Of a stretch of DNA of 64,000 nucleotides, positions 1 through 64,000 are shown in pieces. Source of the DNA: Bdellovibrio bacteriovorus HD100 (GTDB lineage: Bacteria > Bdellovibrionota > Bdellovibrionia > Bdellovibrionales > Bdellovibrionaceae); assembly GCF_000196175.1 (NCBI RefSeq), contig NC_005363.1, positions 1,550,001 through 1,614,000 of the forward strand, read 5' to 3'. The notes beneath the pieces were generated by a model. That model worked only from the letters and a program-made list of their open reading frames with translations, was not told the DNA's origin and ran no database searches. Both the position numbers and the translations under genes were made by a program. Numbering within the stretch: position 1 is the stretch's first letter; each line of letters opens with the position of its first letter.

Positions 1-283
1 CCTTCTGGAAGGCGACAAGGTGAAGGTTTCCTTGCGTTTCATGGGTCGTGAAATGGCCCACCAGGAATTGGGTATGGACGTGATGAAAAAGTGCATCGCT
101 TTCGTTGATGATCTGGCGCTGGTTGAATCTCAGCCGAAGATGGAAGGTAAGAACATGTTCCTGATGCTGGGTCCAGACCCGCTCAAGATCAAAGAATACC
201 AGAAACTTCACCCGAACAAGTCCAAGCAAGACACCAAAGAACTTGCTGAGCTTGAAGAGGTCGAAGAAGACGACGAAGAGTAA
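1..283 (+). CDS. infC: Translation initiation factor IF-3, C-terminal part (5' truncated by window)
   Basis: This is the C-terminal RNA-binding domain of IF-3, which binds the 30S subunit, prevents premature 50S joining and proofreads start-codon selection. The reading frame is open from base 2 and shows the family signature RFMGREMAHQELG followed by the lysine-rich beta-alpha elements; the N-terminal domain lies outside the window. The protein ends in an acidic tail (LEEVEEDDEE) that is longer than in enteric IF-3. A strong terminator follows immediately, so rpmI and rplT, normally the next genes, are not co-transcribed with it here. The TAA stop lies at the start of a TAAAAGGTACCT motif that recurs in the window. 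Confidence 0.95.
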   Translation, partial: LLEGDKVKVSLRFMGREMAHQELGMDVMKKCIAFVDDLALVESQPKMEGKNMFLMLGPDPLKIKEYQKLHPNKSKQDTKELAELEEVEEDDEE

Positions 284-292
284 AAGGTACCT

Positions 293-330
293 CTGCCGTA
301 CCCTCCGCAGGAGGGCCCCCGGCAGTTTTT
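293..330 (+). terminator. Rho-independent terminator after infC
   Basis: Stem CTGCCG/CGGCAG (293-298 with 320-325) encloses a second stem CCCTCC/GGAGGG (301-306 with 310-315), followed by TTTTT at 326-330. This is a textbook GC-rich hairpin with a U tract, ten bases after the infC stop codon. Confidence 0.85.
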
Positions 331-375
331 CCGAAGCGCTGCGTCGAACCAGTAAGCTGATACAATTTGTTCAAT

Positions 376-410
376 AAAACCCACGTTGAAGAATGTGGGT
401 TTTGTTTTTT
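376..410 (+). terminator. Second hairpin with U tract, upstream of dtd
   Basis: AAAACCCAC (376-384) pairs perfectly with GTGGGTTTT (395-403) across a 10-nt loop, followed by GTTTTTT. It could be a backup terminator for infC or an attenuator in the dtd leader; the A-rich 5' flank would also allow function on the other strand. Confidence 0.7.
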
Positions 411-436
411 TAGAATCTGATTTATCAGGAGCCCCT

Positions 437-874
437 ATGAAAGCCGTAGTGCAAAGAGTTCAGAATGCCTCCGTTGTTGTGGATGGAAAGTTGGTTTCCT
501 CCATCGATAAAGGCTATTTGACGTTGTTGGGGGTTGCCAAGGGCGACAGTGAAGAACAACTGCAAAAGCTGATGACCAAGATCCTTGCTTTAAGAATATT
601 CCCGGATGAAACCGGGAAGATGAACCTGTCCCTGAAAGACGTGGGCGGGCAGCACCTGATCGTGTCGCAGTTCACTTTGCTGGGGGATGCCTCCAAAGGC
701 AATCGTCCCAGCTTCATCGGAGCAGAACTTCCGGATCGCGCCAAAGAACTTTATGAAAAGGCTCTGGTGCTCAGCGAATCTCAAGGCGTAAAAACCCAAG
801 GCGGTATATTCGGGGCCGACATGAAGGTCAGTCTGCTGAATGACGGCCCGGTGACGTTGTTGCTGGAAGTATAG
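437..874 (+). CDS. dtd: D-aminoacyl-tRNA deacylase
   Basis: The enzyme removes D-amino acids (and glycine from tRNA-Ala) mischarged onto tRNA, a cytosolic translation-quality step. The 145-residue length is standard for DTD. The family's two active-site motifs are clear: [17 protein letters not shown] near residue 79 and [11 protein letters not shown] at the C terminus. I chose the ATG at 437 because AGGAG at 428-432 is correctly spaced and the protein then starts MKAVVQRV as in homologues; the in-frame ATG at 386 lies inside the terminator hairpin. It faces the CoA-transferase gene tail to tail, with one base between the stops. Confidence 0.95.
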
Positions 875-875
875 T

Positions 876-2387
876 TTATTTCATGCTGCCTGTGTCCTGC
901 AGCTTCTGATGCCAGGACAGGGCTTTGCTTAGCACGTGAGGGGTCTGACCGCCACGAGCCAGGGCTTCTTGATAGTACTCATTCAAAGCATCCCGGAACT
1001 CGGGATGACAGCAGTTTTGAATGATGACCTTGGCGCGCTCACGCGGCGCCAGTCCACGCAAATCCGCCAATCCCTGATCTGTGACAAGAATGTCGACGTC
1101 GTGCTCATTGCTGTCCACGTGCGAAGCCATCGGCACCACGTGTGAAATGGTGTTGTTCTTGGAAGCCGCCTGAGTCACAAAAATACTCATGTAAGAGTTT
1201 CGGGCAAAGTCCCCGGAACCACCAATCCCATTCATCATTTTTGATCCGGCAATATGGGTCGAGTTGACGTTGCCATAGATATCAAATTCGATGGCGGTGT
1301 TGATTGCGATCAGCCCCAGACGGCGGATGACTTCGGCCGCGTTACTGATGTTCTGTGGTCTGAGCAGAATTTTGCCACGGTACTTTTCCAGATTGGCAAA
1401 AAACTTTTCATAGCAGCTTTGCGAAACCGCCAAAGAGCAGGCTGAAGCAAAAGTCATTTTGCCAGAATCAATCAGTTCAAAGGTGCTGTCTTGCAGGACT
1501 TCCGAATACATCGTCAGATTTTCAAACTGCCCGTGAACAAAGCCGCTTAAAACCGCGTTGGCCACTTTGCCGATGCCGGCCTGAAGCGGGTGCAGGGACG
1601 GAGTCATGCGGCCCATTTTGATTTCGTGATTGAAGAAATCCATGAGGTGACCGGCAATGGCGCTGGTTTTTGTGTCGGGTGCGACCAGTTCTGCCGGGCT
1701 GTCTTTGGCATCAGAAAAGACAATGCCGATCACTTTTTCAGGATCCATTGGCATGGTATCAGTGCCGATGATCGATCCGGCATCCGTCACCGGAATGATC
1801 GAGCGGTGCGGGGAAAGGCCGGTATAGAAAATGTCGTGGAAGCCACGAATTTCAAGTGGGATCGTGACGTTGACTTCCAGTATGATGTGTTTGGCGTGCT
1901 GGGCATAAGCCAGATTGTTGCCAACGGAGGTTGTGGGCAGGACGTGACCATTTTCCAGAACCTGCGCCACCTCCAGCACGGCAATATCCACCGGAGGCAG
2001 GAAGCCGTTTGCCAGTAAGTCGGCAGTTTCACCCAAGTGCTGATCGACGAACATAACCTCGCCGGAGTTAATGCTGTTTCTGAGAATGGGATCGGCCTGA
2101 AAAGGCAGTCGGCGCGAAAGCGCTTTGGCTTCGGCCAGGCGGCCGTCAATGCCGTGGCCCAGGGAAGCTCCGGTCATCAGTGTGATTTTCAGTGGATCTA
2201 CAGAGGCTCGCTGTGCCAGAGCTTTCAGCACGACTTTGCTGTCGCCACCTTTGGTGAAGCCGCTGGCGCCGACGACCATTCCATCTTTGATGAAGGCGGC
2301 CGCCTCTTGGGCGGTCATGATTTTTTTGCTTAGTTCGCTGTGTTTAACTCTTTCAGGGTGCATAATATCACTCACTTCCAACATCAT
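876..2387 (-). CDS. Acetyl-CoA hydrolase/transferase family protein (probable succinyl-CoA:acetate CoA-transferase)
   Basis: A 503-residue member of the family that includes yeast Ach1 and bacterial succinyl-CoA:acetate CoA-transferase, which moves CoA between acetate and succinate or propionate. Visible landmarks are ASGFTKGGDSK near the N terminus, HLGETADLL, GIGKVANAVLSG (residues 271-282), the probable catalytic glutamate E296 in YSEVLQD, and GGSGDFARN in the C-terminal half. The start is ATG at 2387 behind AAGAG. It is the last gene of a likely minus-strand operon with the esterase and giant lipoprotein. Transferase versus hydrolase activity cannot be decided from sequence, but most bacterial members of this type are transferases. 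Confidence 0.88.
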   Translation of the reverse strand: MMLEVSDIMHPERVKHSELSKKIMTAQEAAAFIKDGMVVGASGFTKGGDSKVVLKALAQRASVDPLKITLMTGASLGHGIDGRLAEAKALSRRLPFQADPILRNSINSGEVMFVDQHLGETADLLANGFLPPVDIAVLEVAQVLENGHVLPTTSVGNNLAYAQHAKHIILEVNVTIPLEIRGFHDIFYTGLSPHRSIIPVTDAGSIIGTDTMPMDPEKVIGIVFSDAKDSPAELVAPDTKTSAIAGHLMDFFNHEIKMGRMTPSLHPLQAGIGKVANAVLSGFVHGQFENLTMYSEVLQDSTFELIDSGKMTFASACSLAVSQSCYEKFFANLEKYRGKILLRPQNISNAAEVIRRLGLIAINTAIEFDIYGNVNSTHIAGSKMMNGIGGSGDFARNSYMSIFVTQAASKNNTISHVVPMASHVDSNEHDVDILVTDQGLADLRGLAPRERAKVIIQNCCHPEFRDALNEYYQEALARGGQTPHVLSKALSWHQKLQDTGSMK

Positions 2388-2461
2388 CTCTTAAAGTACA
2401 ACGTTGGAAGAGGAGAGACTAAAAATCAAGGGCTCCGATGAATTGACACTCAGTGCTTTTC

Positions 2462-3484
2462 TTATCTCCGCCATTGGGTGGAGAGCCAGCGCCAAACTTC
2501 AATTCGTCTTTCACCAATATCAAAATGGTTCCCATCGAATTCAATATAATCGTGAGTGATGCTATTTTTTTTGAACAGTTCAGAAATCTGCCGACATCCA
2601 TACTGCAGATGGAAGTTGTCTTTGTTGCCGACATCCAGATAGACCGCAGAGTTTTTCAAAGCACTCAAGCGCTGCGGCAAAAAGTGCAGCGGATCTTTTT
2701 CCAGAATCGTTTTCCACACGGCAGAGTTTTTTGTGCCGTCTTTTTCTAGCGGGAAGTGGAAGTCGCCATGCTCGCCCTTCGGTGCATAACAAGCCGCCAT
2801 GCCGAAAGCATTTAAAAGTGTGTGCCAGTTGCGCATCTTTGTCAGTCTGCCATTGCGCAGTTCTTCCAGGGCTTTCAGTCCTGACTGATATTTTTCCCAC
2901 AGAGGGGCCGTCTGGTAGAATTCTGAAAGCAGGCTGGCTTCAAAGAAAGAGTCCGGAGCAATCGCCGCAATCACACCAAAGACCTCGGGATACTTAGATC
3001 CCAGGTGAAGGGCACCATAGCCGCCGCTGGATCCACCAGTCACACACCAGTCTGACTTTTGGTCAGAAACCGTGAAGTGCTTTTTCACTGCCGGGATCAG
3101 CTCCTGCATAATATAATCTTCGTAATTTCCCACCGCGCTGGAATTGATGAACTGGGATCCGCCCCAAGTGGTCAGGGCATCGACAAAGACATAGAGCGCC
3201 TGCGGAGCTTCACCACGGGCCGCAGCTTCATTGATGATTTGCACCGGGTTCTTTTCGTTGAATTTGCCATTGAAGTTAAAAGGGGCGTTGCTGGTAAAGC
3301 CGCTTAAAATCACCACCACTGGCCACGGACCTGGCACATGTGGGACCAGCACCGGGTTGAAGCGGGTGGCTGGATCCTGCAGCGGGTTTGATCTCAGAAT
3401 CGAGCTTTCGATTTTTAAAGTCTCGATTTTGAATTGTGGGGTTTCATAGGAACGGTAATTGGGCAGAACTTCATGGTTAATCAT
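2462..3484 (-). CDS. Putative esterase, alpha/beta hydrolase (esterase D-like family)
   Basis: A 340-residue alpha/beta hydrolase of the family containing S-formylglutathione hydrolase, feruloyl esterases and mycolyltransferases. The nucleophile elbow GGSSGGYGALH puts the serine at residue 153; D289 (VGNKDNF) and H320 (DGNHFDI) complete a plausible triad. There is no obvious signal peptide, so it is probably cytosolic. The start lies 31 nt after the stop of the giant lipoprotein gene on the same strand, suggesting co-transcription. The substrate is unknown. Confidence 0.8.
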   Translation of the reverse strand: MINHEVLPNYRSYETPQFKIETLKIESSILRSNPLQDPATRFNPVLVPHVPGPWPVVVILSGFTSNAPFNFNGKFNEKNPVQIINEAAARGEAPQALYVFVDALTTWGGSQFINSSAVGNYEDYIMQELIPAVKKHFTVSDQKSDWCVTGGSSGGYGALHLGSKYPEVFGVIAAIAPDSFFEASLLSEFYQTAPLWEKYQSGLKALEELRNGRLTKMRNWHTLLNAFGMAACYAPKGEHGDFHFPLEKDGTKNSAVWKTILEKDPLHFLPQRLSALKNSAVYLDVGNKDNFHLQYGCRQISELFKKNSITHDYIEFDGNHFDIGERRIEVWRWLSTQWRR

Positions 3485-3515
3485 GTATGAAATTCTGCCA
3501 CGTTCACAAGTCAGG

Positions 3516-6500
3516 TCAATAGCCTTGCCACTTGTGTATGAATGTTGGCGTGTAGATGATCTTGGTAATTCCGCTGCCGATAGTCATCAAAACGGCAGAA
3601 TCTACATAGCCGAAGTTTCCGCCGTAAGCGCGACCCACGCAGCGCACTTCGCCAGACGTGGCTTTAGCGCACGTGGACGAGTTCGCAGCCCACACTTTGG
3701 TGTATGTGTTGGCGCCATCCACCACCATTGGGCTCATATAGACCGTGTGGCCTCCCGTATATTGGGGCGCTGCCAGTCCGGAATAGGTCGCATTACCCCA
3801 GCATTTGATTTGTCCGGCGGTGATGCCGCAAGTATGGCCCGACGCCATGGAAATATCCGAATAATCAGCCGAAGCATCAATCGCAGTCGGGGTGTAACGG
3901 CTTGCGCTTGTTCCATCCCCCAGTTGCCCAAGGAAGTTGGCTCCCCAGCATTTCAGCTTGTTGGCAGAGGTGATGCCGCAGCTGTTGAAAGACCCCGTGG
4001 CGATCTTCGTATAAGTGACGCCAGAATCCACCACATCTGGAAGATAATAGGCAGAGGTGCCGCTGGCTTTGGCGATCTGGCCCTGAGTGTTACTACCCCA
4101 GCACTTCAATACGCCCGCGGTTGTTCGACCACAGGTGTGAGACATACCCATTTCGACGTCGCTATAGCTGACGCCACTGTCGACGACAGTGAATCCGGTG
4201 CGGGCCGTGGTGTCTCCCAGTCCCAGGCGGCCGTTGTCATTGTTGCCGGCGCATTTCAGGACTCCAGTGGTGGTGATGCCGCAGGTCGCATGATTAAATG
4301 AAACCACTTTCGTATAGGTGGTGGTGCTGTCTGCCACGGTCGGAGTATGAACAGTTGCACTGACGGCTGAGGCTTCGCCCAGTTCGCCGTAGTTGTTGAT
4401 ACCCCAGCACTTCATCTGTCCCGCACTGGTGATGGCGCAGAAGTCATGAGATCTGCGGGTGTGGATGTAGCTGTAATTCGTGCTTGGATCAATCATCACC
4501 GGGGCTGGGCGACGTGCATCGGTTTGAGAGCCGTCACCAAAAGGACCTTCCGTCGCTTTCATCGAGCCCCAGCAGTAAAGTTTGTTGGAGGATATTCCAC
4601 AAGTTCCTGAATAGTGGTCGTCAATGGCATCAGCGCCAAAGACGGAAAGCGTGTCAAAGGTCCACTCGGACGCTTTGGTCATTTTCTCTGCATACTGATG
4701 GCGGGCATTACCACTTCCATAGCTGTAGGAACTTTGTGGGGAGGTGTCGCCCAGCAGATTCCCCCAGCACTTCAAGGCGCCGGTCAGTGTGATGCCGCAG
4801 GCACGGGACCCAGAGGTCTGAATTGCTGCATAGGTTGTACCCGCATCCGATGTGGCCGGGACGTACTGCATGTTGGAAGTTCCGTTCCCCAGCTGTATCA
4901 GTGAATTGACGCCCCAGCATTGCAAAACATCATTGGATGTGATGGCACAGGTGAAACCACGGGCTGTTGCGATATTACCGTCATCATTCACGGAAACAGT
5001 TTTGTAAACCTCTGAGCCCGAGACGGAAACCGGAGTTGTCCTTGTTGTGACACCATTGTCACCAACCTGACCATAGTTGTTCGTACCCCAGCACTTCAGA
5101 TTGTTGGTCAGAGTGATACCGCAGGCATGTTTTGATCCGATAGCCACGGACTTGTAGGATTCGGCGGCGTCAATGGCCGTCGGAACTCCACGGGCTGTTG
5201 CTGACCCATCACCCAGTTGATAGTTAACGTTGCTGCCCCAGCAGAACAGCTTGTCGTCACTGCGAATAGCGCAGGTGGAGCGGGAGCCGGCATGGACAAA
5301 TTTGTAAGAGTTGGCATTGTCCACGTCAGTCGGTGACGTGCGTAGGGTGGTATCATTCACACCCAACTGGCCATAGTCGTTTTTGCCCCAGCACTTCAGC
5401 TTGTTGGCCGTCGTGATGGCGCAAGAGTGATAGTCTCCGGATGTGACGGAAAGATACGTCGTCGTGTTGTCCACGTGCAGTGGCGACCATTGATTCCCCG
5501 TGGTTCCGCCGCCAGCTTGACCGTCGCTGCTGTTACCCCAGCAGAACAGGCGGTTGTCCAGAGTGACGGTGCAAGTGTGGAATTCACCGGTTGAAACACT
5601 TCGGTAGCCAGTCACACCTGCAATGTTGATGACGAACGGAGAAGCCTTGAAGTCGCTCACCGAACCATCAATCTGGCGGTACATGTTTGTACCCCAGCAT
5701 CGAAGGGACGAGTCTTCCATGATCGCGCACTGGTGGCCGCGGGCCATGGAAAGCTGGGAGGCTTTCAGATTCTTTTCATCATCCGCAATAAAGTACTGTG
5801 TCTGATAGTTGTCGCCCATTGTCGCCAGTGGCGAATCGGTGTGGGTGAAGTGCAGATTCAATAATTTTTCGCCTTCCACCAGGCTGTTGTCCGGGAAGTT
5901 GACAGTGATTGTGGCGGTCGTGGAGCCCGCCGGGAAAGTGATAAAACCTGAGCTCAGGTCATGGTGGTCCGGATTCACGGCATCCCCGGTGACCTTGTAA
6001 TAGGTGGTCACATCATAGCTTTTTGCCGGAGTCAGGCTGACATTGATTGTTCGGGGGCCCGAACCCTCCTGAACCCGATTCATTCTTGTGCTGGTGATGT
6101 TAACAGCAGAAATGGAATCCTTAGTCCACGTGACAGAAACCGCATCGGCCGCCGCCTGGAATAAGTTTGTGGCATCACCACCAAGCACACACAACGTCAC
6201 CGGTCCATTTGGCAAAGCCGAAATATTGTCGGTGATGTTGGTGGAAGTGTTGTAAGCCGCCGAGTATGTTGCAGCAGCACAAGTGCCGGAAGTGATGATC
6301 GCCTTTTTATACTGAGTCACACGGAACCCAGAGACAGTCACATTCAAAGTCGACGTTGTTGAAGTGCCGACCGGATATCCTGTCAGCGTTGGAGTCGGAG
6401 GTGGATAAGGCGTGCTGATTTCCCACGTACTGACCGCGTTACCGATGGTGACAGTGGCTGTGTTGGTTTGGGCGTTGGCGGCAGGGGAGGTCATGCGCAA

Positions 6501-9500
6501 CTGGATGACTTGACCGCTAGAAACTGCAACAGACCCACCCCAGTAGCTTCCCGTGGTGATATTGCGAATCTGCGCATCTGCTCCCGTGACTGTGGCGATG
6601 GCGGTTTGATTCAGGGAACTGATGGTTGTATTGGCTGTGGCGTAGCGGGTGTTCAAAGCCGCATTATGAATTTTCGCAAAAGTCGGTGGAGTTGTCAGGA
6701 TGGGGCCTGGATTTCCCCAATAGGCAACCCAGCCGTCACGAATGGCGCTTCCGTCACTGGTGAACTTGATTGTCATTTTACCGGAGTTGGCAGTTTGTGT
6801 TGCTGGAATGTTGGTTCCGCTCACCTGATTCAGCAGCAGAGTTCCAGCTGTTGTCCCGTCATAGACACTCAGTTTGTCCCAGGAGGCTTCAGTGTTAAAG
6901 GCCATGAAGGTCAGGCTGATCGGAGCGCCCGTGTTGATTTCAAACTGACAGTTTTCATTGTTCTGGTACTGGCCGCTGGCGCCGCCGGAGTCATAAATGA
7001 AGCCGGTGGTGGCGGTCGTGGCGGTCGCTGAACACATTGAAGAGAAGTTTTGTACGTTGAAGCGATCCCATTGATATTCCGTTGGGTGCCAGAGGGCCTG
7101 CCAGGTTCCATTGGTGTGTTTACCCAGGATACAGAGTTTCAGTCTTTCGTTTGCAAAGGCGCTAAGATCAGCAGTGATATTGGATGAAATGGCTGTTTCA
7201 GATCCATATCCGGTTGCAACAGTACAGTCCGTGGTTGCGGATGTTCCAAGTTTGTATTTGTAAGATACGACATTGGTGCCCCCCACCGTGGCATCCAGAG
7301 TGGTCGTGCTGTTGTTGGAAGCCGGCACATTGCTGGCCGTGGCGACTACAAATGGGTAACCTTCGATAACCAGATTTTTTCTTCCGGCCAGGGAATTTGC
7401 CGAACCAATAGCTGGTAGCGTGGCGGTGGCATTGCTGCCCATGGCATCCTTAATGGAAGCGGCATTGGTTAATGTGGTTGATGAATAGTCCAGGTCCGCA
7501 GCACTGTGTTCATAGGCCACGGTGTAACGGAAGATCAGCTCTGTGGATCCACTGCCGCTCAGATATGTGGCTGTCACGCCGGAACCGGCAGCCAAGGTCA
7601 TGACCGGGTTCGTACCCAGAACCGTGACTGGTTTTGTGAAAACAACCTGAATGTCGATGTTGTCGCCCGGCTTATAAGTGCCATCAGGATTTGTGGCAGT
7701 AACATGAGTCACGGTTGTTGGCAGCAGTGGAGTCGCCACCATCCAGTAATAACTGGCATCGCCGGCGCGAACATGGGCCAGTCGGTATTGGTCTGTCGCA
7801 TTTGGTGAAGTCATGCGGACTTCAACCGCATCTCCAGGATTCACAAGCACAGAACTTGAGAAGTCGGAAGAGGTTGTGACATTGCGAATTTCCGAGTCAT
7901 AACCTGAAACCGAGATCACAGTGGCTGTGCTAAGGCCATAGGCAGCTGCAACACGGCTGTAAACGGTATTCACGGTCGCATTTGTTACGTTAGTAAGGGT
8001 CATGGTGGGCGTCAGATTAGGGGCTCCTCCCCATACCAGAATCACACCAGCACCCACCACGGAGCCGTCACTTTTGAATTCAGCATAAAGAGTGCCGGAG
8101 GTTGAGTTGACAGCCGTGTTGGTGACGGTGCCGGCCACTGGGCCCAAAATCACGGATCCAGCAGCTCCCGTTTCACGCAGTCTCAGGAAATCATAGCTGA
8201 TGTTGTTTTCAGTGTCGTAGCTAACAGTGGCGGAAATCGCCGCACCTGTATTGATCGAGAAATAGCAGTTGGCAATAGTTTCATTGTCGCTGTAGTTGGC
8301 GGTCGGCCCGCCGGAGTCATACAGACGCCCTTTGGGAGCCGTCGAGGACTTGACGGTTCCGCACAGATTGAAGGATGGCAGATTTTCAACATAGTGCCAT
8401 TGCGCCTGTGTGACGGCGAAAGCCTTTTGCCATTTTCCTGTGCTGTCTTTACCCAGAACGCAGATTTTCAGGAACGAATATTTCGGATGCGCACTGATGG
8501 TGTCCGTAATAGGGGTCGCCACCGGAATTTCAGCTGAATAATCCGTGTATGTGGAGCAGTCGACAGATCCGGACAATCCCAGTTTGTATTTATAAGAAAC
8601 GACATCCAAACCCGACACAGTGATGTTAAGAGTGTCGCTGGAGTCCGCTCCCATCGGTGTGTTGCTTAAAATGGCTTTGGCCAGAGGACTTGAGTAAGCT
8701 TCCACGGCGATATTTTTGGTTCCTGCCAAAGAATTCGCCGTTCCCGGGGCCGGAAGTGTCAGGGTGGCGTTATTGCTAAGTGCATCCCTCATTGTTCCGC
8801 CGTTCAAGGCAAGGGCGGTCGTGCTGGTGTAATCTAGATCCGGGGTTTCATCACCGGTCTGAACGACATAGGTGAACAGAAGCTGGGTTGTGCCGGAGCC
8901 GCTGGAATAGTTGACCACTCGGTCGGTCGTGCCAGTTTCAAGGGTCAGTTGCGGAGTTCCGGTGACGGTTACATTTTCATCAAACGTCACACGAACCTGC
9001 ACGGACTGACCCGGACCATACACGCCATCAGCGGTGGTGGCATCCACAGTCAGGATGACTGGGCCTTGAGTATCCCTTGTCCAAGTCGCCTGGGATGTTG
9101 CCGTGGACCAGTTGCCTGCAGTGTCGCGACCAAAGACGCAGAGCTTATAGGCCCCTTGCTCCGTCAGTGTGTCGGTGATTTTTGTGGCTACGGGAATATC
9201 GCTTCCGGTGTAAGCGGTACTGTTTGTGCAGACCTCGGTGCCGCCCGGAACAACTATAAAGTAACGATAGTGAGTGATATCCGTGCCGCCGACAGTGATG
9301 TTTAGTGTGCTGGTGGAGTTGGTTCCTGTCGGAGCCCCCGTGATTGTCGCAGCTCCCGGGGATTGGGTGTCTTTCGGATAAGTTGATGATGCTGTGGCAT
9401 TGTTGCCGCTGACTCGGCTGTGAGAGGCGACCACTGTGAATGGAGTGCCAGAAGTATCGGCCAAAGAACTGAAGTCCAAAGAAGCTGTCCACGAACCCGT

Positions 9501-12002
9501 GGTGCAAGTTGCAGATCCGGTCACTCCGGCGTGACCAGTGACGGTCAGGTTGACCAAACGACCGTTTTCAGAACAGGCGCCGGAAAGGTTCAATGCTGTC
9601 TGATTCAATGAATTGATAAAGGTCCCGGCCACCGGAGAAGTCAGCGTGACCGTCGGTGAAACGGAATCATGAATGATGGAATCAAACGCGCAGTCAGATT
9701 CATTCCCGGCCACATCGCGGACTTTGAAATAAATCGTATTGGTATTGTTGGCTGTCGGCAGTGTCCAGGACTTGCTGGCATTGTAGGTTTCCCAGGTGCC
9801 GCCATTCAGGCACAGAGCCGTGTTTGTGGCATACATCTGAACGCCGTCAGTGGTGGTGCTTGCAAGTGTGGCGCTGAGACTGGTGGCGTAGGCATCATTA
9901 TTGTTAATGACAAAGCTGTCCACTGTCGGAACCACTGTGTCTTTGGCAAAGACTTTCGTGACCGTCGGGGCCGTCGCGCCGCTGGCGCGTGAGTGATTCA
10001 GAGTGAACGTCAGATCCCCTTGGGCTGAAGTGCTAAGATCCAAAGTTTTAGTCCAGGCGCCACTGGAACATGTTGCTGTTGTGGCAGACTGACCGGTCAC
10101 AGAAATTTCAACCGGGCGGCCATCCTCAGAACAGGCGCCGGAAATCACAAAGGCTGAAACATTGGCAAGATTCACAAAGCTGCCATCGGCCGGGGAGGCC
10201 AAAGACAGTGACGGCACCGTGCTGTTGTGAGTGATGCTGTCATCGTAACAAACAGAAGAGTTGCCTGCGGCATCTCTGAATTTAACGGAAACAGTGTTCA
10301 GGGCGTCAGCCGTTGGCAGCGTCCATGATTTTCCTGTGGCAAAGGATTCCCAAGTACCACCCGTAGCGCAACCTGCGGTGTTGGTGACATACATTTCCGC
10401 CGCATCCGCACTTGTCAGTCCCAGGGAAACAGCAAGGTCATTCGTTGTGGCTGATCCTGAATTAATGCTCAGGGTTCCCGTCGGAGCCTGTGTATCTTTG
10501 TTGTAGGTTGGCGAGTTTGCGGTGTTGGAGTTTCCAGCAACGTCATTCAAGGAAGCCGTCAGCTGGAATGTTCCCTGTGGAAGGGCGCTCAGATCCAGGA
10601 TCGCGGAAAAGGCTGAGCCTGTACAGATTGTCGTTCCGGTGAATCCACCCGGACCAGAAAAGTTCACAGATCGGTTGTTTTCAGAACAGGTGCCACTGAC
10701 CGTGAACGCGTTCACATTGTCGGAATTGATGATAGTGCCGGAAACAGGAAGTGTGAAAGCCAGAGTCGGAGCGACATTGTCATGAAGAATATCATCGCTG
10801 ACACACGGGGATTCGTTACCCAGGCTGTCGCGGAATTTCGCATACACCGTGTTTGTGGCATTGCTGTTTGTCAGAGTCCAAGGGGCTGCTGCATTGTAGG
10901 CGACCCAGCTTCCTCCGGTACAAGCAGCCACCGAACTCAGATACATCTCTGCGGCATCAGTGACCGAGCTGTTCAGAGTTGCACTCAGCGTATTCGTTGC
11001 CGCATCGCCGTTATTCAGAGCCAAAGAGTTCACCGCAGGCCCCGTGACATCGCGGCTGACGGTGGATGTGGCTGTGCGCGTATTTGCGACGGGGTCCGTG
11101 TGAGTTGCTGATACCACAACCGACGTACCTGATAGCGAGCTAAGGTTCATTGACGTTGAATAGGTTCCGCCAGAACAGACGACTTCGGCGCTCACGGCTC
11201 CTGCGGTGACGGAAACATTATGGCCTGTTTCAGAACAGGTGCCGCTGACTGTGTAAGCATTTTGATTCACAGAGGTGATGGTGGACAGGGCATTCAGAGT
11301 GATCGTCGGAGGCACCACGTCTTTGGTGATAGCCAGACGGTACTCCTTCGGTGTGCCGCCAGGGGCAGTGACAGTGGCGATCAAGTCGCCGCTGTACAAG
11401 TTTGGCAAAGAGCTGAAATCCAGATTCTGTGTCCACTGACGGTCACTGCAGGTGAAGGTCAGCAAAGGTGTCGCCGCTGCGGAAAACTCGATCGAGGATC
11501 CCAGCAGGCAGGTTCCTTTGAAGGGGGCAGCCGTCACGTTGCCTTCATTGATAATGGACTGAGAAAGGCTTTCGATGGAAAAGGCGCCAAAATAGGTGAT
11601 GGGGTTCGAACAAGATGAAGAAGCAACGCTGCCGTCTTTAGACAGGACGAAGACCTTGAAAGTGTACTCGACGCCATCTTCGGGAGTGAAGGTCGGAAGG
11701 TGAGATGTTTCAGCGGGACCGACGTTGGCTACCGGCAGAATCGGGGTGGCGCAAGAGTCACCTCGGAAATAGAGAACCTGCTGTTCTTTGATGTCGGCTT
11801 TTTCAGGAAGAATCCACTCGGCCTTTAGCAGACCCTGCTGCCCCAGGGAATCGCTGCTCCATTTCAGGGTGGTGGGGGTGGAGTTTTCAGCAGCGATTTG
11901 CAGTTCCAGAGAACACCCGGCCAAAACCATCAGGGAAAAGGAAAGAAGAAGCCTTTTCGCCTGTTGGGTTAGGTAGATGGTGTTAAGAAACGTACAATTC
12001 AT
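3516..12002 (-). CDS. Giant mosaic lipoprotein with Ig-like, CUB, Calx-beta and RCC1-like domains
   Basis: A 2828-residue predicted lipoprotein: a Lys/Arg-containing signal segment ends in the lipobox LAGC with lipidated C30 and Ser at +2, the usual outer-membrane sorting outcome. In order I see: about residues 230-900, four alternating Ig-like units marked by SGTCSENG and VYAKFRD-type motifs; at about 990-1100 and 1440-1545 the adhesin repeat with DGVYGPGQSVQVRVTF and YSSGSGTTQLLFTY; at about 1212-1323 and 1655-1762 two CUB-like domains (YDSGGASGQYQNNENCQFEI in the second); at 1970-2070 a Calx-beta domain (VQEG, DNSLVEGEKLLNL); then some 14 RCC1-like repeats of about 50 residues, each with a CWGxNxxGQLG core, running to the C terminus. 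It probably acts on the cell surface in adhesion or binding. Gene size and repeats make assembly errors possible, but the frame is open throughout. Confidence 0.85.
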   Translation of the reverse strand: MNCTFLNTIYLTQQAKRLLLSFSLMVLAGCSLELQIAAENSTPTTLKWSSDSLGQQGLLKAEWILPEKADIKEQQVLYFRGDSCATPILPVANVGPAETSHLPTFTPEDGVEYTFKVFVLSKDGSVASSSCSNPITYFGAFSIESLSQSIINEGNVTAAPFKGTCLLGSSIEFSAAATPLLTFTCSDRQWTQNLDFSSLPNLYSGDLIATVTAPGGTPKEYRLAITKDVVPPTITLNALSTITSVNQNAYTVSGTCSETGHNVSVTAGAVSAEVVCSGGTYSTSMNLSSLSGTSVVVSATHTDPVANTRTATSTVSRDVTGPAVNSLALNNGDAATNTLSATLNSSVTDAAEMYLSSVAACTGGSWVAYNAAAPWTLTNSNATNTVYAKFRDSLGNESPCVSDDILHDNVAPTLAFTLPVSGTIINSDNVNAFTVSGTCSENNRSVNFSGPGGFTGTTICTGSAFSAILDLSALPQGTFQLTASLNDVAGNSNTANSPTYNKDTQAPTGTLSINSGSATTNDLAVSLGLTSADAAEMYVTNTAGCATGGTWESFATGKSWTLPTADALNTVSVKFRDAAGNSSVCYDDSITHNSTVPSLSLASPADGSFVNLANVSAFVISGACSEDGRPVEISVTGQSATTATCSSGAWTKTLDLSTSAQGDLTFTLNHSRASGATAPTVTKVFAKDTVVPTVDSFVINNNDAYATSLSATLASTTTDGVQMYATNTALCLNGGTWETYNASKSWTLPTANNTNTIYFKVRDVAGNESDCAFDSIIHDSVSPTVTLTSPVAGTFINSLNQTALNLSGACSENGRLVNLTVTGHAGVTGSATCTTGSWTASLDFSSLADTSGTPFTVVASHSRVSGNNATASSTYPKDTQSPGAATITGAPTGTNSTSTLNITVGGTDITHYRYFIVVPGGTEVCTNSTAYTGSDIPVATKITDTLTEQGAYKLCVFGRDTAGNWSTATSQATWTRDTQGPVILTVDATTADGVYGPGQSVQVRVTFDENVTVTGTPQLTLETGTTDRVVNYSSGSGTTQLLFTYVVQTGDETPDLDYTSTTALALNGGTMRDALSNNATLTLPAPGTANSLAGTKNIAVEAYSSPLAKAILSNTPMGADSSDTLNITVSGLDVVSYKYKLGLSGSVDCSTYTDYSAEIPVATPITDTISAHPKYSFLKICVLGKDSTGKWQKAFAVTQAQWHYVENLPSFNLCGTVKSSTAPKGRLYDSGGPTANYSDNETIANCYFSINTGAAISATVSYDTENNISYDFLRLRETGAAGSVILGPVAGTVTNTAVNSTSGTLYAEFKSDGSVVGAGVILVWGGAPNLTPTMTLTNVTNATVNTVYSRVAAAYGLSTATVISVSGYDSEIRNVTTSSDFSSSVLVNPGDAVEVRMTSPNATDQYRLAHVRAGDASYYWMVATPLLPTTVTHVTATNPDGTYKPGDNIDIQVVFTKPVTVLGTNPVMTLAAGSGVTATYLSGSGSTELIFRYTVAYEHSAADLDYSSTTLTNAASIKDAMGSNATATLPAIGSANSLAGRKNLVIEGYPFVVATASNVPASNNSTTTLDATVGGTNVVSYKYKLGTSATTDCTVATGYGSETAISSNITADLSAFANERLKLCILGKHTNGTWQALWHPTEYQWDRFNVQNFSSMCSATATTATTGFIYDSGGASGQYQNNENCQFEINTGAPISLTFMAFNTEASWDKLSVYDGTTAGTLLLNQVSGTNIPATQTANSGKMTIKFTSDGSAIRDGWVAYWGNPGPILTTPPTFAKIHNAALNTRYATANTTISSLNQTAIATVTGADAQIRNITTGSYWGGSVAVSSGQVIQLRMTSPAANAQTNTATVTIGNAVSTWEISTPYPPPTPTLTGYPVGTSTTSTLNVTVSGFRVTQYKKAIITSGTCAAATYSAAYNTSTNITDNISALPNGPVTLCVLGGDATNLFQAAADAVSVTWTKDSISAVNITSTRMNRVQEGSGPRTINVSLTPAKSYDVTTYYKVTGDAVNPDHHDLSSGFITFPAGSTTATITVNFPDNSLVEGEKLLNLHFTHTDSPLATMGDNYQTQYFIADDEKNLKASQLSMARGHQCAIMEDSSLRCWGTNMYRQIDGSVSDFKASPFVINIAGVTGYRSVSTGEFHTCTVTLDNRLFCWGNSSDGQAGGGTTGNQWSPLHVDNTTTYLSVTSGDYHSCAITTANKLKCWGKNDYGQLGVNDTTLRTSPTDVDNANSYKFVHAGSRSTCAIRSDDKLFCWGSNVNYQLGDGSATARGVPTAIDAAESYKSVAIGSKHACGITLTNNLKCWGTNNYGQVGDNGVTTRTTPVSVSGSEVYKTVSVNDDGNIATARGFTCAITSNDVLQCWGVNSLIQLGNGTSNMQYVPATSDAGTTYAAIQTSGSRACGITLTGALKCWGNLLGDTSPQSSYSYGSGNARHQYAEKMTKASEWTFDTLSVFGADAIDDHYSGTCGISSNKLYCWGSMKATEGPFGDGSQTDARRPAPVMIDPSTNYSYIHTRRSHDFCAITSAGQMKCWGINNYGELGEASAVSATVHTPTVADSTTTYTKVVSFNHATCGITTTGVLKCAGNNDNGRLGLGDTTARTGFTVVDSGVSYSDVEMGMSHTCGRTTAGVLKCWGSNTQGQIAKASGTSAYYLPDVVDSGVTYTKIATGSFNSCGITSANKLKCWGANFLGQLGDGTSASRYTPTAIDASADYSDISMASGHTCGITAGQIKCWGNATYSGLAAPQYTGGHTVYMSPMVVDGANTYTKVWAANSSTCAKATSGEVRCVGRAYGGNFGYVDSAVLMTIGSGITKIIYTPTFIHKWQGY

Positions 12003-12161
12003 AGAAGGTTCTTCGGGTTTCCGTGAATGAAACTAAATCCCCAGTTTGGGGGAAAATGTTCAATAAACTCTTGGAAACACCAGCCTTTCCACTGGGTCCT
12101 CGCGGAAATAGGGCTGTTTTCGGGGGCAATTAAAATGCGGTAATGACCGCGATTTCGCGAG

Positions 12162-12167
12162 TATAAT
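12162..12167 (+). promoter_or_regulatory. Candidate -10 box for the rpmI leader
   Basis: A perfect TATAAT stands in the 330-nt gap between the divergent giant-lipoprotein and rpmI genes, about 165 nt upstream of the rpmI start. I see no good -35 hexamer at 16-18 nt, so it is tentative. The rest of the gap holds the rpmI leader hairpins and no further gene. Confidence 0.4.
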
Positions 12168-12243
12168 ATGAGAATATCTCTTAAATGGAGCTAAAACCAC
12201 TAAGTCCTCAAAAAGCTTGATTTCCCCCACCTTTCACCCTAAA

Positions 12244-12313
12244 ACAGTGAGTCCGTATTTACGACTGTCTAAGGCAATGGTTAAGAGTCCTCCCTTTCGG
12301 GAAGAACGCCTTA
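12244..12313 (+). promoter_or_regulatory. Structured 5' leader of rpmI-rplT, candidate ribosomal-protein autoregulatory RNA
   Basis: Two adjacent hairpins precede the rpmI start codon. The first is ACAGT(12244-12248)/ACTGT(12264-12268) continued by CGT/ACG around an ATTT loop, with a five-base bulge. The second has an outer stem TAAGGC(12270-12275)/GCCTTA(12308-12313) and an inner stem TCCC(12291-12294)/GGGA(12299-12302) with a large internal loop. The ribosome binding site (GGAAGG at 12319-12324) follows directly. L20 is known to repress rpmI-rplT translation by binding mRNA leaders in other bacteria; that this is an L20 site is inference from position and structure. Confidence 0.5.
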
Positions 12314-12332
12314 TCGGTGGAAGGTATCTCAT

Positions 12333-12524
12333 ATGAAAATGCGCACTCACTCTGGCGCGAAGAAGCGTTTGAAAGTTCTTTCAAGCGGTAAAGTTAAGAA
12401 AAAAAGCACTCGCATGCGTCACTTGAACTCTCACATGAGCTCTAAGACGAAAAGACAACTAGGCAAAACATCATACGTTGAAGACGCGAACATGCTTCAA
12501 GTTCGTCGTTGTTTGGTATTCTAG
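12333..12524 (+). CDS. rpmI: 50S ribosomal protein bL35
   Basis: A 63-residue basic protein with the bL35 signature MKMRTHSGAKKRLKVLSSGK and the conserved RRCLVF-like end. It is a late-assembling 50S component. It begins at an ATG about eight bases after GGAAGG. It leads the transcription unit with rplT and probably the mevalonate genes, and is separated from infC by about 12 kb, unlike the usual contiguous infC-rpmI-rplT arrangement. Confidence 0.97.
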   Translation: MKMRTHSGAKKRLKVLSSGKVKKKSTRMRHLNSHMSSKTKRQLGKTSYVEDANMLQVRRCLVF

Positions 12525-12591
12525 TTTTTTAAATTTTAAAATTAATGTCTTTCGGTGCCCGGCTAAGTCCGTGGCGTAATAGAGGTTCAAA

Positions 12592-12939
12592 ATGGCTCGT
12601 GTAAAATCTGGTAAAACAAATCGTGCTCGTCACAAAAAAGTTCTTAAAAGAGCAAAAGGTTACTACTCTGCGGGTTCTCGCGCGTACATCCACGCGGTAG
12701 AGAAAAATGACCGTGGTATGGCTTTCGCTTACCGCGATCGCAAAGTTAACAAACGTAACTTCCGCACTTTGTGGAATCAACGTATCAATGCAGCAGCTCG
12801 TTTGAACGGGACTACATACTCTCGTTTGATCGGTGGCTTGATTAAAGCTGGCATCCAAGTTGACCGTAAAATCTTGGCTGACCTTGCAATCAACGACGCA
12901 GCAGCATTCACTGCACTTTGCAAACACGCTTTGGCATAA
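12592..12939 (+). CDS. rplT: 50S ribosomal protein bL20
   Basis: A 115-residue bL20, full length, starting [19 protein letters not shown] and containing the conserved YYSAGSRAY and [11 protein letters not shown] segments. L20 is an early 23S rRNA-binding assembly protein and in other bacteria represses its own operon through an mRNA structure. Only 49 nt separate it from fni, with no terminator-like hairpin, so read-through into the isoprenoid genes is likely. Confidence 0.97.
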
Positions 12940-12988
12940 GCCAAAGCTAAAAAGTACAGCAAAGCTCTGTTAAAGGAGCCTTAGCCCC

Positions 12989-14032
12989 ATGGACGAGTCC
13001 AATAGTCAGTTTGAAAAAAGAAAGCGCGATCATATCAGGATTGCGCTGGATCCAAGGTCCCAGACCGATGGACAAAACGGATTGGACTCGATCACTTTGA
13101 TTCATGAGGCTTTGCCTGATCTGAACTTTAAAGAGGTCGACATTTCGACCTCTTTCTTTTTTTCCGGGGAGTCCATCCCACTTTCTTCTCCGATCTTTAT
13201 CTCTTCAATGACTGCGGGCCACGAAAAGGGCCGGGAGATCAATGAAGCTTTGGCGCGTCTGAGCGATCGTCGTCAGATTCTGATGGGAGTTGGCTCTCAA
13301 CGTCGTGAACTGGAAGATTCCAATGCTGCCGAAGAATGGGCTCGCGTGCGCAAACAAGCACCGAAGGCCCGCTTGCTTGGCAATATTGGAATCGCTCAGC
13401 TCATCAAGTCGCCGATTGATAAGATCCGCCGACTGATTGATTCCACGGAAGCCGTGGCTTTGTTCGTCCACCTGAATCCTTTGCAAGAGGCTTTGCAGCC
13501 CGAAGGCACGACAGATTTCAAAAACGGCCTGGCGGCGATTGAAAATCTGGTAAAACTGGCCGGCGTGCCAGTGATTGTGAAGGAAACCGGCTGTGGTTTT
13601 TCTGTCGACACCCTGAAGCGACTTTCCAGCACCGGCATTTACGGTGTGGATGTTAGCGGCAAGGGTGGCACGCACTGGGGCCGCGTGGAAGGTTATCGTT
13701 CGGAGGAATCCGACATGCTTTATCACGTAGCCCAAACTTTCGCCAACTGGGGCATCAGCACGAAGCAAAGCATGCTGAATGCCATCGACGCCCGGGTAGA
13801 GTATCAGCTCTGGGCATCGGGCGGCGTGAGAAATGGATTGGAAATTGGTAAACTTATGGCGTTGGGAGCTTCAAAGGTGGGGGTTGCAAAACCTTTCCTG
13901 GAAGCGGCTCTTCAGGGCGATGAGGCTCTTGAGAAACTGCTGACCCAGTTGGAAACAGAGTTGAAAGTAACTATGTTCTGCACGGGCAGCCGCAATCTGA
14001 AAGACCTCCAAAGCAAGAAGGTGATTCAATGA
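12989..14032 (+). CDS. fni: Isopentenyl-diphosphate delta-isomerase, type 2 (FMN-dependent)
   Basis: This enzyme interconverts IPP and DMAPP, the last step feeding isoprenoid synthesis, using reduced FMN and Mg2+. The 347-residue length is normal for type 2. Characteristic segments are SSMTAGHEKG, GVGSQRRELED, VHLNPLQEALQPEG (the Gln/Glu acid-base region), GGTHWGRVEGYRS and ASGGVRNGLEIGKLMALGAS, the last forming the FMN phosphate site. AAAGGAG precedes the ATG by a suitable distance. The stop overlaps the start of mvaA (ATGA), indicating translational coupling in the mevalonate operon. Confidence 0.93.
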   Translation: MDESNSQFEKRKRDHIRIALDPRSQTDGQNGLDSITLIHEALPDLNFKEVDISTSFFFSGESIPLSSPIFISSMTAGHEKGREINEALARLSDRRQILMGVGSQRRELEDSNAAEEWARVRKQAPKARLLGNIGIAQLIKSPIDKIRRLIDSTEAVALFVHLNPLQEALQPEGTTDFKNGLAAIENLVKLAGVPVIVKETGCGFSVDTLKRLSSTGIYGVDVSGKGGTHWGRVEGYRSEESDMLYHVAQTFANWGISTKQSMLNAIDARVEYQLWASGGVRNGLEIGKLMALGASKVGVAKPFLEAALQGDEALEKLLTQLETELKVTMFCTGSRNLKDLQSKKVIQ

Positions 14033-15345
14033 CAAAACAACTTCAGGATATCTTTAAAGGTTTCTCCAAACTGTCTCGTGAAGAACGTCTGAAAGCACTT
14101 AAAGAAGTCGGTGCATTGAACGAAGCCGAAGCTGACTATCTTGCCAAGGGTGGGTTGAAAGACACTTCTTTGGGTGAAAAGTTTATTGAAAACGTGATTG
14201 GGTACTTCCAGCTTCCGCTGGGGGTTGTCACCAACATGCGCGTGGACGGCAAGGACTTTGTCGTTCCTATGGCGGTGGAAGAAACCTCTATCGTGGCCGC
14301 GTGTTCTAAAACGGCCAAATGGATCCGTGAATCCGGTTCTATCACCACCGAAGTGATCGGAAACGAAATCATCGGTCAGATCCAATTGGCAAAAATCCGC
14401 AGCTTTGCGGATTTCGAAAAACAAATCCTGGCTCAGAAAAATTACCTGATCGAAGCGGCCAACCGTGAAGTGGCCTTCGGCTTGGTTCGTCGTGGTGGTG
14501 GAGTGCGTGACCTGCAAGTGCGCCGTGTGCCTCGCGGTGATGGCTCAGATATGGCCGTGATCCACATCCTGATGGACCCGTGCGATGCCATGGGGGCTAA
14601 CATCATCAATCAGGTGTGCGAATACCTGAAAGAGCCGATTGAGCAGTTCAGCGGTGAAAAAGTCACCATGTGCATCCTGTCCAATCTGGTGGATTCCAAA
14701 GTCACTCGCGCTGTTGTGCGCATTGATGACATCGAGCCTGAGTTGGCTGAAAAAATTGAAGAAGCTTCTTTGTTCGCGCAAATGGACCCGTACCGTGCAG
14801 CCACCAACAACAAAGGTGTTCTAAACGGCATTGATCCGATTCTGATTGCAACCGGCAACGACTGGCGCGCGGTGGAAGCGGGTATTCATGCTTATGCTTG
14901 CCGTGATGGTCAGTACCGTTCGATCACTCGCTGGTACCGTGAAGGCAAAAGCCTGGTGGGCGTGTTTGAAGCACCACTGGTTGTGGGCACCGTAGGTGGT
15001 GTGACGACTTTGCATCCAACAGCGATGCTTTCCATGAAAATGCTGGACACCAAATCTGCCAATGAATTGTCCCGTATTGTTGCGGCGGTGGGATTGGTGC
15101 AGAACCTGGGTGCTTTGAAGGCTTTGACCACGGTGGGTATCATCGAAGGTCACATGAAGCTTCACACAAAAAACCTGGCTTTGGGCGCAGGAGCCGAGGA
15201 AAAAGAAATTCCTCTGGTTCAGAAGAAGCTGGAAGAAATTCTGGCGATTCGCAAGCGTATATCCCTGAGCAATGCCATCGACGTTCTGAAAGAACTTCGT
15301 GCGGCTCAGAAAACCCCAGCCTCCACGACTCAACATCATTCCTAG
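14029..15345 (+). CDS. mvaA: Hydroxymethylglutaryl-CoA reductase, class II
   Basis: HMG-CoA reductase makes mevalonate, the committed step of the pathway. The length of 438 residues, absence of membrane segments and bacterial-type sequence mark class II. The catalytic residues are readable: Glu in VEETS (84-85), K262 in NNKGVLNG, D278 in TGNDWRA and H375 in EGHMKLH; DAMGANIINQ (186-195) is the dinucleotide-binding motif. Cofactor preference for NADH or NADPH cannot be told. It overlaps fni by 4 nt. HMG-CoA synthase, the preceding enzyme, is not in the window. Confidence 0.94.
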   Translation: MTKQLQDIFKGFSKLSREERLKALKEVGALNEAEADYLAKGGLKDTSLGEKFIENVIGYFQLPLGVVTNMRVDGKDFVVPMAVEETSIVAACSKTAKWIRESGSITTEVIGNEIIGQIQLAKIRSFADFEKQILAQKNYLIEAANREVAFGLVRRGGGVRDLQVRRVPRGDGSDMAVIHILMDPCDAMGANIINQVCEYLKEPIEQFSGEKVTMCILSNLVDSKVTRAVVRIDDIEPELAEKIEEASLFAQMDPYRAATNNKGVLNGIDPILIATGNDWRAVEAGIHAYACRDGQYRSITRWYREGKSLVGVFEAPLVVGTVGGVTTLHPTAMLSMKMLDTKSANELSRIVAAVGLVQNLGALKALTTVGIIEGHMKLHTKNLALGAGAEEKEIPLVQKKLEEILAIRKRISLSNAIDVLKELRAAQKTPASTTQHHS

Positions 15346-15354
15346 GAGCGGACC

Positions 15355-16254
15355 TTGTCGCTGGTCTTCTCCGTTCCCGGAAAAACATTTATTGCTGGTG
15401 AATATCTGGCGCTGGCGGAAGGTCCGACACTGTTCTTCCTTTCGCAGCCTTGCTTTGAAACGGAAATCTCCCGTGGCAAAGGCGATGTTCTGGGCATTCA
15501 TCCGGAAAGCCCTGCCGGGGTTTTCATGAGCAAACACCGGGGTTATTTCAGAAATTTCGATATCACTTTCCGTGATGCTTATTCCGGCAAAGGCGGCTTT
15601 GGGGCCTCGACGGCTCAGTTCCTTTCCGTCTATGCGATGTGGCTTTATAAAGAAGCCCACCAAATGGACATGGAAAAGTATCTCGACTTCAAACACATGC
15701 TTGAAGTGTACTATCACGTGGCCTGGAACGGGCAGGGTCAGCGACCCAGTGGCGCGGATCTGGTAGCACAATTGAAGGGGTCGATGACCTTCTTTGAGAA
15801 GCGCAGTGGGATGATCTCTGTGACCAACTGGCCGTTTGAGGATCTGGAATTGTTGCTGGTTCATACCGGCAACAAGCTTGCGACCCACGAACATCTGCGC
15901 ACGCTGCCGGTGTTCCCGACCGCAGGGCTTGAAAGCGCCATGCTGACGATCCGTGAAGCTTTCGACAAAATCGACAGCGCTCGCTTTGTCGAAGGTGTCA
16001 AAGCCTATGCCCAAGAACTGTTAAAACTGAATTTCACCTGTGAACCGACGCTAAAACTTTTGTCTGACATCCGTCAAATTCCAGGAGTCAAAGCCGCCAA
16101 AGGTTGTGGCGCTTTGGGGGTGGATGTGATGGCGATTGTGACGGCCAAAGGTGAAACTGCAGGTGTTAAAGCCTACTGTGAAAGCAAGGGCCTGTCCGTG
16201 CTTTCTTCCTCTGATAAAATCTCGTCCGGACTTCAGGTCCGAGGTAGCCTATGA
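15355..16254 (+). CDS. GHMP kinase, probable phosphomevalonate kinase
   Basis: A 299-residue GHMP-superfamily kinase. VPGKTFIAGEYLAL is the N-terminal substrate/ATP motif, GKGGFGASTAQFL (78-90) is the glycine/serine phosphate loop, and GQRPSGADLVAQL matches the third conserved block. The start is TTG at 15355, supported by TAGGAG just upstream and by the family start. As the operon also has clear mevalonate kinase and diphosphomevalonate decarboxylase genes, the missing step is phosphomevalonate to diphosphomevalonate, so phosphomevalonate kinase (MvaK2) is the best assignment. The sequence is divergent and the assignment leans on context. It overlaps mvaD by 4 nt. Confidence 0.75.
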   Translation: MSLVFSVPGKTFIAGEYLALAEGPTLFFLSQPCFETEISRGKGDVLGIHPESPAGVFMSKHRGYFRNFDITFRDAYSGKGGFGASTAQFLSVYAMWLYKEAHQMDMEKYLDFKHMLEVYYHVAWNGQGQRPSGADLVAQLKGSMTFFEKRSGMISVTNWPFEDLELLLVHTGNKLATHEHLRTLPVFPTAGLESAMLTIREAFDKIDSARFVEGVKAYAQELLKLNFTCEPTLKLLSDIRQIPGVKAAKGCGALGVDVMAIVTAKGETAGVKAYCESKGLSVLSSSDKISSGLQVRGSL

Positions 16255-17231
16255 AACAAGTGACTGTATCTGCTCCATCCAATATCGCCCTTATCAAGTA
16301 CATGGGTAAAATTGAGGGCTCTGGCAATAAACCGACCAACGGTTCGTTGTCCTATACTTTGGAAAACCTGCGCACCTATGTTCGCCTGACTGAAGTCGAC
16401 GGCGCACAAGATCAGTGGAAACCCTTGGTTCGTGAAGACCTGCAAAAAATCGAATTGTCTGAAAAAGGCCAGCAGCGCTTTATCAAGCACCTGCAAAATC
16501 TAAAGGACAAGTGGGGCATAAAACAAAGTTTCCTGATTGAGTCCGCGAACAATTTCCCATCAGACTGCGGTCTGGCCAGCTCGGCTTCCAGTTTTGCGGC
16601 CCTGACTTTGGCGGCGGCAGAAATGTTCCAGCAGATCAACCCACAGCCGTGGGGCACGGATAAAAAATATCTTTCCGAGCTTTCCCGCCAGGGTTCGGGT
16701 TCTTCCTGCCGTTCCTTGTTCACACCGTGGGCGTTGTGGCAGCATGAGTACGCCGAGCCGATGGCGTTTGAAGTCAAAAACCTGCACCACATGGTGGTGA
16801 TTGTCGAAGACTCTAAAAAAGAGGTTTCCAGTTCTGAGGCGCACAAACTTGTGACCACAAGCCCGCGTTTCACCGGTCGTCCAGAGCGTGCGGAATTGCG
16901 CCTGAAAGACCTAAGCATGGCCTTGCAGTTCAATGACTGGCATATCGCGCGTCAGATCGTCTGGGATGAGTTCATCGATATGCACCGTTTGTTTGAAACC
17001 AGCACGCCGTCTTTCACTTATATGAACGATGGATCCAAAAAGGTTCTGGAAGATTGCCAGGCGTTTTGGAACAAATGGCAAGATGGCCCTTTGGTGACCA
17101 TGGATGCGGGTGCCAACGTGCACTTGTTGTTCCGTCATGATCAGAAAAAACAGTTCGCGCAGTATCGTGAGCATTTTGAAAAGGACTTCAAGGTCATGGC
17201 CTTTGAAGGTGTGAAAGACAATGTCCATTGA
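16251..17231 (+). CDS. mvaD: Diphosphomevalonate decarboxylase
   Basis: ATP-dependent decarboxylase giving isopentenyl diphosphate. The 326-residue protein begins with the diagnostic APSNIALIKYMGK (Lys near 16-20), followed by SDCGLASSASSFAAL as the GHMP phosphate loop, RQGSGSSCRSLF with the catalytic-region R154, and TMDAGANVHLL with the conserved Asp near the C terminus. These separate it from the phosphate-transferring kinases of the superfamily. It overlaps the upstream kinase by 4 nt and the downstream mevalonate kinase by 11 nt. Confidence 0.92.
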   Translation: MKQVTVSAPSNIALIKYMGKIEGSGNKPTNGSLSYTLENLRTYVRLTEVDGAQDQWKPLVREDLQKIELSEKGQQRFIKHLQNLKDKWGIKQSFLIESANNFPSDCGLASSASSFAALTLAAAEMFQQINPQPWGTDKKYLSELSRQGSGSSCRSLFTPWALWQHEYAEPMAFEVKNLHHMVVIVEDSKKEVSSSEAHKLVTTSPRFTGRPERAELRLKDLSMALQFNDWHIARQIVWDEFIDMHRLFETSTPSFTYMNDGSKKVLEDCQAFWNKWQDGPLVTMDAGANVHLLFRHDQKKQFAQYREHFEKDFKVMAFEGVKDNVH

Positions 17232-18108
17232 TTTCACCTGCAAAGCCTTTGGTAAATGTATCATAGCTGGTGAGCACGCGGTTTTGCGTGGTGTACCGGC
17301 GGTGGTATTTCCCATCCAGTCCCGCAATCTGGATTTAAGTTATTCCCGCGGCGAGCAGCCGTTGGAACTGCGTCTGGTCGGGGATCACGGCAAAGAATTG
17401 CAATTGCTGGTGTGGGGCGTGCTTGAAAAGGCGTGCGAGCTTAAAGGCATTAAACGCTCCGATTTAAAAGGCACCTTGTTGCTGGAATCCTCCATTCCTG
17501 TGGGGGCGGGCATGGGCGCTTCCGCCGCGCTTTGTGTGGCCCTGACCCGTTGGTTGGGATATCTGGGGTATGTTGTTGAAGAGGACTACTATGAATTCGC
17601 CCGCAATTTGGAAAACCTGTTCCATGGTGAATCCAGCGGCGTTGATATTGCCGTTGCCTTAAGTGGTGAAGGTCTGCGTTTTGTACGTAATGGCGAAAAG
17701 AAGCCTCTGACCCCGGCGTGGAAACCGCACTGGTACATCTCTTATTCTGGCAAACGCGGTGTCACCGTGGATGCTGTGAACAAGGTGAAAGACCTGCTTC
17801 TGAAAAATCCCACAGTGGGTGAAAAGATCGATCAGCAGATGGCTGAAGCCGTGGGCATCTTGGAAACAGCCCTGAAGATGGATGAAAAAACAGGCCTGCC
17901 AGTTTTGGCAAAAGCCCTGACCCTGGCAGGTGACTGCTTTGAAAAGTGGGACCTGAACGAAGGCGAACCCGCAAAACACATCGCCTGGCTCAAAGAACAA
18001 GGCGCCCTGGCCGTAAAACCAACCGGTTCTGGCGGTGGCGGCTACGTCTTGTCCCTGTGGACCTCACTGCCCCCGGCAGAAATCCAATCTCAATTAATCC
18101 CCTGCTAA
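17221..18108 (+). CDS. mvaK1: Mevalonate kinase
   Basis: Phosphorylates mevalonate to 5-phosphomevalonate. The 295-residue GHMP kinase shows KAFGKCIIAGEHAVLRGVPA at the N terminus, the phosphate loop PVGAGMGASAALCVAL (93-108), HGESSGVDIAVAL with the catalytic Asp, and KPTGSGGGGYVLSL at the C terminus, the last being typical of mevalonate kinases. It starts inside mvaD (11-nt overlap). The stop codon lies within CTAAAAGGTGCCTGGTT, an exact 17-mer also found at 44354. Confidence 0.92.
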   Translation: MSIDFTCKAFGKCIIAGEHAVLRGVPAVVFPIQSRNLDLSYSRGEQPLELRLVGDHGKELQLLVWGVLEKACELKGIKRSDLKGTLLLESSIPVGAGMGASAALCVALTRWLGYLGYVVEEDYYEFARNLENLFHGESSGVDIAVALSGEGLRFVRNGEKKPLTPAWKPHWYISYSGKRGVTVDAVNKVKDLLLKNPTVGEKIDQQMAEAVGILETALKMDEKTGLPVLAKALTLAGDCFEKWDLNEGEPAKHIAWLKEQGALAVKPTGSGGGGYVLSLWTSLPPAEIQSQLIPC

Positions 18109-18121
18109 AAGGTGCCTGGTT
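18105..18121 (+). repeat. Interspersed 17-nt motif on the mvaK1 stop codon
   Basis: CTAAAAGGTGCCTGGTT includes the TAA of mvaK1. It is identical to 44354-44370. Related copies are TAAAAGGTACCT at 281 (on the infC stop) and TAAAAAGGTTCCTGGTT at 51645 (on the helicase stop). Confidence 0.6.
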
Positions 18122-18134
18122 GAAGGCGGCGAGC

Positions 18135-18872
18135 ATGAAGAAAAAGTCAGGCATTTCGCAAGCATTGTCAGCGGTATCGCAGCTGCAAAAGGACGTTCAA
18201 AGTCATGCGGATGCCAGTCGCGCCGTCGTCTTGCAAAGATTCTTCAAAACCGGAAAAGGCGAGTATGCTGAGGGCGATGTCTTTTTAGGTCTGACCGTTC
18301 CGCAAAGCCGTAAAATCGCCAAAAAGTATGCTTCCGCTCTTAGTTTGAAAGAGCTTGATAGTCTGGTGAAGTCCGCGAATCACGAAGAGCGTCTGATAGC
18401 TCTGCTGATTTTGGTGTCGCAGTTTCAAGAGGCCACTGAAAAAGAACAAGCCCGTATCTTTAAGCTTTATATCAAGAATTCAAAGTACGTGAACAACTGG
18501 GACCTGGTGGACACCTCCGCACCAGCCATTGTTGGTGGCTATCTGCTGAGTCGAGATCGTTCTGTTTTGCAGAAACTTGCGACATCCAAGAACCTGTGGC
18601 AGCGCCGGATTGCCATGCTGGCGACTTTTCATTTTATCTATAATGGCGAGTCCGCCGACACACTTAAGATCGCAAAGCTTCTGTTGAAGGACGAGCACGA
18701 CCTGATTCACAAGGCGGTGGGTTGGATGTTGCGGGAAATGGGTAAAAGAGTCAGCGAAGAAAAACTGCTGAAGTTTCTGGATCAATATGCGGCCAAGATG
18801 CCAAGAACGATGCTGCGCTATTCTTTGGAAAAGCTGCCTGCCGAAACACGCAGGCATTACATGAATAAATAA
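18135..18872 (+). CDS. DNA alkylation repair protein, AlkD-like HEAT-repeat fold
   Basis: A 245-residue all-helical protein of the AlkD family of DNA glycosylases, which excise bulky or cationic alkylated bases. FLGLTVPQSRKIAKKYA near residue 50, YVNNWDLVDTSAP (119-130, with W122 and D126 matching the family's catalytic-pocket Trp/Asp) and the GWMLREMGKR signature support this. I take the ATG at 18135; a longer open frame back to 17946 overlaps mvaK1 and is not similar to anything. It stands just downstream of the mevalonate operon on the same strand, so read-through is possible. Confidence 0.85.
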   Translation: MKKKSGISQALSAVSQLQKDVQSHADASRAVVLQRFFKTGKGEYAEGDVFLGLTVPQSRKIAKKYASALSLKELDSLVKSANHEERLIALLILVSQFQEATEKEQARIFKLYIKNSKYVNNWDLVDTSAPAIVGGYLLSRDRSVLQKLATSKNLWQRRIAMLATFHFIYNGESADTLKIAKLLLKDEHDLIHKAVGWMLREMGKRVSEEKLLKFLDQYAAKMPRTMLRYSLEKLPAETRRHYMNK

Positions 18873-18873
18873 A

Positions 18874-18896
18874 CAGGCGCAGTTCACGCCTGCGCC
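18874..18896. terminator. GC-rich hairpin between convergent genes
   Basis: GGCGCAG (18876-18882) pairs with CTGCGCC (18890-18896), or alternatively CAGGCG with CGCCTG. It lies between the stops of the alkD-like gene and the convergent SpoU gene. There is no U tract, so termination is uncertain. Confidence 0.4.
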
Positions 18897-18909
18897 ATGA
18901 CTGAACGGG

Positions 18910-19665
18910 TTAGCGGTGCTGACAAGAATAGCTGTACAGTGCAATACTGCCAGCGACGGTGGCATTCAGGGATTCCACACTCTGTGTAGCTACAGACAGG
19001 CGCTGCAGGTTCTTAATCCCACTGAAGCCAGGACCTTCTTCGCCCAAGGCAATACGCACATTTTTAGGCCATTTGAAATTCGCGACACTTTCGCCCTTCA
19101 TGTCCAAAGCATAGATCTGATCATTGTTGGAAACAAAGTCTGCAAATTTACCGATCTTAAACAACGGCAGTTTCAGCAAAGCCCCCGCGGAAGCCTTGAT
19201 CGCTTTGGGATGGTACGGGGAACAGCTTTCTTCGGTCAGAATCATTTTGCTCGCACCAAATGCCAAAGAGGAACGCGCCAAAGCGCCCAGGTTGGAAGGA
19301 TCGCCCAAGGGGGAGATCACTTCCAGGCCTTCAGCTTTTGCAGTTGTAAGCGGAGCGATCTCTTTCGGTTCCAGAACCAGAAGATTGTAGTGCGTGCCCA
19401 CGACGTCAATTTCGTTAAACAGTGCTTTGGGCAGTTTGAAAACCGGGATGCGCTGGCCTTTAAGCTTAGGCGCGGTCATCGTCACGGACTTCAGGTCCTC
19501 GTGCACGATTTCACCCTTGATGCGGAAATTCGGGTTTTCCAAAAACTCTTCGATCAGCTTTTCGCCCATCAGAATAAATTCAGAATGCTTTTTAATTCCG
19601 CGCGCAGAGCTGAGGTCGCTCCAGCGGCGGAAATGGTCGTTGGTTTTAGAGCTGATTTCAATCAC
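18910..19665 (-). CDS. TrmH/SpoU-family RNA 2'-O-methyltransferase
   Basis: A 251-residue SPOUT methyltransferase that would methylate a ribose 2'-OH in rRNA or tRNA using SAM bound in a trefoil knot. The three family motifs are visible: GDPSNLGALARSSLAFGA (motif 1, with the catalytic Arg), LGEEGPGF (motif 2) and SVESLNATVAGSIALY (motif 3). The N-terminal 100 residues look like the substrate-binding L30e-like domain. It is the last gene of a minus-strand operon after rsmG, the TPR regulator and a small secreted protein. The target nucleotide cannot be inferred. Confidence 0.88.
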   Translation of the reverse strand: MIEISSKTNDHFRRWSDLSSARGIKKHSEFILMGEKLIEEFLENPNFRIKGEIVHEDLKSVTMTAPKLKGQRIPVFKLPKALFNEIDVVGTHYNLLVLEPKEIAPLTTAKAEGLEVISPLGDPSNLGALARSSLAFGASKMILTEESCSPYHPKAIKASAGALLKLPLFKIGKFADFVSNNDQIYALDMKGESVANFKWPKNVRIALGEEGPGFSGIKNLQRLSVATQSVESLNATVAGSIALYSYSCQHR

Positions 19666-19673
19666 GGCTGTTC

Positions 19674-20087
19674 CTACTCGCGGCGGTAAAGTTTCAGGTC
19701 GAAGTATTTCTGCGGACCTTTGATGATACGAATCTTGGTTCCGTCCAGGTCTCTGAAGACAATCACGTCATAGAAGTGGGTCGGATCCATGGCGATCTTA
19801 CCATAGAACAACGGACCGTCCGCCTCCAGCCAACCGGTGGCTTTGTGTGTGAACAGGGCATGGGACTTGATGCGCAATGTGGACAGAGCGTCGCCTTCAC
19901 GCATTTCCAGATTCACAAACCAGATGGAGTTGTGATCATAAGCCACCCAGTCGCCCTGGAGCTGTTCGCAAGTGACCGGAGTCAGTGAAACAAACGTTGG
20001 CCATGGAATGACGGGGTCACCACCCGGGCCGCGGGCATGGGCTGAAATACTGAAAACAGCGAGAATTACTAACAGGAGTGTTTTCAT
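19674..20087 (-). CDS. Small secreted protein of unknown function
   Basis: A 137-residue protein with a clear Sec signal peptide (MKTLLLVILAVFSISAHA, cleavage expected after AHA). The mature part begins Gly/Pro-rich and then appears beta-rich, with CEQLQGDWVAYD, IWFVNLEM and YFDLKLYRRE, suggesting a small lipocalin-like or barrel fold. One mature cysteine is present. It overlaps the upstream TPR-regulator gene by 4 nt and ends 8 nt before the SpoU start, so it is firmly in the operon. I do not recognise a family. Confidence 0.7.
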   Translation of the reverse strand: MKTLLLVILAVFSISAHARGPGGDPVIPWPTFVSLTPVTCEQLQGDWVAYDHNSIWFVNLEMREGDALSTLRIKSHALFTHKATGWLEADGPLFYGKIAMDPTHFYDVIVFRDLDGTKIRIIKGPQKYFDLKLYRRE

Positions 20088-21211
20088 AAAGTAGCTTCCT
20101 CCGATTGTCTGAAGTGCACAGATGATTGCGGATTAAAGTAATAACCTTTGCGGTCGCGCAAGATGTATCTTGGGCTTTCCATGTCAGGCTCAAGCAGGGC
20201 GCGCAGACGTTTGATCGAAACGTAAATCAGATTGTCATGCAGTTCAGGGTCATAAGCCTGCTGCCAGATGATTTCTATCAGATCTTCCTTGGAATAACGG
20301 GTGCCGGCTTTTTTGATGAACAATAAAGCCAGGTCAAAAAGAATATGCTGATTGCGGAAGTCAATCAGGCCCTTGGTGCGCTCCTGAACACTGCGTGCTG
20401 CCTCGTCGATCTGGAAATCAAACTGAGGTGCATTGCGAACAATATCTTCAGGGCACATTTGACGGATGAATTTATAAACGCGTGGCAGACGGGCTTTGTC
20501 CGTTCCACGCAGCGCCAACTCTGCATAAATGCGATAAGCTTCTTTGTTACCCAGTTCGCGGTTCACATGGGCCATTTGCGCCAGGATACGGGAAATCAGC
20601 AGGTGGAAGCCATGCAGTTTGGCTTGTTCATAGCAGTCCCACAAAAGATCATTCGCCGCTTCCAGTTTGCCGGTTTGCGTGAAGATGTGTGTGCGCAACA
20701 GACGGGACGTCAGCTGCATTTCGGCGTTATCCATTTCAGCCAAAATGGTGTCGAGCTTGTTCAGCTGCAGCAGGCTTTGCGGGAAGTGGGCTGGTTCAAA
20801 AGCGCGGGTCATTGCATTGGTGAACAGGGCGCGCACCAGTGTGTCCAGGTCGCCAGTTTGCGTGGCTTTGGCGATGGCCGAGTTGATGTAGTCTTCGGAC
20901 TCTTGAATTTTACCGTTGGCCAAAAGCCAGGAGCCGATCAGGTTTTCGGCCATGGCCTGAAGGCCCTCGTCAGAAGAGTTGCGGCTTAATTTCAGAGTTT
21001 GATCAATCACGGATTGAGCTTCAGAAAGCTCTTCCAGTTCATGGCAGCATTGGAAGTACAGGCGGGCGGACTCGATCCAGTCTTGGGAAAGTCCGCGGGC
21101 CGAAGCCTCCACCATGGCTTCTTCACTCAATAAACGGGCCTCGTGCAGCGCCCCTTTACGGTGCTGCAAACGTGCCAGTTGCAATGAAGTGTTCTGGGTG
21201 GAGTTTGACAT
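20084..21211 (-). CDS. TPR protein with C-terminal OmpR/PhoB-type winged helix
   Basis: A 375-residue protein. Residues about 1-240 are helical repeats of TPR character (LARLQHRKGALHEARLLSEE and similar), and residues about 285-360 form an OmpR-type winged helix-turn-helix: a helix FDLALLFIKKAG, then SKEDLIEIIW, the recognition region LIYVSIKRLRALLEP and the wing YILRDRKGYYF. No receiver domain is present. SARP/BTAD-type regulators place the winged helix first, so this order is reversed. It probably senses a ligand or partner through the TPRs and binds DNA. The start overlaps the rsmG stop by one base (TGATG). Its targets are unknown. Confidence 0.75.
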   Translation of the reverse strand: MSNSTQNTSLQLARLQHRKGALHEARLLSEEAMVEASARGLSQDWIESARLYFQCCHELEELSEAQSVIDQTLKLSRNSSDEGLQAMAENLIGSWLLANGKIQESEDYINSAIAKATQTGDLDTLVRALFTNAMTRAFEPAHFPQSLLQLNKLDTILAEMDNAEMQLTSRLLRTHIFTQTGKLEAANDLLWDCYEQAKLHGFHLLISRILAQMAHVNRELGNKEAYRIYAELALRGTDKARLPRVYKFIRQMCPEDIVRNAPQFDFQIDEAARSVQERTKGLIDFRNQHILFDLALLFIKKAGTRYSKEDLIEIIWQQAYDPELHDNLIYVSIKRLRALLEPDMESPRYILRDRKGYYFNPQSSVHFRQSEEATL

Positions 21212-22077
21212 CAGTACTTAGCCCAGCGTCTTTTTTCTTCGTTGGACAGCTCGTCCATCAAAAGCTCTTCGCCTTCGTCTTCTTCCGGCAAAGGCATGTT
21301 TTTGATTTTTTCATAAACGACCAGACGGCGTTCGTGCGGAGTTTGCGGCAGGGAATACGCCACGTCCTGAACCAGTTTGTAGTACTCGCCCCAGTCTTTT
21401 TTGGCGGCTTCAATTTCAGGACCCACGCCGGGGCCTTTCATGAAGTAAACGCGGCCGCCGATTTCAAGGCAGCTCATCACGTTCCCCAGGGTGTTGCCGA
21501 TATCTTCAACCGCGCGGGTGATGGCGCCGCGAACCGGATAAACGCAATGTTTGTTGATGTTGCGGCCCAGAATGTCGAGGTTTTTAAGATTCATCTCGCT
21601 GCGGACATGCTTGAGGAATTCCACACGGCGCTGAACGCCTTCACCCAACAGGATCTGTTGATCCGGGTACATGATTTTAAGTGGAATTCCCGGGAAGCCA
21701 GGGCCCGTGCCCACGTCCAGCAATGGGAACTGCAGGTCGGTGTATTTCATGATGATGATGCTGTCGATGAAGTGTTTGATGGCCACATCACGAAGTTTCA
21801 GAAGTCTTGTGAAGTTCTCTTTTTCCTGATTCAGCATCAAAAGGCGGTAAAAGTGCGCCAGTTGCTGTCTTTGGCTGTGGCTGACCAGATCAAATCCGTG
21901 ATTGCGGAAGACATCAGCAAGGCGGTCATTGGCCTCATGGATGTCATAGATCGTCTCTGGTTTCTTATGGCGGCCCATGTTGGAGGTCGCAGGAGGTGCG
22001 CCAGCGCCTTTGGACCCATGACGGGCTTCTTGGCGGGCTTTATACGGGCTGTAGTTGGTCTTGTTCTTATGGGCCAT
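21211..22077 (-). CDS. rsmG: 16S rRNA (guanine-527-N7)-methyltransferase RsmG-like
   Basis: A 288-residue class I SAM methyltransferase closely matching RsmG, which modifies G527 in the 530 loop of 16S rRNA. ENFTRLLKLRDVAIKHFIDS and LLDVGTGPGFPGIPLKI (119-135, SAM motif I) are family hallmarks. It carries an extra basic N terminus of about 40 residues and a charged C-terminal tail compared with the usual length of around 210. The first ATG lacks a strong ribosome binding site; M34 is an alternative start that would remove most of the extension. Divergent from pheS. Confidence 0.85.
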   Translation of the reverse strand: MAHKNKTNYSPYKARQEARHGSKGAGAPPATSNMGRHKKPETIYDIHEANDRLADVFRNHGFDLVSHSQRQQLAHFYRLLMLNQEKENFTRLLKLRDVAIKHFIDSIIIMKYTDLQFPLLDVGTGPGFPGIPLKIMYPDQQILLGEGVQRRVEFLKHVRSEMNLKNLDILGRNINKHCVYPVRGAITRAVEDIGNTLGNVMSCLEIGGRVYFMKGPGVGPEIEAAKKDWGEYYKLVQDVAYSLPQTPHERRLVVYEKIKNMPLPEEDEGEELLMDELSNEEKRRWAKY

Positions 22078-22188
22078 AGCAGTCGGGGGAACATAGGTCT
22101 AAAGGCCTTAAACCTCAAGTCTTTTCTGCGCCGTGTGTAAAAGCTAAATGCTTGAAAATACGGGCCTCCGGAGGGATATTGAGAACCT

Positions 22189-23214
22189 ATGTCGACGACC
22201 AAACTTGATTCCATCAAAGATAACGCCCTGGCGGCCTTTAAAGCGGCCCCCAGCTCCAAAGACCTCTATGATCTGAAAGTTCAGTACCTGGGTAAAAGCG
22301 GGTCCCTGACTGAAATCATGAAAGAAATGGCTTCTTTGCCGAAAGAGGAAAAGCCTCTGTTTGGTAAAAAAGTAAATGAAGTGAAGCAGCTTCTGGAGGC
22401 CGCTTACACCGAAGCAGAAGACGCTCTGAAAAAGAAAGAGATCTCTGCCAAAATGGCGGCGGAGGAAATCGACATGACTCTGCCGGCGTTCTCCCAGCCA
22501 AAGGGGACCGCGCACCCGGTGAATATCGTAGTGGAAGAAATCTTCACCGTGATGTCCCGTCTGGGTTACAGCATCCGCACAGGTCCGATGATCGAGAAGG
22601 ATTATTATAACTTTGAAGCCCTGAACATTCCGGCGGATCACCCCGCACGTGACATGGCCGACACCTTCTTCGTCGACAAAACCCACGTTTTAAGAACACA
22701 CACGTCTCCGATTCAAATCCATTCTTTGGAAAATGAAGAGCTTCCATTGCGTGTGATCGGGACGGGCCCGGTGTTCCGTTGTGACAGCGATATTTCTCAC
22801 TTGCCGAACTTCCATCAGATTGAAGCTTTGTGCGTGGATGAGAAAATCTCCATGGCGGACCTGAAGGGCACCATCAGCTTCTTCGTGCGTGAGTTCTTCG
22901 GTCCGGGTCTGAAAACTCGTTTCCGTCCAAGTTACTTCCCGTTCACCGAGCCTTCTGCGGAAGTGGATTGCTCGTGCCCGATCTGTAAAGGCAAAGGCTG
23001 TTCTTTGTGCAAACAAAGCGGCTGGATTGAAATCGGCGGTTGCGGTCTGGTGAATCCGAAAGTGTTCCAGGCGGCAAAAATTGAATATCCTAAGTGGCAG
23101 GGCTTTGCCTTCGGATTTGGTGTTGAGCGTATGGCCATCATCAAGTACGGCATCGAAGACATCCGCTTGTTCCCTGAAAACGACGTAAGATTCTTAAGGC
23201 AGTTTGTAAAATGA
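22189..23214 (+). CDS. pheS: Phenylalanyl-tRNA synthetase alpha subunit
   Basis: Catalytic subunit of the alpha2-beta2 class II synthetase charging tRNA-Phe. The 341-residue protein has the N-terminal coiled coil, class II motif 2 ([20 protein letters not shown]) and motif 3 ([18 protein letters not shown]), and the cysteine-bearing loop [16 protein letters not shown] at 22189 follows GGAGGG with a long 13-nt spacer. I see no pheM-like leader peptide or attenuator in the 110-nt gap upstream. The stop overlaps the pheT start by 4 nt. Confidence 0.97.
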
Positions 23215-25652
23215 AGATCAGTTTAAAATGGCTCCATGATTATGTTGATGTGACCGAATTCTTCCAAAAGCCGGAAGTGCTGGCGGAAGCTTTGACCCGT
23301 GGCGGTTTGGAGGTTGAAGAAATCACCAATCGCGCGAAAGACTTCAATCACGTGGTGATTGGTCACATCCTTGAAAAAGACAAGCATCCGAATGCGGATA
23401 AACTTTCCCTGTGTCGTGTTTCCACGGGCGAAGGTGTGGTTCACCAGATCGTGTGTGGCGCACAAAACCACAAAGCGGGTGACCGTGTGATCGTGGCGTT
23501 GCCGGGGGCTGTATTGCCGGGCAATTTTGCGATTAAAAAATCAGCGGTTCGTGGTGTGGATTCTGCCGGCATGCTGTGCTCTTTGAAAGAGCTGGGCTTG
23601 GCGACGGAATCGGAAGGCATTGCGATTTTGCCTGCGGATGCTCCGGTGGGTAAAGCTTATGCGGAATACGGCGGTTATGACGACGTGACTTTCGAACTGA
23701 AAGTGACGGCGAATCGTGCAGACTGTCTGTCGCACTTCGGTTTGGCGCGTGAGGTTTCCACTTTGTTCGGTAAAGAGCTGAAAGTGCCTTCCTCTGAGCT
23801 TAAAACCAATGGCAAATCCAGCAAGTCTGAAATTGCATTGGACGTCAAAGCCTTCGATCTGTGCCCTCGTTACGCGGGTCGTTTCTTGAAGGGTGTGAAA
23901 GTGGGACCAAGTCCTGCCTGGTTGAAAGCGCGCCTTGAAAGCGTGGGCATGAACTCCATCAACAACATCGTGGACGTGACAAACTACGTGATGTTGGAGC
24001 TGGGTCAGCCATTGCACGCCTTTGATGCGGCTTTCATCAACGGAAAAAAAATCATCGTGGACCGTGCCGTCGCTGGTGAAAAATTCATCACTCTGGACGG
24101 AACTGAAATCGCTCTGAACGGCGCTGAACTGACTATTCGTGATGTGAACCATCCGGTGTGTCTGGCGGGTGTTGTGGGTGGCAAAAACTCGGGCGTTTCT
24201 GATTCCACGACCGAAGTCTTCCTGGAAGCGGCTTACTTCCTGCCGATGAGTGCGCGTAAAACTTCACGTTCGCACGGTATCGACACGGATTCTTCTTACC
24301 GCTTTGCCCGTGGTGTGGATCCAGATGGAACTTTGCGCGGCTTGAACCGTGCCGCGGCTTTGATTTTGGAAGTGGCGGGTGGCGAAGCTTATGCTGATCA
24401 TCATGACTTCTATCCAAATCCGGTGAAAAAAGCGCCGGTGGATATCACCATCAAAACGGTTTCTGACCGTTTGGGTTATGAAGCTGAAGAGCACAAATTC
24501 GTCGACTTCATGAAACGTCTGGGTTGTGAAATCAACAAAAAGGGCGAGACCTTCACGGTGCTTCCTCCGACCTTCCGTTTCGACATCGAACAGGACATGG
24601 ACCTGGTTGAAGAGTACGCTCGCCTGAACGGGTATGAGCATATTCCAGAGGCATTGCCGGCTTTGGCGGCAGCTCCAAGCTTCCAGGACAAGACTTTCAT
24701 GTTGAACCGTACCACCAGCGAACTTTTGCGTGGTGAGGGCTTCCAGCAAGCGGTGAACTTTGCCTTTGTTGGTTCCAAAGCTCAAAAAGCATTCTTGGGT
24801 TCTTTGGAGGCCTTGAAAGCGACGGGTCTGGCAGCCACGGAAAAGGAAATCCGCATCTTGAATCCTCTGAATGAGGAAATGGATGTGATGAGAAGCTCCT
24901 TGAGCTTTGGTCTGTTCAAAAACCTGAACCATAACTTCCACTCCGGCAACATGCAGGGTCGTCTGTTTGAGATCGGCAGCACGTTCTTTGTTAAGGATGA
25001 CGGAAGTTTTGCGGAAGGCAGCCGTGCCGGGATGGCTATCTGGGGTCGCGCAAGCAACCTTTGGAACAAATCCCTGGATTATCCGGTTGTTTATGAACTT
25101 AAAGCGGCAGTTGAAGTTCTTTTGAAGTCTTTGAATATCTCTTCTTACACCTGGGTGACTCCGGCGAATAAGTCCGAGGTTCCGGAGTTCCTGCATCAAG
25201 GGCAGTTTGCACAGCTTTTGGTGGAAGGTAAGAAAGTGGGCTTCATCGGCACACTTCATCCGCTTCTGCTTGAAGACAATAAGATCCGCGTTCCTGCGGC
25301 TTTGGCCGAATTGGATCTGGATCAGCTTTATAAAGGTCAGCCTCGTCCATACCGCATCCAAAGCGTGTCCAAGTTCCCGATCGTGGAGCGTGACTTCGCC
25401 TTTGTGATGCCAAAAGCCCTGAAAGTCGGCGATGTCCTGAAAGACATCCGCAAGGCCGGAGCAGGTTTGCTTCTGAACGTGGACGTCTTTGACCTGTACG
25501 AAGGCGAGAAGATGGAAGCAGGCAAAAAATCCGTAGCGATTCGTATTTGGCTGCAGGATAAAAATGCCACACTGCAAGAAACCCAGATTAACGAGACAAC
25601 AACCAAGATTCTAGAGAGTCTGAAGAAGAATTTTGACCTTTCTGTGAGATAA
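23211..25652 (+). CDS. pheT: Phenylalanyl-tRNA synthetase beta subunit
   Basis: An 813-residue beta subunit with the standard order: EMAP/OB-type tRNA-binding domain near residues 40-150 ([30 protein letters not shown]), B3/4 editing domain around 210-400 that hydrolyses Tyr-tRNA-Phe, B5 DNA-binding-like domain, inactive class II core, and the C-terminal FDX-ACB anticodon-binding domain ([15 protein letters not shown] onward). The length is normal. It overlaps pheS by 4 nt, as in most bacteria. ihfA follows after a 66-nt gap. Confidence 0.97.
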
Positions 25653-25656
25653 ATTC

Positions 25657-25684
25657 TTGATTGTTTTCAGTTAGTTGTTACGAT
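25657..25684 (+). promoter_or_regulatory. Candidate promoter for ihfA-merR
   Basis: TTGATT (25657-25662) and TACGAT (25679-25684) are separated by 16 nt in the AT-rich pheT-ihfA gap. Each matches the sigma-70 consensus at four of six bases, so this is only suggestive. Confidence 0.35.
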
Positions 25685-25718
25685 TTTATGTAGCACTTGA
25701 AGAATTTTAATGGAGTGA

Positions 25719-26090
25719 ATGACTATTATGGCAGGCCAGAACTTAGGTAAATCAACTGTGACTAAGGCCGATATCGTCGAGAACGTATATCAGAAGATCG
25801 GTTTCTCCAAGAAAGAGGCTTCTGAATTGGTGGAACTTGTTTTCGACACCTTGAAGACTGTTCTTCAAGATGGCGAAAAAGTTAAGATTTCTGGTTTCGG
25901 TAATTTCGTTGTTCGTGGCAAGAACGAGCGTATTGGTCGCAACCCGCAAACCGGGGAGCAGATCAAGATCTCTGCACGCCGTGTTCTTACTTTCCGTCCG
26001 TCTCAGGTTTTGAAGGCGATGTTGAACGGTGAAGAGTACGCTCACTTAAAAGATGAGGACGATGATGATGACTACGACGACAATGAGTAA
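25719..26090 (+). CDS. ihfA: Integration host factor alpha subunit
   Basis: A DNA-bending HU/IHF-family nucleoid protein. The core (TKADIVENVYQKIGFSKKEA, KISGFGNFVVRGKNERIGRN with the DNA-intercalating proline in GRNPQTGE, and ARRVLTFRPSQVLK) is clearly IhfA-like. It carries an unusual acidic C-terminal tail, DEDDDDDYDDNE, absent from enteric IhfA. The start is ambiguous: GGAG at 25712 lies 3 nt from the ATG at 25719 and 12 nt from the in-frame ATG at 25728. The position after pheT matches the ancestral gene order. Confidence 0.92.
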   Translation: MTIMAGQNLGKSTVTKADIVENVYQKIGFSKKEASELVELVFDTLKTVLQDGEKVKISGFGNFVVRGKNERIGRNPQTGEQIKISARRVLTFRPSQVLKAMLNGEEYAHLKDEDDDDDYDDNE

Positions 26091-26604
26091 TCCGTCCCTG
26101 GAAGCTGACAGCTCCGAGCTGTCGCTAGGGGATCATCATATTGATTTTGTCGAAGAGACCGAAAAAGCCACTTCCGTTCCTGTGACGGCGGCGACTCCGA
26201 TTTCCATCCCGGCGATGCTGTGTGATGAGAAGCTTCTGGAAGAAATCAATGCCATTCCGGACAAAATGGGTTTCAAGATCGGCGACGTGGCTGAGATCCT
26301 GGGCATCAAACAATACGTTCTTCGTTACTGGGAAACAGAGTTTGAAGTTCTTCGTCCGAAAAAAGCCTCTAACAACCAGCGCATGTACACTCGTAAAGAT
26401 GTTGAAAACGCGCTGTTGATCAGAAAGCTTCTGCACCGTGACCGCTTCTCTATCGAAGGCGCAAGAAACGCGATGAAAGAGCTGAAAGCTCACGTTAGAA
26501 AAGAAAAAGATATGACCCAAGTTTACCACAAGCTTGAGGGTATCAACGAAGCGGTGGAGGATCTGATCCTCGACATCCGCAGAGTCCGTCAGATTTTCAA
26601 ATAG
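26083..26604 (+). CDS. MerR-family transcriptional regulator
   Basis: A 173-residue protein with a MerR-type winged helix at about residues 61-130: FKIGDVAEILGIKQYVLRYWE is the helix-turn-helix and RMYTRKDVENALLIRKLL the wing and second helix; a helical C terminus follows, with no effector-binding cysteines. About 55 unstructured residues precede it. I prefer the ATG at 26083, which overlaps the ihfA stop by 8 nt; an upstream in-frame ATG at 26053 would add a Met/Thr-rich leader deep inside ihfA. Such a regulator after ihfA is common in delta-proteobacteria-like genomes. The regulated genes are unknown. Confidence 0.88.
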   Translation: MSNPSLEADSSELSLGDHHIDFVEETEKATSVPVTAATPISIPAMLCDEKLLEEINAIPDKMGFKIGDVAEILGIKQYVLRYWETEFEVLRPKKASNNQRMYTRKDVENALLIRKLLHRDRFSIEGARNAMKELKAHVRKEKDMTQVYHKLEGINEAVEDLILDIRRVRQIFK

Positions 26605-26613
26605 TTTTAAAAG

Positions 26614-26640
26614 AAAAAGGCCTCTTACGAGGCCTTTTTT
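26614..26640 (+). terminator. Rho-independent terminator of the pheST-ihfA-merR unit
   Basis: AAAAAGGCCTC (26614-26624), loop TTAC, GAGGCCTTTTT (26629-26639) and a run of Ts: a perfect 11-bp stem nine bases after the merR-type stop codon. Confidence 0.93.
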
Positions 26641-26729
26641 GTTTTAGACGGTTCCTGTTTGTTATGCATGGAAGGTCCAAAAAGCTGCTTGCCGTAAAGT
26701 TAAATGGCTTTGTACGATATTGGGGTCGT

Positions 26730-26806
26730 CTGCGCGTGGCTCAGCTTGGTAGAGCACTTGCTTGGGGTGCAAGAGGTCGCTGGTTCAAATCCAGTCGCGC
26801 AGACCA
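26730..26806 (+). tRNA. tRNA-Pro (anticodon GGG), CCA encoded
   Basis: The cloverleaf folds fully: acceptor CTGCGCG/CGCGCAG with discriminator A and encoded CCA, D stem GCTC/GAGC with loop AGCTTGGTA, anticodon stem CTTGC/GCAAG with loop TTGGGGT (anticodon GGG at 34-36), a five-base variable region AGGTC, and T arm GCTGG-TTCAAAT-CCAGT. It is 77 nt long. It is convergent with the fibre-like gene, whose stop lies 8 nt beyond its CCA. Confidence 0.96.
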
Positions 26807-26813
26807 CTCTGAG

Positions 26814-29096
26814 TTACTGGCAGAACTCTGCATTCGGGTCCTGTTGACAGGCCCATTTTTGCAGGGAATTCACTTGTTGCCTAAGTGCTGCATTCTCAGC
26901 TTTCAAAGCTTCATTCTCTGAATTCCATTTTGCATGGAACTCTTTCATCGCCTCTATCAGCGGCGCCACTAAATTCGCGTATTGCACTGCTAAAAATCCT
27001 TCGTTGTCTTTCGTGACCACATCCGGGAATACGGATTGAACCTCTTGGGCGATCAGACCCACTTGCTGGCCATTTTCAAAGTTCTTTTGCGGGAATTCGT
27101 CGGTTCTCCAGTCATAGGTCACCCCGCGCAGCTGCAGCACTTTTTCAAGGCTTGAGTCAATCGTTGCGATATTGCGCTTAAAGCGGCGATCCGAAGTGTT
27201 GGCCCAGGATGTGCCACCAGCCGTGCCATTCACGTGCAGCATGTAAGCCGGCGTCAGGGTGCCGATGCCGACTGAGCCGGCGTTGGCTTCTGTCAGCATC
27301 GCATATTTATTGGTGATCGTGCCCGTACCAGTTGGAGAGCGAATCACAATCCCGGTGAATTGATTTAAAGTGTCGAACGAGGAAATGCTGGATCTGATTT
27401 CCAAACCGGCTCCTTGATCCACCGTAATTCCTTTGCCAGCAGCGCCATCTAACAGAAAGTCCGAGGTGATGGCGTTGACCTTAAGCGCGGCGGGAAGGTT
27501 TTCAATGTTGCCCATTTTAACCAGTCCCCAAAGACCTGTTTGCAGTCCCGCAACAGTCGTCGCAGGGACAGAGCTGGGAGTGCTGAGTGTGACTGTGCCG
27601 CGAACGCCATAAGCTGATCCGGTAAAGCCTCCCGAGACGTTCATAAAACTGGTCCCGTCCAACGCGCCCTGATCACCACCCACAGCGACAGTGCCCGAGA
27701 CGGAATTTGTGATGCCGGCCGCAGGCCCTGTGATGCTGGAGTTGGCGGTGAAAGTGTTGCTGCCACTGACTGTAAAGCGTCCGGTGTGATAGCTGCTGCT
27801 GCCGCCGTAATAGCGTGAATCAAAAGCAAAGCCCGAGGGGCTGTTTGTTCCAGAGCCCATGTCGCCCAGACGATGACTTTTGTTTGTGATGGTATAGCGG
27901 GCTGTGCCCCCGGTGCCAATTGAAATGGAGTCATTGCCTGTGCTGAAAACTCCAGTGTCCGTATCTGAGGTGAAGGAATAGCTCGGTTGGGCCGCCGTGC
28001 CCCCGGAGCCACGTAAAGGGAAAGCAGGAGAAGGCAAGCGGGCGGCATCAATAGTTCCTGTCGTGATCACCCCGGCATCCAGGCCTGTGATGTTTGAACA
28101 GGCAAAGGCATCGGTCACCGCGGACCAAGTTAGCGTCTGAGAGGCCGTACAAGATGTTGTAAACTGTGCAAGCCCCGCAGAGGTGCGCAGATCATCAACG
28201 CCAAAAAACACGGGTTCAAGCTCGGTCGTGCCATAGCGATAAACTTGTCCTGCCTGGGGCGCGGTGGCAGCCACACTCACACTCTGGATCTTGGCCACGG
28301 TGGGGTTGGGAAGGGTGCCACTCAGATCACCGCCCAGGTTGGTGGAGGTCTGGAAAGCACCCGTGATGCGGCTGTCGTTGCCTTGTGCGGCGGTTCCGGC
28401 GGTGGTGCCGTAGTTCACGGCCACCGTTTTTGTGGTTGTTCCAGTGACAGAAACACCCGTGCCGGCAAGAACATCTGAAACAACTCCGGTTCCCCCCGCA
28501 TCCGTGACGCAGGTGAAGTTGGTGCCGTCAAAAAAGACGACCTGTCCGGCAGAGCAAGCCGCACCCGGAAGCGTGTTGGTGCGAACAAAGTCCGTGGCAG
28601 AATAATTTCCCAGTTTCAAGGCAGACGATGCAAAGTGCGCATAAGGCACAGAGCGGATCTCATTGTCCGGACTGATTTGCATCCAGCCTGTGCCGTCATG
28701 GAATTGCACGCTCAAACGGCGGGACTGGTTGGCCACGGGGCCTTTTTGGCTGGCTACATTGTTACCCGCGTCGGCGCAATCCAAAGTGGTGGAGTTGTCG
28801 AAAACTTCCTTCAGTCCCACGCTGCCCGAGGTAGGGAAAAGTTTTGTGCCGGTTCCCAATGGCACGTCAAAGACCCCTTTGGAGTTCGTCATGTTGACGC
28901 CATTTTTTTGTTCACGATAGTAAACGCACAGGCCGTCTTCGGATTTGATCTCGAACAGGAAGCTGACGTTGTTGTGTTCCAGCGGAGTTCCGTCGGACTT
29001 AAGAATCCGTCCCTGATAAGTCAGGGTGTTTGGCGCAGCCTGCGCAAAAAATGAAAACAACAAAATGGGCAACGTGGCAACAGTGGTTCTAAACAT
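26814..29096 (-). CDS. Secreted trimeric fibre-like protein with C-terminal S74 chaperone domain (MAT-like)
   Basis: A 760-residue protein with a signal peptide (MFRTTVATLPILLFSFFAQA), a globular N-terminal module of about 130 residues (TYQGRILKSDGTPL), a long Gly/Thr/Ser-rich repetitive beta shaft (ITTGTIDAARLPSPAFPLRG, DTGVFSTGNDSISIGTGGTARYT), and a C-terminal Peptidase_S74 intramolecular chaperone from about residue 640 (SDRRFKRNIATIDSSLEKVL, GVTYDWRTDEF, VGLIAQEVQSVFPDVV), ending in a coiled coil. S74 domains trimerise phage tail fibres and can cleave themselves off at the Ser/Asp junction. Bdellovibrio is known to deploy such chimeric trimeric fibres in prey recognition. The adhesin role and prey target are inference. 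Confidence 0.85.
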   Translation of the reverse strand: MFRTTVATLPILLFSFFAQAAPNTLTYQGRILKSDGTPLEHNNVSFLFEIKSEDGLCVYYREQKNGVNMTNSKGVFDVPLGTGTKLFPTSGSVGLKEVFDNSTTLDCADAGNNVASQKGPVANQSRRLSVQFHDGTGWMQISPDNEIRSVPYAHFASSALKLGNYSATDFVRTNTLPGAACSAGQVVFFDGTNFTCVTDAGGTGVVSDVLAGTGVSVTGTTTKTVAVNYGTTAGTAAQGNDSRITGAFQTSTNLGGDLSGTLPNPTVAKIQSVSVAATAPQAGQVYRYGTTELEPVFFGVDDLRTSAGLAQFTTSCTASQTLTWSAVTDAFACSNITGLDAGVITTGTIDAARLPSPAFPLRGSGGTAAQPSYSFTSDTDTGVFSTGNDSISIGTGGTARYTITNKSHRLGDMGSGTNSPSGFAFDSRYYGGSSSYHTGRFTVSGSNTFTANSSITGPAAGITNSVSGTVAVGGDQGALDGTSFMNVSGGFTGSAYGVRGTVTLSTPSSVPATTVAGLQTGLWGLVKMGNIENLPAALKVNAITSDFLLDGAAGKGITVDQGAGLEIRSSISSFDTLNQFTGIVIRSPTGTGTITNKYAMLTEANAGSVGIGTLTPAYMLHVNGTAGGTSWANTSDRRFKRNIATIDSSLEKVLQLRGVTYDWRTDEFPQKNFENGQQVGLIAQEVQSVFPDVVTKDNEGFLAVQYANLVAPLIEAMKEFHAKWNSENEALKAENAALRQQVNSLQKWACQQDPNAEFCQ

Positions 29097-29277
29097 GCGA
29101 AACTTGTCGGTTCGCCTGTTGAATCTTTTAAATGTTTATTGTCGAATTACCCAGCTTTGAGTGAAACCCAGTCCTCGGAATTGGGTAAGAAGAGGGATCC
29201 TCAAGAGGGCAAAAATGAAAAACATGAGAACATTTTTTTCAGAAGGAAATTGCCCTGCACCAAACGGGTGATTCTGG

Positions 29278-29400
29278 CTATTTGTTGCTGCCATTTTTTG
29301 GGGAGGAATTCCCGGAACCGCCGGCCGAGCCACCACCACGGGCAGCGCCCTGTGAGGCGGCTAAAATGATCAGTAGAAGTAGGCTGATAAAGTGCTTCAT
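29278..29400 (-). CDS. Small secreted Gly/Ser-rich peptide, translationally coupled to an HTH regulator
   Basis: A 40-residue ORF: ATG at 29400, TAG at 29278-29280. The peptide is MKHFISLLLLIILAASQGA followed by ARGGGSAGGSGNSSPKNGSNK, that is, a strong signal peptide and a mature peptide of about 20 residues made mostly of Gly, Ser, Asn and Lys. AGGAG stands at ideal distance upstream, and the ATG overlaps the TGA of the upstream regulator gene (ATGA). These three features make it a credible gene despite its size. It may be a signalling peptide, a surface peptide or a degraded lipoprotein-like product; no homologue is known to me. Confidence 0.72.
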   Translation of the reverse strand: MKHFISLLLLIILAASQGAARGGGSAGGSGNSSPKNGSNK

Positions 29401-30164
29401 GAGGGCTCCTGAAGAGTGTCGATCACATTAAACATAAATATGGGCAAAGATCCCCGCGAAGAAGGATCTTCCAGCAGGCGCATTTTGTCCTGGAATGCCT
29501 GCACATCGATATCGAGCCACTTGCGATAGGTGGCTTCGTTGATGGATTCAAAAAACAGATTCATATAATTTGCATAGTTCTCGTCGGTGCGCGCGGGTTT
29601 GGAATACTTCTCCGTCAGGCGCAGTCCCACCGCTTTGATGGCCTCGGCAGAAAAGGTCGACCGGTTGCTGCCCAGAGCGTAGCGTCCGTTTTCCAGCAGG
29701 CGCAGCACATTGAGCTGTAACATCTTCTGCAGGACATCCAGGCCGTACTCGCCAAAACGGCTTTTGACGAACTTGAGGTCAAAAGGCCTTGTGTCTGCAA
29801 GGACATAAAGCTCAGAAAAACACGGGTCCTTGATCAGTTCCTGCTCGATAATGACATTGTACTTGTGCAGCGGGGAGGACTTCAGTTGGGGGTCGGTGCG
29901 TCTGAGCTTTTCCTGAATCAAGGCGGGTGCTGCATTCAGCATTTGCCCCAGATCCGCGGTTCCCATCAGGCAGGAATACAGCTTGTACAGGGTTTGATAG
30001 GTGGGGTTGTGCTCTTTTAAAACCAGACGTCTCAGTGTTTTTGTATGGATGCGGGTCTTGGCTGACAACTGCAGCAGCCCCTTGCGGGGATCTTTATGAC
30101 GTTGCAAAAATCGGCCAATGTCCTGGCTGACTTGATCCTGAATCGATGCGGTGGATTCCTGCAT
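29397..30164 (-). CDS. HTH-type regulator of unknown family, possibly TIGR02147/DUF4423-like
   Basis: A 255-residue protein. After a short N-terminal helix, GLLQLSAKTRIHTKTLRRLV with LKEHNPTYQTLYKLYSCLMG forms an XRE-like helix-turn-helix around residues 27-70. The C-terminal part contains a second possible winged-helix-like segment (FGEYGLDVLQKMLQLNVLRL) and a helical end (NYANYMNLFFESINEATY). This layout recalls the expanded TIGR02147 family of Bdellovibrio, but I cannot confirm membership. I chose the ATG at 30164 because GAGG lies seven bases upstream; a TTG at 30224 would start inside the preceding terminator. The stop overlaps the small secreted peptide gene. Confidence 0.65.
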   Translation of the reverse strand: MQESTASIQDQVSQDIGRFLQRHKDPRKGLLQLSAKTRIHTKTLRRLVLKEHNPTYQTLYKLYSCLMGTADLGQMLNAAPALIQEKLRRTDPQLKSSPLHKYNVIIEQELIKDPCFSELYVLADTRPFDLKFVKSRFGEYGLDVLQKMLQLNVLRLLENGRYALGSNRSTFSAEAIKAVGLRLTEKYSKPARTDENYANYMNLFFESINEATYRKWLDIDVQAFQDKMRLLEDPSSRGSLPIFMFNVIDTLQEPS

Positions 30165-30220
30165 GCACGACCTCGCTTGTTTCCAGATGACGTATTGGGG
30201 GCGTCGGCGTTTGGCAAGTT

Positions 30221-30260
30221 TCAAAAATGAAACCCGAGGCTCGTTGAGGAGCCCCGGGTT
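30221..30260 (-). terminator. Terminator of the secreted-protein gene at 30272
   Basis: Read on the minus strand: AACCCGGGGCTC, loop CTCAAC, GAGCCTCGGGTT (a 12-bp stem with one mismatch), then TCATTTTTG. It begins 12 nt after the stop codon and separates that gene from the HTH regulator. Confidence 0.8.
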
Positions 30261-30271
30261 AAAAATGCAGA

Positions 30272-30736
30272 CTAGTGGCAGGAAGGGACAGTCAAAGCCT
30301 TGTTGAATAAGAATTTGTAAGTGTCATTGCGAGAGCTCATTTTTTTGGAAACTTTCACGTTCACAGTCAGTGGGTAAGTGCCAGAGACAACTTTGTCTGT
30401 GCAAACTTCACGGTTTTTACCGATGTATTTGCAGTCAGAAACTGTGCGAGTGTAGTTGATCGGAGTGTAAAGGTATTTGTAACCAGTGATCACTTCTTTA
30501 GAGCGGTTTTTGCCGATGAAGATGGTTTCTCTTTGAGCAACGGCTTTTTTAGTTCTTAGCATTTTTCCGTCAACGCACACGAAAGTGTAGTCAACTGCGT
30601 GGCCCATGAAAACAACAGGTGCGTCGATCTTCAGGTTGGTGTCAGCCATAAGAACTTCCCAGGAAGTGTCAGCTGTGTGAGCGGATGCCACGGAAGCAGA
30701 AATCAACAAAGCGATCATAGCGAATACGTTTTTCAT
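30272..30736 (-). CDS. Secreted protein of unknown function
   Basis: A 154-residue exported protein with signal peptide MKNVFAMIALLISASVASA. The mature part looks beta-rich with lysine-rich strands and four cysteines spaced as two pairs (VCVDGK, DCKYIG, VCTDKV, PSCH), so two disulfides are plausible in the periplasm. ATG at 30736 is preceded by AAAGGAG; the 20 residues of open frame further upstream are not needed. It has its own terminator and is divergent from the His-rich/Cys-rich pair across the GGACA/TGTCC cluster. No family recognised. Confidence 0.7.
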   Translation of the reverse strand: MKNVFAMIALLISASVASAHTADTSWEVLMADTNLKIDAPVVFMGHAVDYTFVCVDGKMLRTKKAVAQRETIFIGKNRSKEVITGYKYLYTPINYTRTVSDCKYIGKNREVCTDKVVSGTYPLTVNVKVSKKMSSRNDTYKFLFNKALTVPSCH

Positions 30737-30824
30737 AAAGTCTCCTTTTGGTTTGTTTGATGGACCCTGATTCCACCAGATTCCGCGGCGATTCAATCAG
30801 AATTGCGGGGCGGATTGAAGATTC

Positions 30825-30915
30825 CCGGACAAGTTTCTTTGTGTCCGGCGCAAGGTTTGGACAAGAGATGGTTTGTCCTTGTTTGGTATATTTTTTCCAT
30901 CATGTCAGAGGACAT
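30825..30915. promoter_or_regulatory. Cluster of GGACA/TGTCC inverted repeats in a divergent promoter region
   Basis: Three inverted repeats lie in the 298-nt gap: CCGGACA-N10-TGTCCGG (30825-30848), GGACAA-N8-TTGTCC (30859-30878) and ATGTC-N4-GACAT (30902-30915). Their centres are about 32 and 40 bp apart. They share a GGACA half-site (ATGTC/GACAT is a partial match). An AT-rich TATATTTTTT follows the second repeat. This looks like a multi-site operator for a dimeric regulator. Confidence 0.5.
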
Positions 30916-31034
30916 ACTAAAGCAGAGGGCCGTCTGATTTTTATCACTTCCGCCGACAAATCAGGGGTTGAGCTACGCGGGTGTCTGATGACTTTGTTAT
31001 CCTAGAAGGGAACTTTTGAACCAAGGAGGCTAGC

Positions 31035-31223
31035 ATGTCTGGTCATCATAAAAACAAAGGTTTTAGTCAAACAAGCAAGCGCTTTGACGGGGCTTTGAAG
31101 GCTCAACATCAGCGCAGTCGCAGCAAACAGATGGATCACTCTGCCGACCACCGCGAGGAAGAATCCGAAAATCGCGAGTCTCAGAACGTTTCATCATCCA
31201 CCAAGAAAAACCCACGAGCTTAG
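31035..31223 (+). CDS. Small hydrophilic His-rich protein
   Basis: A 62-residue, highly charged and probably disordered protein with five histidines (GHHK, QHQ, DHSADH) and no hydrophobic stretch or signal peptide. An excellent ribosome binding site (AAGGAGG) precedes the ATG at 31035, and the stop is 9 nt before the start of the copper-storage-like gene, so the two are co-expressed. The histidines would fit a metal-handling role beside that gene, but the sequence could equally be a stress-related disordered protein. I recognise no family. Confidence 0.65.
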   Translation: MSGHHKNKGFSQTSKRFDGALKAQHQRSRSKQMDHSADHREEESENRESQNVSSSTKKNPRA

Positions 31224-31232
31224 GAGGCTTTC

Positions 31233-31625
31233 ATGAGAACGAACCCTTTGCAGGACAGTGATACAGCCAAGGGTATCAACTTCTGCTTTACGACTTACCG
31301 TGTGTGTCTGGAGACGCTCAATCACGTCCAGGAGCAGGGCATGCGCTTTGCGCAGACCGAGTTGGCGTCGCTGTTGCAGCTTTGTGCCGACACCTGTGAC
31401 TTGCACGCCCGGATGGAAATGGTGGAAGCAGATTTTGCGTCTCAGGCCGCCGAGCTGTGCTTTCAGATCTGTGCGCGCACGACCCTGGAGTGTGAAAAGT
31501 TCCCGGAAGATCCGATCGTCCTCAAGTGCGCTGACATTTGTCGCAAGTGTGCAGAACACTGTCGTGGAATGGCGGGTATGACGGTTCGGGTGAAATCATC
31601 ACAGATGTCCGCGGCAAGATTTTAA
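31233..31625 (+). CDS. Cys-rich four-helix-bundle copper-storage-like protein (DUF326/Csp)
   Basis: A 130-residue protein with 11 cysteines at 18, 25, 51, 55, 76, 80, 87, 99, 103, 106 and 110, many in CxxxC pairs facing the core of predicted helices (LLQLCADTCDLHARM, LCFQICARTTLEC, CADICRKCAEHC). This is the pattern of the DUF326/Csp family, whose members load many Cu(I) ions. There is no Tat or Sec signal, so it resembles the cytosolic Csp3 type. AGGAGG lies just before the ATG. In context, it is the second gene of a two-gene unit with the His-rich peptide. Confidence 0.85.
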   Translation: MRTNPLQDSDTAKGINFCFTTYRVCLETLNHVQEQGMRFAQTELASLLQLCADTCDLHARMEMVEADFASQAAELCFQICARTTLECEKFPEDPIVLKCADICRKCAEHCRGMAGMTVRVKSSQMSAARF

Positions 31626-31653
31626 ACTGCGGGGCAGAGTTTCGCCGCCGGAG

Positions 31654-32769
31654 CTAGTGGTTGATCTCCGGCGGTAAAGTGGGGGCGGGGGCTCTTTCAA
31701 TAGCTCGCTTGAAAACGGTGGGTTCGGAGTTGTCCGTCATCCAGGCGCTTAACAGTCTTAAGGTGACGGCCAGAACAACCGGTCCTATGAAAAGGCCCAC
31801 GATCCCAAAAGAAATCATTCCCCCCAGAACGCCCACAGTGATGAGGACGGCGGGTAGATCTGCTCCGCGCTTAATGAGAATCGGGCGAACAAAGCCATCC
31901 ATCAGGCCCACCGCCACGGCCCAGCCCAAAAGAATTGTTCCCGCGGTGTTCTGTTCTTGTGAATAGAGCCAGGCCACGGCGCCAAGCAAAGGGAGCAATG
32001 GCCCCAGTTGCACAACACAGAAAATCAGTATCACCGCTGTCAGAAGTCCCGCATGGGGAACTCCGGCAAGCCCGGCTCCCAAGCCGCCAAGTGCTGTCTG
32101 GATCAGGGCGGTGCCGACAATCCCCATGGCCACGGCCCTCACGGATTGGGCGGCCAGCTGCAGGGCCTCTTCGCCGCGAGTTCCGGCAAGACGACGGGTC
32201 AAGGTGCGGCAGGCTTGGGCGATCTTTTCTCCATTGGAATAGAAGATCGAAGCGATGATGATCGTCAGAATACAGTGTACCACCAGCATGGTGATGCTGC
32301 CGACACTGGCGACAATCCATTCAAAAGCCTGATGGATATAGGGCTTGGCTCTTTCAATCAGATCCTGGGGGGCGGTGGCCGCAAGTTCATTCCAGCGGGC
32401 CGCAATGCGCGGGCCAAGCAGGGGTGCATCTTCAAGCCAGTCCGGTGCGGGTGGCAGTTGAGTGTTGGCCAGATCCTGCAGGCCTGAAACAATCACATGC
32501 CGATTTGAGATCAGCGAAAACAACGCCGCAGTCAGCGGAATAATCACCAGGGCCGTCATAAGAAGCGCCATCGTCAGGACTGCGGGAAAGCGTTTGTTGT
32601 TGAATCTGTGCTGCAGTTTAAGCAGTGTGGACCAGGTGGCGATGAAAATCATGGCGGCCCAGATCATCGCGGGCAGAAAAGGCAGCAGCACCCACAGGGA
32701 AATCGCCGCCAATAGCCCCATAAACAGAACGCTTAAAAGTGTTTTGGTCAGATCAGTTGTTGGTGCCAT
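31654..32769 (-). CDS. AI-2E/PerM family membrane transporter
   Basis: A 371-residue integral membrane protein of the AI-2 exporter (UPF0118) family, with about eight transmembrane segments: two close together at the N terminus, a soluble loop of about 90 residues (residues 100-160), and a C-terminal set including the conserved GLMDGFVRPILIKRG and FGIVGLFIGPVVLAV motifs. Family members export small molecules or ions; the quorum-signal link of the family name should not be assumed here. It is a single gene, convergent with the copper-storage-like gene. Confidence 0.85.
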   Translation of the reverse strand: MAPTTDLTKTLLSVLFMGLLAAISLWVLLPFLPAMIWAAMIFIATWSTLLKLQHRFNNKRFPAVLTMALLMTALVIIPLTAALFSLISNRHVIVSGLQDLANTQLPPAPDWLEDAPLLGPRIAARWNELAATAPQDLIERAKPYIHQAFEWIVASVGSITMLVVHCILTIIIASIFYSNGEKIAQACRTLTRRLAGTRGEEALQLAAQSVRAVAMGIVGTALIQTALGGLGAGLAGVPHAGLLTAVILIFCVVQLGPLLPLLGAVAWLYSQEQNTAGTILLGWAVAVGLMDGFVRPILIKRGADLPAVLITVGVLGGMISFGIVGLFIGPVVLAVTLRLLSAWMTDNSEPTVFKRAIERAPAPTLPPEINH

Positions 32770-32844
32770 GACGGATCCTCCTGAATTCCTTCATGGCAAC
32801 CCCGAAGGGCAGGAAAATCAAATATCACCGCCGGGTTTGGCATA

Positions 32845-34011
32845 TTACATTTGGATATTTGTTAGAACCGCTTCCGGGACAGTGATGGATTTTGCAAAAG
32901 CACGGAAGTAATCGTCATACATGTGGTAGTGGCCTTCATCACCTTTGTGGGTGCCCCAGCTGTTGCGAATCTTCCATTTGACCACGCGGCCGGTGCGGGG
33001 ATCCAGTTCGTAGCCCACGATCTGCACAGCATGGCCGCCGCGGTTGGTGTCAAAGGCCTCGCGCATCTGGCGAGTGGCGGGGCGGGCATAAGCCGGTATG
33101 TGGAAGGCCCGAATGGACATGATTCCGGTGGCCGCATCCACGTACTCGGCGTGATGGTCGTAGGAAAGGTACACGGATTGGCCGTTATCCAAAAGCTCCC
33201 GTGCGGTGCTTTCAACCAGGTCGACAGAGGTGGTCAGCTTGTCGCCTTGTTTGGTGCTGGTGAACTCGGTGGCGGCCTTGCGGTTGTTGTTGATCACCAT
33301 CTGCAGCATCGGACCTTCAAAGGATTCGAAGTAGGCTTTGGCAAATTCTTTCGGTGTCCAGGTTTTTCCCTGGAATTCAAACTGTGCCGGCATTTCTCCC
33401 ACCATCTGGCGGAAAAGATCTTTGATTTGATTTCGGCCTTGTTCAAGAAGGGCCTCGCGGGCCGGGCCTTCCTGTATTTTGTCAGCCTGCCACTGGGTGC
33501 GCACCAGAATGTTTTCAAGGAACTCTGACATTTTCTTTGCCTGCGGATTCAGCATAAAATCGGATTTCGGTTTCCAGGCGCCTTCTGGCAAAAGACCGTA
33601 TTCCAAAATGCTTTCCCGTGAAAACAGCGGTCCCGCTCCCAGTTTGATATCGACTTCTTTGGATGGCTTTTCCAGGCGCTGCAGACTGCGCTCCAGCCAG
33701 TGGCGGGCGCTGAGGTATTCGTTTGAAAGTGTCAGTGTTTGTCCGGTTTTTTGTTCATAGTTTCGCTCCAGGTGTGACATCCACGAGTGCAGGTGGCAGG
33801 TCCCCAGATTGCATTGATTTTTGATCGGAGTGTTTTGTTTCAGTTCCACCGTGTAGCGGGTGTGGTGTTTGAACTCTGTGCGAAGACTTCCCCAGATGAT
33901 CTCTTTGGGTGCCTGTATTTGGAAGACCTCGGCGCACAAAGGGGCACCGCCAGCCTGAAAAGGCAGGCTCCACAAACTGAAAACAAATAGCAACGGGAAG
34001 AGAAGCTTCAT
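32845..34011 (-). CDS. Exported C1-family cysteine peptidase (bleomycin-hydrolase-like)
   Basis: A 388-residue protein with a signal peptide (MKLLFPLLFVFSLWSLPFQA). Oxyanion Gln and catalytic Cys lie in IKNQCNLGTCHLHS (Q66, C72), the catalytic His in GGHAVQIVGYE, and the Asn in WKIRNSWG, followed by DEGHYHMYDDYF; the order and the late NSWG...DEG motif are of papain type and resemble the bleomycin hydrolase/PepC branch. The usual CWxFA after the nucleophile is CHLHS here, and about 150 residues are inserted before the His. Starting at ATG 34011 gives the signal peptide; a TTG at 34035 adds eight residues. A secreted peptidase fits a predator digesting prey protein, but that is inference. Confidence 0.8.
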   Translation of the reverse strand: MKLLFPLLFVFSLWSLPFQAGGAPLCAEVFQIQAPKEIIWGSLRTEFKHHTRYTVELKQNTPIKNQCNLGTCHLHSWMSHLERNYEQKTGQTLTLSNEYLSARHWLERSLQRLEKPSKEVDIKLGAGPLFSRESILEYGLLPEGAWKPKSDFMLNPQAKKMSEFLENILVRTQWQADKIQEGPAREALLEQGRNQIKDLFRQMVGEMPAQFEFQGKTWTPKEFAKAYFESFEGPMLQMVINNNRKAATEFTSTKQGDKLTTSVDLVESTARELLDNGQSVYLSYDHHAEYVDAATGIMSIRAFHIPAYARPATRQMREAFDTNRGGHAVQIVGYELDPRTGRVVKWKIRNSWGTHKGDEGHYHMYDDYFRAFAKSITVPEAVLTNIQM

Positions 34012-34038
34012 GCCGCTTAAGAGTGCAAGCGGCAAGCC

Positions 34039-34069
34039 AAAAAAAAGGCGTCTCAGAGTGAGACGCCTT
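34039..34069 (-). terminator. Terminator of the gene at 34095
   Basis: On the minus strand AAGGCGTCTCA, loop CTC, TGAGACGCCTT, then a run of six more Ts. A perfect 11-bp stem. Confidence 0.92.
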
Positions 34070-34094
34070 GGGAATTCAAAGCCAATTGAAAGTT

Positions 34095-34613
34095 CTAGTG
34101 GCGGATCATTTCCGGGGCCGTTTCGTTGGCCAGGTCATTCAGACAATCCACGAAGAACTTGCACACGATGAACAGGTGAACCTGCTCATTGGCTTCCAAA
34201 GCCGGCTCCAGTTCCGGAGACATGAACAGCTCTTCGATGATGTAGTTCAGAATTTCTGGCTGACCGGCTTGAGCGGCTTTGTCCTGAAGGTCCGCGATCA
34301 TGTCGTCGTTGATCTGCAGATATTTTTCAAACTCAGCTTCGTTCTTTTCAAAGCGCTCAATCACTTCATCTTCGTTCATGGCGCGCAGATTTTGATACTG
34401 CTCTTCAAAAGAACGGTTCAGAATCAACGCCATCATGAAGCCCAGATCCTGAGCGCCTTCGCTCATGTCTTCAATGAACTCCATAAAGAAGCCGGCAAGA
34501 TCCGGCTGAACTTCAAAAAGGTGCTGGGACGCCTTTTCCAGGTCGCTTTCTTCCGTGATGCTGCAGATTTTATCGATAGAATTTTGCACTGTTTGGAACG
34601 GAATTTTTTGCAT
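34095..34613 (-). CDS. Hypothetical acidic helical protein
   Basis: A 172-residue cytosolic, acidic and almost entirely helical protein (for example DEVIERFEKNEAEFEKYLQI and HLFIVCKFFVDCLNDLANE). No signal peptide, catalytic motif or known family is apparent. ATG at 34613 follows GAGG with six bases of spacing; an upstream open stretch from 34646 is ignored. It is monocistronic, ended by a strong terminator, and divergent from the cis/trans isomerase gene. Confidence 0.7.
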   Translation of the reverse strand: MQKIPFQTVQNSIDKICSITEESDLEKASQHLFEVQPDLAGFFMEFIEDMSEGAQDLGFMMALILNRSFEEQYQNLRAMNEDEVIERFEKNEAEFEKYLQINDDMIADLQDKAAQAGQPEILNYIIEELFMSPELEPALEANEQVHLFIVCKFFVDCLNDLANETAPEMIRH

Positions 34614-34689
34614 AAGCGACCTCGTCTTTATCTTTCCTTTAAGCAAGAAAGAGTTTTATATTTGCAGAATACACAGGGAGTCCCATTTT

Positions 34690-37089
34690 ATGCAATTCAT
34701 TCTGATGCTGGTAGTTTGTTTTTCGGCGGCAGCGGGCAGTGCCTCGGCCCCCGCCGGCAGTGCTGGAGTGCCGGCAGGCACGCAAGCTGAAGCTCCGGCT
34801 CTGCCGGGCAGAGCGCAGGCGCCATCTGGCGCCGTAGCTGAAGCAACTCTTTATTCCCGCAAAATCCAACCGCTTTTTGACAATCGCTGTCTGGCCTGCC
34901 ACAGCTGTTTTAATGCTCCCTGCCAGCTGAATCTGCAGAATTTTGAGGGTTTTCAGAGGGGTGCGAACAAATTAAACGTCTATGATGGCACTCGCTTAAA
35001 AAGTGTTGAGCCCTCACGTCTTTGGATTGATGCCCATGCAGACGAGTGGCGAAAACGTGGTTTCTATGAGGTCAGCACCAGTAAAGATCCTGACCAAAAC
35101 CTGTTTTTCCAGATCACACAGCTACGCGCCACAGCGAAAGATGCCGTGATCACCAAGCAGGTCGCGGATACTCACGTCTGCGCGCAGACGATGACGGACT
35201 ATCAGCTTTTGGCCAAAAACTCCCCGGAACTGGGCATGCCCTACGGATTTCCGGCCCTGAGCCCGTCAGAGCTGGCAACCCTGAAGGACTGGGTGAAAGC
35301 CGGCAGTCCCGGTCCGGATGCAGAAGAGTTCAAGCGCCAGAATACTCCCTCTGTCGAATTGCAGACTCAGGTGCACGAATGGGAAGAGTTCCTGAACCAG
35401 GAAAGTCTTCGTCACCAGTTGGTCAGCCGCTATCTTTACGAGCATCTTTTCCTGGCGCATATTTATTTCCCGGAAAAGCCGGAAGAATTTTTCCGTCTGG
35501 TGCGCTCAAAGCAGTCCTGCGCCCAGGGTATTCAAGAGATCGCCACTCGTCGTCCCAATGACAACCCGGGAATGAAAAAGTTCTGGTACTGTCTTAAGAA
35601 GTTCCCCGGCACGGTGGTGAAAAAGACCCACATCCCATACCAATGGAGTCCGGCAAAGATGGCCCGCTATAAAGAGCTTTTCCTGGCCGAGGGCTGGAAA
35701 GTTTCAGCGCTGCCAAGTTATGAGTCGGGTGTGGCTGAAAATCCATTTGTGGCGTTCAAAGACATTCCGGTGAAGGCCCGCTATCAGTTTCTGCTCGACG
35801 ATGCCCAGTACCAGGTGAGCACCTTTATTAAAGGTCCGGTGTGTAACGGGAGCATGGCGGTGAACTCCATTCAGGAGCAGTTCTATGTGTTCTTCCTGAA
35901 TCCGTCTTCAGACAACATGGTGCTGTCGCAAAAGTACGCCGACAAGGCCGCCGGGCTTTTGATGATGCCGGGGGTTTGGGGCAGTGATGTTGATATTAAA
36001 GAAACGCCGCTGTTTTATAAAAAACTGGTCGATCACCGGGAAAACTATCGCAAGCTTCGCATCGAAGAACTCGCGAAGCTTCGTCCTGAAGGTTACACCC
36101 TGAAAGACGTCTGGGATGGCGGGGGCTTTAACCCCAATGCCACTCTGACCGTGCTTCGCCATGATGACAATGCCGTGGTGATGAAAGGCGCTGTGGGGGA
36201 TTTGTCGAAGACCGTCTTCATGCTGGATTACCCGCTGTTTGAACGCCTGGTCTACAACCTGGTGGTGAACTTTGATGTCTTTGGCAATGTGTCTCATCAA
36301 CTGCTGACTCGGGTGTACATGGACATGATCCGCATGGAGGCTGAAGAGCTGTTCCTGACCTTCCTGCCATCGGAAGAGCGTCTGAGCTATCGCCGGTCCT
36401 GGTATCGTGGTTTGTTGACCCAGGCTAAAATGTCCTATGTTTACCCCACAGTGGGTTCCGCAGTTCCCACCGGGATTAAATTCAACGAGGACAACAACAC
36501 CAAAAAGCAGTTTGTGCAGAAGGTGTTGTTCTTCCATCAGAACGAAACCGTGCGTGGTGGCTGGGACCTTATCAACTGGAAGAGTCTGGAAATCCCGGAC
36601 AGCATGCAGGGGCAGTGGAAAGTGAAGGGACTGGATAAAGAACTTCGCAAGATCGCGGCAGTGAAAGCCGAAGCGGCCACACCGTTTTCCCGGTTCTTCC
36701 CGGACCTGGCACTGCTCAATATCAAAACACCCAAGGGGCTGAAGATCTACTCGCTCATTCACAATAAAGAGCACGAAAATATTTCCTGGATCCTGGGGGA
36801 GTCGCTGCGCATGGACCCTGAAAGCGACACTCTGACCGTGCGTGAAGGGGTGTGGGGTTCTTATCCGAATATGATCTTTAATGTGAAAGAAAATGAGCTG
36901 GCGGCGTTTGTGACCCAGGTGCGCGCAATGAAATCCGCGGCAGACTATCAGAATCTGGTCACTCGCTACGGCCTTCGCCGCAGCAATGCCAAGTTCTGGT
37001 CTTTCTATGATGACATGCACGTCGCGATGAGAAAATCAGACCCGGTGAGTTTCGGATACCTGGATCTGACCCGTTATGAATTAAAATAG
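34690..37089 (+). CDS. cti: Fatty acid cis/trans isomerase
   Basis: Cti converts cis- to trans-unsaturated fatty acids in membrane phospholipids, a fast way of stiffening membranes under solvent or heat stress. The 799-residue protein has a signal peptide followed by an Ala/Gly/Pro-rich linker and the heme c site CLACH (C67, C70, H71) within RCLACHSCFNAPCQLNL, typical of this periplasmic cytochrome-type enzyme. The length agrees with Pseudomonas Cti. ATG at 34690 gives the signal peptide; an open frame from 34555 runs back over the divergent neighbour and is not used. It overlaps the convergent phosphatase gene by 16 nt. Confidence 0.9.
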   Translation: MQFILMLVVCFSAAAGSASAPAGSAGVPAGTQAEAPALPGRAQAPSGAVAEATLYSRKIQPLFDNRCLACHSCFNAPCQLNLQNFEGFQRGANKLNVYDGTRLKSVEPSRLWIDAHADEWRKRGFYEVSTSKDPDQNLFFQITQLRATAKDAVITKQVADTHVCAQTMTDYQLLAKNSPELGMPYGFPALSPSELATLKDWVKAGSPGPDAEEFKRQNTPSVELQTQVHEWEEFLNQESLRHQLVSRYLYEHLFLAHIYFPEKPEEFFRLVRSKQSCAQGIQEIATRRPNDNPGMKKFWYCLKKFPGTVVKKTHIPYQWSPAKMARYKELFLAEGWKVSALPSYESGVAENPFVAFKDIPVKARYQFLLDDAQYQVSTFIKGPVCNGSMAVNSIQEQFYVFFLNPSSDNMVLSQKYADKAAGLLMMPGVWGSDVDIKETPLFYKKLVDHRENYRKLRIEELAKLRPEGYTLKDVWDGGGFNPNATLTVLRHDDNAVVMKGAVGDLSKTVFMLDYPLFERLVYNLVVNFDVFGNVSHQLLTRVYMDMIRMEAEELFLTFLPSEERLSYRRSWYRGLLTQAKMSYVYPTVGSAVPTGIKFNEDNNTKKQFVQKVLFFHQNETVRGGWDLINWKSLEIPDSMQGQWKVKGLDKELRKIAAVKAEAATPFSRFFPDLALLNIKTPKGLKIYSLIHNKEHENISWILGESLRMDPESDTLTVREGVWGSYPNMIFNVKENELAAFVTQVRAMKSAADYQNLVTRYGLRRSNAKFWSFYDDMHVAMRKSDPVSFGYLDLTRYELK

Positions 37090-37667
37090 AATTTTTTCAG
37101 TTCGCAGTCCCACTCCACCGTGTAAACCACGCAGTTCGGAGTGGGCAGGCTTTCGGTGATGTCCGGTCGCAACGAATGCAGGAACCGGCGCATCGCCAGT
37201 CCATGGGTGCAAAGGCCGATTCTGTCAAAGTCATGTTCTTCGCACAAGGCGGCTAAAGCCGTGGAAAAGCGCTCTACGGTGGCCCAGGTGTTTTCGGCTT
37301 CCGGGAATGCGAAATCAAAATGTTTGCGGTCCACGGAGACCCATTTTTCCCAGGCTTGCGGCCCGTATTCCTTAGCCACGGCTTCGCGGGTCATGCCTTC
37401 AATTTTCCCCATATTGACTTCACGAAAGCCCGGCTGCAGCAGCAGTGGTTTTGCCAGATGGTGATTGGCAATGTCGGCTGTTTGCTGGGCACGCTGCAAG
37501 TCACTGCTGACAAAGAATTCAACCGGATTGTCGCGGAAGAACAATTGCAGACTCAGGGCCTGCTGGCGGCCCTCTTCGTTCAAAGGAATGTCTGTGTGTC
37601 CCTGCAAGCGAAGCTGCAAGTTCCAGTCGGTGAGTCCGTGGCGGAAAAGATGGATGGTTTTTCGCAT
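37074..37667 (-). CDS. Histidine phosphatase family protein (phosphoglycerate mutase-like)
   Basis: A 197-residue member of the histidine phosphatase superfamily. LFRHGLTDWN carries the catalytic RHG (residues 9-11), SSDLQRAQQTA the second Arg, FREVNMGKIEGM the conserved Glu region and LCTHGLAMR the second His. It resembles GpmB/CobC-type phosphatases rather than true glycolytic mutases. The substrate is unknown. Its end overlaps cti by 16 nt tail to tail, and its start lies close to the divergent EI24 gene. Confidence 0.88.
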   Translation of the reverse strand: MRKTIHLFRHGLTDWNLQLRLQGHTDIPLNEEGRQQALSLQLFFRDNPVEFFVSSDLQRAQQTADIANHHLAKPLLLQPGFREVNMGKIEGMTREAVAKEYGPQAWEKWVSVDRKHFDFAFPEAENTWATVERFSTALAALCEEHDFDRIGLCTHGLAMRRFLHSLRPDITESLPTPNCVVYTVEWDCELKKFYFNS

Positions 37668-37721
37668 AATGGCTCTATTGAAGCACTTGCCAGTGGCATC
37701 GGAAAGAGAAAAAATCAGGAT

Positions 37722-38438
37722 ATGAAAAACATTTTTCGCTCTCTGAAACAGGCCTTTGAATCTCTTCTGCGACTCAGGATGTTTCTTTTGATTCTGGGAC
37801 CGCCGCTAGCCACGGTGCTGGCGCTGCTTGTGTTGTTCATTGTTTACTGGAGTGCCTGGACTGTGGGGATTGCCGGCGTTATCGGAAATCTTTGGGGCTT
37901 TCAGTGGGTGCAGCAAGCCACCGGTTTGACCGACCTTTCCCTGTGGCTTGCGATGCTGTTTTTGGTGATGGCCTTTATTCCCTTGGCCTATGTGATTTCG
38001 GTGCTGATTGTATCGATTTTTGTGATGCCGGTCGTGCTGAAGTGGGTCGGCGATCAGGATTTCCGCAGTCTTGAAAAGCGCCGGGGAGGCACTCTGGCGG
38101 GAAGTGTCTGGAACACGGTGATGGCCACGCTCTTGTTTGTGGTGGCCTTTATGCTGACATTGCCTCTGTGGCTGATTCCGGGATTTCAGCTGGTGGTGCC
38201 GCTGGTACTGACAGCGTGGCTGAACAAAAAGGTCTTTTTGTACGATGTGCTTCAGGATTATGCCTCCAAAGAAGAGCGCAAAAGCATTGAATCCGAGGAG
38301 TCCGGCTCTCTGTACCTGATGGGGCTTTTATTAGGGCTCCTCTCATATATCCCCCTGGCTTTTTTCTTCGTCCCCATTATATCGGCTTTGAGCTACACCT
38401 ATTACGGCTTAAACGCCCTGGAAGACCGCCGAAAGTGA
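37722..38438 (+). CDS. EI24/CysZ-like integral membrane protein
   Basis: A 238-residue membrane protein with a basic amphipathic N terminus (MKNIFRSLKQAFESLLRLR) and about four to five hydrophobic segments, two of them long enough to hairpin. The pattern and motifs (LPLWLIPGFQLVVPLVLTAWLN, FVPIISALSYTYYGL, split here by my reading of segments) match the EI24 domain family containing CysZ, a sulfate-uptake protein. No sulfur genes are nearby, so the substrate is open. I use ATG at 37722; open frame further upstream is a shadow of the phosphatase gene. Confidence 0.72.
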   Translation: MKNIFRSLKQAFESLLRLRMFLLILGPPLATVLALLVLFIVYWSAWTVGIAGVIGNLWGFQWVQQATGLTDLSLWLAMLFLVMAFIPLAYVISVLIVSIFVMPVVLKWVGDQDFRSLEKRRGGTLAGSVWNTVMATLLFVVAFMLTLPLWLIPGFQLVVPLVLTAWLNKKVFLYDVLQDYASKEERKSIESEESGSLYLMGLLLGLLSYIPLAFFFVPIISALSYTYYGLNALEDRRK

Positions 38439-38492
38439 ATTTTCCTGCCCGGGAAGTGGATTTTGGCCGGCATTTGGTGTATCTCCTAGGGT

Positions 38493-38942
38493 ATGACAAA
38501 GTGCAGCCATGATCGGAAGAACATTGATATCGACTCTCTGAACGAGAGGGTGCGTAAGGCCGGGATGAAACTGACCCAGCAGCGCAGTCAATTGCTGAAG
38601 ATCCTGCTGCATCACCCAGAGCCTATTTCTGCCGATGAGATCTTTAAAAAGATCGACGATAAATCCGACGGCATGGATCTGGTGACCATCTATCGTATTC
38701 TGAAAAAGTTCGAAGAAGGTGGCCTTGTTTCCCGTTTGGAGTTCGGGGACGGTGTTGCGCGTTTTGAGCTGACGCTGGAATCCGGTCACCATCACCATCA
38801 CGTGATCTGCCGCCACTGCCAGCGTGTGGAGCCTTTGCATATCTGCGATCTGGATCAGCACATCAAAATGGTCGAAGCCATGGGATACAAACAAGTGGCC
38901 CATCGCCTGGATTTCTTTGGTGTGTGCTCGCGCTGTCAATAG
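38493..38942 (+). CDS. Fur-family metalloregulator
   Basis: A 149-residue Fur-superfamily repressor: winged helix in residues about 15-85 (KLTQQRSQLLKILL, VTIYRILKKFEEGGLV) and a dimerisation domain with the structural zinc site C106/C109 and C145/C148 (CRHC, CSRC). A run of five histidines at 99-103 stands where the regulatory metal site usually has HHHD. Whether it senses Fe, Zn or peroxide cannot be told from sequence. It is convergent with the histidine kinase and overlaps it by 7 nt. Confidence 0.9.
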   Translation: MTKCSHDRKNIDIDSLNERVRKAGMKLTQQRSQLLKILLHHPEPISADEIFKKIDDKSDGMDLVTIYRILKKFEEGGLVSRLEFGDGVARFELTLESGHHHHHVICRHCQRVEPLHICDLDQHIKMVEAMGYKQVAHRLDFFGVCSRCQ

Positions 38943-40465
38943 CTGAGGGCTTCTTCTTCCTGCCAGCGCGGCAGACGAATCACAAAAGTCGTGTTCGGGG
39001 CCTGGCGGTCCAAAATAAGTTCCCCCTTGTGACTCTTCACAATCCCTGCCGAAATGCTTAAACCCAGGCCGGTGCCTTTGCCGACTTCCTTGGTTGTAAA
39101 GAAGGGCAGCATGATCTGTTCTGCGATGGCTTCCGGAATTCCGTTGCCGGAATCAATCACTCGGATTTCGATGCTGTCGACTTGCTCTGTCACCTTGATG
39201 CGAATCCATTTGTCTTGTAAATCGCTGATGGCATCAAAAGAATTATTCAGCAGATTCAGCAGCACCTGTTCAAGCTGAATCAGGCGGCATTCCACTTCCA
39301 GTTCCGGATCAATTTCACCGACCTCAATTTCCACGCCGTGGTTGTAAAAACGGGTGCGGCAGAACTCCAGGGTTTCTTCGATGATCTGTTTTAAGGGGAC
39401 AACTTCAAACGGATCGTAAGTTCCTTCCCGTGCAAACGAGCGCAGGGACTTGATGATGCGGGCAATTTTGTCAGCGGTGCGGCTGATGCTTTCGGCGGCC
39501 TGTTTGATTTTTGCGGGATCCATTTTGCCGGCATCCACCATTTGCTGCAGCTGAAAGGCGCGGGCCTGGATGACGGTCAGGGGATTGTTGATCTCATGCG
39601 CGATTCCGCCGGACATTTCCCCCAACGCAGCCATCTTGGTCGAAGAGATCAGCTTGGCTCTTGCTTCGGCCATCTCGCGTTCGGTCTGGATTTCTTCCGT
39701 GGAATCCCAGGCCACACCGTACATGCGCGGGGCTCCGGTGTTGCTCATGAACTTGCCATAACATTTGATGTGGTGAATCTGCTGGTTGGAATGAGTCACC
39801 CGGTAAGTGACATAAAAATCCTGGCGGTTGTCGACCGCTTCCTGGATGCGGCGATTGACGTTTTCCATGTCCTCGCGAATGGCGCGCTTCCAGACTTCAT
39901 CCAAAGGGTTCAAGCCCGGCAGCACCGGCACGTCATGCATCTCGTACATTTTCGTGTCCCACTGCAGGCGGTTTCTTTCAATGTCCCACTCCCAGGTGCC
40001 CATATTGGCGGCAGACAGGGACATGTTCATCTTTTCGATGGTCTTTTTTAAAGTCTCTTCATAACTTTTGCGGTCGTCGACATCGGTGGCAATTCCCAAA
40101 ATGGTGGCGACATTGCCGTCGTCGTCGCGGGAAAACGGCGTGATGCGATCGTTGATCCAATGGTACTGGCCGTTGTGATCTTTGAAGCGGTATTCAATGG
40201 AAATAACCTCGCCCTCTTTCAGAGTGCGGGACTTTTCTATGGCGGCGTTTAAGACCGGGATGTCGTCCGGATGCATGGATCTTGCGTAGTACTCAGGTCC
40301 CAGGGCGCGAAGCTCGGCCAGGGTGTAGCCATACAGATCCTTCACCCGGTCGTTGAACCACACCATATTGACCTCGTTCAGGTCGAAAATATAGACGCTG
40401 TTGGGGATCGTCTTATTGATCTTTTCTAGCAGAGTGTTTTGGTCTTTCAGAAGATCTGTAATCAT
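38936..40465 (-). CDS. PAS-domain sensor histidine kinase, soluble
   Basis: A 509-residue cytosolic kinase: PAS 1 at about residues 15-130 with its PAC motif ([14 protein letters not shown]), PAS 2 at 145-262, HisKA dimerisation domain with the phospho-acceptor H290 in [12 protein letters not shown], and HATPase_c with N box [10 protein letters not shown]1 DSGNGIPE and G2 [11 protein letters not shown]. No transmembrane segment, so it senses an internal signal. No response regulator gene is adjacent, making it an orphan kinase. It lies divergently upstream of pstS, but a link to phosphate control is speculative. Confidence 0.92.
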
Positions 40466-40588
40466 AGATTTATTTAGTCTATCCTAGGTTTTGGTAACGC
40501 GAAACGGCTAAAATCATAATAAAACCTTAACAATACAGCGCAATATCATAGTGCTAGAGTTTGTCTCATAAATCCATAGGGAGATTTT

Positions 40589-41590
40589 ATGTTGACCAAC
40601 TTTGTAGTGTCTTTGTCTGTTGTTATGGGCGCGGCTTTGGCGCACGCACAAGCTCCAGTTATCAAAATCGATGGTTCCTCGACTGTGTTCCCAATCACCG
40701 AAGCGATGGCGGAAGAGTTCCAAACTTCCCAGCGTGGTAAAGTGCGTGTGACCGTGGGTATCTCCGGAACAGGCGGGGGCTTCAAAAAGTTCTGCCGTGG
40801 TGAAACAGACGTTCAAAATGCATCCCGTCCAATTCAGGCCTCTGAAATCGAAGCTTGCCGTAAAGCGGGCATCAAGTTCCTGGAATTGCCAGTGGCTTAT
40901 GACGCTACTGCTGTGGTGGTAAATCCTAAGAACACATGGTTGAAGTCCATCACCGTGGCTGACCTTAAAAAAATGTGGGAGCCAGGCGCTCAAGGCAAAA
41001 TCAACACCTGGGCTGACGTGAATCCAGCTTGGCCTAAAGAAAAACTGAAGCTTTACGGTGCAGGTTCAGACTCTGGCACCTTTGACTACTTCACTGAAGC
41101 CGTTGTTGGTAAATCCAAATCCTCTCGCGGTGACTATACAGCTTCTGAAGATGACAACACTTTGGTGACAGGTGTTTCCAATGATCTTTACGCTTTGGGT
41201 TATGTTCCGCTGGCGTACTATGAAGAGAACAAAGGTAAGCTGAAAGTCGTAGCTATCGTGGGTGGCGACAAAGCCCCTAAGAAAAACGAAGCGGTGCTTC
41301 CAGGTCGTGAAACCGTTGAGAACGGTTCTTACTTCCCACTGTCTCGCCCCATCTTTATCTATGTGAGCGAAAAGTCCATGGCGAAGCCGGAAGTAAAGGA
41401 GTTCATCAACTTCTATATCGGCAAGTCCTTTGAAATCGTTCCTCAGGTGAAATACGTTCCACTTCCAGCCAAGGCTTATGACATGGTTAAAGAGAACGTT
41501 AAAAAGAACAAGCTTGGAACCGTCTTTGGCGGCCACTCTGAAGTGGGTTTGAAAATTGAAGAGTTGATGAAACGTGAAGGTTCGTTGTAG
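40589..41590 (+). CDS. pstS: Phosphate ABC transporter, periplasmic binding protein
   Basis: A 333-residue PstS with signal peptide ([20 protein letters not shown]). The phosphate-binding loops are visible: [39 protein letters not shown], and [12 protein letters not shown]. It captures phosphate for the PstCAB channel. AGGGAG lies seven bases before the ATG. It heads the pstSCAB cluster; phoU and a PhoB/PhoR pair are not adjacent. I could not find a convincing Pho box in the 123-nt gap upstream. Confidence 0.95.
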
Positions 41591-41599
41591 TTTAGCCAC

Positions 41600-42538
41600 G
41601 TGAGTAAAAGCCAACTTAGAAAACTTTCTGAATTCACATCCGCCGACCACCCGGTCCGGCGGATGCGTCGTTTAAGGGAGAGAGCCATCGAAACGGTTCT
41701 GTTCCTGGCGGCAGCTTCCTCGGTTCTGGTCACTATCGGCATTGTCGGTATTTTGGTGACGGAAAGCATGCCGTTCTTTGCGCATGTGTCCCTGAAAGAC
41801 TTTTTAACCGACACGCAGTGGACTCCGCTTTTTGAAAATGCCCGTTATGGCATCTTGCCTCTGCTCAGTGGAACTTTGCTTTCCACCGTGATCGCCTTGT
41901 CGGTGGCGATTCCATTAGGCACAGTGGCAGCCGCTTTCTTAAGTGAGTACGTTCGTCCTTCGGCGCGCGAAATTTTAAAGCCTGTCTTAGAGCTTCTCGC
42001 CGCTGTGCCGACCGTCGTGTACGGTTATTTTGCTTTGTTGTTTGTGACGCCTCTTTTGCAAAAGATCATTCCGAATTTGGGTGGCTTCAATGTCCTGAGT
42101 GCGGGGATTGTGATAGGGGTGATGATCGTCCCTTATGTTTCCAGTCTGAGTGAAGATGCCATGCGCTCGGTGCCTAATCACCTGCGTGAGGCCTCCTTTG
42201 CCGTGGGGGCGTCGCGTATGCAGACGGCCTTCCGGGTGGTGATTCCGGCAGCGTTTTCGGGGATCACTTCTGCCTACATTCTGGGCATTTCCCGTGCTTT
42301 GGGTGAAACCATGGTTGTGGCGATTGCCGCTGGTATGCAGCCGAATCTGACCATCAATCCCACCGAACCTGCGGCGACCATCACGGCCTTTATCGTTCAG
42401 GTCAGCTTGGGCGATTTACCTCACGGTTCGATCGGGTATCAGAGTATCTACGTGGCGGGCTTGAGCCTTTTGGTGCTGACCTTGTGTTTCAATATCGTGG
42501 GCCTGTGGCTGCGCAAAAAGTTCCAGGAGAAAGAGTAA
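41600..42538 (+). CDS. pstC: Phosphate ABC transporter permease PstC
   Basis: A 312-residue inner-membrane permease with six predicted transmembrane helices after a basic cytoplasmic N terminus. The EAA-type coupling loop REASFAVGASRMQTAFRVV and the LGISRALGETMVVAIAAG motif are characteristic. The start codon is GTG at 41600, nine nt after pstS. It is followed directly, without spacer, by pstA. Together with PstA it forms the phosphate channel driven by PstB. Confidence 0.94.
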   Translation: MSKSQLRKLSEFTSADHPVRRMRRLRERAIETVLFLAAASSVLVTIGIVGILVTESMPFFAHVSLKDFLTDTQWTPLFENARYGILPLLSGTLLSTVIALSVAIPLGTVAAAFLSEYVRPSAREILKPVLELLAAVPTVVYGYFALLFVTPLLQKIIPNLGGFNVLSAGIVIGVMIVPYVSSLSEDAMRSVPNHLREASFAVGASRMQTAFRVVIPAAFSGITSAYILGISRALGETMVVAIAAGMQPNLTINPTEPAATITAFIVQVSLGDLPHGSIGYQSIYVAGLSLLVLTLCFNIVGLWLRKKFQEKE

Positions 42539-43456
42539 ATGGAATCACGTCAGGAACTATTGGCGAATATCAAGCGCCGTCAGATGTGGGATTTTGCTTT
42601 TGCCCTGATGGGTTTGTTGTCTCTGCTTTTTGCGTTGGTGACTTTGCTGACCCTGATTGTGGATCTGGGAATGACCGGGGTTCCGCGTATCAATGCCGAA
42701 TTCTTTGTGAACTTCCCGTCGCGCTTTGCTGAAAAAGCGGGGATCTTGTCCGCTTGGGTGGGGTCTTTCCTGATCATGCTGACCACGGCTTTTTGTGCCA
42801 TTCCCTTGGGGATCGCCGCCGGGGTGTATCTGGAAGAGTACTCCAAGAAAAACTGGGTGTCTCAGATCATTGAACTGAACATCATCAACTTGGCGGGGAT
42901 TCCTTCGATCACTTACGGTCTGATGGCGCTGGGTCTTTTCGTTTACAAGTTAAAACTGGGTCAGAGCATTCTGACGGCGGGTTTGACCTTGGGTTTGTTG
43001 GTTCTTCCCATCATCATCGTCACCACCCGTGAAGCCATCCGCTCCATCCCGAACACGATTCGTGAGGCGAGCTATGCCATGGGGGCCAGCAAGTGGCAGA
43101 CCATTCGTTATCATATTCTGCCTTACTCTTCCGGCGGAATTCTGACGGGAGTGATCATCTCGTTGTCCCGGGCCATCGGTGAAACGGCACCGTTAATTAC
43201 AATCGGCGCTTTGACGTTCATCGCGTTCCTGCCGACACCGCCGATTGACGGGCAGTTCCCTTACGTGAACTTTACATGGCTCATGGATCCTTTCACCGTG
43301 ATGCCGATTCAGATGTTTAACTGGTTGTCACGACCTCAGCCGGAGTTCCATGTGAATGCGGCCGCCACGGGTGTGGTGTTGCTTGTGATGACTTTGATTA
43401 TGAACGGTGGGGCGATTTACCTGCGCTCTCGTTTCCGTAAAAAGATGAAGTGGTAA
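42539..43456 (+). CDS. pstA: Phosphate ABC transporter permease PstA
   Basis: A 305-residue permease partner of PstC. It has six hydrophobic segments and the EAA loop IREASYAMGASKWQTIRYHI, then SRAIGETAPLITIGAL. Its ATG directly follows the pstC stop codon, and pstB begins after three more bases. The length and arrangement are normal for a Pst system. Confidence 0.94.
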   Translation: MESRQELLANIKRRQMWDFAFALMGLLSLLFALVTLLTLIVDLGMTGVPRINAEFFVNFPSRFAEKAGILSAWVGSFLIMLTTAFCAIPLGIAAGVYLEEYSKKNWVSQIIELNIINLAGIPSITYGLMALGLFVYKLKLGQSILTAGLTLGLLVLPIIIVTTREAIRSIPNTIREASYAMGASKWQTIRYHILPYSSGGILTGVIISLSRAIGETAPLITIGALTFIAFLPTPPIDGQFPYVNFTWLMDPFTVMPIQMFNWLSRPQPEFHVNAAATGVVLLVMTLIMNGGAIYLRSRFRKKMKW

Positions 43457-43459
43457 TTT

Positions 43460-44227
43460 ATGCAGTTGAATTTGCGCGCTGAAGTTAAAAATCTGGTTTT
43501 CTCTTACGGTGATAAAAAGGTTCTGAACGGCATCACTTTGCCGATCTATGAAAACCGCGTGACGGCTTTGATTGGTCCTTCCGGTTGCGGTAAGACCACG
43601 CTGCTTCGTTGTTTCAACCGCATGCACGATCTGTATGCCAATGCCCAATACCAGGGCGAGATTCTGCTTTATCCAAATCAAAGTAACATCCTGGGTAAAG
43701 ACATTGACCCGATGGAAGTGCGCATGCGTATCGGAATGGTTTTCCAAAAGCCAAATCCGTTCCCGAAAAGCATCTATGACAACGTCGCCTACGGTCTGAC
43801 TGTTCGCGGAGTGAAAAAGAAAAGCTTCATCGAAGAGCAGGTTGAAAAGTCCCTGCAGCAGGCGAGCCTTTGGAATGAAGTCAAAGACCGTTTGCATTCA
43901 TCGGCGACAGCGCTTTCCGGCGGTCAACAGCAGCGTCTGTGCATCGCACGCGCCCTTGCGACCGAACCTGAAATCCTGCTGCTCGATGAACCAACCTCCG
44001 CACTGGATCCGATCTCCACTCGTCACATCGAAGAACTGATTCAAGAGCTTCGTAAAGACGTGACCATCGCGATCGTCACCCACAGCTTGCATCAAGCAGC
44101 CCGCGTGTCTGATTTCACCGCCTTCATGTATCTGGGCGACCTGATCGAATTCGGCGCCAGCGACCAGATCTTCACGAACCCCAAAGATCAAAGAACAGAA
44201 AACTACATCACCGGCCGCTTCGGGTAA
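43460..44227 (+). CDS. pstB: Phosphate ABC transporter ATPase PstB
   Basis: A 255-residue ABC ATPase: Walker A GPSGCGKT (39-46), the PstB-typical [10 protein letters not shown] segment, Q loop in [11 protein letters not shown], signature [15 protein letters not shown], Walker [14 protein letters not shown] and the H-loop IVTHS. It powers phosphate import through PstCA. It is the last pst gene; a large inverted repeat follows at once and may end the transcript. Confidence 0.96.
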
Positions 44228-44353
44228 AACCGTTGAAAAAGGCCCCATCGACTGCGTTGTCGGGCCTTTCGCTTCACTCCGACGTGCTAGGAGCACGCCT
44301 CCGCTACGCGAAAAACCCTCCGCCTTGCGCTGCGACCTTTTTGAACGGTTTTT
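44226..44353. repeat. Large imperfect inverted repeat (REP/BIME-like element) between convergent genes
   Basis: Outer arms AAAACCGTTGAAAAAGG (44226-44242) and CCTTTTTGAACGGTTTT (44336-44352) pair over 17 bp with one mismatch. Nested inside are AAAGGCC/GGCCTTT with CGAC/GTCG around TGCGTT (44238-44269), and CGTGC-TAGGA-GCACG (44283-44296). It sits between pstB and the convergent barrel gene and could act as a bidirectional terminator, but it is larger and more composite than a simple one. Confidence 0.7.
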
Positions 44354-44385
44354 CTAAAAGGTGCCTGGTTAAAAGGTACCTGCTT
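44354..44385 (+). repeat. Two tandem copies of the AAAAGGTRCCTG motif
   Basis: CTAAAAGGTGCCTGGTT (44354-44370, exact match to 18105-18121) runs into TAAAAGGTACCTGCTT (44370-44385), which shares its first 12 bases with the motif on the infC stop codon at 281. No gene ends here; it abuts the large inverted repeat. Confidence 0.6.
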
Positions 44386-44409
44386 ACTTTTGCATAAGCG
44401 TTGCGTTGT

Positions 44410-45372
44410 TTATTGGAAGGCGACTCTGAGGGCTAGTTTGGCGTAGTAGGCGTTGCCGATGTCGACTTGGTTGCCTGGGTTGATTTCGTAGTTTTCGGCG
44501 ATGAAGAAGCGGCGGTCAAAGGCGTGGCCCACTTCGAAGTCAGCAAAGACGGATTTCGACAATGGCGACTTGATCCCCATCAGGAATTTCTTTTCATCGT
44601 AGAATAAACGATCTTCGCGGTTTTCGCGGCCGTACGGCAAATAAGTCACCTGGCTGAAATCCATTCCCGCATACACCTGGGCGAAATCGTTCAGTTTATA
44701 ATAGACCGTGCTTTTGATCACCCATGGAACCAGCGTGAAAAAGGTCAGTCCGAACTTGTCGGCAAACTGCCAGTTGATGGAAGCAAACGGGGCACCCAGC
44801 ACCAGATTCAGTTCGCGGGACGGGTAATAGAACCAGGCAAAGCCCGGCAGGGGAATGTTGTTCAGAATCGGGCGGTTGTTGGAATAGTTCGCCAGAAGCA
44901 GCCAGCTGCTTTTTTCATCGCTCGGGTAAGAGTAAAAGGCGGTGATCCCCAAAGTGGAAACCGTCGGGTCATAGAAGGGTTTGTCGCTGGCAGAACCGTA
45001 ATTGACCATCACGGACCACATGCGTTTTTCACCAAGCACTTTTGTGTAGCTTGCGCCGAATTTGATGTCGTAAAGCTCGGAATACCCATTCTGAGCAGGA
45101 TCCACGCTCATCTGGCTTCCGGAAAAACTCAAACCCACGGACTGTGTTTCAGTTTTGTAAACCGGGGAGCTAAGGTCCATCAGTTGATAGCGCATGTTGG
45201 CGCGCTCTTGTGGGAACTCGGCCTTGTCATAGAAAAAGCCCACATAGTTCAATGTCGTGCGCTGACGGCCCGGCGGAGTCAGTCCTTGAGCCAATTCAAA
45301 GGCCATTGCAGAGGTGGAAATGCCGAAAACCGCCATTACTGTAATCAATAACTTTGTCATATCCCACAGCAT
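44410..45372 (-). CDS. Predicted outer-membrane beta-barrel protein
   Basis: A 320-residue exported protein with signal peptide (TKLLITVMAVFGISTSAMA) and an alternating-aromatic beta-strand pattern through to its end (for example LNLVLGAPFASINWQFADKF, YAKLALRVAF), as in outer-membrane barrels; the last aromatic is followed by a final Gln rather than being terminal. I estimate roughly ten to fourteen strands. ATG at 45372 has GAGG five bases upstream and is preferred over a TTG at 45396. No specific family or substrate is recognised. Confidence 0.72.
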   Translation of the reverse strand: MLWDMTKLLITVMAVFGISTSAMAFELAQGLTPPGRQRTTLNYVGFFYDKAEFPQERANMRYQLMDLSSPVYKTETQSVGLSFSGSQMSVDPAQNGYSELYDIKFGASYTKVLGEKRMWSVMVNYGSASDKPFYDPTVSTLGITAFYSYPSDEKSSWLLLANYSNNRPILNNIPLPGFAWFYYPSRELNLVLGAPFASINWQFADKFGLTFFTLVPWVIKSTVYYKLNDFAQVYAGMDFSQVTYLPYGRENREDRLFYDEKKFLMGIKSPLSKSVFADFEVGHAFDRRFFIAENYEINPGNQVDIGNAYYAKLALRVAFQ

Positions 45373-45511
45373 AGAAGCCTCTTTGCTCGCGGACAACAGC
45401 TATTCTGTCAGGGGTTCGAAGTATTTAGTTCTGACGATCTTTACATCAACTTAACTCGAGTTTTCAAAAAGACCTCGTTAGCCTTGGTTATCCCTTTCAA
45501 GTAGGTGAAGA

Positions 45512-46252
45512 ATGAGACGTCAAAGAGACTTGTTGGTTCTCTTGGGGTTGGTGGCAATCGGCAGTCTTGGCATCGCCGCTTTTCGCGGATTGTCGACGCC
45601 GGAGAAGGCTAACTGCGTTCAGATTTATTTCGATGCGGAATCCCGGGACCAATTGGCCTCTGGGAAAGCCTTTGCCGATCAGTTGCGTGGATTGTTGGCC
45701 CCGTATGTGGGGTATTCTGTTCACGCTTCGGGGATTGCGAACTATCAAAGCGGAGAAGTGCATCGCTGTGATAAGAATATTTATATTGGAACTCATTTTG
45801 ACCATCGCGTTCCCCGGGTGTTTGTTGAAGACTTTATGAGCGCCAAGGGGAGCGTGGCTTGGTTTGGATATAATGTGTGGCAGATGGGCCCGCGCCTGGA
45901 AAACGAGATGGGTCTGCGTTTTTTAAGAATGGCTCGGCAGGAGTTCACCGGCTTTTTTGATGAGGTTTTGTATGAGGGCGGCTTCTTTAAAAAGAACAGT
46001 AAGACCCTGACTGAACAGGTCGAGCTTCTGCCTTCGGACATGAGCAAATTTTCCATGTTGGCGGAGTCGCGAAACTCCATCACCCGCGAAATCGTACCCT
46101 ATATCGTTCAATCAAAAAATCGCTTCTATGTGGCTGACGTGCCAGAGCTTGAGGCCGGTCACATGAACCTGATGATGGCCGAGATTCTGGCCCGGTTTAT
46201 GGAATCCAAAGTGCAGCACCGCGGGGTTATCGCCTTTGGGCTAGGTCATTAA
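45512..46252 (+). CDS. Membrane-anchored protein resembling the N-terminal domain of DUF2334-type deacetylases
   Basis: A 246-residue protein with an N-terminal membrane anchor (DLLVLLGLVAIGSLGIAAF). Phrases such as IYIGTHFDHRVPRVFVEDFM, VAWFGYNVWQMG, IVPYIVQSKNRFYVADVPEL and LMMAEILARFM recall the region that precedes the catalytic part in DUF2334/polysaccharide-deacetylase-like proteins. The chain stops at RGVIAFGLGH, about where the catalytic domain should begin, so the protein appears to lack it. This family link is by memory of motif patterns and is uncertain; otherwise the function is unknown. A short palindrome GGTCAT-TAA-ATGACC covers the stop codon. Confidence 0.55.
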   Translation: MRRQRDLLVLLGLVAIGSLGIAAFRGLSTPEKANCVQIYFDAESRDQLASGKAFADQLRGLLAPYVGYSVHASGIANYQSGEVHRCDKNIYIGTHFDHRVPRVFVEDFMSAKGSVAWFGYNVWQMGPRLENEMGLRFLRMARQEFTGFFDEVLYEGGFFKKNSKTLTEQVELLPSDMSKFSMLAESRNSITREIVPYIVQSKNRFYVADVPELEAGHMNLMMAEILARFMESKVQHRGVIAFGLGH

Positions 46253-46308
46253 ATGACCGTTCCTGCTTTGCGATTGCTTCACCCGAACGGAGTGGTTAGG
46301 CTAGTGGG

Positions 46309-46623
46309 ATGACATCACTTCAGACTGATAAGTACTTTATTCGTGAAAGCATGTTCAACCTAGTTGAGCTTTCTTTGTTAGCCCGTCTTTATGAGGCGCA
46401 CTGCACGCCCTCAGCATCCAGCGGGAAAATCAGCCCTGAATCCCTGGCGCAGACCCTTTTGAAAATGAAAGCGACGGAAAAGAACGGCCAACTGCGTGTG
46501 GCGATCTTTGAAACCGACCCTGTGGGCTTTTACTGGAACTATGAAGGCAAGGTTCTGGCGCACTGGGTGCACCCGGATCATCGCGGTCATGGGGTAGAAC
46601 AAAATCTTCTGGGCGGCGCTTAA
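46309..46623 (+). CDS. Short GNAT-like acetyltransferase fragment
   Basis: A 104-residue protein whose end, VLAHWVHPDHRGHGVEQNLL, matches the acetyl-CoA-binding V-H/D-P-x-x-R-G-x-G motif of GNAT enzymes, preceded by VAIFETDPVGFYWNYEGK as the central strands. The usual C-terminal third (helix 4 and strands 6-7) is missing, so it is a truncated or minimal GNAT and may be inactive. It ends three nt before the next gene and is likely co-transcribed with it. Confidence 0.6.
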   Translation: MTSLQTDKYFIRESMFNLVELSLLARLYEAHCTPSASSGKISPESLAQTLLKMKATEKNGQLRVAIFETDPVGFYWNYEGKVLAHWVHPDHRGHGVEQNLLGGA

Positions 46624-46626
46624 GCC

Positions 46627-47652
46627 GTGACTAATTTCTGGAACGGCAAAAGAGTTTTCGTCACCTGCCCCACGGGTTTTCTGGGGGCGTGGGTGGTGCA
46701 GACTTTGCTTGATTCCCAAGCTCAGGTGTTTGGTTTTGGTGAAACAGCCACCACATCTCCGAATCTTTTTGATCTGAAAAACCTGGGCCAGAAAATCTCG
46801 ATGACCTACGGGGACCTGCGGGATGAGTCCGCATTGCGCGAGGCTTTGCAATTTACCGAAGCTGATGTGGTTCTGCATCTGGGCGAAAGTGGCCTGATTT
46901 CAGATCTTGGCAAAAGACCTCTGGAAACCTTTGCCAAAGCGGCGTTGGGAACGGCGACTTTGATGGAGCTGATGCGGGAAACGGCCTCGGTTCGTTCGTT
47001 GGTGGTTGTTAGTTCTGACAAGGTCTATGCACGAAAAACATCCGGCGAAGAGCTGGTTGAAACAGATGCGGTGGCGCCATCAGCGATTTTGCCCACGGCC
47101 AAGCTGTGTGCCGAGATGATCGCACTATCTTATCGTCAGAGCTTCTTTGCTCCTGAAAAATACAACAAGCATAAAATTGCCATTGCCACGGCCCGGATGG
47201 GTTCTGCCATCGGAGGCGGGGACTTCACCGAACACGCATTGATTCCGCAGGCTGTGCAGGCCTTTGTTGCGGGGAATAGTTTTGAATTGAAGAACCCTCA
47301 GTCCGTGCGCCCGTGGATTCACGTGCTGGATCAGGTGGCGGGTCTTTTGAGTCTTGCCGAAGCTTTGTTTGAGCGCGGGCCGAAGCTGGCGCCGACCTAT
47401 AATTTTGCGGCGAAAGAGACTAACACAGTCGGCGAAGTTGCGCAAGCTTTGGCTCGTTATTGGGGAGAAAATGCCCGGGTGAATTTGGGCGAGGGGTCGA
47501 AGTCCTCTTTGTCTGTTCATGCGAATTTGGATTCAAAGCTCGCTCAGAGCGATCTGAACTGGAAAGTTCAAAGAAACCTCACAGATGCTCTGAAAGAAAC
47601 ACTTCAGTGGTATAAAGAATTTTATTCTTCAAGGACTTCTGCTACCTTGTAG
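46627..47652 (+). CDS. SDR-type sugar epimerase/dehydratase, CDP-glucose 4,6-dehydratase-like, probably degenerate
   Basis: A 341-residue extended short-chain dehydrogenase/reductase. FWNGKRVFVTCPTGFLGAWV lines up with the FW.GKRVLVTGHTGFKGSW start of CDP-glucose 4,6-dehydratases, and VVSSDKVY and IGGGDFTEHALIPQAV also match. However, the first Gly of the GxxGxxG NAD motif is Cys, and the catalytic YxxxK is replaced by LPTAK (Lys kept, Tyr lost). It may be a pseudoenzyme or may have changed function. GTG start at 46627; followed two nt later by the helicase gene. Confidence 0.72.
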   Translation: MTNFWNGKRVFVTCPTGFLGAWVVQTLLDSQAQVFGFGETATTSPNLFDLKNLGQKISMTYGDLRDESALREALQFTEADVVLHLGESGLISDLGKRPLETFAKAALGTATLMELMRETASVRSLVVVSSDKVYARKTSGEELVETDAVAPSAILPTAKLCAEMIALSYRQSFFAPEKYNKHKIAIATARMGSAIGGGDFTEHALIPQAVQAFVAGNSFELKNPQSVRPWIHVLDQVAGLLSLAEALFERGPKLAPTYNFAAKETNTVGEVAQALARYWGENARVNLGEGSKSSLSVHANLDSKLAQSDLNWKVQRNLTDALKETLQWYKEFYSSRTSATL

Positions 47653-47654
47653 GG

Positions 47655-50600
47655 ATGGCCTTTTCCGGATTAAGTCTTCAAAAAATTTCTCATTTAGTCA
47701 GCCCCAAGGATCTTGCGACCCTGGAGCAAATGCCTGTTGCTGAAAACGCATTCCGCATTCTTAAAAAAATGTCCTTGGACAGCCACAACATCCAAAAAAA
47801 GGAAGACGGCGGACTGGAAATCCAGTTTGTTTACGCGGAAGAATCCTCTTTGCGTAAATCCTATGTGCAGGTTGAAGAAGACGGTGAGGGCGGGGAGCTG
47901 ACCTTCCACTGTGCCCAGTGCGCAGTAAGCCGCAAGGACAAAGAAGACATTTGCGTTCATGAGTGGGCGTCGTTGATCCTGATTTGGTGGGCGCTGTCGG
48001 TGGATCGTGGATTCCTGCGCAATCACAGCTTCCAGGTCAGCAATTTCTGTGAAGACTTCTGGGATCTGACCGAAACCAAAAAAGCCCATCGCGGTGAAGG
48101 CGATGGCAAAGGTCTGCCTGATAACTTAAAACTTGAATCCATCAGTCTGGTCACTGAAACTCTGTCTTTGGATGAAGACCGCGCCCTGGAAGAATACCTG
48201 CCAGAGTGGAACAAGGTCTATGAGCTGAATCGCGTTCCCGAAGGGGATGATGCCAGCACCGGGGCAGTGTGGGGGCTTCCTCAGGCCTTCCGCGGGTCTT
48301 TGCAAAAAGAAACCGTGTACTGGGCCGATGTGCGCCATCAAGACCAGTTGGCGGGGCTTTTAAGGTATAACTTCAATGACGGTGTGCAAATCAGCAGCCG
48401 GGATATTCTTCGTCATGCTTATCGTTCCGTGGTGCCACGGGATCTTTTGCCGGGTCCGGCGCGCAAAGAGACCTTTGAAGTCTATTGGCCGCTGTTGCCA
48501 AGTGACCCGCATCGTTTTTTCAGCCGTGACCTGCTGGATATTGAAGCGGTCATGCAAGAGCTTCTTTCCCGTATCACCCGCCGGGTGAACAAGGGGGATC
48601 TGAAATTCTATCTGCAGGATCAAAAAGATCTTGGTAAGGCCTTCCAGGTCGGCAACATCAGCGTGGAAGCTGAAGACGCCTTTGAATGGAAGGTTGAGTT
48701 CAGCGGTTCTGACGAAGTCAAAACCTCGGCGCTGCTGACGGCGCAAAAAGATCAGCAGAAATACATCTTCTTTGATAATTTCGCGGTGGATTTTACCACC
48801 GGTGCGGTTGTCGCTTTTGCGTGGAAGAAAGAAAGCGAAGCTTTAGATCAGTTTTATTCCCGCCAGTTGAAGACGGATCGCCCCAGAGCGTTTTCGCACC
48901 TGCATGTGGAGGGTAAAGGCGAAACAGCGGCCTTTATGAAATTCCTGCGCGGACGTTCGCTTCCGGTGCGTGTTCAGGGTGGCAGCCATGATATGGGTGC
49001 GATTGCGAGTGTCTTGAATCTGCACCATCAGGATGACGCGGGCTTTGTTCCGGAAAAAGTGTTTACGCTGAATGAAAAAGAAACCGTCAGCAAAATGGGT
49101 TTCAGCACTCCGGTGGTGCTGATCATGCGCACTTTGCAAGAGGGCTTGGGCTTTTTGCTGCAAACCGAAGTCAAAACTCTGGCCTCCAGCAGTTTCAAAA
49201 AGCGCGAGTGGGATTTGAAGATCCTAAAACACCTGGGCGTCTTGCAGTATCTGACTTTAGAAGCCCTGACTTATCACTTTGAAGGTCAGCTGACTGATGG
49301 AACGACTTGTGATCCGGCGAATATCTTCCCGGCCTTGCGCAGTCGTGTTCACAGCCTGCTTGTCACCGGGGACGGCACCAGCTTGACTAAAACACTGGAT
49401 TTGGACGAGCTTTGCTCCAAAGGCGTGCTGGGGATCTTTGCCGACTATGTCGCCAAAGTTCTGAAATCAGTGGGTGAGCGTGAAGCCATCTACAGTTCCA
49501 AGGGCGAGTACCTGTTCTCGGGCTCCGTTGAGCGGGAGTTCCGTGTTCTTTATGAAATTCTGAAATACATGGCTCTTTCCACTCAAGGCAGTGCCTTTAA
49601 GCGTGCGCGCACAGGTTTTTTGACCAAGACCTGGGATGGAAAGCTCGAAGAAGACCCGATGTTGGAGCAAGGGCATTTCTTTATGCCTTCCTGGGGTAAA
49701 GAAGACGTCACGCCGACTCAGTCCTTGGGATTGCTGCAACCTTTGGTGGATCATGGTATTCGCCTGTACGTGCGCGGTCAGCTGCTGCAAGAACTTGGTC
49801 AGAATGAATTCGTTGTCGACTTCCAGATTGTCAGCAAGCTGGATGAAGGCATGCTGAACTGGTTTGAGCTGAATCCTCGTTTCTTCCTGCAAGGAAAAGA
49901 AATCGATGCCACGCAGTTAAAAAGTATGGGAAGCGGGGGTGTGGTTGAGTACGACGGAAAGTTCTTCCTTGTGCCGCGCAAAGAAATCCCTTCGCTGCGC
50001 CGTTTGGAAGGTTTCTGGCAAAAGCTTCAGGCGGGTAAAAAAGACTCATCCAAAAAAGCCTGGACGGACAAATACTATCAACTGCCCAAGCACCAGGCGC
50101 TTGAATTACTTGCCTTGCGGGCGTCGGGTTATGCCTTCCGCGGGGATGAGGAATGGAAGCGCATCTGTGCTTTCTATGATGGTTTGGGTACACGCACGGA
50201 TTTGGTGAAGCTGCCGGGTTCTGTGAAAGCGGAACTAAAAACCTATCAGCACGAAGGTGTGCAGTGGTTGCTGGATCTATTCACTCTGCGCATGGGCGCA
50301 CTGCTGGCGGATGACATGGGTCTGGGTAAGACCCTGCAAGCGCTGTCGTTCCTGGATCTGCTTCGCACGCGCGAACAGCTGGGGCAGGTGCTGGTCGTAG
50401 TGCCATCCAGCTTGGTCTACAACTGGGAAAGCGAAGTCGCGAAGTTCACTCCAGAGCTGCCATTTGAGATCTTTACCAGCAAGGACCATGATCGCCTTGG
50501 CAAACGCCTTGAAGCCAAAGAGCCGTTGGTGGTTGTGACTACTTACGGTCTTTTGATGGAAAATGACGAGTTCCTGAGTCAGTACAACTGGAATGTCCTG

Positions 50601-51647
50601 ATCTTTGATGAAGCTCAGAATCTGAAAAATATCACCGCGAAAAGAACCAGTTCGGCGCGCATGTTAAATGCCCGGTTTAAAATGTGCCTGACGGGTACGC
50701 CGATGGAAAATCACTTTGGTGAGTTCTATTCGTTGTTGGATCTGGTGGTGCCGGGTTGCCTTGGCAAGTACGATGATTTCCGCCGTCACTTTGTGAACAC
50801 CGAAGTGGTGTTGCTGGAAGACGTCGAGGATCTGAAGCTTAAAACCAGACCGTTGATTATGCGACGAACTAAAAAAGAGATCCTGGATCAGCTTCCTGAG
50901 AAACAGGAAACCAAGGTCAGCATCGCCTTTGAAGACAAGCAAAAGCAGATCTACCGCGATATTGCGATTGCGTATAATCAGCGCATTCAAGACACCATCC
51001 GCGAAGCCGGGGAGTCTCAGTCCCAGCTGCAGATGTTGACGGCTTTGTTGCGACTTCGTCAGGCGTGCTCCGATCCTGGGGCTTTGCCGGAAGTAAAGTA
51101 TGAAAAGACGCCGCCGAAACTGGAGGCTTTGATGGACTCACTTCAAGAGATCATCGAGTCCGGTGAAAGTGCGCTGGTCTTTACCCAGTTCCTGCAGACC
51201 TTGGAACGCACCGAAAAGCTTTTGAAGGCTGTCGGTATTCCAGTCTTTGTCCTGCACGGGGCGATTCCGACCAAACAACGTCAGAAGATCTTAAAGGACT
51301 TCAACGAAACCAAAGGCGGAGCCGTTCTAGTGATGACCCTGAAAACGGGCGGGGTGGGTTTGAATTTGACCAAGGCCAGCTATGTGTTCCATCTGGAACC
51401 ATGGTGGAATCCTTCGGTCGAAAATCAGGCCACAGACCGTGCGCACCGTTTGGGGCAGCGTAAGGCCGTTCAGGTCTTCCGCTATATCATGCACGAATCC
51501 CTGGAAGAAAAGATGGAGCTTCTAAAAGAGCGCAAAAACCGCAAGTTCCAAAGCCTGTTCTCGGAAACCGAAGCCAGCACGGACCTGACCGGTGCCGGTG
51601 GGGCTCTGACCAAAGAGGACTTCGACTTCCTGCTAGGGTTGAAATAA
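47655..51647 (+). CDS. SWIM zinc-finger SNF2-family helicase
   Basis: A 1330-residue SWI2/SNF2-type ATPase. A SWIM-like zinc motif (CAQC then CVHEWA) lies near residues 83-105. A long middle region of about 700 residues is typical of the bacterial SNF2-associated type. The motor begins near 870: YQHEGVQWLL, motif I DDMGLGKT (about 887), DEAQ (about 985), LTGTPMEN, then the helicase C lobe with LKTGGVGLNLT and DRAHRLGQ. Such proteins translocate on double-stranded DNA; the bacterial type is linked to RNA polymerase recycling or defence in some cases, and no specific role can be assigned here. The stop codon lies within a TAAAAAGGTTCCTGGTT motif. Confidence 0.92.
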   Translation: MAFSGLSLQKISHLVSPKDLATLEQMPVAENAFRILKKMSLDSHNIQKKEDGGLEIQFVYAEESSLRKSYVQVEEDGEGGELTFHCAQCAVSRKDKEDICVHEWASLILIWWALSVDRGFLRNHSFQVSNFCEDFWDLTETKKAHRGEGDGKGLPDNLKLESISLVTETLSLDEDRALEEYLPEWNKVYELNRVPEGDDASTGAVWGLPQAFRGSLQKETVYWADVRHQDQLAGLLRYNFNDGVQISSRDILRHAYRSVVPRDLLPGPARKETFEVYWPLLPSDPHRFFSRDLLDIEAVMQELLSRITRRVNKGDLKFYLQDQKDLGKAFQVGNISVEAEDAFEWKVEFSGSDEVKTSALLTAQKDQQKYIFFDNFAVDFTTGAVVAFAWKKESEALDQFYSRQLKTDRPRAFSHLHVEGKGETAAFMKFLRGRSLPVRVQGGSHDMGAIASVLNLHHQDDAGFVPEKVFTLNEKETVSKMGFSTPVVLIMRTLQEGLGFLLQTEVKTLASSSFKKREWDLKILKHLGVLQYLTLEALTYHFEGQLTDGTTCDPANIFPALRSRVHSLLVTGDGTSLTKTLDLDELCSKGVLGIFADYVAKVLKSVGEREAIYSSKGEYLFSGSVEREFRVLYEILKYMALSTQGSAFKRARTGFLTKTWDGKLEEDPMLEQGHFFMPSWGKEDVTPTQSLGLLQPLVDHGIRLYVRGQLLQELGQNEFVVDFQIVSKLDEGMLNWFELNPRFFLQGKEIDATQLKSMGSGGVVEYDGKFFLVPRKEIPSLRRLEGFWQKLQAGKKDSSKKAWTDKYYQLPKHQALELLALRASGYAFRGDEEWKRICAFYDGLGTRTDLVKLPGSVKAELKTYQHEGVQWLLDLFTLRMGALLADDMGLGKTLQALSFLDLLRTREQLGQVLVVVPSSLVYNWESEVAKFTPELPFEIFTSKDHDRLGKRLEAKEPLVVVTTYGLLMENDEFLSQYNWNVLIFDEAQNLKNITAKRTSSARMLNARFKMCLTGTPMENHFGEFYSLLDLVVPGCLGKYDDFRRHFVNTEVVLLEDVEDLKLKTRPLIMRRTKKEILDQLPEKQETKVSIAFEDKQKQIYRDIAIAYNQRIQDTIREAGESQSQLQMLTALLRLRQACSDPGALPEVKYEKTPPKLEALMDSLQEIIESGESALVFTQFLQTLERTEKLLKAVGIPVFVLHGAIPTKQRQKILKDFNETKGGAVLVMTLKTGGVGLNLTKASYVFHLEPWWNPSVENQATDRAHRLGQRKAVQVFRYIMHESLEEKMELLKERKNRKFQSLFSETEASTDLTGAGGALTKEDFDFLLGLK

Positions 51648-51723
51648 AAAGGTTCCTGGTTCTTTTTCGGGCCCATGTTGCGTTAGACGCACTGTGGCCC
51701 AAAACGGTGCCAGAACCTTTTTT
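51646..51723. repeat. Long hairpin element after the helicase gene
   Basis: AAAAAGGTT plus CTGG (51646-51659) pair with CCAG plus AACCTTTTT (51710-51722) with one bulged C. Inside are GGGCC/GGCCC (51669-51673 with 51696-51700) and TGCG/CGCA around TTAGA. It begins on the last two bases of the helicase stop codon and ends in a T run, so it can terminate transcription, but its composite layout resembles the element at 44226. Confidence 0.65.
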
Positions 51724-51752
51724 CTGAGCCATTTATTGGGTACTGTGTGCCC

Positions 51753-53165
51753 ATGCTTTTTAACTCCTACGCCTTTTTATTCCTGTTCCTGCCGTTCACG
51801 TTGCTGGGCTATTACTGGATCACGAAAAAGAACCTGCAACTATGGTTCTTGTTCCTTTCAAGTGTGTTTTTCTATTGTTACTGGAGCACAGTGTATGTGT
51901 TCCTGCTGTTGTTCACGGTGGTTCTGGATTTTTATTTAGCCAAAGCCATATCGATGACGACCTCACAGGCGCGCCGAAAGACCTTCCTGCTGATTTCGGT
52001 GATCGCCAATCTTGGGATTCTTGGATTCTTTAAATACTACAACTTCTTTGCGGACTCTTTGAATGGAGCCCTGCAGGTGACGGGGCTTGCGCCGCCGCTG
52101 CCGATTTTGAATCTCGTACTGCCCATTGGTATTTCCTTTTACACGTTCCAGTCCCTGTCTTACGTGATTGACGTTTACCGCAGGACATCCAATGCGCATG
52201 CGCACCTATTGGAGTTTGCGGGCTATGTGACTTTGTTCCCGCACCAGATCTCGGGCCCACTGGTTCGTCACAACTATATCGTTCCCCAGCTGGAAGACTC
52301 CAAAACCTACTTCTTCAATCCAGAGAACTTCTGGAAGGGGTGTTATTTCTTCGTTTTCGGTCTGGCCAAAAAGATGATGATCGCCGATCGTATCGCGGCG
52401 GTGGTGGATCCGCTGGTGATGAATATGGCCGGGGCTTCTACGGCTGAGGCTTGGATTGCCATGATTGGTTACACCATGCAGTTGTATTTTGATTTCAGCG
52501 GCTATTCCGACATGGCCGTGGGGTTGGGACTGATGATGAACATTCAGTTCCCGCAGAACTTTAATTCTCCGTACAAGTCGCTTTCAATCACTGAGTTCTG
52601 GCAGCGCTGGCACATCACGCTGTCTTCCTGGTTGAAGGATTATCTGTATATCTCCCTGGGGGGAAATCGCGCCGGGGTTTTGAAAACCTACCGCAATCTG
52701 TTTTTAACCATGGCCATCGGGGGCCTGTGGCACGGGGCGAACTGGACATATCTGGTCTGGGGTTGCTTCCACGGTGGGATTCTGGCGATTGAAAGACTGT
52801 TTAAGGACCGTGGCTGGAAGGGTGTTGGCAACAAATACGTGAAGTGGACTTTCACCTTCTTCCTGGTCTGTGTGGGCTGGGTGTTCTTCCGTGCGCATTC
52901 AGTTGATCAGGCGCTGTTCTGGTTGCAGAAGGTGTTTATGTTAAATGGTGACATCAACTGGGACATCACGTTGATTCCGCTGAAACACAAGGACCGTTTC
53001 TTTGCAGCTTTGGGTGTCGGGATCTTGGTGGCCTTCTTGGCCAAGAACACCTGGGAGCGTGAGTTTAAGCCCACGCTATGGCGAGCGGCTTTGATGGCAT
53101 TCATGTTCGTGGTGTGTCTGATGTACATGGGTGAGGAATCTCCATTCCTTTACTTCCAATTCTAG
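51753..53165 (+). CDS. MBOAT-family O-acyltransferase (AlgI-like)
   Basis: A 470-residue multipass membrane protein of the MBOAT family, which passes acyl groups (usually acetyl) across the inner membrane for polysaccharide O-acetylation. MLFNSYAFLFLFLPFTLLGY is the canonical N terminus, and the active-site His sits in IGGLWHGANW (about residue 327). I take ATG at 51753 because it gives that start; a GTG two codons upstream is possible. The SGNH partner gene follows nine nt later, the usual arrangement of AlgI/AlgJ- or PatA/PatB-like pairs. Confidence 0.92.
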   Translation: MLFNSYAFLFLFLPFTLLGYYWITKKNLQLWFLFLSSVFFYCYWSTVYVFLLLFTVVLDFYLAKAISMTTSQARRKTFLLISVIANLGILGFFKYYNFFADSLNGALQVTGLAPPLPILNLVLPIGISFYTFQSLSYVIDVYRRTSNAHAHLLEFAGYVTLFPHQISGPLVRHNYIVPQLEDSKTYFFNPENFWKGCYFFVFGLAKKMMIADRIAAVVDPLVMNMAGASTAEAWIAMIGYTMQLYFDFSGYSDMAVGLGLMMNIQFPQNFNSPYKSLSITEFWQRWHITLSSWLKDYLYISLGGNRAGVLKTYRNLFLTMAIGGLWHGANWTYLVWGCFHGGILAIERLFKDRGWKGVGNKYVKWTFTFFLVCVGWVFFRAHSVDQALFWLQKVFMLNGDINWDITLIPLKHKDRFFAALGVGILVAFLAKNTWEREFKPTLWRAALMAFMFVVCLMYMGEESPFLYFQF

Positions 53166-53174
53166 GTGGGGCGT

Positions 53175-54215
53175 ATGAAAAGTAATACTTTGAAAATGAT
53201 TCTTTTCCTTGCGGCTTTCATCCTCGGACTAATGGCGCTGGTGGCGGGTTTTAACTTTGCTGTGGACCCGATGTGCTACTATCGCTGTGGCGTTATTGAT
53301 ACCAACAGACAAAGTCAGAACGTCTATTATCAGGCAGCCCAGATTGTCGGGGCCAATCCTGAAGCCCAGATTGTGATTTTGGGCTCTTCCCGGGGGGAAA
53401 CGACCTCCGCATTGTGGGTGGAAGAAGTCACCGGGCTAAAAACGATCAATCTTTCTAAGGGCGGCGCAGGGTTGCTGTTGAAAGTGGCTTTGTTGAGAAC
53501 CGCTTTGGATCAAAAACTGCCTTTGAAAAAAGTCATCTGGATTGCCGACTATTTCGAACTTGCCGGTGAAGTGACGGACGTAAAGGTTCGTCAGACGCCG
53601 GTGCTGCGTGAAAAGCTGTTGGCTGACGTCGAAGGTCTTGATGGGGTGAAGTACTATCTAGAGCACTTGCAAAGTCTGATCAGTCACAACACGTTGGAAG
53701 CGGCCATTCATCAGTTGAATCAGAAAAAGTCCGACGGCATGTTTGCGCCCAAAGGCAGCGGCAGTGGCATTGATTATCAAAAGTGCGCGGCGGCTGATTA
53801 TGCCGGAAAAACCACGGCCGATGTTTTGGCCAAAGAAATTGACGTCAGCTATTCGACTTTCGGTGGCCCGATGAGGGCACCACTAAATCCAAACTTTGTA
53901 GAGCTGTTTAAAAAGCAGATCAAAGCCACGGCCGAGCAGGGTGTGGAAGTGCTGATCCTGGTTCCACCATTCCATCCGGAGTTTGCACGCAGACACGCGA
54001 AAGATCACCCCGAGGCTGTGAAGTCTCATCAAGAGTGGTTAGAGATGATCAGGGCTCTACAGTCCGACAAGGTTCACGTGCAGTCGTACTGGGACGGAGT
54101 GCCCGGGGATGATGCCGGACCTTCTTTCTGGGATGATGGATCTCACGCGACGTGCAAGGCGATGATGTTAATGCTGAAGCCGGTGCTTGTTGGAAATGCA
54201 GGGATGGGCAAGTAA
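53175..54215 (+). CDS. Membrane-anchored SGNH hydrolase-like O-acetyltransferase partner
   Basis: A 346-residue protein anchored by an N-terminal transmembrane helix, with the rest in the periplasm. IVILGSSRGE holds the candidate nucleophile S71, and FWDDGSHATCKA near the C terminus the Asp and His of an SGNH-type triad, as in AlgX/AlgJ and DltD-like proteins. ATG at 53175 follows AGGTGGGG. With the MBOAT protein it probably transfers acetyl groups onto a surface polysaccharide. A weak terminator hairpin follows. Confidence 0.78.
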   Translation: MKSNTLKMILFLAAFILGLMALVAGFNFAVDPMCYYRCGVIDTNRQSQNVYYQAAQIVGANPEAQIVILGSSRGETTSALWVEEVTGLKTINLSKGGAGLLLKVALLRTALDQKLPLKKVIWIADYFELAGEVTDVKVRQTPVLREKLLADVEGLDGVKYYLEHLQSLISHNTLEAAIHQLNQKKSDGMFAPKGSGSGIDYQKCAAADYAGKTTADVLAKEIDVSYSTFGGPMRAPLNPNFVELFKKQIKATAEQGVEVLILVPPFHPEFARRHAKDHPEAVKSHQEWLEMIRALQSDKVHVQSYWDGVPGDDAGPSFWDDGSHATCKAMMLMLKPVLVGNAGMGK

Positions 54216-54242
54216 GAGCTGGGTGGAGGTCCAGGTGTGGTG

Positions 54243-54267
54243 GTGAGCTAAAGCTCGCAATTCTTTT
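54243..54267 (+). terminator. Weak terminator hairpin after the SGNH gene
   Basis: GTGAGC (54243-54248), loop TAAA, GCTCGC (54253-54258, one G-U pair), then AATTCTTTT. The stem is only 6 bp. Confidence 0.4.
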
Positions 54268-54301
54268 AAAAAACCAACAGTTGTTTGTTTTATTGTGATG
54301 A

Positions 54302-54323
54302 TGTAATGTTTGTTTACATTACA
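54302..54323. promoter_or_regulatory. Perfect dyad TGTAATGT-N6-ACATTACA upstream of the glycosyltransferase gene
   Basis: An exact 8-bp inverted repeat with a 6-nt spacer in an AT-rich stretch, ending a few bases before the ribosome binding site (GAGGCG) and 14 nt before the ATG at 54337. It is shaped like an operator for a dimeric repressor, or could form a small RNA hairpin next to the ribosome site. Confidence 0.5.
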
Positions 54324-54336
54324 ATGAGGCGACAAC

Positions 54337-55800
54337 ATGCGTGGGACTAGTGTCCTTTGGATTGGACTTTCTTTTGTTTTTTTTGTCTTTGCTAACAGCT
54401 GGGAACCTGGGGTTGGATTAGACACGGCCACCTATGGCGCAATAGCGCGTGGACTGTTAGAGAGCGGGGATTGGTTTCGCCCCAAGCTGGCCCCTGGTAT
54501 CTTTGATCCCTTTGTAGAGCATCCTTATTTGGGCCTCTGGCTTAATGCGATTTCCATCAAGTTGCTCGGTGCGACTGCCCAAGGAATACATTTCTCAGCA
54601 TCCATTTTGGGAATTGTAGGGGTGCTGGCATTCTTCTCGGCTATCCGCCGTTTGGTTGATGAAAATACGGCCTTGGTGGCGACGCTGTGTCTTTTGTCTA
54701 TCAATGTCTATATGAATTTTATGTCCAGCGGTTGGCTCGATATGCCGATGGTTTCCTTTATGCTGGTGGCGTTTTACTTTTCCAGCAGGGTTGTTCCTGA
54801 TGGCTCGGCCCTGGATAGTTTGGCGACAGGATTCTTTCTAAGCTTGGCAGTGCTTGTTAAAGGAGCTGCAGCTGTCGGGATATTTCCGGTGGCGATTTTT
54901 TTCCTGATGAGAAGTGGCTGGAAACTCAGAGCGGTGAGCCTCGCGTTGATTGGTTTCTTGGCTCCGCTGGGGCTGTTTACCTGGGGTCACTATTCTTCAC
55001 AAGGATTTCTTTTCTGGAAGTCGTACTGGTATCGCCAGTTCGTAGTTCATAACGATATTCAGGAGGCGGCGACTGATCCGGTGGGGGCTATTTGGTTTAT
55101 TAGGGATGCATTGACGCATGCTCATGTGGTGGCTCTTCTCTTTATTCCCGGACTGGTGTTGATGTGGAAACGAAACCATCGCTTGCTCGCCTGTGCAGTG
55201 GCCCTTGAATTTATTATCCACTTTGCGGTGTATGGTTTCAGTCATCGCCACAATCGGCAGTATTTGGTTCCCATTTTCCCTTGGATCGCTCTGGGGGCCG
55301 CTTTTCTGATTTCTCAAAGAGTCAAAGTGAACACATTAAACTGGAGTCGCGGGCTTTTCTATGTTGGGGTGGCCTATTTCTTTTTGGTCAGCTTTTTGCC
55401 CATCACGGTTCACAATGTGGGGAGTGCTGGAATTTTCGCTCTTTCTGACGATGTGAAGCGGACTCCGATCAAGAATATTTATTTTGAAGCGACGGAAGAA
55501 GACCGGGTTCGCGGTGAAATGACCAGTTCGTATGTGGCTTGGTACTGGGGCCGGGTGCCTGTGATGTTTGATTCTGAAGATCTGCCAAAGGTTCTTTCAA
55601 ATTTGACTCATGAGGATGGCATCCTGTTATTTCGTAATCTGAAGAATGATTCTGTCTTTCAGATTGCCGAGCACATTTGTGCATGGAACGACCTTTGGAT
55701 TTTGCTGTCTACGGCAGAGAATTGCAGTACGTTGGAAAGAAAACGTCGAGATCCGATGATCAAAAGAGTCCCCAAGCCCCTGGCATCTAGGACTCTTTGA
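54337..55800 (+). CDS. ArnT/PMT-like (GT39/GT83-type) polyprenyl-phosphate sugar transferase
   Basis: A 487-residue membrane glycosyltransferase with about 10-12 transmembrane segments. The first periplasmic loop has GLDTATYGAIARGLLESGDW, matching the catalytic Asp loop (D29) of ArnT and protein mannosyltransferases, and HPYLGLWLNA follows as in the family. Such enzymes move a sugar from undecaprenyl phosphate onto lipid A, protein or a glycan on the periplasmic side. The acceptor is unknown. Convergent with the phosphoglycerol-transferase-like gene, 14 nt apart. Confidence 0.85.
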   Translation: MRGTSVLWIGLSFVFFVFANSWEPGVGLDTATYGAIARGLLESGDWFRPKLAPGIFDPFVEHPYLGLWLNAISIKLLGATAQGIHFSASILGIVGVLAFFSAIRRLVDENTALVATLCLLSINVYMNFMSSGWLDMPMVSFMLVAFYFSSRVVPDGSALDSLATGFFLSLAVLVKGAAAVGIFPVAIFFLMRSGWKLRAVSLALIGFLAPLGLFTWGHYSSQGFLFWKSYWYRQFVVHNDIQEAATDPVGAIWFIRDALTHAHVVALLFIPGLVLMWKRNHRLLACAVALEFIIHFAVYGFSHRHNRQYLVPIFPWIALGAAFLISQRVKVNTLNWSRGLFYVGVAYFFLVSFLPITVHNVGSAGIFALSDDVKRTPIKNIYFEATEEDRVRGEMTSSYVAWYWGRVPVMFDSEDLPKVLSNLTHEDGILLFRNLKNDSVFQIAEHICAWNDLWILLSTAENCSTLERKRRDPMIKRVPKPLASRTL

Positions 55801-55814
55801 TAACATGCGGATTG

Positions 55815-57644
55815 TCACTTAAACAAAAGCTCCTGCGACTCTTTGATATAGCTTAAACCTTCTTCGTGCATTTTCTTGCCGTTGGCAGGACATGGGGATT
55901 CTTTGGTGAAGCTCATGTCCTCTTTCCACTTAAAGCATCTTTCTTCACCCGGGTTGCGGATGTTAAAGACGACGGCCCAATCACCATCAAACCAAGCCGA
56001 CTGGCCCAGATGGAAGATGCTGGCGCCGGGGCTGAAGGCTTCCGGGCGCGCCAAGGATCTTCCCAGGAACGTTGGAGCCTTTACGCCTGTGATATCGGCC
56101 AAGGTGGCCGCGATGTCGGACTGAGAGAAAGCTCCCGGTAAAAGTTTGTTCGGAAGCACGCGGCTTTCTTTGCCGTCTTTGGTGTAGTGTTTCATCAGGA
56201 ACGGAATCGCATAGTGATCGAAGATGCTGGATCCACCATAAGTGGTGTGATCAGCAACCAAGACCAGCAGCCAGTCTTTTTCCCACTTGCGACTGGCTAG
56301 CAGCTTATGGAAATCTTGAAGTTCCGTATCAGCCCACTGGCGGATGGTTTTATACTTCTGGCGATCGGCTCTGGCCGGGAACAAGTTGTCATGAGTGGTG
56401 TTGGTATTGATTCCAACCAAGAACGGCTCACGCAGGCCGTTCATCTTGTCCAGGGCAAATTTATACAAATCCGTGTCGTAAACACCCCAGGCGTTTTGCT
56501 CAAGCTTCTCGTAATCAGGAATGTCGCGTTTTCCATACGAGCTTTGGAAGCCGGTCTTTAGCACCAACAATCCCGTGCCGCTGGTGTATTGATCAGATCC
56601 TTGGAAGAAGGCCGAGCTATAGCCTTTTTCGCTGAGCAAACGGGGAAGGCAGACGAAGTCTTTGTTTTCAATTTCCGAGTACATGATGCTTTTTCCCAGT
56701 GGGTTGGGAAGGCTGCACATGCTTGAGAAAATCCCTTCGGTGGTGCGATGACCGCCGGCCAGGAACAGATCTGTGTGCAGGGACTCGCGGCGAAGTTTGT
56801 TGAAGAACGGCAGGATCTCAACTCCGTCTTGTATGCGGTCGACCTCGGACCCCCACCAGCTTTCCAGGAAGACAATCACGATGTTACCATCAAAGCCGCC
56901 GATGGGTGCATGGATGCCACGCTGGGCCTTCCAGGCGGCAAAAACTTTCTCGGTGTTGATGTCTTTGGGGAGGGCGATGTTTTCTTTGCTGGATTTCTTT
57001 TCACCCACCGCGGCCCAGAAGATTCCATAGGCTCCGTTCAGGGCCAAGAAGGCTCCTTGAGGTCCGCCGCCAGCGCGATAAGCCCAGGACGGGTCTTGGG
57101 GGATGCCTTCAAAGCCTCGGAAACTCATGACGGCCAGAACTGCCGCAAGCAGCATCGCAAATGTGCGGCCGATGGGACCAGAAGAAGGTTTATAGTTTGG
57201 AGCTAGCCACAGATTCAGGCTTGCAGCGGCGACCAATGACACCAACACCGCCACCCAATAACGCCCAAACAGGGCCAGCATCGAGCCTTCGATGGTGAAC
57301 ATCGAATAGATTTCGTAAGAAAGGTGACGACCGGTTTCCTTGGCGTACAGGGAATCAGTCACCACCATGACGATATAAACCCACAGGAACAGGAAGTTCC
57401 ATCGTCTGGCCGCTTTCGGCGAAAGGTTGAAAATCAGAATCAGCCAGTACAGAAGTAAATAAGCTACGGCTCCGATCGCCAGATCAAAGTGCCAGCCGTG
57501 AATGAAGGCCGGGAACGTGCTTTTGATAGAGTTAAAATCCATCAAATCCCAGATTTGCAGGTAAATGGCCACGATAGCGCGAAACACGGCGCCGATGATG
57601 GTGATGCGAAGAAGAAAGCCAATGGAAGAAGACAGGAATCTCAT
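55815..57644 (-). CDS. LTA-synthase-type phosphoglycerol transferase (sulfatase fold)
   Basis: A 609-residue protein with five N-terminal transmembrane segments (to about residue 180) and a periplasmic alkaline-phosphatase/sulfatase-fold domain. The metal Glu lies in VFLESWWG (E261), the nucleophile Thr in GGHRTTEGIFSS (T301 or T302), and VADHTTYGG holds the Asp/His metal ligands. This is the architecture of LtaS and OpgB-type phosphoglycerol or phosphoethanolamine transferases. In a Gram-negative cell the acceptor is more likely LPS, lipid A or a periplasmic glucan than lipoteichoic acid. Divergent from the GT17 gene. Confidence 0.85.
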   Translation of the reverse strand: MRFLSSSIGFLLRITIIGAVFRAIVAIYLQIWDLMDFNSIKSTFPAFIHGWHFDLAIGAVAYLLLYWLILIFNLSPKAARRWNFLFLWVYIVMVVTDSLYAKETGRHLSYEIYSMFTIEGSMLALFGRYWVAVLVSLVAAASLNLWLAPNYKPSSGPIGRTFAMLLAAVLAVMSFRGFEGIPQDPSWAYRAGGGPQGAFLALNGAYGIFWAAVGEKKSSKENIALPKDINTEKVFAAWKAQRGIHAPIGGFDGNIVIVFLESWWGSEVDRIQDGVEILPFFNKLRRESLHTDLFLAGGHRTTEGIFSSMCSLPNPLGKSIMYSEIENKDFVCLPRLLSEKGYSSAFFQGSDQYTSGTGLLVLKTGFQSSYGKRDIPDYEKLEQNAWGVYDTDLYKFALDKMNGLREPFLVGINTNTTHDNLFPARADRQKYKTIRQWADTELQDFHKLLASRKWEKDWLLVLVADHTTYGGSSIFDHYAIPFLMKHYTKDGKESRVLPNKLLPGAFSQSDIAATLADITGVKAPTFLGRSLARPEAFSPGASIFHLGQSAWFDGDWAVVFNIRNPGEERCFKWKEDMSFTKESPCPANGKKMHEEGLSYIKESQELLFK

Positions 57645-57798
57645 GGTTTTTTCATACTACGGGGACTTGGGGGTGTACATTGATTTCGACAAGCCGTGTC
57701 TTTATGGGGTGATGCAAGATTTTGACGACTTACTGGTACATTTTTTTCAACAGATTCGGTATTTTAGGTTCCTTGGCTGAAAAAGACGGGTGGGTTCT

Positions 57799-58626
57799 AT
57801 GGTCTATGATTGCTTTGTTTTTTATGATGAGTTGGATCTTCTGGAGATCCGCCTGAATGTTTTGGACAAGGTTGTCGACAAATTCGTGATCATTGAATCC
57901 AAAAAGACCTTCCGTGGTACCGACAAGCCGCTTTTTTATATCGAAAACAAACAACGTTATGCCCAGTTTGAATCTAAAATCATCCACGTTGTGGTTGAGG
58001 ACTTCCCGAAAATCAACTGGAAGAAACTCCGTCCCTTCAGTAACTGGGACCGCGAGGACTATCAAAGAAACGCCCTGGCGAAAGCTTTGGCAAACTGCGC
58101 GCCTGAGGACGTGATCATCTTCTCGGACGTGGACGAAATTCCGACTCCGGAAAAGGTCACTGAATACCTACACAAGCCGGGGATTAAGACCTTTTATCAG
58201 GAGCTTTACTACTATTACCTGAACAATTTGGCGTATGAGCACACCGAGCCCAACGAAATGTACAAGGACTATATCCCTTGGCATGGAACAGTGATGGCCA
58301 ACTATTCCTATTTCAAGAAATACGGCTGTAACAACATGCGCACCTATCGCAGTAAAAAAGACAGCGAACACACCATGGTGATGGACGGGGGATGGCATTT
58401 CTCGTTCATGGGTGGGACTGAAATGATTCTTAAAAAAATGCGCGCCTACAGTCATACCGAATACATGACGGAAGATATGTTCAATCCCCAATGGGTGGAA
58501 ACCCAAGTTCGCTCTGGAAAAGACATCTTCAATCGTCCGATGAAGTTTAAGCCTACTGGGGTGGAGCGCTTGCCAAAGTACGTGCAGGAAAATCAGGCAA
58601 AGTACTCCAAATTGCTTTTGTTGTAA
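57799..58626 (+). CDS. Glycosyltransferase family 17 protein
   Basis: A 275-residue GT17-type enzyme, the family of eukaryotic beta-1,4-mannosyl-glycoprotein N-acetylglucosaminyltransferase and many bacterial relatives in surface-glycan clusters. MVYDCFVFYDELDLLEIRLN is the standard N terminus, VDKFVIIESKKTFRG follows, and the metal-binding DxD is in FSDVDEIP (D110, D112). I use ATG at 57799, preceded by GGGTGGG; a GTG three codons upstream is possible. The donor sugar is unknown. The next gene starts nine nt later. Confidence 0.88.
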   Translation: MVYDCFVFYDELDLLEIRLNVLDKVVDKFVIIESKKTFRGTDKPLFYIENKQRYAQFESKIIHVVVEDFPKINWKKLRPFSNWDREDYQRNALAKALANCAPEDVIIFSDVDEIPTPEKVTEYLHKPGIKTFYQELYYYYLNNLAYEHTEPNEMYKDYIPWHGTVMANYSYFKKYGCNNMRTYRSKKDSEHTMVMDGGWHFSFMGGTEMILKKMRAYSHTEYMTEDMFNPQWVETQVRSGKDIFNRPMKFKPTGVERLPKYVQENQAKYSKLLLL

Positions 58627-58635
58627 GGTTCAACG

Positions 58636-60309
58636 ATGCGAATCAGATGGCCGGAAAAAAATCAGGTGCTATGGGGTTTGTTGCTGCTAAGTGTGCTTAG
58701 CGTACTTCTGCAGGTATTTGCCTTTAAGTATCTTCTGATTGTTAAACTCTTGATGCCCTGGCTGCTGTATTTCTCGGTCTTGGTCTTTTTAAGGCCCTAT
58801 CCAGCCGCATTTTTCGTTTTCCTGCTTGAATGTCTTGGGGCGCGTATTCATCTGATGAAGTTAGCCTTAACGAATTCGCCGTTTGAGGCATCAGATCTTT
58901 TTGCTTGGAAGCAGGCCTTCTTTTTAAAAAGCTACGTTGACTATATGGTCCCAGCGATCATTATAGGGATCCTGATTTCCCTATGGAAAGGACTGTCTTT
59001 TAAGAAAAAGCAATTGCTATTCTTGCCGGTCTTTTTCATGGTTGCGATGTCCTTTGTGCAGGAGCGCCATCCCACAGAGGCTACGGCAAATCCGGTCAGT
59101 TCCTTATTTAAGCTTGCCCGTGTGGTTTATGTGGATTGGAACTTTGCCACCAACGTCAAAGAAAACGGAATTCTGAATCATATTTTTTTAACCATGTCGA
59201 CGGGGCAGGTGCCGACCAAGGGGAAGCTTCCCTACGACAGTCTTAAGACGATGATCGATCCCAAGAAAGTAAAGAATCAGCCCGACGTGTTTTTAGTGTT
59301 GTGCGAATCCTGTTATACCAGCAGCAACGACAGCTTTGTGACGCCGATTGTGGATCTTGAAAAGGACGGTTTTGCACATGCGACTGTCATTTCGCCAGTG
59401 TATGGGGGGATGACGGCCGAGGCGGAGTTTGAGGTCCTGACCGGCCTTCCAAGTCGTCGTTACAAGGGGATCGACTATATGTACTTTGCGGAAAGGTACT
59501 CCGAAAAGCCCGATGCGATTCCTCGTATTTTTGCAGACAATGGTTACGACACCTTTTCGTCACACCCTCTGCCGGGTTTTTTCTGGAAAAGGGAAATCGT
59601 CCACCCGAAATTTGGATTTAACAGGACTTTTTTCTCTGATTCGATGAATCTGGAAGGGAAAAAAGGCACTTATCCCGAAGACAAGATTCTTTTTGATCTG
59701 GCACTTTCAGAATATAAAGAAAACCTCAAGGCGGGGAAAAAGACTTTTGCATTCCTTCTGTCCCTTTACACACACGGTCCCTATACAGAAACTGACGGTG
59801 ATGGTGGTGAGGCCGACTACAAGCAAAGGCTTGCAATCACCGTACGTCAGTACTTGGAATTTAAGAACGAAGCGGTAAGATTAGCTCGGGAAAATAACCG
59901 CCCAGTGATGTTCGTGATATTTGGGGACCACAAACCTGCCATGACGATCTCTTTCTATAAACGTCATGAATTCAATGAAGACTTTTTTAGCGCTAAAGGT
60001 GCTAAAAACGAGTCTTTTCAGTTTTCGACCTTGAATCCTGCGCAACAGATCGTGTTCGGCAAGGTGCCATTGTACGTGAAAAGCTATGGGTTGGATGATT
60101 CAGCGGTGGCGGCGGAAATTACTAAAGCCAACAGCAATCGGCCTTTGTTTTGTCTGCCGGGCCTTATGTTTGAGCAACTGGGTGTCCACACGGCATATTT
60201 CACCTATCTGGTGGACACCTGCCGCAAAGATCCGGAAGAGTTGGTCGATCCGGATATCTTAAAGAATTACTTTACAGATGAGATTTATGGGGATCGGTTG
60301 TTTGATTAG
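58636..60309 (+). CDS. Phosphoglycerol-transferase-like membrane enzyme, paralogue A
   Basis: A 557-residue protein with four to five N-terminal transmembrane helices (to about residue 140) and a periplasmic sulfatase-fold domain. E224 in VLCESCYTSS, the probable nucleophile T260 in YGGMTAEAEFEVLTGLPS, and FGDHKPAM supply the metal/nucleophile set of LtaS-like enzymes. It is a close paralogue of the protein at 61635, aligning without gaps over the first 260 residues. Its 3' end overlaps the convergent O-antigen ligase gene by 38 nt. It probably decorates a surface glycan with phosphoglycerol or phosphoethanolamine. Confidence 0.82.
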   Translation: MRIRWPEKNQVLWGLLLLSVLSVLLQVFAFKYLLIVKLLMPWLLYFSVLVFLRPYPAAFFVFLLECLGARIHLMKLALTNSPFEASDLFAWKQAFFLKSYVDYMVPAIIIGILISLWKGLSFKKKQLLFLPVFFMVAMSFVQERHPTEATANPVSSLFKLARVVYVDWNFATNVKENGILNHIFLTMSTGQVPTKGKLPYDSLKTMIDPKKVKNQPDVFLVLCESCYTSSNDSFVTPIVDLEKDGFAHATVISPVYGGMTAEAEFEVLTGLPSRRYKGIDYMYFAERYSEKPDAIPRIFADNGYDTFSSHPLPGFFWKREIVHPKFGFNRTFFSDSMNLEGKKGTYPEDKILFDLALSEYKENLKAGKKTFAFLLSLYTHGPYTETDGDGGEADYKQRLAITVRQYLEFKNEAVRLARENNRPVMFVIFGDHKPAMTISFYKRHEFNEDFFSAKGAKNESFQFSTLNPAQQIVFGKVPLYVKSYGLDDSAVAAEITKANSNRPLFCLPGLMFEQLGVHTAYFTYLVDTCRKDPEELVDPDILKNYFTDEIYGDRLFD

Positions 60310-61531
60310 TGCCCGCGCCGCGAGACAGGTATCCATAGGAAAAGCCCAGGATTATAAGCACGTAATTGCGGGTTTCCTGCTGGATGATCGGGGTTTCTGT
60401 AAAGGAGCAGCCGAACAAGGCAACGATGCAAAGTAAGGAACCTAAGGAAAGCTGTTTTGATAGGATGTCTGTCGCGGATTTGAATTTTTTGTGGAAGAAG
60501 ACAAAGCCCGCCCCAAATACACCCAGGTATCCGATCAAGCCGACAATCCCAGCTCCGGATAAAACGTCCAAGAATTGGTTGTGAGCGTGGCCAGGGATGT
60601 AGGCCGTAGATTGGCCTAACTTGATGTAATATTCTTTGTATAGCTTTACAGCATACTCAAAGCCAACGCCAAAGATGGGGTGATCCAGGAAGATGTGCCA
60701 TGTAGCGTTCCAGATCTCGATGCGAGCTCCCTGAGAAACCCCGGAAAAATCAAAAGTTTGTAAAATGCGGTCCTTCATTTGGAACAGATTAAATAGAACT
60801 GCTGCTGCCGCTGCCGACAGTGCAAAGCCAGCAACTAAAATGGCCTTTTTGTTTTTGGTGTAGAACAAAGTAAAAATCAAAACAGCAACCATAGCAATCC
60901 ATGATGATCTTGTATAGGTCGCGATCAGAATGACAGTAAGGCAGGTGAGAAGAGCTGCCGCCCCAAGTCCGGATGCTTTGGAATGGTTGTAAATTAAGTA
61001 AGGTATCAAGGATGCCCACAGTGCCACTGCGGCCATGGCAAAAAAGGCGGGATTGCTATAAAAACCCTGAAGTCTGACTCCAGGGCTGAAGAAGGCTCCT
61101 GACGTTAGGTTCAGATGGCTGACAATTATCGCAAGCAGAACCGTAAGCAGTACTATAAAGTGCCTGTGATCAAACCTTTTCTTGCCCTGGGCAGCAAGAA
61201 TGTGTCCGACGGAGTAGCATGCAAAGAATCCCCAGATCCAGCGTAAGTTTGAGATTTTAACCCACTCATTGGTCTGCATGGGGCTATGCAGGACATATCC
61301 AGTAATTCCAGAAAAGAAGTAAATAAGAAGTAGTATAATCAAAGTCTTATTTTTTAAACCGAAAACCTCTTTAAGGTCCGAATGGCTCCTTTTTGCCCAA
61401 ACCAATGCTCCGATGGTGCTCAAAATAAAGACAGTATCCATCCAGAAAAAGTTCACAAGATTGATGGCAAGCGACAGAGGAAAAAAAGCTAAAATCAAGG
61501 TGGAAGTAAACTTGGATGTATTGATGGACAT
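60272..61531 (-). CDS. O-antigen ligase-like membrane protein (WaaL/Wzy-C family)
   Basis: A 419-residue membrane protein with about 11-12 transmembrane helices and a large periplasmic loop ending in GHAHNQFLDVL (H315, H317), the family's key His motif; TYTRSSW (R208) carries a conserved Arg. Members join O-antigen to lipid A-core or polymerise repeat units. The region is AT-rich. It lies on the opposite strand between two direct paralogues, which is unusual, and overlaps the first by 38 nt. Ligase versus polymerase cannot be settled from sequence. Confidence 0.85.
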   Translation of the reverse strand: MSINTSKFTSTLILAFFPLSLAINLVNFFWMDTVFILSTIGALVWAKRSHSDLKEVFGLKNKTLIILLLIYFFSGITGYVLHSPMQTNEWVKISNLRWIWGFFACYSVGHILAAQGKKRFDHRHFIVLLTVLLAIIVSHLNLTSGAFFSPGVRLQGFYSNPAFFAMAAVALWASLIPYLIYNHSKASGLGAAALLTCLTVILIATYTRSSWIAMVAVLIFTLFYTKNKKAILVAGFALSAAAAAVLFNLFQMKDRILQTFDFSGVSQGARIEIWNATWHIFLDHPIFGVGFEYAVKLYKEYYIKLGQSTAYIPGHAHNQFLDVLSGAGIVGLIGYLGVFGAGFVFFHKKFKSATDILSKQLSLGSLLCIVALFGCSFTETPIIQQETRNYVLIILGFSYGYLSRGAGTNQTTDPHKSHL

Positions 61532-61634
61532 TGAAGAACTCTATTTTTTGGACGCTAATCTGTCACTGAGTTTTTGCGCTCACACGCGTTAATGCTGGTG
61601 TGGGGGGAAGAAATTTATGTAGGATATCCAACTG

Positions 61635-63305
61635 ATGCGTTTGAAAGTGCCAAATAGAAATCTAGTCTTATGGGGTTTGTTGCTCCTAAGTCTGCTAAGT
61701 ATATCGTTGCAAGTTGCTGTTTTTAAGATCAGCTTGCCCGGCAAACTTTTGATGCCCTGGTTGCTGTATTTCTCTTGTTTGTTGTTTTTAAGGCCTTTCT
61801 CTGCAGCTTTGATGGTGTTTTTCGTCGAGTGTTTTTTTCTGCGAATCCATCTAATGAAGATGGCATTGACGAACTCTCCGTTTGAGGCTTCAGACATCTT
61901 TGCTTGGAAGCAGGCGTTGTTCCTAAAAAGTTATGCAGACTATGTTCTGCCAGCGATTGTGATCGGAATTCTGGTAAGTCTATGGAGGGGGTTGTCCTTC
62001 TCGAAGAAGCAGCTCTTGTTCTTGCCGGTGTTTTTTGTTGTTGCGACATCTTTTGTGCAGGAGCGGCAGCCAACTGAAACTCAAGACAGTTTGGTGGGTA
62101 CCTTGTTTAAGGTGACCCGGGTGAACTATGTGGATTGGAGTTTCACCACCAACGTCAAAGAAAATGGCATTTTGAATCATATTTTCCTGACTTTACCAAC
62201 GGGCCAGATCCCGGCCAAAGGCAAGCTTCCATATGACGATGTAAAGTCTTTGGTGGATGTAAAAAGGCCGAAGGAAGAACCCGATGTGTTCCTGGTGCTT
62301 TGCGAATCCTGTTACACCAGCAGTAATGATAGCTTTGTGACCCCGATTGCAGACCTTGAAAAAGAGGGCTTTGCTCATTCGACGGTGATTTCTCCGGTGT
62401 ATGGTGGGATGACGGCCGAGGCCGAGTTCGAGGTTTTGACGGGTTTGCCAAGCCGTCGCTATAAGGGCATTGATTTTCAGTACTTTGCTGAGCGTTACTC
62501 CAAGACAGCCATGGCGGTTCCTCGAATATTTTCTGAAAATGGTTATGACACATGGTCTGCACACGCCAATGACGGCTTTTTCTGGAAGCGTGATATCGTT
62601 CACCCGAAATTCGGATTTCAAAGATCTTTCTTTGCAGAGGATATGAATTTGCCTGAAAAAGGTAAGTATCCAGAAGATAAAGTGCTTTTTGATCTGGCTC
62701 TTGCAAAGTACCAAGAAAGTCTTGAGGCTGGAAAAAAGACTTTTGCTTTTCTTATCACTGTTTATACCCACGGACCCTATGCTGACACAGATGGTGACGG
62801 TGGCGAGGCGGTTTATAAAGAAAAACTTGATAAAACTGTAAAACAGTTTTTAGAGTTCCAGTCTGCGGCCGCAGAGTTGGCGAAGAAAAACAAACGTCCT
62901 GTGATGTTTGTGATTTTCGGTGATCATAAGCCTGCAATGACGCTGTCTTTTTATCGCCGACATGAGTTTACAGAGGACTATTTCAGCACGACCGGGTCAA
63001 GAAACCAGTCCTTTCTGTTTTCGACTTTGAGTCCCTCGCAGCAGATTGTGTATGGCAAGGTGCCGATGTATGTGAAGGGGTATGGTCTGAAAGCAGATGG
63101 TGTGTCTGAGGCTATTGCTAGAGCGAATGAAGAGCGTCCGATATTCTGTCTGCCTGGTGTTTTGTCTGAAAAGATAGGAATTCATAATTCATTCTATAGT
63201 TATCTGGTAGATGCTTGTCGCAAGAATCCTGAGTACCTAGTAGATCCTGAATTCCTCAGAAAATACTTTGCTGAGGGGATTTATGGCGGGCGATTGTTTG
63301 ATTAG
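61635..63305 (+). CDS. Phosphoglycerol-transferase-like membrane enzyme, paralogue B
   Basis: A 556-residue paralogue of the 58636 gene with the same layout: N-terminal transmembrane helices, then the periplasmic domain with E224, T260 (VYGGMTAEAEFEVLTGLPS) and FGDHKPAM. About two thirds of the first 60 residues are identical by eye, and the segment around the nucleophile is almost unchanged. The differences concentrate in the membrane part and near residues 145-160. Divergent from the O-antigen ligase gene; an AT-rich gap of about 190 nt without a gene follows. Confidence 0.82.
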   Translation: MRLKVPNRNLVLWGLLLLSLLSISLQVAVFKISLPGKLLMPWLLYFSCLLFLRPFSAALMVFFVECFFLRIHLMKMALTNSPFEASDIFAWKQALFLKSYADYVLPAIVIGILVSLWRGLSFSKKQLLFLPVFFVVATSFVQERQPTETQDSLVGTLFKVTRVNYVDWSFTTNVKENGILNHIFLTLPTGQIPAKGKLPYDDVKSLVDVKRPKEEPDVFLVLCESCYTSSNDSFVTPIADLEKEGFAHSTVISPVYGGMTAEAEFEVLTGLPSRRYKGIDFQYFAERYSKTAMAVPRIFSENGYDTWSAHANDGFFWKRDIVHPKFGFQRSFFAEDMNLPEKGKYPEDKVLFDLALAKYQESLEAGKKTFAFLITVYTHGPYADTDGDGGEAVYKEKLDKTVKQFLEFQSAAAELAKKNKRPVMFVIFGDHKPAMTLSFYRRHEFTEDYFSTTGSRNQSFLFSTLSPSQQIVYGKVPMYVKGYGLKADGVSEAIARANEERPIFCLPGVLSEKIGIHNSFYSYLVDACRKNPEYLVDPEFLRKYFAEGIYGGRLFD

Positions 63306-63494
63306 TTAGAATATATTAGAAATTTCGGAAGCTATTTGTTGTGTGTTCCAAGCTACCGAGGTTCAGTTTATTTTGAAGAAGTAGTATTGGGTGTTGTAAA
63401 CCTCGCTGGCGCCCCGCGGCGGGATTTTCGATCAAAGAAGTGACTACTTCAGAGTATTCTGGTTGGTCTTATATAGAGAGATGGAGTTGAGTCA

Positions 63495-64000
63495 GTGAAG
63501 TATTTTTGGATGTTGGAGTATCTGGTTTGCAAAGCTTTGAAAAAGTTGAGACCAAGAGCGATTAGAGGAAGTTCTGTCCATAAGGGCTCCAGCATTGGGC
63601 CGGGGTCTGAGTTTTTGAGTTCAGAAATGGATCGAAATTCGTATCTCGGAGTGTCATGTAGAGTGGTGGATACTAAAATTGGCAGTTTCTGCTCAATTGC
63701 AAATGATTGTTGCATAGGTTTAGATACGCACTCAATAGATTGGGTTTCCACCTCCCCAGTGTTCAATAAGAATAGGGAACAAATTAAAACAAAATATTCG
63801 AAGCATGAGTTTAAGACGCGGACTGTTGTCTCTATAGGCAACGATGTATGGATTGGGGAGAAGGTGGTCATTAAGTCGGGTGTTACTATCGGCACCGGCG
63901 CAATAATTGGTGCAGGTAGTGTCGTGACCAAAGATGTACCCCCCTATGAGATTTGGGGTGGGGTACCTGCTAAGTGTATTCGACAGCGATTTCCGGCCGA
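63495..64000 (+). CDS. Hexapeptide-repeat acetyltransferase (CatB/xenobiotic type), 3' truncated by window
   Basis: An open frame running off the window end encodes a left-handed beta-helix acetyltransferase. After a basic start ([20 protein letters not shown]), the hexapeptide turns appear as [15 protein letters not shown], then [38 protein letters not shown] and [13 protein letters not shown], which is the classical end of the CatB/Vat-like family. DTHSIDW carries the probable catalytic His. The start is GTG at 63495 with GGAG eight bases upstream; ATG at 63510 is an alternative. In context it probably O- or N-acetylates a sugar of the surface glycan. The final residues may lie just outside the window. 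Confidence 0.85.

Follow-up and report, generated by a model that had tools for sequence, protein, structure and literature searches.

A regulator gene overlapping a 40-codon gene for an exported glycine-rich peptide in Bdellovibrio bacteriovorus HD100: a candidate smallest form of a widespread regulator and exported protein arrangement

The minus strand of the Bdellovibrio bacteriovorus HD100 genome carries three neighbouring genes, which we designate X, R and Y. They lie in a window of 64,000 nucleotides (positions 1,550,001 to 1,614,000 of contig NC_005363.1), and all coordinates below are counted from the first letter of this window. X (30272–30736) encodes a secreted, beta-rich protein of 154 aa. 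R (29397–30164) encodes a regulator of 255 aa with an XRE-type helix-turn-helix (HTH) and a winged-helix-like domain. Y (29278–29400) encodes an exported Gly-rich peptide of 40 aa. A terminator-like hairpin with a 12-bp stem is situated between X and R (30231–30260, minus strand). Directly downstream of Y, on the same strand, is a mosaic gene for an adhesive trimer fibre with an S74 autoprotease domain (26814–29096); no obvious terminator was seen between Y and this gene in HD100.

The TGA of R (29399–29397) and the ATG of Y (29400–29398) share the tetranucleotide ATGA (29397–29400, minus strand). CTCCT at 29406–29410 reads AGGAG on the minus strand and provides Y with a Shine-Dalgarno sequence within the 3' end of R, 5 nt before the ATG; a GGAG-like sequence is found at this place in most orthologues. 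The original prediction of a regulator stop codon overlapping the start of a 40-residue ORF with its own AGGAG is thus borne out. The signal peptide and the mature part of about 20 residues that it assigned to the ORF are also recovered by crude criteria, as residues 1–20 and 21–40, respectively. The product consists of MKHFISLLLLIILAASQGAA followed by RGGGSAGGSGNSSPKNGSNK, the latter being the predicted mature peptide. The cleavage site was placed by the sequence pattern and by the AxA that most orthologues have, and signal peptides throughout this work were called by a simple script with crude criteria, not by SignalP. In 464 kb of HD100, an ORF of 30–60 aa with a crude signal peptide begins at about 0.6% of the ATGA sites, so the single HD100 case is weak evidence and suggestive only. 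Y has no match in Pfam or NCBIfam, and an Rfam search gave no match either. Elsewhere in HD100 the pattern GGG..[SA]GG occurs only within Gly-rich stretches of larger proteins and never beside a signal peptide.

Comparison of genomes is more informative. Of 24 genomes of the genus that were searched, 10 have an orthologue of R, as do a few further genomes of the family. A short Y ORF of 39–49 aa is retained next to all 13 close orthologues of R, starting at −4, −1 or +2. The peptides of this close clade all have Lys or Arg as their second residue, then a hydrophobic core, a cleavage site of the Ala type and the motif GGGxxGG. The five Gly of this motif never change, although the codons used for them differ freely. 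The mature part was compared between HD100 and its two nearest relatives in this comparison, G023 and G002. Between HD100 and G023, 2 of 42 nonsynonymous and 11 of 15 synonymous sites are changed (Fisher P = 5e-7). The corresponding numbers are 1/42 and 7/15 for HD100 and G002 (P = 2e-4), and 1/42 and 10/15 for G023 and G002 (P = 7e-7). Because it is kept in 13 of 13 close orthologues and bears the mark of purifying selection, Y is, on sequence grounds, a real gene whose mature part is under strong constraint. Neither absence of the small ORF from strains with the regulator nor frameshifts in it without purifying selection, both of which the original prediction had named as evidence against itself, were observed in these 13 loci.

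R itself belongs to a family that is recognizable only by sensitive comparison. Pfam and NCBIfam searches with R and 22 members of its alignment gave weak HTH matches only and no match to TIGR02147 or DUF4423. A sequence search of the PDB gave weak HTH similarity only, for example to HigA (E 0.008). Alignment of the R family with the TIGR02147 paralogues of HD100, which carry DUF4423, by hhalign gave a probability of 96.3% (E 1.6e-9), colinear over 207 columns that include both the HTH and the C-terminal domain. Judged from this profile match, R belongs to a divergent branch of the TIGR02147 (Fsuc_second)/DUF4423 (PF14394) regulators. The AlphaFold model of R has mean pLDDT 80 and pTM 0.66. 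Its residues ~4–86 align with the HTH domains of SinR, DdrO and lambda repressor, which identifies an XRE-type HTH. Residues 101–251 are helical and winged-helix-like, their best match being 4g6q (Z 9.2, rmsd 3.8, 144 aligned residues). Foldseek with the model found no match at E 0.001 or better, and the TPR folds of the RRNPP regulators PrgX and ComR appeared with low probability only. In six R-bearing loci the R leader contains an inverted repeat that spans the Shine-Dalgarno sequence of R, for example CCCCTTC...GAAGGGGA; such a repeat might control translation of R.

The neighbour X goes with R. A gene for a protein of ~155 aa of this type lies upstream of R in 15 of 15 loci of the family-level clade, at a distance of 107–198 nt, and a hairpin-like sequence is present in the gap in most orthologues. 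The R-linked type of X (>220 bits) and R are found in exactly the same 13 genomes. Within the genus their co-occurrence is 10/10 versus 0/14 (P = 5e-7), and genomes without R contain at most a weaker paralogue of X, designated X2. X has no match in Pfam or NCBIfam. Its model has a beta-rich fold (pLDDT 86.5), for which comparison with PDB structures gave no match with Z above 3.

The upstream regions of X share a tandem palindrome, GGACAA-N8-TTGTCC occurring twice, 30–32 bp apart. In HD100 the half distal to X is a perfect GGACAA-N8-TTGTCC palindrome (30859–30878), and the proximal half is a GGACA-N10-TGTCC palindrome (30827–30846). A search of 144 genomes of the class for the exact tandem pattern gave a single match in each of 9, always upstream of X and always together with R, and a reversed control pattern has no matches in the same 144 genomes. 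Six further R-bearing loci, L019 among them, have imperfect or single versions of the palindrome. The tandem palindrome is absent upstream of X2 in genomes without R. Among random 300-nt pieces of HD100, a comparable tandem site was met in 120 of 200,000 draws. One locus has X in a tandem duplication, where the first copy has both sites and the second has lost them.

Because the palindrome and R co-occur, we infer that R binds the tandem palindrome. The presence of a single tandem operator per genome points to a circuit of local reach, not to a regulon that spans the population. In most loci this candidate operator precedes X rather than the R-Y pair, with the terminator in between. No such operator was found upstream of R, except for a variant in L019, and a search for a sigma70-like promoter for R found none.

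The origin of the short Y can be traced in more distant loci. In eight outgroup loci the gene coupled to the regulator is longer (102–177 aa). The long products consist of a signal peptide, a Gly motif (e.g., GGIGGNAGG, GGGGSAGG or GGVGGAGGG) and then a domain. This domain is paralogous to X: in BLAST comparisons, whose E-values refer to a very small database, Y and X of the same locus are 72% identical in L020, 68% in L013, 56% in L066, 28% in L065 and 24% in L019. In the tree of R the 13 short-Y regulators form one clade (support 94/93) with the longer-Y regulators outside, and five still more distant regulators have no exported partner. Since the short-Y clade sits among longer-Y relatives, the most plausible origin of the short Y is a long Y from which the X-like domain was lost, leaving the signal peptide and the Gly head. 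No significant remnant of the lost domain was detected 3' of the short Y. The Gly head is absent from X.

The original prediction also expected the layout to recur beside related regulators, and it does so far beyond the R clade. DUF4423 regulators are present in 129 of 143 sampled genomes of the class, with up to at least 23 copies per genome among the matches listed. In HD100, 7 of 19 TIGR02147 genes overlap a gene for an exported protein at −4, compared with 17 of 422 other genes (P = 2e-5). Eight TIGR02147 genes of HD100 are coupled to such a gene by the crude criteria, and ten if we include two whose signal peptides were missed by the script and added by eye. In the 30 best-scoring DUF4423 loci of the class, a sample biased to high scores in which about a dozen loci represent one orthologous group, the regulator is followed by an exported protein in 30 of 30 cases, and 29 of these genes start from −17 to +2 relative to the stop codon. 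A GN[GA]G or similar motif lies within the first 60 residues of 25 of the 30 partners; four without it are all lipoproteins. An early motif of the GN[GA]G type is likewise found in 8 of the 10 coupled partners in HD100 versus 1 of 186 other exported ORFs (464 kb). About a dozen partners form one conserved family of 415 aa with ANNWYDRGN[AG]G, and many canonical DUF4423 relatives are coupled to exported proteins of 200–490 aa.

One locus, L121, appears from its gene content to be an intermediate that bridges the R branch and the canonical DUF4423 branch. It contains a gene of the X family, then a canonical DUF4423 regulator (E 3.5e-35) and then an exported protein beginning AGGSLVGTGGG. The L121 partner has an HELGH-type motif and is possibly a metallopeptidase. 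In this partner and in one from another locus, GGSLVGTGGG or GGDVVNNGGG, respectively, directly follows the signal peptide.

None of the papers searched gives a function for the TIGR02147/DUF4423 family or names TIGR02147. One of them mentions DUF4423, for the protein Bd3700, which is upregulated during growth in prey (PMC12546842). The coupled exported partner with an early Gly motif is, as far as these comparisons reach, a family feature found here and not a published definition. By the same comparisons, no form of this widespread, unstudied arrangement of one regulator and one exported protein is smaller than the HD100 pair.

Our favoured, though tentative, reading treats X-R-Y as a regulatory cassette that acts locally: R would control X, with the exported Gly head of Y as its feedback partner. 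R would bind the palindromes and set the expression of X. Translational coupling would provide R and Y in a fixed ratio, and Y would keep R informed of export. As long as the precursor of Y stays cytosolic, the Gly head, or else the entire precursor, would engage R; once Y is exported, the contact would be lost and R would change the expression of X. After release the peptide may do nothing more, or it may have a structural role outside the cell. The Gly head is probably where the partner contacts the regulator, either before export or after it, because the motif tracks regulator coupling and not the partner domain: Y has it and its paralogue X does not, unrelated DUF4423 partners also carry it, and it is the sole part left in the short Y. 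A broader and rather doubtful extension would make DUF4423-type regulators dedicated sensors with one exported client each. They would read a Gly/Asn motif beside the signal peptide of the partner translationally coupled to them, before (or after) export, and so tie the expression of a local secreted protein to the secretion status. The 40-aa gene of HD100 would be a minimal client, with a signal peptide and motif retained for signalling alone.

Conservation of the head is explained equally well if it acts outside the cell. R could simply be a transcription factor that serves X and Y locally, and the peptide could act only outside the cytosol, in a structural, adhesive or X-associated role, and never touch R. 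We regard such a purely extracellular role as nearly as likely as the feedback circuit. The X-like domain of the long Y implies that Y probably works where X works, and both the position of the operator upstream of X and the purifying selection on Y fit this role. It accounts less readily for the fact that the Gly head outlasts the X-like domain and is found solely in partners coupled to R, and for the early Gly/Asn motif of canonical DUF4423 partners with unrelated domains. Complete loss of function, i.e., Y as a decaying remnant of a lost secreted domain, is extremely improbable: the nesting of the short clade within longer-Y relatives is what would be expected of a relic, but the strong purifying selection on the head, the intact frames in 13 of 13 loci and the lack of a domain remnant downstream contradict it.

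Two further explanations place the peptide in familiar kinds of systems. A secreted peptide that is re-imported and sensed by R, on the model of PlcR/PapR or Rgg/SHP, would suit an HTH regulator co-encoded with an exported peptide of 20 predicted mature residues. We consider it improbable, as the peptide goes back to a larger secreted protein, each genome with the tandem operator has a single copy of it, a TPR array is not evident in the R model (mean pLDDT 80), and the Gly core is invariant in 13 loci rather than diversified into pherotypes. A toxin-antitoxin-like pair, with R as an antitoxin-type HTH protein and Y as a small membrane-active peptide, is less probable still. The gene order and overlap resemble those of type II operons, and R has its weak similarity to HigA-type HTH domains, but the homologues of Y are exported domain proteins, the conserved part of Y is a hydrophilic Gly head and not a hydrophobic segment, and the canonical relatives are often coupled to the large exported proteins described above.

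If the feedback circuit, or its extension to the family, is correct, DUF4423 regulators gain a testable logic of one regulator, one exported client and one local operator. In the short Y the conserved head stands apart from any enzymatic domain, so that its function can be probed most simply there. If the head signals, this would be export-coupled or peptide-based regulation in a predator that is Gram-negative and relies on secreted proteins.

Three known arrangements can be compared with R and Y. The RRNPP systems (PlcR/PapR, Rgg/SHP, ComR/ComS) also combine an XRE-type HTH regulator with an adjacent gene for a small exported peptide. R and Y differ from them in that the peptide comes from a longer secreted protein, there is one local operator, the host is Gram-negative, and TPRs are not evident in the model. 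The part of the original prediction that saw a pair of regulator and secreted peptide therefore stands, as the pair appears genuine, translationally coupled and under selection. The part that likened it to Gram-positive peptide quorum sensing is unsupported: the peptide represents a cut-down version of a larger secreted protein and is not evidently a dedicated pheromone precursor, its core is invariant, and the operator is single and local. Within the same window, a regulator with TPR and an OmpR-type winged helix (20084–21211, minus strand) has a stop codon that overlaps the gene of an exported protein at −4, like R and Y; the pair occupies 19674–21211, and the coupled protein of 137 aa begins with the Gly-rich ARGPGGD after its signal peptide. 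This regulator is of a family unrelated to R (Trans_reg_C and weak TPR matches). The closest likeness is to the TIGR02147/DUF4423 regulators, with which R and Y share the profile-matched HTH and C-terminal domain, the overlap with a gene for an exported protein and the early Gly motif in the partner. They differ from these in that R matches neither model, and the partner Y has just 40 aa and carries GGGxxGG in place of GN[GA]G.
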